Assembly: GCA_030066685.1 (NCBI GenBank) | Contig: JASJBF010000050.1 | Span: 1 to 36,284, forward strand | Reading direction: 5' to 3' | DNA: 36,284 bases | DNA from: Kiloniellales bacterium | GTDB lineage: Bacteria; Pseudomonadota; Alphaproteobacteria; Kiloniellales; JAKSBE01 | In this document: piece after piece, positions 1 through 36,284 of the stretch | Numbering within the stretch: the stretch's first letter is position 1 | Layout: every line of letters starts with the position of its first letter | The notes under the pieces: generated by a model | Database searches by the model: none | The model's input: only the letters and a program-made list of their open reading frames with translations | What the model was told of the DNA's origin: nothing | Position numbers and translations under genes: made by a program

Positions 1-179
1 AGCCCGAGGTAGGCCTTGCGCCAGCGCAGACCGAGTTCCTCGGAGCCGGCGATGCGGTTCCACAGGGACCAGGAGTCGATCAGCGCCGTAAGGAGGTCGA
101 AGACGACAGCGTCGTAGTGCGCGGAGAACCCGGCTCCGGCGGCGTCCGCGTCGTCACTGTGTCGCGCTTTTCGTCGCAT
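1..179 (-). CDS. HAD-superfamily hydrolase, N-terminal part (runs off window)
   Basis: Reading the minus strand from the ATG at 179 gives an open frame to the window edge. It starts MRRKARHSDD and reaches AVVFDLLTALIDSWSLWN. The segment FDLLTALIDSW matches the first HAD motif (nucleophile Asp followed by hydrophobic residues and Thr). The second Asp of the usual DxDxT is replaced by Leu, as in 2-haloacid-dehalogenase-like members, so a phosphatase role is not assured. Only about 59 residues are visible, so the cap and the other three motifs cannot be checked. The start overlaps the end of the peroxidase gene by 26 bases, suggesting co-transcription downstream of it. The first ~18 residues are low-complexity, and no nearer ATG start is visible. 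Confidence 0.7.
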   Translation of the reverse strand, partial: MRRKARHSDDADAAGAGFSAHYDAVVFDLLTALIDSWSLWNRIAGSEELGLRWRKAYLG

Positions 180-1380
180 CCGGAGGGGCGCTCGGGGCCG
201 GACCGGTCAGGGTGCCGAGGAAGGCGGCGATCTGGTCCAGTTGGAGATCGGTGAGCTCCAGCGCGTTCAGCTCCTGGTGCCCCAGCCCTCCGCCCGGCGC
301 CTTGCGGTAGTGCTCGAGAACCTCGCGCAGGGTCTGAAAACGGCCATCGTGCATGTAGGGCGAGGTCTCGGCGATGTTGCGCAAGGTCGGCACCTTGAAA
401 GCGCCCGAGATTTCGACGCCCCAGGTCCTGACGAAATCGATTTCCTCGCACTGCCCGGGTTTGGCGTCGCTGTAGGGACCGTCGCAGCGGAAGGGGTCCT
501 TCAACGCCTGCTTGACCCCCTTGATCCGGCCGACGTCGTATTTCCTCACGCCCCGCCGAAGCTGGATCAGGCCTATGTTGTGGAACCCGAAATTGGTGAA
601 CAGCGGCCCGTTGTGACACCGCGTGCATTGGGTCGCCTCGCTGATGAAGAGCCTGAGCCCGGCAATCTCGTCCTGGCTCAGTTCCGGCTCCGCGGCGGCG
701 GGCCCCTCGCCCATGGCCTTCACGTAGGCGTCGAAGCGTGACGGCGCGGGCAGGAAGCCTCGCTCGAAGGCGGCTACGGCCTTGCCGACGTTGGCGAAGG
801 CCCGATTGATCGCTTCCTCGTCATCGGCCTCGCCCGGCAACGTCCCGAAGACCTCCTCGTAGGCTGCCCGCAAATCCGGATCCGCCGCGATGACCCCCAG
901 AACGCGGCGGCGGTCGAAGCCATGCTCGACCGGCGTCTCCAGGGGCACCAGCGCCTGCGCCCAGTGGCTGTCCCGGCGGCCGTCCCAATAAAGCCAGGGG
1001 CTGTAGGCTGTGCCGATCAGGCTGGGGGCGCCGCGCTTCGTCTCACCGATGCCCTGGGACAGTGCAAGGCCGTCGGTGAAGTACTTCTCCGGCTGATGGC
1101 AGGTCGCACAGGCCACCTTCGCGTTGTCGCTGAAACGGGTATCGAAGAAGATCCGCTTTCCCAGTTCCGCGGCCCGGGGATCATCGGCGAAGCGGTTCGA
1201 AGGGTCGGGCGGCGGCGGCTCGAGGCTGTCGAGCTGCAGGGAACGCAGCATCCGCAACTCCGCCGGATTCCAGTCCTGGGCGGCACTCTCCTGGGCGACC
1301 ACGGTCTGCGCCGCTGCCAACCAGAGCATCAGCGCTGCCGTCAGCGGCCAGGGCGCCCTGCGAAAGATCGCCGTCAACAT
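154..1380 (-). CDS. Di-haem cytochrome c peroxidase (CcpA/MauG family)
   Basis: Periplasmic di-haem peroxidase family protein of about 408 residues, which would reduce H2O2 using electrons from small cytochromes. Two CxxCH haem sites are visible: CATCH at about residues 91-95 and CTRCH near residue 250. Family motifs around them include GKRIFFDTRFS, ACATCHQPEKYFTDG, SPYMHDGRF and a C-terminal LTDLQLDQIAAFLGTL. A signal peptide (FRRAPWPLTAALMLWLAAAQTVVAQ) begins right after the ATG at 1380, which has GAGCGGGG upstream, so I chose that start. The frame extends to an ATG at 1503 that overlaps the stop of the YtkA-like gene as ATGA. Translation from there would place the signal peptide more than 40 residues in. 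The neighbours (YtkA-like, LVIVD-repeat) are also exported. MauG-type modification enzymes share this fold, so the exact substrate is open. Confidence 0.9.
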   Translation of the reverse strand: MLTAIFRRAPWPLTAALMLWLAAAQTVVAQESAAQDWNPAELRMLRSLQLDSLEPPPPDPSNRFADDPRAAELGKRIFFDTRFSDNAKVACATCHQPEKYFTDGLALSQGIGETKRGAPSLIGTAYSPWLYWDGRRDSHWAQALVPLETPVEHGFDRRRVLGVIAADPDLRAAYEEVFGTLPGEADDEEAINRAFANVGKAVAAFERGFLPAPSRFDAYVKAMGEGPAAAEPELSQDEIAGLRLFISEATQCTRCHNGPLFTNFGFHNIGLIQLRRGVRKYDVGRIKGVKQALKDPFRCDGPYSDAKPGQCEEIDFVRTWGVEISGAFKVPTLRNIAETSPYMHDGRFQTLREVLEHYRKAPGGGLGHQELNALELTDLQLDQIAAFLGTLTGPAPSAPPDATKSATQ

Positions 1381-1499
1381 CCCCGCTCGTTCGCCCGCCG
1401 GCGCCGACCCCACGCCGCCGGCGTCGAGATGGGACGGTCCCGGCGCCGGGGCACCGAGCGAGAGATCCTGGGACACACGCCTCTTCATTCCGGCCGAAC

Positions 1500-2015
1500 T
1501 CATGGCTCGACCAGCAGGTTGAAGCTGACCCTGTCGGACTTCTCGTGAGCGGTGATCCCCATGGCCATCGCCCACCAGCCGGTCATGCTGAACTTGATGC
1601 CTTTCACGGCATAGGTGCCGGGCTCCACTTCCCCGGTGATCCTGGGGTCGGTGGGGAAGCCGTGATTGTGCAGGGGCATCCCGCCGTAAAACTTCACCTC
1701 CGCCCCGGTGACGGGAGCACCCTCGGGAGTTTCGATCCGGATCAGCCAGGTATGAATCTCGTTGAAGGGCGCAGGCTCCTCCTCCGGCGAAACGCTGACG
1801 CGGAACAGGCCCGCCTCGCTCGCCTTTTTCACTTCGGTATCATATCCCAAGGGGAGGCCGACGTCGGTCAGCCTCTTCTGGCCGAGCCGAACCTCTTCGC
1901 TCAGCACCTCCCATTGCTCGAGAAAGCCGAACTCGTCGGCGGCAACCTGCGCGCTTGCGGTGCCGCAAGGCACCGTGGTCGCGAGCATCGCAATGATCCA
2001 GAGTCTCCGGAGCAT
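1500..2015 (-). CDS. YtkA/FixH-like periplasmic protein
   Basis: Small exported protein of about 171 residues. It has a signal peptide (LRRLWIIAMLATTVPCGTASA, likely cut before QVAADEF) and a C-terminal beta-sandwich resembling the YtkA/FixH-like domain. Recognisable parts are the stretch on intrinsic properties of a compound (PEGAPVTGAEVKFYGGMPLHNHGFPTDPRI) and the closing EPGTYAVKGIKFSMTGWWAMAMGI. Domains of this type occur in copper-handling and cytochrome-oxidase accessory proteins. The conserved His-Asn-His and Met residues could bind metal, but that is inference. I chose the ATG at 2015 because the signal peptide starts there. Its stop overlaps the ATG at 1503 in the peroxidase frame, so the two are probably one transcript and may work together. 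Confidence 0.7.
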   Translation of the reverse strand: MLRRLWIIAMLATTVPCGTASAQVAADEFGFLEQWEVLSEEVRLGQKRLTDVGLPLGYDTEVKKASEAGLFRVSVSPEEEPAPFNEIHTWLIRIETPEGAPVTGAEVKFYGGMPLHNHGFPTDPRITGEVEPGTYAVKGIKFSMTGWWAMAMGITAHEKSDRVSFNLLVEP

Positions 2016-2129
2016 TATCCTACCCTTGCGATCGACACCCTGAACGCCTGTGGCGCCGACCGCCCCCACAACGGCAACCGGGACCGGCTGAGCCGGCCCC
2101 GGTATCATGACCAGCCGTGTTATCGGCTA

Positions 2130-3620
2130 TCAGTCGTCGTCGTCTCCGTCCCCGTCGTCGTCATCGTCGTCGTCGAAGTCAAAGCGAAGCCGCGGACGCA
2201 GGAGGAAGAATCCGCGATCCATGCTGCTGACGGCGATAATGTTGGGGCGCTTGAAGTAGGGATAGTTGCTCCAGGTGCCGCCGTCGAAGGTCGCGTTGTT
2301 GTCCTCCGGATACATGTCGAAGAAGGCGACCTCGTCATAACGGCCATCGGCGACCCTGCTGATGTCGAAGATCCGCAGACCCGAAGTGTAGTTCGAGGCG
2401 AAGGAATATTTGCCCCGCGTGTAGAGATTGTGGTCGATCGAGGTCTCGCCGTTCGTCGTCTCGGCGAAAAGCACGGGGTTCTCGAGATCGTGAAGGTCCC
2501 AGAGCCGGGTCGTGGTCGTCGAGACCGCCTCGAAGAGCTCGTCCAGTTCGTCGTCGTGAATGAAGTAGGCCTGATCCGGCGTCAGCCAACCCTGGTGGCT
2601 GTAGCCGAAACCATCCGCGTAGGGCGTGTTCGAGATGACCTTGACGTCGTCCTTGTCGGTGACGTCGACGATGGACAGCGTGTTGAAGAAGGGCGCCTCG
2701 CCTTCGCTGCTGCGGTTGGCGGAGGAGCTGAAGCAGATCTCGTGATTCCGATACCTTCGGTCCGGACCCTTGTAGTTCACGCACTGCGTGTCGTGAACGT
2801 AGCCATGCTCGCTGAAGCAGCCGGCGTTGGTCGGATTGCTGGGATCGGAAATGTCGATCATCTCCAGACCGCCGCGGCAGGTGTTGGCCCCGACCACGTA
2901 GGCGAAGCCCGAGTCCACGTTGATCGCGACGTTGTGCGAGCTGGAGAACTCGTTGTAGAGGGCGGCGTTTTCCAGAATCACCGGCCCGTCGCGGCCGTCG
3001 AGACCACGCAGGGTCCGCAGGTCGAGAACCTGCAGGCCGTGATTGGTCGCCTCGGAGCCGATGAAGGCGTGGTTCTTGTAGACCTTGATGTCACGCCAGA
3101 GCTCCCGGTTCGGATCCAGGGCAGCCGCCGGCAGGAAGCCGACCACCTTCGGCCGCAACGGCCGGGTGACGTCGATGGCAAGCGTGCCTTCCGTCGCCCC
3201 GAGGAGCGCGTACTCGCGCCGAGTCTTCGGATCGGTCCAGCCCCAGATGTCGTTGACGAAGCTGACGCCCAGCTCGGCGATGTCGATGTGAGCGAGCAAG
3301 TCGACGTCCTTGCAGGGATACTGCCCCGCCGCAAGGCCACGCTTGCACGCGGCGAAAGTGAAGCCACCGGCACTCGATGTCGAGGCGTCGGCCGTCGCGG
3401 CCGAGCTGCTTGCGGCCGAGCCGCTCAAGGCGGTCGTGCTCAGGCTGCGCGTAGCGGACGACGCCTGGGTCTCAAGAAGCTTGGCCTTGTTCTTGGCCGC
3501 GATGAGTCGGAAGGATTCCGTCTTGCCGCCGTCGAAGTCGTCGGGTCTGTGTGCATTCGCTGTGGTGGAGATCGCAATGGCGGCCGCAGCGGCCAAAACG
3601 ACCGTTGTAAAGTGATTCAT
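2130..3620 (-). CDS. LVIVD-repeat / choice-of-anchor B family exported protein with poly-Asp tail
   Basis: Exported protein of about 496 residues. The ATG at 3620 is preceded by GGAGG and followed by a signal peptide (TTVVLAAAAAIAISTTANA). After a Ser/Ala-rich linker (about residues 45-85) come repeated beta-propeller blades of the LVIVD kind: EYALLGATEGTLAIDVTRPLRP, HAFIGSEATNHGLQVLDLRTL, FAYVVGANTCRGGLEMIDIS, FASNYTSGLRIFDIS. This matches the 'choice-of-anchor B' family, whose biochemical role is not established. The C-terminus is unusual: after FFLLRPRLRFDF it ends in an almost pure run of Asp with two Gly (DDDDDDDGDGDDDD). Family members usually end in a short sorting tail, so the acidic tail may bind calcium or take the anchor's place; this is inference. 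The gene precedes the YtkA-like and peroxidase genes on the same strand. Confidence 0.8.
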   Translation of the reverse strand: MNHFTTVVLAAAAAIAISTTANAHRPDDFDGGKTESFRLIAAKNKAKLLETQASSATRSLSTTALSGSAASSSAATADASTSSAGGFTFAACKRGLAAGQYPCKDVDLLAHIDIAELGVSFVNDIWGWTDPKTRREYALLGATEGTLAIDVTRPLRPKVVGFLPAAALDPNRELWRDIKVYKNHAFIGSEATNHGLQVLDLRTLRGLDGRDGPVILENAALYNEFSSSHNVAINVDSGFAYVVGANTCRGGLEMIDISDPSNPTNAGCFSEHGYVHDTQCVNYKGPDRRYRNHEICFSSSANRSSEGEAPFFNTLSIVDVTDKDDVKVISNTPYADGFGYSHQGWLTPDQAYFIHDDELDELFEAVSTTTTRLWDLHDLENPVLFAETTNGETSIDHNLYTRGKYSFASNYTSGLRIFDISRVADGRYDEVAFFDMYPEDNNATFDGGTWSNYPYFKRPNIIAVSSMDRGFFLLRPRLRFDFDDDDDDDGDGDDDD

Positions 3621-3648
3621 TTTTGAAGCCTCCCAGCTTATACACGCG

Positions 3649-3678
3649 ACGATAGAGCAGGCTTCGCCGAATTGTAAA
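3649..3678 (-). promoter_or_regulatory. Putative sigma-70 promoter of the LVIVD gene
   Basis: On the minus strand a -35-like TTTACA (3678-3673) and a -10-like TATCGT (3654-3649) are separated by 18 bases, about 30 bases before the start codon at 3620. The match is partial and seen by eye only. Confidence 0.35.
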
Positions 3679-3698
3679 GCGCCTTCCTCACCTGAAGG

Positions 3699-3721
3699 GG
3701 GTAGAAAGCAGTCTTCTACCC
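3699..3721. repeat. 8-bp perfect inverted repeat upstream of the LVIVD gene
   Basis: GGGTAGAA (3699-3706) and TTCTACCC (3714-3721) are perfect complements separated by 7 bases, just upstream of the putative promoter. It could be an operator or a chance hairpin; no regulator is assigned. Confidence 0.4.
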
Positions 3722-4157
3722 TCAAGAGCTGCAATCGGGACACAAAAGTTCCAAACTCGGATCGAAAACGAAACAATCCAAACAGACGGCTGTCTTCCGA
3801 GCTTCGCCCCCGAATCGCCGGGTCCGGCGCGTGCCGCCGCGTATAATCCCAGCTTTTTTGTGGTTTCTGCCGAAGCTTGCCGCCGCCGCGGCCGGAGGGC
3901 CGATCGGCGCCCACACTCAGGAGGTCTGACGGCGCCCGTTCCCACGCTCAACACCTCGGCCCCGGCGGGTCCATAGCCATAACAAGGTAATGCCCGGATG
4001 GGTTGTCAGACTCTAAGGGGTTGAACAAGGCATAAGCATATTGTCTTAAAGCGGGTTACCCGTTATTGGCGAAACCACTTGGCGCCGCTTGCAGCGAAGG
4101 ACGGATTGCGCCCGCCCGCCGGCCGCGGTGGGCGCGACGGCGAGGCGCGAGAATCCA

Positions 4158-6149
4158 TCACGCGTCTCCGGCCCGGCGCCGGCCGACCACGACGCCGCAG
4201 GCCTCGAGCCGCACGTCGCCGAGGATGGTGTCGTAGCCGGCTAAGAGCTCCGCAACGACGACGGCCTCCGGTCCGTAGTTAAAGACGTAGCGGTGGCGGC
4301 CGCGGTCCCTCACCCGGATGTCCGCGGGCAGGCGGCGCGTCTCGAGACCGGCGTCGCGCGCCAGCCGCTCAACCACATCGAGCGCGTAGGCGGGCGACGG
4401 CAGGCCGGCCAGGTAGGCGACCCCGCCCCGCTGGGCCAGTGCGATCTCGCCGTCCTCGGTGAGGTCGATCACGTCGACGCCGGGCGCCACGACGAGCTCG
4501 CGCCAGAGCGCGAAGTGCGCCTCCGCGCCCTTCTCCGCGATGCCGAGGGTCTCGAAGGGGGGCAGGCTCTCGACCCGCGACACGGTCAGGGGGATCAGCG
4601 ACCGGAAGGCGCCAGGCGGCAGGGATTCCGGGATCTGGAACTCCTTGGTCTTTGACCCGCTGCGCGGTCCGAGCAGCACCCGCTGCCCCGCCGCCCCGAG
4701 GGCCGCCGCCAGCGCCGGGTCCTCTGCGAAGAGGCCCGGGACGATGACGAGCGCCCGGCCGGAGACGGCTTCCGCGGTCGCGGGCACGACGTCGACGGCG
4801 AGGCCGAGTTGCCGCAGGACGCGATAAAAGAGCAGACAGAGGTCGAGGTAGCGGAAGCCCCGGCCCTGCGGTTGGATTTCCCAGGCCCCGGCGCTCTCGT
4901 AGTCGAAGACCAGCGCGACCGGCGCTCGGGACAGGGGGTCCGGCGCGCCGAGCGCGGCGAACTCCCGCGCCAGGGCGGCGACGACCTCGAAGGCCTCGTT
5001 CGGCCGTCCATCGGGCAGCAGAAGGCCCTCGTGCATCTGTTCCTGGCCGAAGGGCGCCTGGCGCCAGCGGAAGAAGCTGACGACCTCTGCCCCGGCCGCG
5101 AAGGCCTCCTGGGCCCAGAGCCGGACCGCGCCCGGCGCCGGGATCGGGTTGTGCGGCGCCCAGTTGACCGCGCCGGGCTGCTGCTCCATCACCCACCAGC
5201 GCCCGCGGCCACAGGCCCGGTAAAGATCGTGGTGGAAGGCCTGGAAGTCCGGGTCGCCGACCTTGAGGTAGCGACGCTTGCGGTCGTCGTCGCGGAGGTC
5301 GCGCTCGAGATGGCCAAGCGGATAGCTGTCCCAAGTCGCGACGTCGAGATCGGCAGAGAGCGCGAAGTGATCGAAGCCGGTGAAGCCGCCCATGAAATTG
5401 TGCAGGACGTCCCGCCCAGGGGAATGGCGGCGGATGATTTCGACCTGGCGGCGGTTGAAAGACACCACCGCCTCCGAGGCGTAGCGCCGGAAGGCAAGCT
5501 CATGGGCCGGGTTCGCCTCCGTGACGGTCAGGTTCGGCAGCCCGACCTCGTCGAAGGCGCGGTACGCCATCGACCAGAAGACATTGCCCCAGGCCCGGTT
5601 TAGCGCCTCGACCGTCCCGTAGCGCGCCGCACACCAGGCGCGGAAGCCGTCGAGGGCCGCCGCCGAGTAGCTCAAGACCGTGTCATGGCAGCCGTACTCG
5701 TTGTCGGTCTGCCAGGCGACCAGCGCCGGATGGCTTCCGAAGGCCTCGGCCAGGGCGGTGACGATGCGCGCGCTCTCCTCCCGGTAGCCCGGGTGGCTGA
5801 AGCAGTAGTGCCGGCGCGACCCGAAGCCGCGCGGCCGGCCCTCGCGGTCGACCGCCAGCATCTCCGGCATGCGGTCGACCAGCCACTTGGGCGGACAGGC
5901 GGTCGGCGTCCCGAGCACGACCTCCAGGCCCGCGGCTTGCAGGGTGTCGATCGCGCGCGCCAGCCAGTCCAGACACAGCCCGCCCGGTTCCGGCTCCAGC
6001 CGCGACCAAGCGAACTCGCCGATCCGCACGACCGAAATGCCGACTTCGCGCATCATCGCGGCATCGGTCGGCCAGCGTTCTTCGGGCCAATGCTCCGGGT
6101 AATAGCAGACCCCGAGCCTGGGCCGGCGCGGCGCGTCCTCACCGCTCAT
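4158..6149 (-). CDS. bga: GH42 beta-galactosidase
   Basis: Cytoplasmic glycoside hydrolase of about 663 residues that would release galactose from beta-galactosides. The GH42 N-terminus is clear (LGVCYYPEHWPEERWPTD, VRIGEFAWSRLEP, GTPTACPPKWL). The acid/base Glu sits in WQTDNEYGCH (about residue 151) and the nucleophile Glu in the SFFRWRQAPFGQEQMHEG region near residue 310. A trimerisation-type middle domain and a C-terminal beta domain follow. The ATG at 6149 is chosen because homology begins within ten residues; the upstream extension is an Arg-rich shadow of the aldolase gene. It overlaps the aldolase stop by 11 bases and is last in the galactoside operon. There is no signal peptide, so the substrate must be imported, consistent with the ABC genes upstream. 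Confidence 0.95.
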   Translation of the reverse strand: MSGEDAPRRPRLGVCYYPEHWPEERWPTDAAMMREVGISVVRIGEFAWSRLEPEPGGLCLDWLARAIDTLQAAGLEVVLGTPTACPPKWLVDRMPEMLAVDREGRPRGFGSRRHYCFSHPGYREESARIVTALAEAFGSHPALVAWQTDNEYGCHDTVLSYSAAALDGFRAWCAARYGTVEALNRAWGNVFWSMAYRAFDEVGLPNLTVTEANPAHELAFRRYASEAVVSFNRRQVEIIRRHSPGRDVLHNFMGGFTGFDHFALSADLDVATWDSYPLGHLERDLRDDDRKRRYLKVGDPDFQAFHHDLYRACGRGRWWVMEQQPGAVNWAPHNPIPAPGAVRLWAQEAFAAGAEVVSFFRWRQAPFGQEQMHEGLLLPDGRPNEAFEVVAALAREFAALGAPDPLSRAPVALVFDYESAGAWEIQPQGRGFRYLDLCLLFYRVLRQLGLAVDVVPATAEAVSGRALVIVPGLFAEDPALAAALGAAGQRVLLGPRSGSKTKEFQIPESLPPGAFRSLIPLTVSRVESLPPFETLGIAEKGAEAHFALWRELVVAPGVDVIDLTEDGEIALAQRGGVAYLAGLPSPAYALDVVERLARDAGLETRRLPADIRVRDRGRHRYVFNYGPEAVVVAELLAGYDTILGDVRLEACGVVVGRRRAGDA

Positions 6150-6789
6150 CGAGCCCCCCGCCGAAGGCCTCGTCATAGGCCGCGATGACCGCGCGCGCCT
6201 TGGCCGCGACCTTCCCCGGCGGGTCGCCCGGCACGTAGAGGCTGGTGCCAAGGCCGAAGCAGCGGAAGCCGGCGGCGGCGTAGGCCCTGAAGTCGGCCTC
6301 GGAGACCCCGCCCACGGCCCCCATGACCGTGCCCATCGGCAGCACGGCGCGAAGCGCGGCCAGGCCGGCAGGGCCCAGCGCGCTGGCCGGAAAGATCTTG
6401 AGCGCGGAGGCCCCGAGCCGCAGCGCAGCGAGCGCCTCGGTCGCGGTGAAGACCCCCGGCAGGGTCACCAGGCCCTGCGACACGGCGCGTCCCAGGACCG
6501 CCTCGTCGACGTTCGGGCTGACCATCAGCCGGCCGCCGGCATCGCGCAGCCGGCCGACGTCCACGGCATCGAGAACCGTGCCGGCCCCGACCAGGAGCTC
6601 GGCGCCGAAACCGCGCGCCAGGCGCTCGATCGAGTCGAAGGGCGCCGGCGAGTTGAGCGGCACCTCGATCGCCTCGAAGCCGGCCTCGGCCAGGGCGCCG
6701 GCGATACGTTCGATCTCGTCGGGCCGGATGCCGCGTAGGATCGCCACCAAGTCCCGGCGGAGCGGCGGCCAGGGTTTCGCCGCGGTCAT
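6139..6789 (-). CDS. dgoA: 2-dehydro-3-deoxy-6-phosphogalactonate aldolase
   Basis: Class I aldolase of the KDPG/KDPGal family (216 residues), which splits 2-keto-3-deoxy-6-phosphogalactonate into pyruvate and glyceraldehyde 3-phosphate. Visible signatures are LVAILRGIRPDE, FEAIEVPLNSPAPFDSI (the 'NSP' loop typical of DgoA rather than Eda), VGAGTVLD, VSPNVDEAVL and ALKIFPASALGP, which carries the Schiff-base Lys. The ATG at 6789 overlaps the dgoK stop as ATGA, implying translational coupling. Directly preceded by the matching kinase, so the assignment to the galactonate branch is firm. It completes the last step of De Ley-Doudoroff galactose catabolism. The earlier galactose dehydrogenase, lactonase and galactonate dehydratase are not in this window. 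Confidence 0.95.
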   Translation of the reverse strand: MTAAKPWPPLRRDLVAILRGIRPDEIERIAGALAEAGFEAIEVPLNSPAPFDSIERLARGFGAELLVGAGTVLDAVDVGRLRDAGGRLMVSPNVDEAVLGRAVSQGLVTLPGVFTATEALAALRLGASALKIFPASALGPAGLAALRAVLPMGTVMGAVGGVSEADFRAYAAAGFRCFGLGTSLYVPGDPPGKVAAKARAVIAAYDEAFGGGLDER

Positions 6790-7760
6790 GCCCGTTGCCT
6801 CGCGAGGCCGCCGGCCGCAGCCTTGGACGCGATCGCCATCAGGCCGGCGCAGACCGCTCGATCGGCGTCGACGGTCGCCACCCTGACACCTGCGTTCGCA
6901 AGGGCCGCCTCGTAGAGGCGCGCCATGGTGCCGCTCGCGACCAGGGTCACCGCGCCGGAGCCGTCCCCGTCGCGCAGGGCGACCGCCACCTCCGCGCCGA
7001 TCAGGAGCCCCGAGAGCCGCGCCGCAGCGGCAGCCCCGGTCAGGCCGTCGAGAAGACCGGCCGCCCGGATCGAAAAGAGCTCGGCCAGAACCCGCTCCGG
7101 CGCCGCCAGCGCGCGCGAGAGAGCCTCCAGGAAGACCGGGTCCCAGGCGTCGACCTGGGCGGCCGCCTCGGCCTCGACGGCGGCCAGGCTGTGGCGGAGG
7201 ATCGAGTGCCTGGACAGGACGGCGAAGAGCTCGCCGGTCAGGTAGCTTGTGAAGTCCTCGACCCGCCGGTCCTCCAGCATGACCCATTTGGAATGAGTCC
7301 CGGGCAGGCAGACCCGCCTGCGGCCGGTCTCGCCGAGGGGAACCGGGCCGGCGACCGTGACCCCGATCAGCTGGGTCTCCTCGCCGCGCATCACGTCGGG
7401 CGCGGCGGGGTCCCGCTTGGCCAGACCGGGCACGATGCGCACCTCAAGGTCGGTGCCTGCCACCGCCACGACGCCCTCGGCGAGCTTGTCCAGCGAGGCC
7501 GGCAGGTCGACATAGGGCGCCTCGAGCCAGCCCTCGTGGGAGCCGGCCATGCCGCAGATCAGGATGGGCAGCGTCTCCGGCGCCAGGAGCCGGCCCAGAT
7601 GGTTCCGCAGCACCGCCTCGAAGCCGAGGCGCCGCCCGGCCTCCAGGCCCTCCGATCCCTGGCTCAAGGCGAGGACCCGGCCCTCCGAGTCGAGCAGCCA
7701 GAGCCGGAAGCGCGTGGTGCCCCAGTCAACCGCCGCCAGCACGGGCCCGCCCTCGGTCAT
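6786..7760 (-). CDS. dgoK: 2-dehydro-3-deoxygalactonokinase
   Basis: ATP-dependent sugar-acid kinase of about 324 residues phosphorylating 2-keto-3-deoxygalactonate for the adjacent aldolase. DgoK-family motifs are plain: AAVDWGTTRFRLWLLD near the N-terminus, ICGMAGSHEGWLEAPYVDLPA, MRGEETQLIGV, CLPGTHSKWVML and FTSYLTGELFAVLSRHSIL. The ATG at 7760 has GGAGG six bases upstream and is followed directly by the conserved N-terminal strand, so I prefer it to the longer frame. The end overlaps dgoA (ATGA). The start overlaps the stop of a 26-codon micro-ORF that links it to the alpha-galactosidase gene. Confidence 0.95.
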   Translation of the reverse strand: MTEGGPVLAAVDWGTTRFRLWLLDSEGRVLALSQGSEGLEAGRRLGFEAVLRNHLGRLLAPETLPILICGMAGSHEGWLEAPYVDLPASLDKLAEGVVAVAGTDLEVRIVPGLAKRDPAAPDVMRGEETQLIGVTVAGPVPLGETGRRRVCLPGTHSKWVMLEDRRVEDFTSYLTGELFAVLSRHSILRHSLAAVEAEAAAQVDAWDPVFLEALSRALAAPERVLAELFSIRAAGLLDGLTGAAAAARLSGLLIGAEVAVALRDGDGSGAVTLVASGTMARLYEAALANAGVRVATVDADRAVCAGLMAIASKAAAGGLARQRA

Positions 7761-7837
7761 GCCCGGCCTCCGCCGCCGAGCAGGGTCTGGCCGCCGATCA
7801 TCCGCGCGCCGAATGGAAAGGCGACACCCAGATCCAT
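7757..7837 (-). CDS. 26-residue micro-ORF coupling alpha-galactosidase to dgoK
   Basis: An ATG at 7837 overlaps the alpha-galactosidase stop as TGATG and is preceded by a good Shine-Dalgarno (AAGGGGAGC). The frame encodes MDLGVAFPFGARMIGG plus ten more residues ending GGGGRA. Its stop TGA overlaps the dgoK ATG as ATGA. I recognise no domain. It could be a translated linker that carries ribosomes across the gap, the relic of a deleted gene in this operon, or chance. Its perfect fit at both ends and the strong ribosome site argue that it is at least translated. Confidence 0.35.
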   Translation of the reverse strand: MDLGVAFPFGARMIGGQTLLGGGGRA

Positions 7838-10035
7838 CAGCCCGCTCCCCTTCTTTCACCCACCGCTCGGCCCTCGAGGATCCAGAGCGTGTCGGGGAAG
7901 GCCAGCGGCAGGACCAGGCCGGATTGCATAAGCGCGGCGCCGGAGAGGCTGAGGCCAGAGCCGGTCAGAAGCGGTGACGGAAAGTGCCGGGTCGCCGCCG
8001 ACTGGAGGACCTCCGGGTTGCAGAGGCGGACCCGATAGCGCCGCGCCGGGTCGAGGCCGGCCAGGCGCAACGGCACCGAGGCCTCCGCCCGCGGGACCGC
8101 CAGGGTCGCCGCGAAGAGCAGGAAGCAATCCCCCGCGTCGTCGACGCTCATCCGGGCTGAGGTCTCCTCGCCCACAGGCTCCAACCGGTACTCGCGGGCG
8201 GCGTGAAGAAAGGCTCGGTTATCTTTGTAGAAGTCGATCGCGCGGCGCAGCTCGTCGGCCTCCACGTCGCTCAGCTCGCGCAGGTCCAGCTCAAGGCCCA
8301 TGTGGCCGGTCAGGGCGACGGCAGCGCGGAAAGCCATGGGCAGGACCCGGCCGGAGCTGTGGCAGCGGCGCGGACCGACGTGGCTGCCGACGACCTCGGG
8401 CGGCAGGAAGGTCATGGCCGCCATCTGCATGCGCCAGCGTTCCCGCGCGTCGTTGGAATCGGACAGCCAGACCCGGTCGCAGCGTTGCAGCATGCCGTAG
8501 TCGAGGCGGGCGCCGCCGGACGCGCAGGACTCGATCTCGACCTGCGGATGGCGCGCCCGCAGGCGGTCGATCAGGGCGTAGAGGGCACGGGTGCGGCGAT
8601 AGGCCAGATCCCTGCCCTCCGCGTCGAAGGCCAGGGTGATGTCGCGGTTGTGGTCCCACTTGAGGTAGCCGATCCGATGGGACGACAGCAGCGCATCGAG
8701 CGCCTCGAAGAGGTGCTCGATGACCGCGGGCTTGGCCAGGTCGAGGGCCTGCTGGCCGCGGCCGGGGATCTGTGCGTAGCCCTCGGGCGCGAGGACCCAG
8801 TCCGGATGGGCCCGGGCGAGGTCGGACTCGAGGCTGACCATCTCCGGCTCGACCCAGAGCCCGAAGCCCAGGCCGAGGCCTTCGACGTGATCGATCAGGG
8901 GGCCAAGCCCCTGCGGATAGCTGCGCGGGTCGGCCCGCCAGTCGCCGAGGCTCGAGGTCGCGTCGTCGCGCTTTCCGAACCAGCCGTCGTCGAGCACGAA
9001 GCGCTCGGCGCCCAAGTCGGCGGCACGATTGGCGAGATCTTTCAGGACTTCGAGGTCATGGTCGAAGTAGACCGCTTCCCAGCAGTTGAAGTGCACCGGC
9101 CGCGGCGCCGGGGCGTCGGGCAAACGGACGAGGTGGCGCCGGACGTGGGACTGGAAGGCCTGGGCCAGGCCGCTGAGCCCGCCCTCCGCATGGGCGAAGT
9201 GGATGACGCCCGACTCGAAGCCACCGTCCTCGTTCCGGTCGCGGTCGTCCCGGCTGCAGGACAGGCCGAACTGCAGCTGCCGGCGCCCGTCGGGCAGCTC
9301 CTCGACGATCATCCGGTGGCCGCCGGACCAGCCGAAGTGGACCCCGTAGGCCGTGCCCTGCGTGGCCGTCGCCCCGGGCCGCGGGACCACGAGCGCCGGG
9401 AAGTGATCGTGGCCCGGCCGGCCGCGCCGGCTCTCGCGCAGGTGGACGCCACGCGCGAAGCCGACCCGTTCCTCGCCGAACTCCCGGCTCCAGCGGCCGA
9501 CGTAGTCGATGAAGTCCGCGGCGTCCTGGGGCAGCGGCAGGACCGGCGCCGCCAGCCAGTCGAGGATGAGGTCCCCTGCCCCCTCGACCACCGCCCGGGC
9601 CCGGAGCACCTCCTCCCCCGGCGCCGCCTCGAAACAGGCCCGGTAACGCAGGCTGCGGTGGCGGTCGCGCGCAAGGAAACGGATCGTCCCGTCCTCGGCC
9701 TCGACGGCGTCCAGCTCGAACTGCGTGGCCAAGGGCCGGCCCCTCCCGTCCCGCAGGCGCAGGCCCGGCTGGCCGGGGAAGGCGCGGCCCTCCTCCGGGC
9801 AGAGCGAGAGCTCGGCGACCTGGTCGAGGGTCCCCGGGGCCAGCGGCCGGACCTGGCTGCGCGCCAGGGCCTCCAGGTCTTCGGTCGACGGCAGCGGCGC
9901 GCCCCAGTAGACGACGCCCGGCAGCCGGCCGTCCCAGGACGCGAAGGCCAGGGTCTGGCCCGGCGTGTCGAGGCGCCAGCACTGCAGGCTCGGCATAGGC
10001 CCGGGCTCGGGATGGGGCGCGGCCTGGGGCGCCAT
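7837..10035 (-). CDS. GH36 alpha-galactosidase
   Basis: Clan GH-D alpha-galactosidase of 732 residues, the usual GH36 length, hydrolysing terminal alpha-galactosyl residues such as those of melibiose or raffinose. The N-terminal beta-sandwich is followed by the catalytic barrel with FVLDDGWFGKRDDATSSLGDW, GFGLWVEPEMVSL, the nucleophile Asp in YLKWDHNRDI, ESCASGGARLDYG, and the acid/base Asp in WLSDSNDARERW. The ATG at 10035 lies three bases after the permease stop. No signal peptide is present, so it acts on imported oligosaccharide. Together with the GH42 enzyme it indicates that the transporter brings in mixed alpha- and beta-galactosides. Confidence 0.95.
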   Translation of the reverse strand: MAPQAAPHPEPGPMPSLQCWRLDTPGQTLAFASWDGRLPGVVYWGAPLPSTEDLEALARSQVRPLAPGTLDQVAELSLCPEEGRAFPGQPGLRLRDGRGRPLATQFELDAVEAEDGTIRFLARDRHRSLRYRACFEAAPGEEVLRARAVVEGAGDLILDWLAAPVLPLPQDAADFIDYVGRWSREFGEERVGFARGVHLRESRRGRPGHDHFPALVVPRPGATATQGTAYGVHFGWSGGHRMIVEELPDGRRQLQFGLSCSRDDRDRNEDGGFESGVIHFAHAEGGLSGLAQAFQSHVRRHLVRLPDAPAPRPVHFNCWEAVYFDHDLEVLKDLANRAADLGAERFVLDDGWFGKRDDATSSLGDWRADPRSYPQGLGPLIDHVEGLGLGFGLWVEPEMVSLESDLARAHPDWVLAPEGYAQIPGRGQQALDLAKPAVIEHLFEALDALLSSHRIGYLKWDHNRDITLAFDAEGRDLAYRRTRALYALIDRLRARHPQVEIESCASGGARLDYGMLQRCDRVWLSDSNDARERWRMQMAAMTFLPPEVVGSHVGPRRCHSSGRVLPMAFRAAVALTGHMGLELDLRELSDVEADELRRAIDFYKDNRAFLHAAREYRLEPVGEETSARMSVDDAGDCFLLFAATLAVPRAEASVPLRLAGLDPARRYRVRLCNPEVLQSAATRHFPSPLLTGSGLSLSGAALMQSGLVLPLAFPDTLWILEGRAVGERRGAG

Positions 10036-10038
10036 GGC

Positions 10039-10887
10039 TCAGCCCTTGGTCGCGCCGAGCGTCAGGCCGGCGATGAAGTGGCGCTGCATCAGGAAGAACA
10101 TGATCACCGGCGGCAGGGCGGCGACGATCGAGCCGGCCGAGACCAGGTGCCAGGCGGCGACCCACTGGCCGTTCAACGAATAGAGCCCGGCGGTCACCGG
10201 CAGGGCGTGGTTACCCTGGACCAGGACCGTGGCCCAGAAGTAGTCGTTCCAGATGAAGGTGAAGATCAGCACGGCCAGCGCGGCGATGGCCGGACGCATC
10301 AGCGGCAGGACGATGTACCAGAAGATCTTCCACTCGCTGACCCCCTCGACCCGGGCCGACTCGATCAGCTCGCCCGGCAGCGCCTTGATGAAGTTGCGCA
10401 TGAAGAGGGTGCAGAAGCCGGTCTGGAAGGCGACGTGGAAGAGGATCAACCCCATCGTCGTGTCATAGAGGCCCATCCGCAGGGTCAGGTCGCGCACCGG
10501 CACCATCAGGATCTGGAAGGGCACGAAGTTGCCGGCGACGAAGAGGAAGAAGACGACCAGGTTGGCCCGGAAGCTGTAGACCGCGAGCGCGTAGCCGGTC
10601 AGGCAGGACAGCGCGACCGCGCCGATCACGGTCGGGATCGTAACCTTGAAGGAGTTCAGGATGTACTGGCCGATCGGCGAGTTCTGGAAGACCTCGGCGT
10701 AGTTCCCGATCGCAATGGCGGAGGGCAGCCCGAAATAGTTCCCCGCGGCGAGGTCGCCGGAGGGCTTGAGCGAGGTCATCATCACGCCGAGGAGCGGCAG
10801 CAGCCAGAGCAGCAGGGCCAGGGGCAGCGCGGCCTTGTAGCCGCCGCGATAGAAAGCCCCCGCCCGTTCGATCGGCTTCGGGAACAT
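10039..10887 (-). CDS. ABC sugar transporter permease, MalG/UgpE type
   Basis: Inner-membrane permease of about 282 residues of carbohydrate uptake class CUT1. Six hydrophobic segments are visible (for example AALPLALLLWLLPLLGVMM and VIGAVALSCLTGYALAVYSF). The EAA loop that docks the ATPase reads ELIESARVEGVSEWKIFWYIVLPL. The ATG at 10887 overlaps the stop of the other permease as TGATG. The longer frame running to 11664 is a shadow of that permease. It forms the channel with the following-numbered permease, the substrate-binding protein at 11835-13070 and probably the ATPase at 14097. It is followed after three bases by the alpha-galactosidase. Confidence 0.93.
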   Translation of the reverse strand: MFPKPIERAGAFYRGGYKAALPLALLLWLLPLLGVMMTSLKPSGDLAAGNYFGLPSAIAIGNYAEVFQNSPIGQYILNSFKVTIPTVIGAVALSCLTGYALAVYSFRANLVVFFLFVAGNFVPFQILMVPVRDLTLRMGLYDTTMGLILFHVAFQTGFCTLFMRNFIKALPGELIESARVEGVSEWKIFWYIVLPLMRPAIAALAVLIFTFIWNDYFWATVLVQGNHALPVTAGLYSLNGQWVAAWHLVSAGSIVAALPPVIMFFLMQRHFIAGLTLGATKG

Positions 10888-11807
10888 CAGCCCTGCCTCT
10901 CTTCCGAGACCATGCGGACGATGAAGAGCGTGATGAAGACCATCATGATGCAGAACAGCACCACGGCGATGGCCGCGCCGTAACCCATGCGGAAGCCGTA
11001 TTCCGAGAGCGCCTGCTCGTACATGTAGAAGGACAGCACCCGGCTGGAGCCATAGGGCCCGCCGTCGGTCATGATCGAGATCAGGTCGAAGGACCTGAGC
11101 GCGCCGATCACCGTGACCACCACCGCGATGAAGGTCGCCGGCCTGAGTTGCGGCAGGATGACGTGCCAGAGCATGCGCCAGCCCTTGGCGCCGTCCAGCC
11201 GGCCGGCCTCGATCTGGTCCGGCGAGACGTTGTTGAGCCCGGTCAGGTAGAGGATCATGCAGTAGGCGATCTGCGGCCAGAGGCCGGCGGCGATGATGCC
11301 GTAGGTGACGAAGCGCTCGTCGGCCAGGATCGCGACGCTCTCGCCGGTCAGGCCCTCGATGATCCGGGTCAGGAGCCCGAAGTTGGGCGCGTAGAACCAG
11401 GAGAAGATCAGCCCGACCACAACCTGGCTGATGACGAAGGGGAAGAAGAACAGCGACTTGTAAAGCCGGATCCCCCAGACGTTCTGGTTCAGAAAGACCG
11501 CAATCATCAGCCCGGCCGGGATCGCCAGCATGTAGAGCAGGAGCCAGAGGACGTTGTTCTCGAGCGAGGTGTAGAAGGCCTCGTCGTCGATCAGCTCGAC
11601 GTAGTTCTCCAGCCCGATCCAGGCCTTCTCGCCGATGCCGTCCCAGTCGTAGAGGCTGATCCACATGGACTCGAAGATCGGGGCGATGACGTAAACCGCG
11701 AACATGAGGACGCCGGGCGCCAGGAAGAGCCAGGGCGCCAGCCGCCGCTGGTTACGGCGCCAAAAGCCGCTGCCCGATCGCCTGGCCGTGAGCGTCGCCG
11801 CCGACAT
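10887..11807 (-). CDS. ABC sugar transporter permease, MalF/UgpA type
   Basis: CUT1-class permease of 306 residues. After a basic N-terminus (RRNQRRLAPW) come a first membrane span (LFLAPGVLMFAVYVIAPIF), WISLYDWDG and IGLENYVELIDDEAF typical of the UgpA/MalF partner, and further spans. The EAA loop reads QIEAGRLDGAKGWRMLWHVILPQL. It ends VRMVSEERQG. It pairs with the MalG-type permease through a TGATG overlap and sits 27 bases downstream of the substrate-binding protein gene. The start at 11807 is the first ATG and gives a normal length. Confidence 0.93.
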   Translation of the reverse strand: MSAATLTARRSGSGFWRRNQRRLAPWLFLAPGVLMFAVYVIAPIFESMWISLYDWDGIGEKAWIGLENYVELIDDEAFYTSLENNVLWLLLYMLAIPAGLMIAVFLNQNVWGIRLYKSLFFFPFVISQVVVGLIFSWFYAPNFGLLTRIIEGLTGESVAILADERFVTYGIIAAGLWPQIAYCMILYLTGLNNVSPDQIEAGRLDGAKGWRMLWHVILPQLRPATFIAVVVTVIGALRSFDLISIMTDGGPYGSSRVLSFYMYEQALSEYGFRMGYGAAIAVVLFCIMMVFITLFIVRMVSEERQG

Positions 11808-11834
11808 GACGGAGCTTCCCGGGGTCCAGGCGGC

Positions 11835-13070
11835 CTATTTGTAGACCCGCTTGCGGATCTTCTCGAGCCGCTTGAGGATCCGCTCGGCCTGGTCCGGCTT
11901 GACCATGAACTCCTGGAAGCCCTCCATGCCCGCCTTGGCCATGCCGGCCGGGGCGTCGCGGTCGTAGAACTGGGCCAGGGCGTGGGCCTTGGACAGCATC
12001 GCGAAGCCCTCGGCGAGGATCCGGTCCTGGGGCGGCTCGGAGCGGTTGTTCACCGGCAGCTGGCCGAGGGTCCTGTTGATCGCGGTCTGGACCTCGGCGG
12101 TGGCCAGGAAGGCCAGGAACTTCCGAGCGTCCTCCTTGTTCTTGGCCTTGGTCGGGATGTGGATGGTGTCGGTCGGCGCGTCCTCGGCCTTCGGAATCCC
12201 CGGGGTGATCTCGGGGAACTGCAGGAAGCCGATCTGCTCTTCCTTCAGGCCGCCGTCGATCATGGTCGCGACCGCGAAGTTGCCCATGAGGTACATGGCC
12301 GCCTTGCCCTGGACGAGAAGCGGCACCGCCTCCTGCCAGTCGATCGCGGCGTGGTTCTCGACGAAGTAGCCGGGCTCGACCAGCTCGGCCCAGCGGGCGA
12401 AGACCGCCTTCACCCTGTCGTCGGTGTAGGCGACCTTGCCGGCGGTCAGGTCCATGTGGAACTCGTAGCCGTTGACCCGCAGGTTCAGGTAGTCGAACCA
12501 GCCGCCGGTCGGCCAGAGCGCCTTGGTGCCGATGGCGAAGGGGGTGATGCCGGCGGCCTTGAGCTTGGCGCAGGCTTCGAGCAGCTCGGCCCAGGTCGCG
12601 GGCGGCGCGATGCCCTGTTCTTCGAAGATGTCGGCGCGGTAGTAGATGCCCCACTGGTAGTAGGTGTAGGGCACGCCCCACTTCTTGCCGTCGATGGTCA
12701 TCGAGGCCGCGGCCGAGGCCAGGGTCTCGTCCAGCCCGCCCTCGGCCCAGACGTCGCTGACGTCCTCGAAGAGACCGGCCTTGACGAAGGGCGCCATTCG
12801 GTTGCCGGCGTACCAGTTGGCCAGGTCCGGCGCGTCGGCGGTCAGGAAGTTCCGGATCGAGGTCTTGTAGCCCTCGTGGTCGAAGACGTTCCACTTGACC
12901 GTGACGTCGGGATGCTTGGCCTCGAAGGCGGCGATCAGCTCCTCGAAGGCCTTCTTGGGCGCCGGGTCCGAGGTGTCGGTGTTGATGACCAGCTCGCCGG
13001 CCCAACCGGCCGAGGCCATGGTCGCGGAGATCGCGGCGGCCGCCGCCAGCCGCCCGGCCGGAACCTTCAT
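11835..13070 (-). CDS. ABC sugar-binding protein (family 1 extracellular solute-binding)
   Basis: Periplasmic substrate-binding protein of about 411 residues, first gene of the galactoside operon. The ATG at 13070 follows GGGGAGC at good distance and starts a signal peptide (KVPAGRLAAAAAISATMASAGWA, cut before GELVINT). The mature part has the family 1 fold: KKAFEELIAAFEAKHPDVTVKWNVF, GVPYTYYQWGIYYR, a PATWAELLEACAKLKAAGITPF signature, LVQGKAAMYLMGNF, and an aromatic-rich cleft. The longer frame upstream lacks a leader. With the two glycosidases as context, galacto-oligosaccharides are the likely ligand, though the binding residues do not fix this. Confidence 0.93.
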   Translation of the reverse strand: MKVPAGRLAAAAAISATMASAGWAGELVINTDTSDPAPKKAFEELIAAFEAKHPDVTVKWNVFDHEGYKTSIRNFLTADAPDLANWYAGNRMAPFVKAGLFEDVSDVWAEGGLDETLASAAASMTIDGKKWGVPYTYYQWGIYYRADIFEEQGIAPPATWAELLEACAKLKAAGITPFAIGTKALWPTGGWFDYLNLRVNGYEFHMDLTAGKVAYTDDRVKAVFARWAELVEPGYFVENHAAIDWQEAVPLLVQGKAAMYLMGNFAVATMIDGGLKEEQIGFLQFPEITPGIPKAEDAPTDTIHIPTKAKNKEDARKFLAFLATAEVQTAINRTLGQLPVNNRSEPPQDRILAEGFAMLSKAHALAQFYDRDAPAGMAKAGMEGFQEFMVKPDQAERILKRLEKIRKRVYK

Positions 13071-13138
13071 CTGCTCTGCTCCCCTTCGTTGCGCCGCCCG
13101 GCCCTTTGATCCGAGCGCTCTTGTGCGTTCCATTATTC

Positions 13139-13151
13139 GGAACACCGTTTC
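13139..13151. promoter_or_regulatory. Possible IclR-type operator between the SBP gene and iclR
   Basis: The divergent intergenic region 13071-13248 has an AT-rich core. In it GGAAC (13139-13143) and GTTTC (13147-13151) form an inverted pair spaced by three bases with one mismatch, resembling the GAAAC-N3-GTTTC pattern of KdgR-like IclR proteins. Its position suits repression of the transporter operon by the adjacent IclR protein. Seen by eye only. Confidence 0.3.
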
Positions 13152-13248
13152 TTATATTGAAATTATGGGCGCTTCGCGCTATGGCTGTCAACAGGCAAGA
13201 CGGCTACAACCCTGAGACGTGGACCCTGCGGGCCGCTTCGGAGGCGAG

Positions 13249-14064
13249 ATGACGGAGCTGGAGACGCTCCCACCTGCGACCGCATCGCCGGACGAGGCCG
13301 GGCCGGGCACGGTCGGCAAGGCGCTGGAAGTGCTCGAGGCCATCGCCGAGGCCGAGGGGCCGCTGCGCTTCGGCGACCTGCTGAGGGCCCGGCCCTATCC
13401 CAAGGCGACCCTGCACCGCCTGCTCAAGTCCTTGATTCGCAACGGCATGGTCGCCTACGACCCGCGGCGCCAGACCTATCACCTGGGGCTCAGGCTGATC
13501 CGCCTGGCGAGCGGCGCCTGGGCGCGCTCGACCCTGGCGGAGGCGGCGCGCGGCACCCTGGACGCGCTCTCGGCGGAGATTGGCGAGACCCTGCACCTGG
13601 CCATGCTGGACGCCGGCCAAGTGCTCTACGTCGACAAGCGGACCTCGGAGCGCTCGGTCGCGATGTTCTCTTCGACCGGCAAGGTCGGGCCGGCCTACTG
13701 CACCGGGCTGGGCAAGGCCATGCTCGCCTTCCTGCCGGCCGAGGAGGTCGAGGCGGCGATCGCGCGCCAGGCCTTCCACCGCTTCACCGAAGCCACCTGC
13801 ACGAAGCCGGCGGTGCTCAGGGCCGAGCTGGCGCGGATCCGGGACCGCGGCTTCGCCTTCGACCGCGAGGAGCACGAGGCCCGGATCATCTGCGTCGCGG
13901 TCCCGGTCCTGAGCGAAAGGGGAACGGTCCTCGGCGGGCTCTCGGTGACCAGCACGACCTACCTGTCGAGCCTGCGCAAGCTGGAGCGCTACGCGCCGCG
14001 CCTCGCGGAAGCGGCCCGGGCAATCGCCGCCGAGGCGGCGGTGCGCATGCTGCCCGGGACCTGA
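13249..14064 (+). CDS. IclR-family transcriptional regulator
   Basis: About 271 residues. An N-terminal winged helix ([21 protein letters not shown]...[39 protein letters not shown]) is followed by the IclR effector domain ([63 protein letters not shown]). I chose the ATG at 13249 because GGAGG lies just upstream; a GTG at 13219 in frame has no such site. It is transcribed divergently from the substrate-binding protein gene and followed after 32 bases by the ABC ATPase. It most likely controls the galactoside operon in response to a sugar acid or keto acid, as KdgR-type members do. The effector is not deducible. Confidence 0.92.
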
Positions 14065-14096
14065 GGCGGACCGGCGCGGAGCGAGGGAGGAGCGCC

Positions 14097-15194
<1,098 letters not shown>

Positions 15195-15467
15195 CTGCAA
15201 TCTCCCGATGCAGCCTTGGAGCCGGACCGGCGGCCCCTTCGGCGGCATAAGCGATTACAACAGGTAATCCCCGAAAAAAGGTGGCGATGACGGGCCTGTA
15301 AACGCAGTCGATTGCGGGGCGCGCCACCACGCCAAGCTGCTCTTCTTGGCTCCGCCTGCCGAGCGGACAAGTCGATTACGGCTGGAAGTCTGCTTAGGCC
15401 ATGTGACCGAACCTCGGCAGCGCGGCCCACCTAATGCCAAGGGAAGGAACAGCCACTTCCCAAAATC
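15195..15467. other. Intergenic region between convergent ATPase and efflux genes
   Basis: About 270 bases with no supportable gene. Right at the ATPase stop, GCTGCA (15194-15199) and TGCAGC (15209-15214) can form a small hairpin without a T-run. The GC content falls toward 15460, where the efflux gene begins. Confidence 0.4.
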
Positions 15468-16697
15468 CTACGATTGATGACGCAGTCTCTCTGCTTCGCG
15501 TCTGTCCACCCATAGCACGTAAAGGGCAGCTGTAAGCCCCAAAGCTGCTGACAACAGCATCATTCCAAGCAGCCCGTAGGCCGCATTCTGTTCGGTGAGA
15601 ACAGCGCCAGTGATCCCGGACATTAGAGCGCCACCCGCAACCGTGATTGCCCCAAATAAGCCTGACGCGCTTCCTGCTAAACTTGGTCTTACGGACATGG
15701 CACCGGAAATGCTGCTCGGCATGGTTATGCCGTTTCCAACGCCATAGAAGATGCAGGCGCCGAACAAAGTGACCTCATGAAAGACTCCTACCAACGGAAA
15801 AAGTAGGCCCAGAAGCAAGCCTAAACAGGCAACACTGCGCCCGGCGATCATCATGGTCGTGAGCGCATGGCGCGCGGCAAATCGACCGGCGAGAAAGCTG
15901 CCAAACACAAAGCCTCCGGTGATGCTGCCCATGTAAACGCCGAGTTCCGCGGCCGAGATTTCGAAGAGGACGGAGGCGACCAAGGGCGCCCCGCCCAAGA
16001 AGGCATAGAACCCGCCTGTCGAGAAAGCCATGCAGAGAGCATAGCCCCAGAACCGACGAGAGCCGAACAGCTCGGGATAGCTGCGGAGCTGTTGCAGGAG
16101 GGTCTTTGAGGGGGTTTTGTTGGTTTCGCGGAGATCGAACCAGCAAAGGCCAAGCACTGTTAGACCGAAACACAAGAAGGCCCAAAAACTTGCGCGCCAG
16201 CCGAAGAGCTCTTCCAAAGCGCCGCCGAACATTGGCCCGAGCATGGGCGCGACCGCATAAGCCATGGCGATATAGCCCATCAGGCTGGCGGCCTTTTGTG
16301 CTCCCGAACAGTCCCTGATGACCGCGAGCGAGACCGTGTAACCGGATATAATCGCGGCCTGCATCATCCGAAACACCACAAAGCTCACGATGTCGGTCGC
16401 CAGCAAGCAACCGACAGATGCCAGACAAAAAATCACCAGACCTGACAAGATGACGGGACGCCGCCCGAAGCGGTCGGACAGAGGCCCCATGAGCAGCTGC
16501 AAGACGGCGGTCATGGCCGCGTAGCCGGCGATGGAGAGGTTCACCAGTGCGTAGCGGGCCTCAAAATCCGCCGCGATGCTGGAAAGCGACGGAAGGAACA
16601 TGTTCAAGGATACGACCGATAGTCCACTCAATAATATGAGCGTAACGAGTCTCGGCGGTTTGACAGTATCCTGATCCACGGGGTCCTTTCCGCCCAT
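15468..16697 (-). CDS. Bcr/CflA-family drug-efflux MFS transporter
   Basis: Twelve-span inner-membrane proton antiporter of about 409 residues. The MFS motif A (LMGPLSDRFGRRPVIL) after span 2 and the Bcr/CflA-typical start LILLSGLSVVSLNMFLPSLSSIAADF are evident, as are AVIRDCSG and the repeated Gly-rich spans. Members export chloramphenicol, bicyclomycin or similar compounds; the substrate here is unknown. The open frame extends to a GTG at 16757, but that extension would translate an intrinsic terminator. I therefore place the start at the ATG at 16697. The in-frame GTG at 16679, with AAGGA five bases ahead, is equally possible. The gene is less GC-rich than the sugar locus and is preceded by an attenuator-like leader (16725-16884). 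Confidence 0.85.
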   Translation of the reverse strand: MGGKDPVDQDTVKPPRLVTLILLSGLSVVSLNMFLPSLSSIAADFEARYALVNLSIAGYAAMTAVLQLLMGPLSDRFGRRPVILSGLVIFCLASVGCLLATDIVSFVVFRMMQAAIISGYTVSLAVIRDCSGAQKAASLMGYIAMAYAVAPMLGPMFGGALEELFGWRASFWAFLCFGLTVLGLCWFDLRETNKTPSKTLLQQLRSYPELFGSRRFWGYALCMAFSTGGFYAFLGGAPLVASVLFEISAAELGVYMGSITGGFVFGSFLAGRFAARHALTTMMIAGRSVACLGLLLGLLFPLVGVFHEVTLFGACIFYGVGNGITMPSSISGAMSVRPSLAGSASGLFGAITVAGGALMSGITGAVLTEQNAAYGLLGMMLLSAALGLTAALYVLWVDRREAERLRHQS

Positions 16698-16724
16698 CGG
16701 CGACAACCCCGTCGACAAATGGGC

Positions 16725-16753
16725 AAAAAAATGCCCCCGTTCTTGTTGGGGGC
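16725..16753 (-). terminator. Intrinsic terminator in the leader of the efflux gene (attenuator)
   Basis: On the minus strand GCCCCC (16753-16748), a nine-base loop and GGGGGC (16738-16733) are followed by ATTTTTTT (T-run 16731-16725). It lies downstream of the leader peptide and upstream of the efflux gene's start, so it would stop transcription before the gene. The same GGGC can instead pair with the following TGCCC across the T-run. Confidence 0.7.
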
Positions 16754-16778
16754 GCACGGGGTTTCGGTTTGGGTTCCG

Positions 16779-16826
16779 TTACCGGTCCAAGCGCCTTTCT
16801 CCCACGACGACGACAGCGATTTTCAT
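16779..16826 (-). CDS. Putative leader peptide MKIAVVVVGERRLDR
   Basis: A 15-codon frame from the ATG at 16826 to TAA at 16779 contains four consecutive Val codons (GTC GTC GTC GTG) followed by GERRLDR. It begins some 23 bases after the predicted transcription start and ends 26 bases before the terminator stem. That is the layout of ribosome-controlled attenuators. The Shine-Dalgarno is weak. The Val run could sense charged tRNA-Val, but in front of an efflux gene a peptide whose translation is slowed by an antibiotic seems more likely. That is inference. Confidence 0.45.
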   Translation of the reverse strand: MKIAVVVVGERRLDR

Positions 16827-16838
16827 ATCAGTAAGGTC

Positions 16839-16850
16839 CCAAACGTTTGG
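16839..16850. promoter_or_regulatory. Perfect 12-bp palindrome at the predicted transcription start
   Basis: CCAAACGTTTGG is self-complementary and overlaps the expected +1 of the promoter at 16856-16884. Repressors of the TetR or MarR kind often bind such sites; none is encoded next door. Confidence 0.4.
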
Positions 16851-16855
16851 TCAGC

Positions 16856-16884
16856 ACGTTAGGCATGGACATCCGCAGCGTCAA
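16856..16884 (-). promoter_or_regulatory. Putative sigma-70 promoter of the efflux leader
   Basis: Minus-strand TTGACG (16884-16879) and TAACGT (16861-16856) are separated by exactly 17 bases. Transcription would start near 16849, giving a leader of about 150 bases. Confidence 0.5.
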
Positions 16885-17000
16885 CGGAGGCGCGTGCTCG
16901 ACCAAGTCCGCCTTGGGTCAAAACACCCTCTTACCGAGCATCGACGCGCACGTCCGGCAATAGGGACAGAGCAGTCCCCGCAGCCGCTTTTGCGATCCGG

Positions 17001-17705
17001 TCAGGAGAGCAACCAGCCGCCGTCGACGTCGACCGTGGTGCCGGTCATGAAGTCATTGGTCACCACCAGCATGATCGCCTGGGCGACCTCGTCGGCGGTG
17101 CCGGCCCGCGGGATCAGGTTGGCGGCGGTCAGCTTCTCGTAGTGCGCCTCGCGCTCGGCGCCCTGAAGCGAGACCATCGGCGTGTCGATCAGGCCGGGCG
17201 AGACCACGTTGATCCGCCGCGGCGCGAGCTCGGGCGTGACGCCGCGCACGAAGGCCTCGACGGCGCCGCCGACCGACCCGATGGCGATCTGGCCGGGCTT
17301 CATCCGACGGGCCGGCGCACCGGAGACCAGCACGATGCAGCCGTCCGGCGGCAGGTGGCCGGCGCCGAAACGCACGACGTTGGTATAGCCCCAGAGCTTG
17401 TCGAAGGAGCCCTGGTAGCCGTCCATGTCCATCTCCAGGAAGGGGCCCACCGCGCGCTCGCCCCCGGTCGCCGCACTGATCAGGATGTCGAAGGGCGCCA
17501 GCCTCTCGAACAGCGCCTGCAGCGCCGCGCGGTCGCGAACGTCGCAGCGCTCGAGCGTGATGCCCGGTCCCGGGTCTCCGGCCTTCGAGGGATCGCGACT
17601 GATCGCGACCACCGCCGCCCCGGCGTCGGCGAGCCGCCGCGCGGCCGCCAGACCGATCCCCGAGGTGCCGCCGAAGACGATCGCTTTCCTACCGTTTACA
17701 TCCAA
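17001..17705 (-). CDS. Atypical short-chain dehydrogenase/reductase lacking YxxxK
   Basis: Rossmann-fold protein of about 234 residues. The NAD(P)-binding start MDVNGRKAIVFGGTSGIGLA carries GxxxGxG, CDVRD follows strand 4, and the C-terminal INVVSPGLIDTPM and GTTVDVDGGWLLS are standard SDR. The catalytic Tyr-x-x-x-Lys is absent: in GQIAIGSVGGAVEAF, Ile and Gly occupy the expected Tyr and Lys positions. It is therefore either a non-catalytic relative or uses other residues. I chose a TTG start at 17705, because GGAGGG lies about ten bases upstream and the product then begins with the usual MDVNG. GTG codons at 17714 and 17723 are alternatives. Its substrate is not deducible. Confidence 0.8.
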   Translation of the reverse strand: MDVNGRKAIVFGGTSGIGLAAARRLADAGAAVVAISRDPSKAGDPGPGITLERCDVRDRAALQALFERLAPFDILISAATGGERAVGPFLEMDMDGYQGSFDKLWGYTNVVRFGAGHLPPDGCIVLVSGAPARRMKPGQIAIGSVGGAVEAFVRGVTPELAPRRINVVSPGLIDTPMVSLQGAEREAHYEKLTAANLIPRAGTADEVAQAIMLVVTNDFMTGTTVDVDGGWLLS

Positions 17706-17896
17706 TTTCCTCACTCCCTCCACCGCTATGCCTGATGTGCCTTTCCGCCGACCATGCTACGGCAGGCGCGCCTATGCAAACGGCGAGTTCCTTCCGTATC
17801 GAGACCTTCGCATCGGCAGACATGATCGAGCATCCTTCACGCAACCACCCGTTGTTTGGAAAGTGCCCTACAGCCGGAACTTCCTGCCCGCTCCCG

Positions 17897-18470
17897 TCAC
17901 GGCGCGGCGCGGCGCCTTTCGAGCAGGGCGTCGAGCCAGTCCGGGTCCATTTCGGGGACCGAGGAGAGCAGCAGGTCGGTGTACTCGTGGTTGGGCGGGG
18001 GTCAGGACCTCGGCCTTGGGACCCTGCTCGACGATCTGTCCACGGAGCATGACCACGATCTCGTCCGAGATCGCCTTCACCGTCGCCAAGCCGTGGGTGA
18101 TGAACATGCAGGAGACCTTGAGCTCGTCCTGCAGGCGCTGCAGCAGCTTCAGAATCTCCTCGGCGACCAGCTGGCCGAGGGCCGAAGTCACCTCGTCGCA
18201 GATGATCAGCTCGGGCTCGGCGGCGAGCGCGCGGGCGATGCAGATGCGCTGCTTCTGGCCGCCCGAGAGATCGCCGGGATGGCGGTCGATGAAGTCGTCG
18301 GGCTCCAGCTCGATCAGGCGCAGCAGCTCGCGGACCCGCTCCTCTAGGACGCGGCCGCCATGCCCAGGTAGAAGCCGAGCGGCCGGCCGATGACCTCGCG
18401 GACACGCTGGCGCGGGTTCAGGGCCGTGTCGGGCATCCGATAGATCATCTTTTGTATTCGCGACAGGTTA
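17897..18470 (-). pseudogene. Broken peptide/nickel-type ABC ATPase (C-terminal half)
   Basis: Three frames on the minus strand together spell the second half of a DppF/OppF-like ATPase. The pieces are RIQKMIYRMPDTALNPRQRV; then, after a frameshift and stop near 18347, EERVRELLRLIELEPDDF, DRHPGDLSGGQKQRICIARAL, LIICDEVTSAL and MFITHGLATVKAISDEIVVM; then, after a second shift in a C-run near 18000, NHEYTDLLLSSVPEMDPDW to the stop at 17897. Walker A and the N-terminal third are missing upstream. The signature and Walker B survive, although the 'D' of the D-loop is Gly. It is a relic; no permease or binding-protein gene of that transporter remains nearby. Confidence 0.85.
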
Positions 18471-18560
18471 TGGCGCCGAGCAGTTTGTGCCCGGGGCGCT
18501 TTTCCCCGATGATCGCCAGGACGCACGCCGGGATTCCAAAGCCGCTAGAGACGAGACGCC

Positions 18561-19643
18561 ATGGTCAAAGCCGCCGTATGCCGTGCCTTCGGCGCGCCCC
18601 TTCAGATCGAGGAGATCGCCGTCGCCGAACCGGGACCTGGAGAAGTCCGGGCCAGGGTCGCGGCCTGCGCGGTCTGCCACTCAGACATCCTCTACGCCGA
18701 GGGCGCTTGGGGCGGCGAGCTGCCGGCGGTCTACGGGCACGAGGCGGCGGGCGTCGTCGAGGCCGTCGGGCCGGGAGTGCGCCACGTCGCGCCCGGCGAC
18801 ACCGCGGTGATCACCCTGGTCCGGGCCTGCGGCCGCTGCCCCTGCTGCACCCAGGGCTTCTACGGCTCCTGCGAGACCCGCTTCGCGCTGGACGAGGCCA
18901 GCCCGCTTGCGGATGCCGGGGGCCTGCGCCTGGTCCACGGGCTGCGCACCGGCGCCTTCGCCGAGGCGGTGCTGGTCGAGGCCTCCCAGGTCGTCGCGAT
19001 ACCCGGGGAGGTGCCGCTGGAGAGCGCCGCCCTGCTGGCCTGCGGGGTGATCACCGGGCTGGGCGCCGTGATCAACACCGCCAAGGTCCGGGCCGGAGCC
19101 GACGTCGTCGTGATCGGTACCGGCGGGGTCGGCCTCAACGCCGTGCAGGGTGCCAGGCTGGCCGGTGCCGGCCGGATCATCGCCGTCGATCTCTCCGACG
19201 ACAAGCTGGCCGCCGCCGAGGCCTTCGGCGCCACCGACGGGGTCAATCCGGGCGCGCAGGACCTGGCCGCGGCGGTGCGCGCGCTGACCGGCGGCCGGGG
19301 GGCCGACTACGTCTTCGTCACGGTCGGCGCCAAGGCGGCGGTCGACGGTGCCTACGACCTGCTCGCCGCCGGCGGCGCGCTGGTGCTGGTCGGCATGCCG
19401 GCGGTGGGCGAGACCTCGGCCTTCGAGATCGTCACCCTGGCCAACGACAGCAAGCGCATCCTGGGCAGCAAGATGGGCTCCTCCAACATCCACGAGGACA
19501 TCCCGCGGCTGATCGGGCTCTACCGCCAGGGCCGGCTCAAGCTCGACGAGCTGATCTCGGCGCGCTATCCCCTGTCCGAGATCAACGCGGCCATCGCCTC
19601 GACCAAGCGCGGCGAGGCCCTGCGCAACGTGATCGTGTTCTGA
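18561..19643 (+). CDS. Zinc-dependent alcohol dehydrogenase (MDR family)
   Basis: Medium-chain dehydrogenase of 360 residues. The catalytic zinc ligands are visible as Cys in CAVCHSD, His-Glu in YGHEAAGVVEAVGPGV and Cys in LLACGVITGLGA. The structural zinc lobe CGRCPCCTQGFYGSC is complete. The NAD-binding segment is VVVIGTGGVGLNAVQGARLAGAGRIIAVDL, with Asp after the strand pointing to NAD over NADP. Length and layout match class III-like or aryl/allylic alcohol dehydrogenases. The physiological alcohol is unknown. It stands alone between the ABC relic and the hydroxylase operon and has only a weak purine-rich site before its ATG. Confidence 0.9.
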   Translation: MVKAAVCRAFGAPLQIEEIAVAEPGPGEVRARVAACAVCHSDILYAEGAWGGELPAVYGHEAAGVVEAVGPGVRHVAPGDTAVITLVRACGRCPCCTQGFYGSCETRFALDEASPLADAGGLRLVHGLRTGAFAEAVLVEASQVVAIPGEVPLESAALLACGVITGLGAVINTAKVRAGADVVVIGTGGVGLNAVQGARLAGAGRIIAVDLSDDKLAAAEAFGATDGVNPGAQDLAAAVRALTGGRGADYVFVTVGAKAAVDGAYDLLAAGGALVLVGMPAVGETSAFEIVTLANDSKRILGSKMGSSNIHEDIPRLIGLYRQGRLKLDELISARYPLSEINAAIASTKRGEALRNVIVF

Positions 19644-19776
19644 CCCAGGCCTGCGTCCGCCAAGTACCCAATTCCGGGGCAGGAATTCAGGTGAATCCGG
19701 AAGTTCGGTCGACACATTCACGCGTGGTGACGAGACAACAGCTCTTGGCTGCGCCGCGGCTGGGCAAGCCGCCGCA

Positions 19777-20448
19777 CTACGTCTCGGCCCACATTCTCAG
19801 CAAGTTGGCATAGGTCTTGAAGGCCAGATCGGTCTCGCGAGAGTCCGGCGAGATCTCGGCCAAGCGGCGCCGGATCAGGTCCAGGTCGCTGAGCGCCTCG
19901 CGCTTCAAGGGATCCCGGACATGGCTCTCGACCCAGGTCACTGCGGCAATCCGCTCGCCCTTCGAGACCGGCGCGACCCGGTGCAGGGCGCCCGAGGGAT
20001 AGACCACCGCCGTGCCCGCCGGGAGCTTGATCTGCTCTTCGCCGATTGCGGTCTCGACCGTCAACTCCCCGCCCTCGTAGTCGCCGGGGTCGTTGAGGAA
20101 AAGAGTCACCGACAAGTCCGTGCGGACCTTGCGATCGCCGCCCATCAGAGCGTCGTCGACATGTAGCCCGTAGTTCATGCCTTCCCGGTAGCGGCTGATC
20201 AGAGGTGTCTGCACCACTCTCGGTATCGCGACCCTTTGGAATTCTTTATTTTCTCTCAAAGCCTTGACGATCGACTTCTTGATTTCCTCGGCGCCCGGCG
20301 CCTGCTTTTTGAGCTGCAGATTATTCTTAACCAGCTTGGCGCGGAACCCGGCGGTTTCTCGGCCGTCGACGAACTCGGCGGATTGAATCGCCTCAAGGGT
20401 CGATCGCAGCTGCGCGGGTTCGAGGACGCCATCGATGCAGAAAATCAT
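19777..20448 (-). CDS. Fe(II)/2-oxoglutarate-dependent hydroxylase, PiuC/PKHD type
   Basis: About 223 residues of the PKHD-type (prolyl 4-hydroxylase-like) dioxygenase family. The Fe(II) ligands are His and Asp in YGLHVDDALMGG and the distal His in SGALHRVAPV, followed by the 2OG-binding Arg in GERIAAVTWVESHVRD. The double-stranded helix core includes RTDLSVTLFLNDPGDYEGGEL, and a C-terminal helical tail (DLDLIRRRLAEI) is present. The ATG at 20448 fits the family start (MIFCIDGVL) and follows AAGGG. PiuC homologues normally sit beside TonB-dependent siderophore receptors. Here the gene instead ends an operon with a lipoprotein, a Hint protein and a GEG-repeat protein, so its target may be one of those proteins; this is inference. 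Confidence 0.88.
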   Translation of the reverse strand: MIFCIDGVLEPAQLRSTLEAIQSAEFVDGRETAGFRAKLVKNNLQLKKQAPGAEEIKKSIVKALRENKEFQRVAIPRVVQTPLISRYREGMNYGLHVDDALMGGDRKVRTDLSVTLFLNDPGDYEGGELTVETAIGEEQIKLPAGTAVVYPSGALHRVAPVSKGERIAAVTWVESHVRDPLKREALSDLDLIRRRLAEISPDSRETDLAFKTYANLLRMWAET

Positions 20449-20452
20449 GCTT

Positions 20453-20839
20453 CTACCCTTCAACCTGCTCCCAGATGCCCTTGCCGTTCCGACAGGCGAC
20501 GCGCGTTGCGGTCTCGTCGGCCGGCCGCGCATAGACGACCTCGCGGTACACCCGGCAGTATTCGCCCGACAGATTCTTGAAGGTCCTCAAAGGGGTCACG
20601 CTGCCCTTCAGATTGCCTTGGCTGTCGCGCCATTCCAGCTTCGATTGGCTTAGCCGCGTCTCAAGCGCTTTCTGCACTGCTTCTCCGGCCTGCTCGCGGT
20701 TCGCCGGAGACAGCCCGGAGTAGAGGTCCGTGGCCTTCTTTGCACTGCTTCCCGAGCAAGCGAGCATAAGCAAGCTGCCGAGCATGCAGAGACAAACGAC
20801 GACGATCCGTCCCGAACGCGGGCATCGGGGCGAGATCAT
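20453..20839 (-). CDS. Lipoprotein with RT0821/Lpp0805-like surface-antigen domain
   Basis: About 128 residues. A basic start (RCPRSGR) leads into a hydrophobic segment ending in a lipobox, LMLAC|SGSS, so the Cys near residue 28 should be lipidated. The C-terminal ~65 residues (LEWRDSQGNLKGSVTPLRTF, EYCRVYREVVYA, RVACRNGKGIWEQ) match the 17-kDa surface-antigen-like domain with its paired Cys. The same domain closes the anti-sigma factor at 23333-24004: VEWRNPTSGSRGQV, QWCREYRE, YGIACRNAGGEWR. The start overlaps the Hint gene stop (ATGA) and the hydroxylase follows after four bases, so all three are one transcript. It may be an envelope sensor or competitor for the anti-sigma ligand. Confidence 0.8.
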   Translation of the reverse strand: MISPRCPRSGRIVVVCLCMLGSLLMLACSGSSAKKATDLYSGLSPANREQAGEAVQKALETRLSQSKLEWRDSQGNLKGSVTPLRTFKNLSGEYCRVYREVVYARPADETATRVACRNGKGIWEQVEG

Positions 20840-21813
20840 TGCCAGCCTTTGGCGATCGCTTCGGCCTCTTCCTCCAGCGTCAGGTCGCGCCCTCTCTGCT
20901 CGACTGACCCGAAACCGTCCCCGGCCTCACCGCCTTCGCCAGACTCCCCGCCTTCCCCAGATTCTCCGCCTTCGCCGGACTCCCCGCCTTCGCCGCCTTC
21001 ACCCGACTCGCCGCCCTCGCCGCCGGAACCACCCTCGCCACCGCCGGATCCGCCTTCTCCGCTACCGGAATTGCCCCCCTCGCCGCCTTCGCCGCTGCCG
21101 GAATTGCCGCCCTCACCGCCTTCGCCGCCACCGGAATCGCCGCCTTCGCCGCTACCGGAATTGCCGCCCTCGCCTTTGTTGTGGACCAGGAAGCCGTTGG
21201 CGAAGTAGCGGTGGTCGCCATCGAGCAGGAGATTGTAGAGCGGGGTTTTGGGATCCGCGGCCGCGCTCTCGATTGAGACAAGCCGGTAGGGAGCCAGTTC
21301 GAGCGCGGCGGCCTCGGCGCCGATGGCTCCGGCCTGAACCGATTCGAGCCCAGGCTCCGCCAGCAAGACGTCTCCGGGAACCAGCGGCGCGATGCGCAAG
21401 TCTTTCGTTTCCAAGGCCGTGGCCTCAGGGTCAACGGCCTTCCAACCGGCAAGAGTCATGAAGGGGTGCTCGGCGGTAAAGAAGGCCGGACCGCCGTTGA
21501 AGCCGTAAAGCCGACGCCGCCCCAGGAGAGGCCGCTCAACGCCGATGACCTGATTCTGGCCGCCGCCTGGCGCACGCACGCAATCGCCGACCGAGACAGC
21601 CTCGATCGACCGCTCGCGCCCGTCCGCCATGCGGACCAATGTGCCAGCGATGAAGCAGGACTTGGCCCACGCGCTGGCCGCCTCCAGCGTAACCTTCGGC
21701 CCTCCGGGCTCGAGGTCGAAGGTCACCGGAAGGGCTGTCAGGACCAAGGCAATCGCGCTGGTCGATGCCAGGAGATGAAGGCGCACTCTGGGACGCTTAT
21801 GCAAAGCTGCCAA
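20836..21813 (-). CDS. Exported Hint-domain protein with Gly/Glu-rich repeat tail
   Basis: About 325 residues from a TTG at 21813 with GGGAG six bases upstream. Residues ~12-35 form a signal/anchor segment (LHLLASTSAIALVLTALPV). A Hint (hedgehog/intein) module follows at about residues 53-212. Its N-terminal nucleophile Cys53 is in SCFIAGTLVRMADG, block B is TAEHPF (Thr113, His116), and the C-terminal motif is YFANGFLVHN ending His211-Asn212. The next residue is Lys, not Cys, Ser or Thr, so full protein splicing is unlikely. Cys-driven N-terminal cleavage and Asn-driven C-terminal cleavage remain possible. Residues ~213-305 are GEGG, NSGSGEGG and ESGEGG repeats, followed by an acidic helical tail (LTLEEEAEAIAKGWQ). 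The segment HLLASTS is shared with the GEG-repeat protein upstream. Confidence 0.85.
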   Translation of the reverse strand: MAALHKRPRVRLHLLASTSAIALVLTALPVTFDLEPGGPKVTLEAASAWAKSCFIAGTLVRMADGRERSIEAVSVGDCVRAPGGGQNQVIGVERPLLGRRRLYGFNGGPAFFTAEHPFMTLAGWKAVDPEATALETKDLRIAPLVPGDVLLAEPGLESVQAGAIGAEAAALELAPYRLVSIESAAADPKTPLYNLLLDGDHRYFANGFLVHNKGEGGNSGSGEGGDSGGGEGGEGGNSGSGEGGEGGNSGSGEGGSGGGEGGSGGEGGESGEGGEGGESGEGGESGEGGESGEGGEAGDGFGSVEQRGRDLTLEEEAEAIAKGWQ

Positions 21814-21931
21814 GGGCTACTCCCTTACCAATTTATGTGCGACCGCTCGATTGGACGACTTCGCGCTGACTTGTCCAGCCCAAACTCGCCCGACCGGACG
21901 CCGAACCAAGGAGGCATAGATCAAGCGTCGG

Positions 21932-21954
21932 GGGGAAGGGCTTTGCCCTTCCCC
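21932..21954. terminator. Strong hairpin between the GEG-repeat and Hint genes
   Basis: GGGGAAGGGC (21932-21941) and GCCCTTCCCC (21945-21954) are perfect complements around a three-base loop. No T-run follows on either strand, so it may be a partial terminator or an mRNA-end stabiliser that raises the level of the first gene over the rest. Confidence 0.5.
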
Positions 21955-22015
21955 GGAAATCTAATCCAGTCCTAGAGCCCTTGGCCATTTCGGGCCTAGC
22001 CCTCGGGGCCGATCC

Positions 22016-22462
22016 TCAATTCGCAGTCTGACGGCTTCTCGACCCGTAGTCGTCGCCGCTTTCGCCAGCTTCTCCGGCCTCGCCAGCTTCACCGGCTTCA
22101 CCGGCTTCACCGGATTCACCTGCGTCGCCGCCGCCATCGCCGCCTTCACCGCCTTCGCCGCCTTCGCCGCCTTCACCACCTTCACCGCCTTCGCCGCCTT
22201 CGCCGCCTTCGCCGCCTTCGCCGCCTTCACCACCTTCACCGCCTTCGCCACCTTCGCCGCCTTCGCCGCCTTCACCACCTTCACCGCCTTCGCCGCCTTC
22301 GCCGCCTTCGCCGCCTTCACCGCCGTCATCGGCAAGTGCGGCCTTGATCGCCGGCGTCGGGGACACTGAATCCAGGCTCAGGGGAACTGCCGCCAAAGTA
22401 GCCGCGAGCAAGCTGGTCGAAGCAAGCAGGTGAAACTTCTTGAGCTTGTTTTGATCGGGCAT
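22016..22462 (-). CDS. Exported (Gly-Glu-Gly)n repeat protein
   Basis: 148 residues. Good Shine-Dalgarno (GGAGAG) seven bases before the ATG at 22462. The N-terminus MPDQNKLKKFHLLASTSLLA continues as a hydrophobic signal to about residue 30 and shares HLLASTS with the Hint protein. From about residue 46 the protein is an almost pure run of Gly-Glu-Gly, about 20 Glu units, then GDGGGDAGESGEAGEAG and a polar tail (DDYGSRSRQTAN). I know no characterised family with this composition. It would be a highly acidic, disordered, exported peptide, possibly calcium-binding, adhesive or polymer-like. It is first gene of the operon leading to the Hint protein, and its promoter region faces the ECF sigma gene. 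A Lys/Ala-rich frame on the same strand is a shadow of the repeat. Confidence 0.75.
   Translation of the reverse strand: MPDQNKLKKFHLLASTSLLAATLAAVPLSLDSVSPTPAIKAALADDGGEGGEGGEGGEGGEGGEGGEGGEGGEGGEGGEGGEGGEGGEGGEGGEGGEGGEGGEGGEGGDGGGDAGESGEAGEAGEAGEAGEAGESGDDYGSRSRQTAN
22141..22322. repeat. 9-bp tandem repeat coding for Gly-Glu-Gly
   Basis: About 20 copies of a nine-base unit (plus-strand reading GCCGCCTTC with GCC/ACC variants). Third-position variation between GGC and GGT is mostly confined to a few units that recur as a longer period (…ACCACCTTCACC…). This suggests expansion by duplicating blocks of several units. Such a tract should vary in copy number between strains. Confidence 0.85.
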
Positions 22463-22805
22463 CGTTTCTCTCCAATTTCTGCCTGTCGTGCGGTCCGGGG
22501 CGGCACCGGTCAGGAATGGCCATCACGTCCGCTGATGGTCTCAAAACACTTCAACCCGGAGATTTTTTCAGGCCACCGGGAGAATCTTCTTCCTTTGGCT
22601 TGCGCACTGCTCCGAATTCCGCAGATATTTGCCCCTCCCGCAAAAATACCGGGCCTCACGGCGAATCTGCCGGACAGGGAAAATCTGCCGGCTTGGCGTG
22701 TTTAGCTATCGATGGGCCAAAGGTGGATCTCCGCGCGAGGCTACAGTGGGCGGCGCGCACGGCCTGCGGTTGTGTTTCCTAAGCTAGGGCGGGAGCGGAG
22801 CCTCC
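22463..22805. other. Divergent regulatory region between GEG-repeat operon and ECF sigma gene
   Basis: About 340 bases, less GC-rich than its neighbours, and no convincing gene. It must hold the promoters of both transcripts. A direct repeat AATCTGCCGG occurs at 22664-22673 and 22682-22691 (18-base spacing), a possible binding-site pair. I could not identify an ECF-type promoter pair with confidence. Confidence 0.4.
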
Positions 22806-23336
22806 GTGGACGAAACGACGCGCCAGGAAATGCTGTCGCTGCTGCCCCGATTGCGGCGTTTCGCCTATGCATTGACCGGATCGAGCGACGCTGGAGACGA
22901 ACTCGTGCAGGCGACCTATGAACGGGCGATCAAACATATCGACAAGTGGCAGCCGGGAAGCCGCTTGGACAGCTGGATGTTCCGCATCGCCCGCAACCTC
23001 AATTTGAACCTCCTCCGCGACCAGAAACTGCGTGGCCCCTCGATCGACCCCTCGGCAGCCGACCTGGTGACCAATGTTGATGGCCGGCGTTCGGCGGAAG
23101 CCCGGTTGACCTTGGAAAGGGTTCGGAACCACATAGACCAGCTTCCCGAAGACCAGCGGAGCATCGTTCTGCTGATTTGCGTCGAGGGCCTCTCCTATGC
23201 CGAGGTCTCAGGAATCTTGGACCTGCCGGTCGGCACCATCGCAAGCCGTTTGGGGCGCCTGCGACTTCGGCTCAAGGCGATCGCTGACGGGCACGATCAC
23301 GACGCGCCCCGGGAAAGAAAGGCAGACAAGGCATGA
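22806..23336 (+). CDS. ECF-family RNA polymerase sigma factor
   Basis: Sigma-70 family, extracytoplasmic-function group, 176 residues. Region 2 is visible as RRFAYALTGSSDAGDELVQATYERAIKHIDKW and SRLDSWMFRIARNLNLN. Region 4 is visible as LPEDQRSIVLLICVEGLSYAEVSGILDLPVGTIASRLGRLRLRLK, which carries the -35-binding helix-turn-helix. The GTG at 22806 follows GGAGCGGAG. Its stop overlaps the anti-sigma ATG (ATGA). It is divergent from the GEG-repeat/Hint operon, which it most plausibly transcribes along with itself. Confidence 0.93.
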   Translation: MDETTRQEMLSLLPRLRRFAYALTGSSDAGDELVQATYERAIKHIDKWQPGSRLDSWMFRIARNLNLNLLRDQKLRGPSIDPSAADLVTNVDGRRSAEARLTLERVRNHIDQLPEDQRSIVLLICVEGLSYAEVSGILDLPVGTIASRLGRLRLRLKAIADGHDHDAPRERKADKA

Positions 23337-24004
23337 GTGAAAGGATCGAACTCGATACCCTCGTGGCCTACGCGGACGGAGAGCTATCCGGCGCCGAGCA
23401 CGCCCGCGTCGAGGCAGAGATCGCAGCCGATTCGGCGACGGCACAGATCGTCGCGGACCTGCAGGATGGCAAGAAGCTCCTGCGCTCCGCCTATGACGAC
23501 CCGGTGATCCTGGAGGTTCCGAAAGATCTGCGGACCTCGATCGAGGGGCTACTGGCCAAGGCTCCCGACGGTCGAAGCCCGGGCACGACCGGCGGGGTGA
23601 CCGTCTGGTCCGCCTGGTTTCACCCAACCCGCTTTGCCGTGTCCTTCGCACTGATGCTCTTGGCGGCCGCCGGCGGCTACCTGCTGGCGGAATGGCGTTT
23701 CGAGCAGAAGCTCGCGGAACTCGATGCCGCGAGGGCGCAGGACCTGCAGCTCTTGGAGCAGGCGATCGGTCAGGCGCTCGAGAAGCATCTGAGCGGCCAG
23801 GTCGTGGAATGGCGCAACCCGACCAGCGGCAGCCGCGGCCAGGTGGTCCCGGTCCGAACCTTCAGATCCGAACAAGGCCAGTGGTGCAGGGAGTACCGCG
23901 AAGCCTTGATTTCGGAGAGCGGCGAAGAGGTCCGCTACGGCATCGCCTGTCGCAACGCGGGTGGCGAATGGCGGACACGGCTCCGACTCCTCGGCGAAGG
24001 ATGA
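23333..24004 (+). CDS. Membrane anti-sigma factor with RT0821-like periplasmic domain
   Basis: About 223 residues. The N-terminal cytoplasmic anti-sigma part reads ELDTLVAYADGELSGAEHARVEAEI, without the HxxxCxxC zinc site of ZAS proteins. One membrane span follows at about residues 99-118 (RFAVSFALMLLAAAGGYLLAEW), then a coiled segment (EQKLAELDAARAQDLQLLEQAI). A C-terminal periplasmic domain has paired Cys (WCREYREAL, YGIACRNAGGEW). That domain closely resembles the whole mature lipoprotein at 20453-20839. Co-translated with the sigma factor through an ATGA overlap, it should hold the sigma factor at the membrane until an envelope signal arrives. The shared domain hints at the signal pathway, but the ligand is unknown. 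Confidence 0.85.
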   Translation: MSERIELDTLVAYADGELSGAEHARVEAEIAADSATAQIVADLQDGKKLLRSAYDDPVILEVPKDLRTSIEGLLAKAPDGRSPGTTGGVTVWSAWFHPTRFAVSFALMLLAAAGGYLLAEWRFEQKLAELDAARAQDLQLLEQAIGQALEKHLSGQVVEWRNPTSGSRGQVVPVRTFRSEQGQWCREYREALISESGEEVRYGIACRNAGGEWRTRLRLLGEG

Positions 24005-24307
24005 CGCCGCCTGCCTGCTCTACCACCGCAGAATCAGCCGATCCGGCGATCGGGATCAGCGCTAACGCGTTGGCGTTACTGGCGGTTTTCGGTCGCGCGG
24101 CATAGCGACGGCACCGGGACATCCCCTCTCCTGCAGTTCCGGGCTAGCATGATGTGCTGACCTGTCGGCAGCCCTGTACGCCGAATGCGGAACCCCGGCA
24201 CAGCCGTTGGAGGAGACTGCGTCACTATGGGCTTGTTCCCGGACTGCTACGCTTCGACGGCAGGCAGCGCGCAGGGCTTCGTCGCGAACGACGGTAGGAT
24301 CTGAGCC
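24005..24307. other. Intergenic region before galM
   Basis: About 300 bases with no supportable gene. TAACGC (24063-24068) and GCGTTA (24073-24078) form a perfect hairpin with a four-base loop about 60 bases after the anti-sigma stop. It lacks a clear T-run but may mark the end of that transcript. Confidence 0.4.
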
Positions 24308-25327
24308 TTGGCGGCCTTGGAGACTTTCGGGGAGACGGCCGGGCGCGCACGCGTACAGCGGGTGCGGATCTCCGGGCAGGGACTGACCGCCTGGGTCCTG
24401 ACCTGGGGTGCCGTGGTGCAGGACCTGCGACTGGACGGCGTTCCGCACCCCCTGGTCCTCGGCTTTCCCAGTTTCCCGCCCTATCTCGAGTCGACGGCCT
24501 ACTTCGGCGCCATCGTCGGCCGGCTGGCGAACCGGATCGCCGGCGGCCGGGCCAGGATCGCCAGCAGAATGCACAGGCTCGACCGGAACGACGGCGGACG
24601 CCACACGCTGCACGGCGGAAGCGAGGGCAGCGGCCGCCGGCTCTGGCGGCTCGAGGACGCGGGCGAGGACGTCGTCACCCTGCGCTGCACTCTGCCGGAC
24701 GGTCACATGGGCTTTCCCGGCAACCTGGAGGCGGTCGCGACCTACCGCATCGTCCCGGGCCCTGCGCTCGCCCTGGACCTGAGCGCCGAGACCGACGCCG
24801 AGACGCTCTGCGGCTTCGCGCACCACAGCTACTTCAACCTCGACGGCGCGGGCACGATTCACGACCACCGGCTCAGGATCGCCGCCGACGCGGTCCTTCC
24901 GGTCGACGAGGCGCTGATCCCGACCGGCGAGGTGATGCAGGTCGCGGGCACGGCCTTCGACTTCCGCGCCGCGCGCCCGATCGGCGCGGCCGGCATCGCC
25001 TACGACCACAACTTCTGCCTTTCCGAGGCGCGACGGCCCCTGCGCGCGGTCGCCGCGCTCACCGGCCCGCGCTCCGGGCTGACCCTCGCGCTCGCCACGA
25101 CCGAGCCCGGCCTTCAGGTCTACACGGGCGCGGGCCTGTCCAGCGGCGCGGCCCCGGGCCTGAGGGGCACGCCCTACGGCCCCTACGCCGGGGTCGCGCT
25201 CGAACCGCAGCCCTGGCCCGACGCGCCCAACCAGCGCTGGTCGGCGCTCGCCCGGCTGCGGCCGGGCGAGGTCTACCGGCAGACATCGGTGTTCCGATTC
25301 TCGCGTTCTCGAACGGAAAGCGGATGA
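24308..25327 (+). CDS. galM: Aldose 1-epimerase (galactose mutarotase)
   Basis: About 339 residues interconverting alpha and beta anomers of galactose or related sugars. Family motifs: LTWGAVVQDLRLDG, YFGAIVGRLANRIAGGR, LHGGSEGSGRRLWRL, the catalytic His in GFAHHSYFNLDG, YDHNFCL and the catalytic Glu in YAGVALEPQPWPDAPN. The start is a TTG at 24308 with AGGA upstream; the next in-frame alternatives cut into the domain. It matches the galactoside catabolic genes at 4-15 kb in function, though it is separated from them by unrelated modules. Confidence 0.92.
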   Translation: MAALETFGETAGRARVQRVRISGQGLTAWVLTWGAVVQDLRLDGVPHPLVLGFPSFPPYLESTAYFGAIVGRLANRIAGGRARIASRMHRLDRNDGGRHTLHGGSEGSGRRLWRLEDAGEDVVTLRCTLPDGHMGFPGNLEAVATYRIVPGPALALDLSAETDAETLCGFAHHSYFNLDGAGTIHDHRLRIAADAVLPVDEALIPTGEVMQVAGTAFDFRAARPIGAAGIAYDHNFCLSEARRPLRAVAALTGPRSGLTLALATTEPGLQVYTGAGLSSGAAPGLRGTPYGPYAGVALEPQPWPDAPNQRWSALARLRPGEVYRQTSVFRFSRSRTESG

Positions 25328-25393
25328 CGGAGGGGCCGGCCATCCCCTGTTGCGCGGCACCCGCGAGATCCAAAGGCAAGCCTGGGTTCGGGG

Positions 25394-25549
25394 AACGGGT
25401 CAGGGCGCATTGTCATCTCGCCCGGGAAGGACGGTAAAACGGAGCTCTGGCTGGAAGGCGACCTCGCCGGCACCCTTGCCCTGGCGGCAGACACGAAAAC
25501 ACCCGCCGATCCAGAGGACGCGCGGGTGCTGATATCGATGGTTGGATGA
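25394..25549 (+). pseudogene. C-terminal remnant of a large serine recombinase
   Basis: The frame reads GRIVISPGKDG, ELWLEGDLAGTLALAAD, ARVLISMVG then stop. This matches the tail of recombinase-family proteins (…GDLAGIL…KMVAG). The expected last residues are missing exactly where the IS256-type element begins. No catalytic domain remains. It indicates an earlier integrative or invertase-bearing element at this boundary. Confidence 0.6.
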
Positions 25550-26545
25550 CGTTAAGAATCTTTCGCACATCTGAGTGGGGGTTGGTGGCCCTCGAATCTG
25601 GTTGGGTTGGTTTTGCAGGAATCAACTGCTCCAGAGAGGAGAAGCCACGATGGAAGAGGCGGAACGGCTGTGCGATGCGGAGCGCTACGAGCGCTCGGAG
25701 GCTCGTCGGGACACCCGGGCCGGCAGTTATCAGCGCAAGCTCCATACGATGGCCGGCGAGGTCAGCCTGAAGGTGCCCAAGCTGCGTCGCCAGACGTTCG
25801 AGACGGCGATCATCGATCGCTATCGCCGGCGCGAGAGCTCCGTCGAGGAGGCCTTGATCGAGATGTATCTCGCCGGCGTGTCAGTGCGGCGTGTCGAGGA
25901 CATCAGCGAGGCGTTGTGGGGCACGCGGGTCTCGCCAGGGACAGCTTCGAACCTGAACAAGAAGATCTATGCCCCGATCGAGGCCTGGCGGAACCGGCCG
26001 ATCTCGGGCACACACCCCTCCCTTTACCTCGACGGCACCGTCTTGAAGCGCAGCTGGGCCGGTGAGGTCAAGAACGTCTCCTTGCTGGTGACGACCGGCG
26101 TGAACGCCAACGGCTACCGGGAGACCCGCGGCATCTGCGAGGGCGCCACGGAGAGCCGCGCGGCCGCCCAGGCGAGGGCCGGCGAGTTGCTTGCCAAGCT
26201 CGAGGCCATGAAGCTCAGCAAGGTCGCCGAGCGGCTCGAGCAGACGATTGATGAGACCCTGGTCTACTACGCCTTCCCCGACGAGCACCGGCGCCGGATA
26301 CGCACCAACAACCCCCTCGAGCAGATCATGCGCGGGATCCGAAGGCGAACCCGCGTGGTCGGCGCCTTCCCCGACGGCCAATCGGCCCTCAACTTGGCCG
26401 CGGCCAGGTCGAGGCACATCGCCGGCACCAAGTGGTAAGCCAAGCGCTACATGAACATGAACCTGCTCAAACAGCAAAGGCAGACCGCCTAACCAAGGAC
26501 CTCACCAACTCCAAACACAAAGTGCGAAAGATCCTCGACACTACC
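25545..26545 (+). mobile_element. Decayed IS256-family insertion sequence (left border of the island)
   Basis: About 1.0 kb, shorter than the 1.2-1.4 kb usual for the family. Its ends share the core ATCTTTCGCAC (25558-25568, inverted at 26522-26532). The right end (26516-26545) is 29/30 identical, in inverted orientation, to 36185-36214 at the window's far edge. I see no clear target-site duplication. Confidence 0.8.
25650..26492 (+). pseudogene. IS256-family transposase, internally deleted and with a nonsense codon
   Basis: Mutator-type (IS256) transposase. Present are the DNA-binding-like N-part (GSYQRKLHTMAGEVSLKVPKL, ETAIIDRYRRRESSVEEALIEMYLAGVSVRRVEDI), the first catalytic Asp in SLYLDGTVLK and the catalytic Glu in NNPLEQIMRGIRRRTRVVGAFPDG. 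The segment that should hold the second catalytic Asp is gone: sequence jumps from ETRGICEGATES to RAAAQARAGELLAKLEAM. A TAA at 26436-26438 replaces a codon after GTKW, while the same frame goes on to the native end (KRYMNMNLLKQQRQTA, stop 26490-26492). It cannot be active. Confidence 0.85.
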
Positions 26546-26624
26546 TGGCTGACAGGCGTATATCTGTCCTTAACCTCAATACTGGACGTGAAACAAACTC
26601 AACGAAAATCCATCTCATCACCAT

Positions 26625-27332
26625 CTAAAATTCGACACCAGCCGAGAGAATAGAGTGCTCTAGCAGGGAATTCGCAATTCTTGCGCTTGGCCAGCACTCC
26701 CGAATCTCGAAAATCAAGACACTCTCCAGATCGAGGAGATCATTCGCGGCATCATCGTGAACGGCCTCAGCAAAGATAACCACTTTTCGCGTAGAATCCG
26801 ACACAGCTGACAGGCAACTTTGCTTGTGAGACCATTTGCGTGCGTGGGCTTTACCAGATGTATCCCTAAACGTCACTTCTCCCGATGGCAACGAAATTTG
26901 CGATCCATCGAATCCATCATACTGCTCACCACCCTCCGAGTATTGTACCGATAAATCCCCAACAATTTTTTCCGCATCCAAAACTGCCACCGGCAAGGCA
27001 TAACGAGCTGAAACAGAATTACACAACATGACTAGCGGATGGAGCACCGGAAAGTCGTTCCGTGTTCTAATCCGTCTCAAAATCGACTCTGCCGCCATTC
27101 GGTATTTGGTTGGATTTGTCCCGGTGGCGCGATAGGCAGCACGCCAAGACTGCACAGGTCCCAGTTGGCCCTCATTTTCCACCATTGCGAGGCGTTCTCT
27201 CGCGATCGCCAAATTCTTCTCGATAGCCATGCCAACTTCAGCATGATTTGTGACGCCATCCACAACGATGAACGCCGTGCAAAGCGAAGGGAACTTCTTT
27301 GCGATATCAGATGAGTAAGAGAAGCGAGGCAA
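26625..27332 (-). CDS. Stand-alone B3/B4 (PheRS-beta editing-type) domain protein
   Basis: About 235 residues from a TTG at 27332, the only start that keeps the domain whole; it is seven bases after the chorismate mutase stop. The B3/B4 fold is recognisable: AYRATGTNPTKYRMAAESILRRI, then FPVLHPLVMLCNSVSARYALPVAVLDAEKI, and GEVTFRDTSGKAHARKWSHKQSCLSAVSDSTRKVVIFAEAV. In the phenylalanyl-tRNA synthetase beta subunit this domain clears mischarged Tyr-tRNA(Phe). Free-standing copies are common but mostly uncharacterised. It ends the operon. In the company of aromatic amino-acid-forming enzymes it could protect translation from the product, which is inference. The codon use is AT-richer than the backbone, as in all genes of this operon. 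Confidence 0.8.
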   Translation of the reverse strand: MPRFSYSSDIAKKFPSLCTAFIVVDGVTNHAEVGMAIEKNLAIARERLAMVENEGQLGPVQSWRAAYRATGTNPTKYRMAAESILRRIRTRNDFPVLHPLVMLCNSVSARYALPVAVLDAEKIVGDLSVQYSEGGEQYDGFDGSQISLPSGEVTFRDTSGKAHARKWSHKQSCLSAVSDSTRKVVIFAEAVHDDAANDLLDLESVLIFEIRECWPSARIANSLLEHSILSAGVEF

Positions 27333-27339
27333 AGCTATA

Positions 27340-27621
27340 TCAAACTCCCTTCTTGCGGAACTGCAGATCAGTCAATTCAGATATTATGACCCTATAAATG
27401 TTCTTGACTGTTTCCTTATGCCCGCCAGCACCGGACGCCATTTCTCCAACATTATTCAGAACCATCTGAACACGATCAGCGCCCCTAATTTCCTCTGAAG
27501 TACTCTTGTAATCACTTGCGCGTAATGCCAATTCAATACGCTCCACCAGCAGCGAAACGATTTGATAGTCCAACTCATCGATCTTGTTCCGGATTTCTGT
27601 AAGTTCAAGTGGAGTCGTCAT
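27340..27621 (-). CDS. AroQ-type chorismate mutase
   Basis: All-helical chorismate mutase of 93 residues, the single-domain AroQ size. ELTEIRNKIDELDYQIVSLLVERIELALRASDYK gives the first helix, with the Arg (IRNKID) and Lys (DYK) expected to bind chorismate's carboxylates. VKNIYRVIISELTDLQ is the last helix. The ATG at 27621 follows GAGG; the longer frame upstream lies in the ubiX overlap. The substrate may be chorismate or an aminated chorismate made by the operon's own synthase, as with PapB in p-aminophenylalanine routes. The sequence alone does not tell. Confidence 0.85.
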   Translation of the reverse strand: MTTPLELTEIRNKIDELDYQIVSLLVERIELALRASDYKSTSEEIRGADRVQMVLNNVGEMASGAGGHKETVKNIYRVIISELTDLQFRKKGV

Positions 27622-27649
27622 GCTCGCCTCATCAAAGTCCACGGAAGGT

Positions 27650-28285
27650 TCATTTTGTCGCGCTCGCCAAGCGTTCATTTGCGCTCGCCGAAACAGTAGC
27701 GCTCTCAGGCTGATCTTCGCCCCATCGGACCACACCTGGTGCGTCTAATTCGAACTGATCCAAAATCCTTGCAATAGTCTGATTGATTATGTCATCAATA
27801 GATTTGGGTTTGGTATAAAACGACACCACTGGTGGAAAAATCACTCCCCCGCATTCTGAAACAGTCAGCATATTCCTCAAGTGAATATTACTAAGTGGGG
27901 TCTCACGGACAACCAATACCAGCTTTCGCCCCTCCTTCAAAACAACATCTGCCGCCCGGGTCAGCAAGTTGCCAGTTGCGCCCGACGCTATCTCGCCCAA
28001 ACTGCGCATAGAACACGGCACCACGATCATCCCCATCGTACGGAACGAACCCGAAGAGATGGGAGCCGCAATGTCCTGAATCGCATGATGGTAATCGGCG
28101 AGTTCCCTTAACTGAGAAGCCGAGACGTCAGTTTCCAGTGAGCGCGTCTGCTCCCCAGCCTTGGAAATAACAAGGTGAGTTTCAATTCCAAGCGTGCGCA
28201 AGATGTTGAGCAAACTTAGGGAGTAAACGATTCCTGTCGCACCAGAAATTGCGACGATAATGCGTTGTTTTCGTGCCTCAGTCAC
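27650..28285 (-). CDS. ubiX: UbiX-family flavin prenyltransferase
   Basis: 211 residues. Makes prenylated FMN, the cofactor of UbiD decarboxylases. Flavin-binding start RIIVAISGATGIVYSLSLL, then FRTMGMIVVPCSMRSLGEIASGATGNLLTRAADVVLKEGRKLVLVVRETPLSNIHLRNM and GVIFPPVVSFY are the full family signature. GTG start at 28285. It lies 16 bases after the flavodoxin-like gene and two genes below the UbiD homologue, so it supplies that enzyme. The extra C-terminal tail (GEDQPESATVSASANERL) is not typical. Confidence 0.93.
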   Translation of the reverse strand: MTEARKQRIIVAISGATGIVYSLSLLNILRTLGIETHLVISKAGEQTRSLETDVSASQLRELADYHHAIQDIAAPISSGSFRTMGMIVVPCSMRSLGEIASGATGNLLTRAADVVLKEGRKLVLVVRETPLSNIHLRNMLTVSECGGVIFPPVVSFYTKPKSIDDIINQTIARILDQFELDAPGVVRWGEDQPESATVSASANERLASATK

Positions 28286-28301
28286 CCTTTATCCCTCGGA
28301 G

Positions 28302-28964
28302 TCATGTCGTCGCTTGGACAACCCGTTCGTTTGCTGTCTGTGGTGATAAGTATGTCTGTATTTCTGCCGGCGGGATTGAACTGAGCAATTGCGCCATTCC
28401 AACCATGCGGCCTATCAAGTCTCTGACTGACTGCAAGCCCTCTTCATCCTCGAGCGCTTTTCCTGGCGTCCCTCCTTGCAGGACTGCCGGGTAGCCACTG
28501 CCGACCAAGATCATCCGGTTAAGTAGAATATTGTTGGCTATTTGGTTAAATACTGACACATGACCGTAGCGCCTTCCGGTTATCACACACCCAGCGACCT
28601 TATTGGCAAGCGGTCGCGTAAAACGCAAATAACCGACCCCAGCTCTTTCGATAAATATTTGCATTGGATGCGCTAGACCATACCCATGAACCGGCGCCAT
28701 GTAGATTATTCCATCGGCCGAGATCAAGCGCTCTATTATTGCTGGCATGTCATCTTGATGCGCGCAGACAGACTGACGTGTATTGCATTCGCCACATCGA
28801 CCACATCGACTTATGTCGAACTCTCGAAGTCGATTGATATTCGATGACACCGCCTTCGCTGCAAGTAGCTGCGCTATGTAATCAGCCACTCGCTCTGTAT
28901 TCCCGTTTGCTCTACTGGAGCCAGTAATAATCTCGAAATGTGCGGATGATGACACTACCGGCAT
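28302..28964 (-). CDS. Flavodoxin-fold NAD(P)H:FMN oxidoreductase
   Basis: About 220 residues. FMN-binding loop ITGSSRANGNTERVADYIAQLL, Cys cluster CGRCGECNTRQSVC followed by DDMPAIIERLISADGIIYMAPVHGYGLAHPMQIFIERAG, and a later GCVITGRRYGHVSVFNQIANN. This is the iron-sulfur-flavoprotein-like/NADPH-dependent FMN reductase group. The ATG at 28964 is preferred to the GTG at 28970 because GGAGG is seven bases ahead of it. Between ubiD and ubiX, it may supply reduced FMN to UbiX or carry out a separate reduction of the pathway intermediate. The four-Cys motif suggests an Fe-S cluster or dimer contacts. Confidence 0.85.
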   Translation of the reverse strand: MPVVSSSAHFEIITGSSRANGNTERVADYIAQLLAAKAVSSNINRLREFDISRCGRCGECNTRQSVCAHQDDMPAIIERLISADGIIYMAPVHGYGLAHPMQIFIERAGVGYLRFTRPLANKVAGCVITGRRYGHVSVFNQIANNILLNRMILVGSGYPAVLQGGTPGKALEDEEGLQSVRDLIGRMVGMAQLLSSIPPAEIQTYLSPQTANERVVQATT

Positions 28965-28986
28965 ATTCACCCTCCAGTATATGTCT

Positions 28987-30411
28987 CTATGGTACCAGCG
29001 TGGTGACGCGCCGAAAGCGCTCCCGTTCCGCTACTGGAACGGTCAGATCCAATAAGTATTTATCTGTCGTCGGCTCCGTGGTCCCTGCCAAATACCCTGC
29101 CGCTTGCGAAGGGTCCAGCGGAAAACCTCGTTGCTTTGGAAAGATAACCAGATCTCTGCTTGGCTGGAATCGGGTGGCCATCGCCCAAAGAAGGTCGCTT
29201 TCGGAGCTGACATCGATATCAGTGTCCACCAAAAAGACCACCTTTACCAATAAGTGATTTTTCGTCGCCGCATGCAGGACACGCTCTGAAAACCCTTCAT
29301 TTTCGTTCTTCTTTTCAATCCGCAGTGCCAACATCAGTTGGCCGCCGGCTGCCGCCAAGTAACGAGCATCGTGGACCGTCGCATCATTCGACAACGCGTT
29401 ACTAAGCTGGCCGATCATCCCAGCCTCAGTCGGCAACGCCAACAACTCCGACTGTTCCTTTCCCGGTCCGAGAAAGGTCTGGTAAATTGGATTGATTTGG
29501 CTCGTTACCTGCGAAACATTGACTACCGGTAGTTTTGCTTTTCCCATACCCATGTAGCCAAGGAATTCGGGCATTCCGTATCTTGACTCCGAACCGGAAT
29601 ACTCATCAAGCAACTCTCCAGTGATTTCGCCTTCAATGACGATTTGACTTTGCGATAAACACCATGCGTTCTGAGTCTTACAACGACTGATTTCAATGGC
29701 GGCCCCTTGTACACCTCCCGCAAACTCAAGCTCGCTTTCATCTTCACGAATAAAAGGCGAAGAAATCGAACTTGTAAGATATACGATTGGGCCAGCTCCA
29801 ATGTTTATTGAAATCGGCAGTCCCGATCCGTTTCTTTGCGCTTTTCGGTACAGATTGTCGAGATCTCTTCCAGGTAGCATCCAAATCGTCAATCGATGTG
29901 CATCGACCACTCGCATACGATGAATTGAGAGGTTCGCAACTCCGTTCTCTGGATCGTGCGCAAACACCAATCCGGATGTCAGATAGGGTCCTGCATCGAG
30001 TGCCGTTACTGAAAGGGTTGGCAATGCGCCAAGCTTTTCCGGCCAACTGATGGCCTGGCAAGGCGCTTCGCCTAGTTCTCTTGCTGGTGTGCGAGTTGAA
30101 AGCCTTTGCGAAATCGTTCGCGCACCCGTGCCCTCCGCGCAACCCAAGAGAAACTCACACCGCCTACGCGCACCGAATAGGCCCATCAGAACAGGCATCT
30201 CGTAACCGGTCGGCCGTGTATAAATTACTACTGGCTCCTCTCCAGACCGCGGGTGGGCGGGAGATGTAGCAAAGTTGGCAAGGTAATGCTGCGCTATTTC
30301 GAACCTTGGATCGAGATCGTCATCAACAACGATTGGCATCTCGCCACATTTTTCCAGTGCCGCCATCGCTGATCTTAGGTCCGGTGCACATATTGATTTC
30401 GTATCGCTCAT
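28987..30411 (-). CDS. UbiD-family prFMN-dependent (de)carboxylase
   Basis: 474 residues, normal for the family. prFMN/metal-binding regions are visible as [19 protein letters not shown] and [16 protein letters not shown]. The catalytic Glu region is [33 protein letters not shown], and the C-terminal half has [37 protein letters not shown]. Family members decarboxylate aromatic, heteroaromatic or alpha,beta-unsaturated acids. The ATG at 30411 overlaps the TrpB-like gene's stop (ATGA), implying coupled synthesis. UbiX and the flavin reductase follow. It is not the ubiquinone-pathway copy by context; the substrate is likely an aromatic acid of this pathway. Confidence 0.92.
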
Positions 30412-31607
30412 GCCGACATACGCTTGAGAACAAAATCGATATCTTTGTCACCCCGTCCCGAAAGATTAACGAGGATGTTCTGGTCCGAGCGCAATTTCGT
30501 TGCACGCCGCATAGCATATGCGACAGCGTGAGCGCTCTCCAGTGCCGGTATGATACCCTCTTCCCGTGATAGCGCAAAAAACGCGTCTATGCATTCTTGA
30601 TCAGTCGCTACTTCATACCGCACTCGGCCAACGTCCTTCAAATGGCAGTGTTGAGGGCCAACTCCAGGATAGTCCAATCCGGACGCAATGGTATGCACCG
30701 GCGACGGATTACCTTTGTCGTCCTGCAGATAATAGCAACGGAAACCGTGCAGATACCCTGGCTTTCCAAGAGTCAGCGTTGCCGCATGCCTATCACCCTC
30801 AAGTCCCTCGCCGGCAGGTTCAACGCCAACAATATCTACACCTTCATCATCCAGAAAGCCGTTAAACAGCCCGATGGCGTTTGATCCACCACCAACACAG
30901 GCAGTTACCTCATCTGGGAGCCGCCCTGTCTGGTCGATAAACTGCTCGCGTGCTTCCAGCCCCACAATTGATTGGAACGTTGCAACCATTTCCGGGTATG
31001 GGCTTGGGCCTACCACTGATCCAATGGCAAAGAAAATATTCTTCGGATCTTTCATAAAGGCACCAAACGCGCTGTCTACGGCTTCCTTCAGGGTTCCGGC
31101 TCCTTCGTCAACCGGGACCAGATTGCAGCCCAAGACTTTCATCTTGGAAACATTCGGGTGTTCTTTAGCAATATCGACCACACCCATGTGGATCTCGCAT
31201 TCCATGCCCATAAGCGCACTTGCCGTAGCCAAGGCAACGCCATGTTGCCCCGCACCGGTCTCCGCCAAAATTCGGTTCTTGCCCAACTTCTTTGCAAGCA
31301 GAACTTGGCATATGCAGTGATTGATTTTGTGCGCGCCGGTGTGATTGAGATCTTCGCGCTTTAGATAGATTTGAGCGCCGCCGCCTGCAGAGAGGCGCTT
31401 TGCATGGTATATTGGACTAGGTCGGCCGATGTAGGTCTTCCGCAGCCGATCGACCTCCTCCGCATAACCCGGGTCATTAACGACGGAACGAAATCCGACC
31501 TCAATCTCCTTCATTATTCCACGAAGATTGTCGTCATCGATGGGACCGCCATAATCACCAAAATATCCATCCTGATTAGAGATGATGAGTGGAGATAGCA
31601 CGTTCAT
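30408..31607 (-). CDS. trpB: Tryptophan synthase beta-chain homologue without an alpha partner
   Basis: PLP enzyme of 399 residues closely following Trp[15 protein letters not shown] at the start, the Schiff-base Lys94 in [14 protein letters not shown], Glu116 in [15 protein letters not shown], the phosphate cup [32 protein letters not shown] and [14 protein letters not shown] are all retained. The HKIN segment continues HCICQ where usual TrpB has NxxGQ, placing His and Cys near the cofactor. No trpA or other trp genes are in the operon. It therefore probably joins L-serine-derived aminoacrylate to free indole or another nucleophile instead of channelled indole. AGGA lies before the ATG at 31607. 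It overlaps ubiD. Confidence 0.9.
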
Positions 31608-31663
31608 GGGATTGTCCTACTCAATGCCTATCGTGACTTTTCATTACAAGTCGACAGAATTAA

Positions 31664-32005
31664 TCAACTGACTAAATCATCGACAACGAACACCAATGTC
31701 TCGCTATCCGACGAGCCGCGCGATCGGTGCCGAACGCCATCCGGAATAGAAAACGCCATATCCGGTTCACAATCAAAGCTCGCGTCATCAAAAATAATTG
31801 TAAACCGTCCTTTGAGAACATAACCTTGGTGGCCGACAAGGCACCAATGTTCCTCATTGAAGCCAGGCGGCAACTCAAGAAGACGAATCCGTTTGCCGTT
31901 TGCTTCAAAAATTTTCACTCGACCATCAGCGCCCGGCTTCGACCAAGCTGTCCATGGAGCTTTGTCGAGGGAAAAAGTAACTGGATCGTAGGATTCCTTT
32001 GACAT
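31664..32005 (-). CDS. Small cupin-domain protein
   Basis: 113 residues, single beta-barrel cupin. The core reads LLELPPGFNEEHWCLVGHQGYVLKGRFTIIFDD, then a second half MAFSIPDGVRHRSRGSSDSETLVFVVDD. His in EEHW and His in GVRHR are candidate metal ligands. The usual HxH…E pattern is incomplete, so it may be a ligand-binding or isomerase-type cupin with no oxygenase activity. The ATG at 32005 is chosen over the GTG at 32011 because GGAG lies six bases upstream. Located between the amidotransferase and TrpB-like genes; no specific role can be read. Confidence 0.75.
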   Translation of the reverse strand: MSKESYDPVTFSLDKAPWTAWSKPGADGRVKIFEANGKRIRLLELPPGFNEEHWCLVGHQGYVLKGRFTIIFDDASFDCEPDMAFSIPDGVRHRSRGSSDSETLVFVVDDLVS

Positions 32006-32042
32006 GTTCACTCCATTTTCCTGATCGACTATGGCTAGCGAT

Positions 32043-32651
32043 CTAGTTGTAAACTGGACGTTTGATTTCAGGATACAAGTAATTCTTCAAAAAGCTGTCA
32101 AAGATACTCAGCCCACTATCTGTGGCGATACTCTCAGGATGAAACTGAACGCCTTCGATTGGCATCGTTCGATGCCTCAAGCCCATAATATAACCGTCAT
32201 TGTCCGAGTTAGCGGTGATAACGAGTTCGGGTGGCAATACATCTGAACTAACGATAAGTGAATGATACCGAGCGGCCATAAAAGGTTTGCCGGAAGTGTG
32301 GGTGAACACACCGAGCCCGTCATTCGATATCAAGGAAGATTTGCCGTGCATGATATTTCCTGCGCAAATGACGTTGCCGCCAAAAGCAAGGCCAATTGCC
32401 TGGTGCCCGAGGCAGACACCAAGGATTGGGATCGCTCCGTTCACTTCACGGATCAACTCTGGATAACGCGCATCTTCCGGTCGACCAGGCCCTGGCCCTA
32501 AGAGAATGAAATCGGTTGCCACATTCCTGATTTCTCTTTCAAGACATGGATCGTCGCACCGTAGCGTCACCGTCTGAAGGCCAAGCGTTTTCAGATATTG
32601 CTCAATGATGAAGACGAAGCTGTCATACGCATCGACTAAGAGCACTTTCAT
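32043..32651 (-). CDS. trpG: Class I glutamine amidotransferase (TrpG/PabA-like)
   Basis: 202 residues. Supplies ammonia from glutamine to the partner chorismate enzyme. The triad is clear: Cys80 in ILGVCLGHQAIGLAFGG, and His and Glu in GVQFHPESIATDSG. The oxyanion region is LLGPGPGRPEDA. The start MKVLLVDAYDSFVFIIEQYL is typical, and the ATG overlaps the synthase stop (ATGA). TrpG and PabA cannot be told apart from sequence, and some organisms use one for both. Here it is dedicated to the adjacent component I. Symbol given for type. Confidence 0.9.
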   Translation of the reverse strand: MKVLLVDAYDSFVFIIEQYLKTLGLQTVTLRCDDPCLEREIRNVATDFILLGPGPGRPEDARYPELIREVNGAIPILGVCLGHQAIGLAFGGNVICAGNIMHGKSSLISNDGLGVFTHTSGKPFMAARYHSLIVSSDVLPPELVITANSDNDGYIMGLRHRTMPIEGVQFHPESIATDSGLSIFDSFLKNYLYPEIKRPVYN

Positions 32652-34126
32652 GCCACAAGCTCCTCATCCGTAAGGGCTTTAAAGACTGCTCTCATTTTGA
32701 CGATCGTTTCTTGCCATTCATTCTCTGGAACGGAATCGGCCACGATGCCTGCACAGGCCCGCAAGCTGTAGATTTGGTCCCGATAACTGGCCATTCGGAT
32801 GCACAATGCCATGTTCGCGAAGTCCCCCGGACCTATCAGGCCGACAGCACCGGCATAGGCTTCCCGCCGAGATACTTCCAGATCTTCTATTATCTCCATC
32901 GCCCTGATTTTCGGGGCGCCGGTCATTGTACCGGCTGGAAAAGTCGCCTTCACTAGATCAATAACATCGCATCCGAATGCCATTTCGCCGGTCACGGTTG
33001 AGACCAAATGAAACAGATGCGAAAACTCCTCTACAGACATCAAACTCTCGACATTTAGCGTGTCGGTTTTGGAAACGCGAGCTATATCGTTACGACAAAG
33101 GTCGACCAGCATTGTATGTTCGGCACATTCCTTTGGGGACGACGTAAGAGCGTGCACTAGCTGTTGATGCTCTTGCTTTGTCTTTTTGCCTATCGTCCCA
33201 GCAATTGGGCGCATTGAAACGCCCTTGGCATCTAAGCGGACATAGTTTTCTGGGCTCGCACCAATCAGTTCGCATCCCGCGACTTTACAAAGAAACATAT
33301 AGGGTGACGGGTTGAGTTCTCTTAACCGCCTATAAAGCGTTAGCGGTTCCATCGACGAGGCGACTTTCACCTCATGACCGATTTGCACTTGATAGATATC
33401 GCCCAGGCGAATATGATTTAGAGCTACTTGAACTTTCGATAGATAATCGTCTTTTGTTGTTGAGAATTTTACATTAAAGTTCGGCGCAATATCGCCCCTA
33501 TCGGCTATGGCAAATTTTGGAAGCAATTCACGTTCGATATCAATCGTCGGCTCAGGAAATATGTCCGATCGCGTGACGCTAACACGAACGCTGCCTGATT
33601 TTGCAACCACTAGAAAAGATTGAAATAGACGCAGGAAAACCAGAGGAAACTCCGGCCCCCTTATTCGATATGGCAACCTCTCGATCAGACACGCTGCATC
33701 GTATGAGAGACAAGCAAGGAAGCCGAAATTGAACTCTTCATCGTTCTGAGATCGAGAAAACATGCCATTGATAGATCTAAGCACCCGCCAAGCTTCGTCT
33801 CCTGAATAGATCTTCCCCCTGCCGCCTTCAACTCTTTGCTCGCCAAGTTGTTCGTTGACGCAGGTTTCGATTGCGTTTTGAAGCAACCGAGGCGCCGTGA
33901 TGAGAATTCGGTCACGGTAGATTTCAATTGTTGCCAACGCCCCGACGCCAAGAATCGATTCTCGGCAGTCCACCTCGGGGCCTGCACAGGATTCCAAAAG
34001 AAATACGTCGTCCTTGCTCAATTTTTGAATGGCAAGAATATAGGCTGAAAAGATATCCAGATTTGGAACATGGATGTGCGAGGTGGATGTGTCTAGTTCA
34101 ATCAAGTGAGTTGCCTCTCGAAGCAT
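32648..34126 (-). CDS. trpE: Anthranilate synthase component I-like chorismate enzyme
   Basis: 492 residues. N-terminal domain keeps the FLLES segment that forms the Trp feedback site in TrpE. The catalytic half has LGDIYQVQIGHEVK, PSPYMFLCKVAGCELIGASPENYVRL, MRPIAGTIGKKTKQEH, MLVDLCRNDIARV, FPAGTMTGAPKIRAMEIIEDLE and AGIVADSVPENEWQET. PIAGT, with Ala where ADC synthases have the PIKGT Lys, argues for 2-amination of chorismate (anthranilate or aminodeoxyisochorismate), not 4-amination. Departures from TrpE include IGKK for RPRG and Cys in DLCRND. The gene is second in the operon, 23 bases after the exporter. The ribosome site before the ATG at 34126 is weak. Confidence 0.88.
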   Translation of the reverse strand: MLREATHLIELDTSTSHIHVPNLDIFSAYILAIQKLSKDDVFLLESCAGPEVDCRESILGVGALATIEIYRDRILITAPRLLQNAIETCVNEQLGEQRVEGGRGKIYSGDEAWRVLRSINGMFSRSQNDEEFNFGFLACLSYDAACLIERLPYRIRGPEFPLVFLRLFQSFLVVAKSGSVRVSVTRSDIFPEPTIDIERELLPKFAIADRGDIAPNFNVKFSTTKDDYLSKVQVALNHIRLGDIYQVQIGHEVKVASSMEPLTLYRRLRELNPSPYMFLCKVAGCELIGASPENYVRLDAKGVSMRPIAGTIGKKTKQEHQQLVHALTSSPKECAEHTMLVDLCRNDIARVSKTDTLNVESLMSVEEFSHLFHLVSTVTGEMAFGCDVIDLVKATFPAGTMTGAPKIRAMEIIEDLEVSRREAYAGAVGLIGPGDFANMALCIRMASYRDQIYSLRACAGIVADSVPENEWQETIVKMRAVFKALTDEELVA

Positions 34127-34149
34127 AAAGAGTGGATGCCCGTTCGAGA

Positions 34150-34788
34150 TTATATGACTTCACTGACTACGCCATGTACGCCGATGATCGCTGTCGCGAT
34201 GAGAAACAAGCCGAGTGCCGGGATCAGGTACTTGAAAAACCGCATTTTCCCGAAGACGTCTGCCGACAAGCTACCAAGGACGCCATAAAGAATGAAGCAG
34301 ATCAGCGCAATCGAACCAATCGGAAAGAAGACGAATACAAGCGTTCCGGTTGTGGGGATTTGTGGTGAAATGAATAGGGGAAAGAGTGCGACAAAAAACA
34401 ATATTGCCTTCGGATTGAAGAGGGCAATAATCATACCTGAAGCAAATCTCGACGATAGCGAATCTCGTTTCGTGTCCGCTTGCGCGCCACTTAAACCGAT
34501 TTTCAGGTGATCGCGGATAAAGCCGATACCTATGTATCCGATGTACAGCGCTCCAAGAAACTGAATTGCTAGAAATGTGGCGGGATTGAGCGCGAGAATC
34601 GAATTCAGAGCAAGAAACGCAACGGCGGCCTGAAACAAGGAGGCGACTACGTTCCCGGCAGCCGCCGGAAGCACGCCACGTACGCCGTATTGCATGCCAT
34701 GCGCAAGAGCGAGCGCCATGCTCGGGCCTGGGATAATAGAGACGGCGAAGATTGTCGTGCAGTACAAGAGCAAGGTTGTAAAGTCCAT
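34150..34788 (-). CDS. LysE/RhtB-family amino-acid exporter
   Basis: 212 residues, about six membrane spans. Start MDFTTLLLYCTTIFAVSIIPGPSMALALAHGMQYGVRG contains the family's PGPxM motif. ALFNPKAILFFVALFPLFI is the NPK motif, and AIQFLGALYIGYIGIGFI is the third span. The family exports lysine, homoserine, threonine, cysteine and similar amino acids. As first gene of the operon it makes an amino acid or close analogue the likely end product. The ribosome site before the ATG at 34788 is weak; the promoter lies at 34858-34886. Confidence 0.9.
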   Translation of the reverse strand: MDFTTLLLYCTTIFAVSIIPGPSMALALAHGMQYGVRGVLPAAAGNVVASLFQAAVAFLALNSILALNPATFLAIQFLGALYIGYIGIGFIRDHLKIGLSGAQADTKRDSLSSRFASGMIIALFNPKAILFFVALFPLFISPQIPTTGTLVFVFFPIGSIALICFILYGVLGSLSADVFGKMRFFKYLIPALGLFLIATAIIGVHGVVSEVI

Positions 34789-34857
34789 CTTGTGCGCTTC
34801 GAACTACGACGGATTATCGATCAGTGGCTGCATAAACTGCTTGCGCCAGATGGGCTA

Positions 34858-34886
34858 GCTCTAACGGCGCCTCTCTCGTATGTCAA
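34858..34886 (-). promoter_or_regulatory. Putative sigma-70 promoter of the ten-gene island operon
   Basis: A consensus TTGACA (34886-34881) and TAGAGC (34863-34858) are separated by 17 bases on the minus strand, about 70 bases before the exporter start. The -10 match is partial. No leader terminator or obvious operator is seen. Confidence 0.5.
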
Positions 34887-35025
34887 GTAAGAAAATTGAC
34901 TATTTCTCGGATAACGTGTGTTTTGAATGGCTTCGGAGGCACGATGCGGCTTTGCGTCGCCAAAGTGTGCGCCTTTGGCTCTTTACCCGGCATCGTTGTG
35001 CCGCCCCCTGGGACACGATCCGGGG

Positions 35026-35290
35026 GCGGCTCTGATCGCTGCGGGTGCCGTGAGAGATTTTTCGCCTTGTCACCTGGCAGCGGATATCGTTTTCCGAGCT
35101 GTCGGTGTTGAGTGCAATGTCCGACCGATCGGGCCGTGACCGGCAGTTCTGCCGTGTTGGCGTGCAGCCGTTGCAGGACGCGGTTGAGGGTTGGCGATGC
35201 CAGCGCGGCGCATGACGATGCGCTCGAAGCGGGCTTTGACGTAGCCCGTCGGGTCGCGGCGGTTCTTGGACCATCTTCGTCTATCGCCGC
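35026..35290 (-). pseudogene. Decayed transposase C-terminus (IS66-like)
   Basis: Pieces in two or three frames read YVKARFERIVMRRAG, LNRVLQRLHANTAEL and LNTDSSENDIRCQVTRRKISHGTRSD. They match, in order, the C-terminal region of a DDE transposase whose (T)NxSENDIR block corresponds to the NNxAER block of IS66 TnpC. At least two frameshifts separate them and the rest is missing. The exact family is uncertain. Confidence 0.6.
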
Positions 35291-35379
35291 AGTCGCGGTC
35301 TGTAGTTGGAAATAGGCCTTCTACCAGAGACACCAAGTCTGAATGGCCCACCAGTAGGGTGAACTGGCTCGGTCATTGC

Positions 35380-35700
35380 TCAGCGCACGGCCGCAGCCGC
35401 TTCCAGCGGGTCGTGATAGCGCTTCAAGGTGATGGCGATCTGCTCTCATTCGATGCCGTCGGGGCCGTGGGGAGCGCCGTATCAGTCGAGCAGGCTCCCG
35501 CCTTCCCGGCTTGGCGATCGCGTCGAGGAAATCGTAGCAGCCGGGGACACCGCCCAAGTCCTCGGGCGGGCAACGGTGCTCGCCGCCCAGAAACCGCAGG
35601 TAGAGCACGCCAGGCTCGGCCTTCTCGACAGCCTCCACAACGACACGGTGCCGCCAGCGCTCGCCGAAATCGTAGGCATAGCCGAACTCCTGAAGGAGCT
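35380..35700 (-). pseudogene. pRiA4b ORF-3-like (IS1096 passenger-type) protein, broken
   Basis: ELLQEFGYAYDFGERWRHRVVVEAVEK, RFLGGEHRCPPEDLGGVPGCYDFLDAIAKPG is the clear signature of the plasmid pRiA4b ORF-3 family (YDFGD.W.H…CPPED.GG). After that the frame shifts. The expected continuation LD-YGAPHGPDGIE…EQIAITLKRYHDP is found in another frame, with stop codons in place of Trp and near Glu. The family accompanies mobile elements. A broken copy here fits the debris at this border. Confidence 0.7.
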
Positions 35701-35825
35701 CGAGGCGGAGAACGCCAAGCTGAAGGAGCTGCGGCCCGGCCATGACCGCCCGCTTGAGCTCTTGATGGGCTCCACGGCCGGTTATGGCCTCCACCGAGTA
35801 CCCTTCCCGATGTGCTATGGACCGA

Positions 35826-36106
35826 CCGGAGATGATCAGCAAGGCGCTGGAAGAGTAGGCCTATCGCAGCGGCGTCCATCTCAACTTCATCGAGCCCGGC
35901 AAGCCGGTCCAAATCGCCATTGTCGAGAGCTTCAACGGCCGGTTCCGCGATGAATGCCTCAACCGGTTCCGCGATGAATGCCTCAACGAACACCGGTTCC
36001 TAAACTTGGCCCACGCCCGTCGCATCATCGAGGCCTGGCGGGTCGACTACAACAGCGACCGGCCACACTCGGCACTAGGTTACGCCACACCAGAAGACTT
36101 CGCGTC
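35826..36106 (+). pseudogene. IS3-family OrfB transposase C-terminus, with nonsense codon
   Basis: PEMISKALEE, stop (TAG for the usual Trp), AYRSGVHLNFIEPGKPVQIAIVESFNGRFRDECLN…RFLNLAHARRIIEAWRVDYNSDRPHSALGYATPEDFA. The catalytic Glu of the DDE triad lies in IVESFNG. The two Asp-bearing regions are missing. A short OrfA-like coiled piece (ELLKELEAENAKLKEL) precedes it near 35690-35735. A 24-bp tandem duplication interrupts the domain. Confidence 0.8.
35940..35987. repeat. Exact 24-bp tandem duplication inside the IS3 fragment
   Basis: Two identical 24-base units (35940-35963 and 35964-35987), coding RFRDECLN twice. The duplication keeps the frame. Confidence 0.95.
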
Positions 36107-36139
36107 ATCTCACCAGGGGCGTGCCCCTGGTGAGATGAC
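36104..36139. repeat. Perfect 17-bp inverted repeat with 2-base centre
   Basis: The left arm GTCATCTCACCAGGGGC (36104-36120) and right arm (36123-36139) are perfectly complementary around GT. It lies at the end of the IS3 transposase reading frame. It could be a head-to-head junction of two IS3-type ends or an intrinsic hairpin without T-run. Confidence 0.9.
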
Positions 36140-36184
36140 AAACAGTGCCCGCAAAGAGCAAACTCAAGCCGCCGAAGTCTCAGG

Positions 36185-36284
36185 GGTAGTGTCCAGGATC
36201 TTTCGCACTTTGTGCTTGGGGACTGGTGGCCGATCCGGTCAGGCAATCATCTCCTTCTGTCTGAGCAGCTGCATGTTCATGTAG
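36185..36284 (-). mobile_element. Inward-facing end of a second IS256-family element (partial)
   Basis: The 30 bases 36185-36214 match the right end of the IS at 25545-26545 at 29 positions, inverted. Beyond it, the minus strand encodes the last residues of the same transposase family (see 36239-36284). The element continues past the window. Confidence 0.85.
36239..36284 (-). CDS. IS256-family transposase, last 14 residues (runs off window)
   Basis: The minus strand at the edge reads YMNMQLLRQKEMIA then TGA, equivalent to YMNMNLLKQQRQTA of the copy at 26492. The stop is about 25 bases from the inverted repeat, as in that copy. Whether this copy is intact cannot be seen. Confidence 0.75.
   Translation of the reverse strand, partial: YMNMQLLRQKEMIA

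What the first reader, a model, noticed from the sequence alone, without database searches (positions are those of the whole stretch)
26625..34788. Ten-gene island operon for a probable novel chorismate-derived aromatic amino acid
One low-GC transcript encodes LysE exporter, TrpE-like, TrpG-like, cupin, TrpB-like, UbiD, flavin reductase, UbiX, chorismate mutase and a B3/B4 protein, with overlaps or gaps of at most ~56 bases. No trpA, C, D or F is present, so it is not the primary tryptophan operon. Families known: TrpE/G aminate chorismate, UbiD/UbiX decarboxylate aromatic acids, TrpB adds a serine-derived alanyl side chain, LysE exports amino acids. Inference: the enzymes make an aminated or decarboxylated aromatic, attach an alanyl group and export the product as an antimetabolite, signal or precursor. 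I recall no described pathway with this set.
Basis: partly seen in the sequence, partly recalled or inferred. Interest (0 to 1): 0.87.

Follow-up and report, generated by a model that had tools for sequence, protein, structure and literature searches.

The report
Gene cluster for a toxic amino acid
A horizontally acquired set of ten bacterial genes probably builds, exports and protects its owner from an unusual aromatic amino acid, by a route that joins the first steps of an antitumour-antibiotic pathway to a tryptophan-synthase-type last step; the product itself has not been seen.

Summary
The operon is real: ten minus-strand genes, gaps of at most 56 bases, about 50% GC beside a 67% GC left flank, with transposase and integrase remnants at the edges. 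The genome has a separate canonical TrpE and TrpB. The core (SgcG-type flavoprotein, cupin, CM, UbiD, TrpB, B3/4) recurs in 5 Paenibacillus-type and 12 actinobacterial loci, with TrpE/TrpG confirmed in 13 of all 18; exporter, TrpB type and B3/4 type are exchanged between lineages. TrpE groups with SgcD, the ADIC synthase of the C-1027 pathway (99/100); the 'flavin reductase' is 49% identical to SgcG, the ADIC dehydrogenase; UbiD is nearest to protocatechuate decarboxylase but has three substrate residues changed (17 of 17 cluster proteins, 0 of 76 others); B3/4 is related to canavanyl-tRNA deacylase. Best reading: chorismate gives ADIC, then 3-enolpyruvoyl-anthranilate; pyruvate and CO2 are removed; TrpB adds serine's alanyl unit to the arylamine; the product, perhaps an amino-hydroxy-phenylalanine antimetabolite, is exported, and B3/4 clears mischarged tRNA. 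Entry steps and immunity rest on homology; the CM and cupin roles and the product are inferred. My literature searches, in open-licence text only, found no description.

The parts
34150..34788 (-). LysE-family amino acid exporter (first gene)
   Evidence: Pfam LysE 4e-20; the exporter slot is held by AzlC-AzlD in 5 of 5 Paenibacillus-type loci and an MFS protein in 12 of 12 actinobacterial loci
32648..34126 (-). TrpE-like, SgcD-type ADIC synthase (inferred)
   Evidence: clade with SgcD 99/100; shared QVQIGH, DLCRND, TMTGAPK, A[SC]AG; under the TrpE cut-off
32043..32651 (-). TrpG glutamine amidotransferase subunit
   Evidence: GATase 5e-48; 48% to the sgc amidotransferase
31664..32011 (-). small cupin, among the most conserved parts and the marker used for searches; step unassigned (candidate enolpyruvyl hydrolase)
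   Evidence: 51-57% identity to nine members of other lineages; AlphaFold2 mean pLDDT 90.5; cupin fold matches
30408..31607 (-). TrpB-type PLP beta-replacement enzyme
   Evidence: TIGR00263 511 bits, over cut-off; catalytic motifs kept, HGF[RK]CY region changed
28987..30411 (-). UbiD-family (AroY-like) prenyl-FMN decarboxylase
   Evidence: family profile best PDB matches are 3,4-dihydroxybenzoate decarboxylases, 8e-134; Q/Q/F at AroY H327/K363/H436
28302..28970 (-). SgcG-type FMN / [Fe-S] ADIC dehydrogenase (inferred)
   Evidence: 49% to SgcG of S. globisporus C-1027; CxxCxxCx6C present
27650..28285 (-). UbiX flavin prenyltransferase
   Evidence: 233 bits, over the TIGR00421 cut-off; a second UbiX lies on C2
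27340..27621 (-). chorismate-mutase-fold protein, PchB-like; step unassigned
   Evidence: CM_2 2e-16; family profile best PDB match PchB 2.4e-12
26625..27332 (-). stand-alone B3/4 protein, proposed aminoacyl-tRNA deacylase for self-protection
   Evidence: B3_4 2e-16; profile of seven cluster B3/4 proteins matches CtdA canavanyl-tRNA deacylase 9f7e at 1.6e-31
25575..26438 (+). incomplete Mutator-family transposase at the left edge of the island
   Evidence: Transposase_mut 4e-63, best stretch covers positions 38-209 of 379; related copies on C62 and in a genus sibling
36006..36284 (+). integrase-core fragment; the contig then ends inside an inverted relative of the left IS (36185-36284)
   Evidence: rve_3 6e-11; 77% inverted match to 26447-26545 and 99% match to C62

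Best explanation
A horizontally acquired biosynthetic cluster that makes a toxic, non-proteinogenic aromatic amino acid, exports it, and protects the producer. Steps: (1) TrpE/TrpG convert chorismate and glutamine to 2-amino-2-deoxyisochorismate (ADIC), like SgcD. (2) The SgcG-type flavoprotein oxidises ADIC to 3-enolpyruvoyl-anthranilate (OPA). (3) The enolpyruvyl group is removed, by the cupin and/or the CM-fold protein, giving 3-hydroxyanthranilate. (4) UbiD, with the UbiX-made cofactor, removes CO2, giving 2-aminophenol. (5) TrpB condenses this arylamine with serine, giving an amino-hydroxy-phenylalanine (4-amino-3-hydroxy- or 3-amino-4-hydroxy-). (6) LysE (AzlCD or MFS elsewhere) exports it; the actinobacterial clusters also hold an ATP-grasp amino-acid ligase that may join it to a second amino acid. 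(7) The B3/4 protein hydrolyses tRNA wrongly charged with it. Shown here by homology: families, conserved cluster, SgcD/SgcG/CtdA/AroY relationships. Inferred: all activities. The confidence below is for the route in outline (ADIC-OPA entry, loss of pyruvate and CO2, TrpB alanylation, export, B3/4 immunity); I put the exact product at about 0.3 and the class of system (cluster for a toxic amino acid with B3/4 immunity) at about 0.8.
For: Core co-located in 18 of 18 loci of three lineages. TrpE in one clade with SgcD, 99/100, after five long-branch rows of the earlier 23-row tree were left out. DLCRND, TMTGAPK and A[SC]AG in 8 of 8 cluster TrpEs, QVQ[IL]G[HN] in the 4 shown, and all in SgcD; the five canonical TrpEs differ at each. 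Flavoproteins of 7 cluster loci compared are 47-53% identical to SgcG; SgcG is described as an FMN-dependent, [Fe-S]-containing ADIC dehydrogenase (PMC10098953, passages). Actinobacterial long variants carry an AMP-binding enzyme (Pfam in L120; NCBIfam in L172; similar frames read by eye in L116 and L124); the L172 one is 48-52% identical to the ligases of the sgc cluster and of two sgc-like loci, the type that acts on OPA: independent support that OPA is made. UbiD nearest to 3,4-dihydroxybenzoate decarboxylase, with Q/Q/F in place of H327/K363/H436 in 17 of 17 cluster proteins and in 0 of 76 other UbiD loci; in AroY these residues contact waters taken to mark the catechol hydroxyls (PMC5656893, passages), while the proposed catalytic acid Glu289 is kept (17 of 17; positions counted by eye). 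TrpB keeps its catalytic motifs and has HGF[RK]CY in 6 of 6 against none of 5 canonical ones. TrpB1 and TrpB2 fill the same slot in different lineages. B3/4 in 18 of 18 loci, in two different subfamilies, related to a proven tRNA deacylase (PMC10018355, abstract and two sections). A window-type B3/4 is followed by a LysE gene on a Roseomonas plasmid.
Against: No activity or product is known. AroY is reported not to tolerate substituents ortho to the carboxylation site (PMC5656893), yet 3-hydroxyanthranilate has an ortho amine. The CM-fold protein has no clear job once OPA is aromatic. The first Cys of the Fe-S motif is lost in 4 of 17 flavoproteins. TrpE keeps the histidine tied to pyruvate loss in anthranilate synthase (role recalled), though SgcD keeps it too. 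One PabA-PabB fusion has the near form SMTGAPK, so that motif alone is not diagnostic. UbiX is in the cluster in only 1 of 18 loci. TrpB monophyly is only 89/89. The window's LysE is only 24% identical to the Roseomonas LysE, and its B3/4 only 28-39% (partial lengths in the higher cases) to those of the other clusters. TrpE/TrpG were confirmed in 13 of 18 loci; in 5 the upstream part was not fetched.
Confidence: 0.62

Rival explanations
1. Split anthranilate-aniline route: TrpE/G makes ADIC, the PchB-like CM-fold protein expels pyruvate to give anthranilate, UbiD gives aniline, and TrpB makes an aminophenylalanine or an N-aryl-diaminopropionate; the flavoprotein only supplies reduced flavin for UbiX.
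For: The CM-fold family is closest to isochorismate-pyruvate lyase PchB and, like it, lacks the acidic residue that in E. coli CM meets the 4-hydroxyl (recalled numbering; sequences), which suits ADIC. It gives the CM protein a job.
Against: An ordinary anthranilate synthase would do the first two steps alone. The flavoprotein is 47-53% identical to SgcG and is kept in Paenibacillus-type loci that have no UbiX in the cluster. An OPA-type ligase sits in some clusters.
Confidence: 0.15
2. Bicyclic route: the nucleophile for TrpB is not a simple arylamine but a benzoxazine-type bicycle made from OPA, so the product is a tryptophan-like amino acid.
For: Both TrpB1 and TrpB2, normally indole users (recalled), fill the slot; OPA is the known precursor of benzoxazolinate and the ligase is present in some clusters.
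Against: No such ligase gene lies inside the cluster stretch of the window, of the Paenibacillus-type loci, or of L011 and L117, which keep the rest of the core. An AMP-binding domain does occur in an NRPS about 2 kb downstream in L009.
Confidence: 0.1
3. Claisen route: the CM-fold protein rearranges ADIC to an amino-isoprephenate, the flavoprotein aromatises it, UbiD removes the ring carboxylate to give 4-aminophenylpyruvate, and TrpB acts elsewhere.
For: R11, R28, K39, R50 and Q87, the places of basic and Gln catalytic residues of chorismate mutases (recalled), are invariant in six CM proteins aligned; BacB and AerE, cupins of prephenate-derived pathways (recalled), are among the fold matches.
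Against: It leaves TrpB, present in 18 of 18 loci, without a task, and needs an aminotransferase, which is not among the ten genes, though the host could supply one.
Confidence: 0.08
4. An accessory operon of ordinary tryptophan or aromatic metabolism picked up by chance next to an exporter.
For: All families are known and several occur in primary metabolism.
Against: Separate canonical TrpE and TrpB in the genome; conserved set across three lineages with cluster-specific residues.
Confidence: 0.03

Closest known systems
Benzoxazolinate cassette of C-1027 (sgc) and benzobactin clusters: SgcD ADIC synthase, SgcG ADIC dehydrogenase, acyl-AMP ligase
   Same: TrpE and flavoprotein are of the SgcD and SgcG types; an amidotransferase gene lies beside sgcD as here
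   Different: No acyl-AMP ligase among the ten genes; instead UbiD, TrpB, cupin, CM, exporter and B3/4
Canavanyl-tRNA(Arg) deacylase CtdA (stand-alone B3/4 editing protein)
   Same: Same protein family, profile E 1.6e-31
   Different: CtdA accompanies canavanine degradation (PMC10018355); here B3/4 sits in a biosynthetic cluster, so it would be producer self-immunity; substrate unknown
AroY protocatechuate decarboxylase (UbiD family)
   Same: Nearest solved relative by profile
   Different: Three substrate-contact residues changed in 17 of 17 cluster members
Tryptophan synthase beta chain (TrpB1, TrpB2)
   Same: Over the TrpB cut-off; catalytic motifs kept
   Different: No TrpA among the ten genes; altered HGF[RK]CY region; a TrpB2 in the actinobacterial clusters
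PapABC 4-aminophenylalanine route and bacilysin cluster (recalled)
   Same: Chorismate-derived non-proteinogenic amino acid; actinobacterial versions have an amino-acid ligase, as bacilysin does
   Different: No prephenate-dehydrogenase-type gene among the ten; side chain apparently from serine rather than from the enolpyruvyl group (inference)

Membership tests
SgcD-type ADIC synthase | Groups with SgcD apart from TrpE and PabB | tested here: met
   11 rows (8 cluster, 3 Sgc) on one side of a branch at 99/100 in a 21-row tree; five long-branch rows of the set left out
SgcD-type ADIC synthase | Makes ADIC without expelling pyruvate | not testable with these tools
   needs an enzyme assay
SgcG-type ADIC dehydrogenase | Full-length similarity to SgcG | tested here: met
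   47-53% identity over 192-213 aa in 7 of 7 compared
SgcG-type ADIC dehydrogenase | Four-cysteine Fe-S motif | tested here: met
   four Cys in 13 of 17 loci, the window among them; first Cys missing in 4 of 17
Benzoxazolinate three-gene cassette | Acyl-AMP ligase beside SgcD and SgcG | tested here: not met
   no AMP-binding gene among the ten; such a gene in actinobacterial long variants, one compared with sgc
Primary tryptophan operon | trpA, C, D, F present and sole copies of TrpE/TrpB | tested here: not met
AroY-type catechol acid decarboxylase | His327, Lys363, His436 that meet the catechol hydroxyls | tested here: not met
   Q, Q, F in 17 of 17; AroY positions counted by eye in the alignment
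UbiD family | UbiD domains and conserved active-site Arg, Asn, Glu | tested here: met
   three UbiD Pfam domains; R165, N160, E282 (window numbering) in 17 of 17; their roles recalled
Stand-alone B3/4 aminoacyl-tRNA deacylases | B3/4 domain without a synthetase, related to CtdA | tested here: met
CtdA proper | Acts on canavanyl-tRNA(Arg) | not testable with these tools
PchB isochorismate-pyruvate lyase / AroQ chorismate mutase | Fold family and basic active-site residues | tested here: met
   profile best match PchB; R11, R28, K39, R50, Q87 invariant in 6 of 6 aligned; which residues are catalytic is recalled
PapABC pathway | PapC-type prephenate dehydrogenase | tested here: not met
   none among the ten genes by Pfam

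The most novel reading that the evidence does not exclude
A previously undescribed chorismate branch: the ADIC-OPA entry of enediyne biosynthesis is turned into an amino acid by stripping off the enolpyruvyl and carboxyl carbons and putting a serine-derived alanyl chain on the resulting arylamine with a tryptophan-synthase-type enzyme. The product is a new antimetabolite, and the producers survive it by a dedicated stand-alone tRNA deacylase, recruited from two different B3/4 subfamilies, so that translational proofreading serves as antibiotic self-resistance.
Probability: 0.45. Interest if true: 0.92.

Novelty: new variant of a known kind. Interest (0 to 1): 0.82.

Why it matters
If right, it adds a new way to make aromatic amino acids from chorismate, a natural TrpB acting on an arylamine other than indole, a UbiD with a new substrate, and tRNA proofreading as producer immunity. 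Each step can be tested with small enzymes, and the Q/Q/F UbiD residues and the cupin give ready markers for mining. B3/4 genes beside exporters may point to other hidden amino acid antibiotics.

Tried and rejected
Ordinary tryptophan operon: rejected. Aromatic Claisen rearrangement of OPA by the CM-fold protein: rejected on chemical grounds (an aryl vinyl ether lacks the sp3 carbon; reasoning, no call). Indole by a Reissert-type closure: rejected, because the amine of ADIC ends para, not ortho, to a rearranged pyruvyl group (reasoning). Catechol acid decarboxylation: thought unlikely for lack of the AroY residues. Spread of the whole operon on known plasmids: no near match; the cupin finds 5 plasmid records at 32-33% identity. 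RNA control: no Rfam match at gathering score in six sources except two tRNAs. Consensus scans: promoters 6 found against a shuffled mean of 7.9 (sd 2.4), terminators 14 against 10.1 (sd 2.7); neither was used. Cupin function by fold: inconclusive, since TM1459, KdgF, AerE, BacB and RemF score alike. An empty site could not be shown: the left flank was not found in the two genus siblings searched, both incomplete or fragmented, and the right edge is the contig end. B3/4 tree: a 'long branches meet' warning applies.

Literature: ten searches ran. Six looked for this set or parts of it together and found no paper that describes it; four looked up single topics. Only open-licence PubMed Central text is held, so absence is weak.
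Full report
What is there. Ten minus-strand genes run from 34788 to 26625 with spacings of -4 to +56 bases: LysE, TrpE, TrpG, cupin, TrpB, UbiD, FMN_red, UbiX, CM and B3/4. Their GC is 0.45-0.52 against 0.675 for the first 25 kb of the window. The window is the whole contig C50. An incomplete Mutator-family transposase lies on the left (25575-26438), with related copies on contig C62 of the same genome and in a genus sibling. The contig ends on the right inside an inverted relative of the same element. Co-transcription is inferred from spacing; promoter-like matches do not exceed shuffles.

It is not the tryptophan operon. The genome has another TrpB on C54 (650 bits; this one 511) and another chorismate-binding enzyme on C1, a TrpE over the NCBIfam cut-off (549.6 bits), while the operon's TrpE is below it (341.7 against 517.7).

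The cluster recurs. A scan with UbiD (best 80 of 346 relatives kept) followed by tblastn with all ten proteins found the set in Paenibacillus sinensis, P. tarimensis, P. zanthoxyli and Micromonospora phaseoli. A cupin profile then gave only very strong matches (4e-56 or better) or none at the limit of 1e-15: 4 of 344 genomes of the Paenibacillus family (two new), 11 of 397 of the Micromonospora order (ten new), 1 of 289 of the window's class, its own, 1 of 299 of the Paenibacillus phylum, already known, and 3 of 394 of the actinobacterial class (one new). With the window and P. zanthoxyli this makes 18 loci: the window, 5 Paenibacillus-type, 12 actinobacterial. UbiD, CM, cupin, flavoprotein, a TrpB and B3/4 are co-located in 18 of 18. 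TrpE and TrpG were confirmed in 13; in five actinobacterial loci (L118, L119, L123, L125, L172) the upstream part was not fetched. UbiX is in the cluster only in the window (1 of 18), but each of five genomes searched has a UbiX. In 97 relatives of the window a single-sequence cupin search found ten genomes with weak matches, none above 34% identity. One Paenibacillus-type copy (L115) has a transposase-like gene, judged by eye, between TrpG and CM.

Exchangeable parts point to function. The exporter is LysE in the window, AzlC-AzlD in the 5 Paenibacillus-type loci and an MFS protein in the 12 actinobacterial ones, where an ATP-grasp amino-acid ligase (LAL_C2 in M. phaseoli) lies beside it. TrpB is of the ordinary type in the window and Paenibacillus, but a TrpB2 in the actinobacteria (TIGR01415, 616 bits, over cut-off in M. 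phaseoli). The window's B3/4 belongs with a Roseomonas, Pseudochrobactrum and Rhizobium group, apart from the B3/4 of the other clusters (99/99, with a long-branch warning). So three functions were filled from different sources while the core stayed, which suggests that the functions (alanylation, export, B3/4 action) are what is selected. A MocR-type regulator lies beside the cluster in the Paenibacillus-type and actinobacterial loci and was not found in the window.

First steps. The cluster TrpEs form one group with SgcD and two SgcD-like proteins (99/100; five long-branch rows left out, without SgcD, the eight cluster rows group at 100/99). DLCRND, TMTGAPK and A[SC]AG stand in 8 of 8 cluster TrpEs and QVQ[IL]G[HN] in the four shown; SgcD has all of them, and the five canonical TrpEs differ at each. 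A PabA-PabB fusion has the near form SMTGAPK. [quoted passage not shown] the original paper is not held). The operon's FMN_red protein is of the SgcG type: 49% identical to SgcG of S. globisporus C-1027, and 47-53% in the seven cluster members compared. The four-cysteine motif is present in 13 of 17 loci, the window included. In four actinobacterial loci read (L116, L120, L124, L172) further genes are inserted: an AMP-binding enzyme, a prephenate-dehydratase-like protein, an amidohydrolase and an MFS protein (families tested in L120, L124 and L172). The AMP-binding enzyme of L172 is 48-52% identical to the ligases of sgc and two sgc-like loci, the type that acts on OPA. This supports OPA as a real intermediate. 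M. phaseoli and L117 lack this insert.

Decarboxylation. The UbiD family profile has 3,4-dihydroxybenzoate decarboxylases (5o3n, 5ny5) as best solved matches (8e-134); that these are AroY rests on the name and on matching residue numbers. In AroY, His327, Lys363, His436 and Arg188 contact waters taken to mark the two hydroxyls, and Glu289 is the proposed catalytic acid (PMC5656893, passages). At the first three places 17 of 17 cluster UbiDs have Gln, Gln and Phe, while the Arg and the Glu are kept (AroY positions counted by eye). None of the 76 other UbiD loci kept has Q/Q/F. The substrate is therefore probably not a catechol acid; an aminoaryl acid is my inference. The same paper reports that AroY does not accept ortho substituents, which counts against a plain 3-hydroxyanthranilate substrate unless the changed pocket allows it.

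Alanylation. Cluster TrpB proteins keep the HTGAHKI(N) lysine, the AETGAGQ glutamate, GGGSN and SGRGDKD motifs, but have HGF[RK]CY in 6 of 6 where five canonical TrpBs have other residues, and share EPAG and IA (for IS) changes. That this region lines the indole tunnel, and that the glutamate activates an N-H nucleophile, is recalled; the latter suits an arylamine. The grouping of cluster TrpBs is moderate (89/89).

Unassigned steps. The CM-fold protein is nearest to PchB and keeps R11, R28, K39, R50 and Q87 (6 of 6). The acidic residue that in E. coli CM meets the 4-hydroxyl is replaced (recalled numbering; sequences), as expected for a substrate without that group, such as ADIC. But OPA cannot undergo the pericyclic reactions of this fold. 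A structural role is also open: some aromatic-acid UbiD enzymes need a small partner protein (PMC8379154, passages). The cupin model is confident (mean pLDDT 90.5), and its fold matches include TM1459, KdgF, AerE, BacB and RemF at Z 12-14 (Foldseek), which does not discriminate. KdgF opens an alpha-carboxy enol ether (recalled; that paper is not held), so a cupin that hydrolyses the enolpyruvyl ether is chemically reasonable; this is a guess.

Immunity. The profile of seven cluster B3/4 proteins matches CtdA, canavanyl-tRNA deacylase (9f7e, 1.6e-31) and one other B3/4 protein. CtdA is a stand-alone editing protein; knock-outs grow poorly on canavanine and misincorporate it (PMC10018355; abstract, one results section and the discussion read). 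On a Roseomonas plasmid a window-type B3/4 is followed by a LysE gene, the same two functions that bracket this operon, though the two LysE proteins are only 24% identical. I read B3/4 plus exporter as self-protection, which implies that the product can be charged to a tRNA, hence an antimetabolite. Which tRNA is unknown.

Verdict. Class of system (a horizontally moved cluster for a toxic aromatic amino acid with tRNA-deacylase immunity): about 0.8 by my estimate; the route in outline 0.62; the exact product about 0.3. Six literature searches aimed at this set or its parts showed no description of it; the library holds open-licence papers only.

Noticed in passing
window 20879-21078 and 22032-22360: Two arrays of a 9-base repeat (27 overlapping copies reported), lying within frames 20836-21813 and 22016-22462; the first frame has a Hint-type match below Pfam's cut-off.
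   Followed up: no
window 22806-24004: ECF-type sigma factor followed by an overlapping protein with a 17 kDa antigen domain and a weak zinc-finger (anti-sigma-like) match.
   Followed up: no
L116, L120, L124, L172: Actinobacterial long variants insert a benzoxazolinate-type AMP-binding enzyme, a prephenate-dehydratase-like protein, an amidohydrolase and an MFS protein before B3/4; L129 shows an SDR right after TrpG.
   Followed up: partly
L115:12165-13532: A transposase-like gene (judged by eye) interrupts a Paenibacillus-type copy of the cluster between TrpG and CM.
   Followed up: no
L164:4079-6274 (Roseomonas mucosa plasmid), L167:2206-4690 (Rhizobium leguminosarum plasmid), L165:3112-4666 (Pseudochrobactrum plasmid): Window-type B3/4 genes next to an AraC regulator in all three; a LysE exporter beside it in the first, a DMT exporter in the second, none annotated in the third: a possible stand-alone resistance module against toxic amino acids.
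   Followed up: partly
G000 (whole genome): Only two chorismate-binding enzymes were found at E 0.001; no separate PabB was seen, so the source of 4-aminobenzoate is unclear.
   Followed up: no
L009:14523-20702: A 2059 aa NRPS gene lies downstream of the Paenibacillus sinensis cluster.
   Followed up: no
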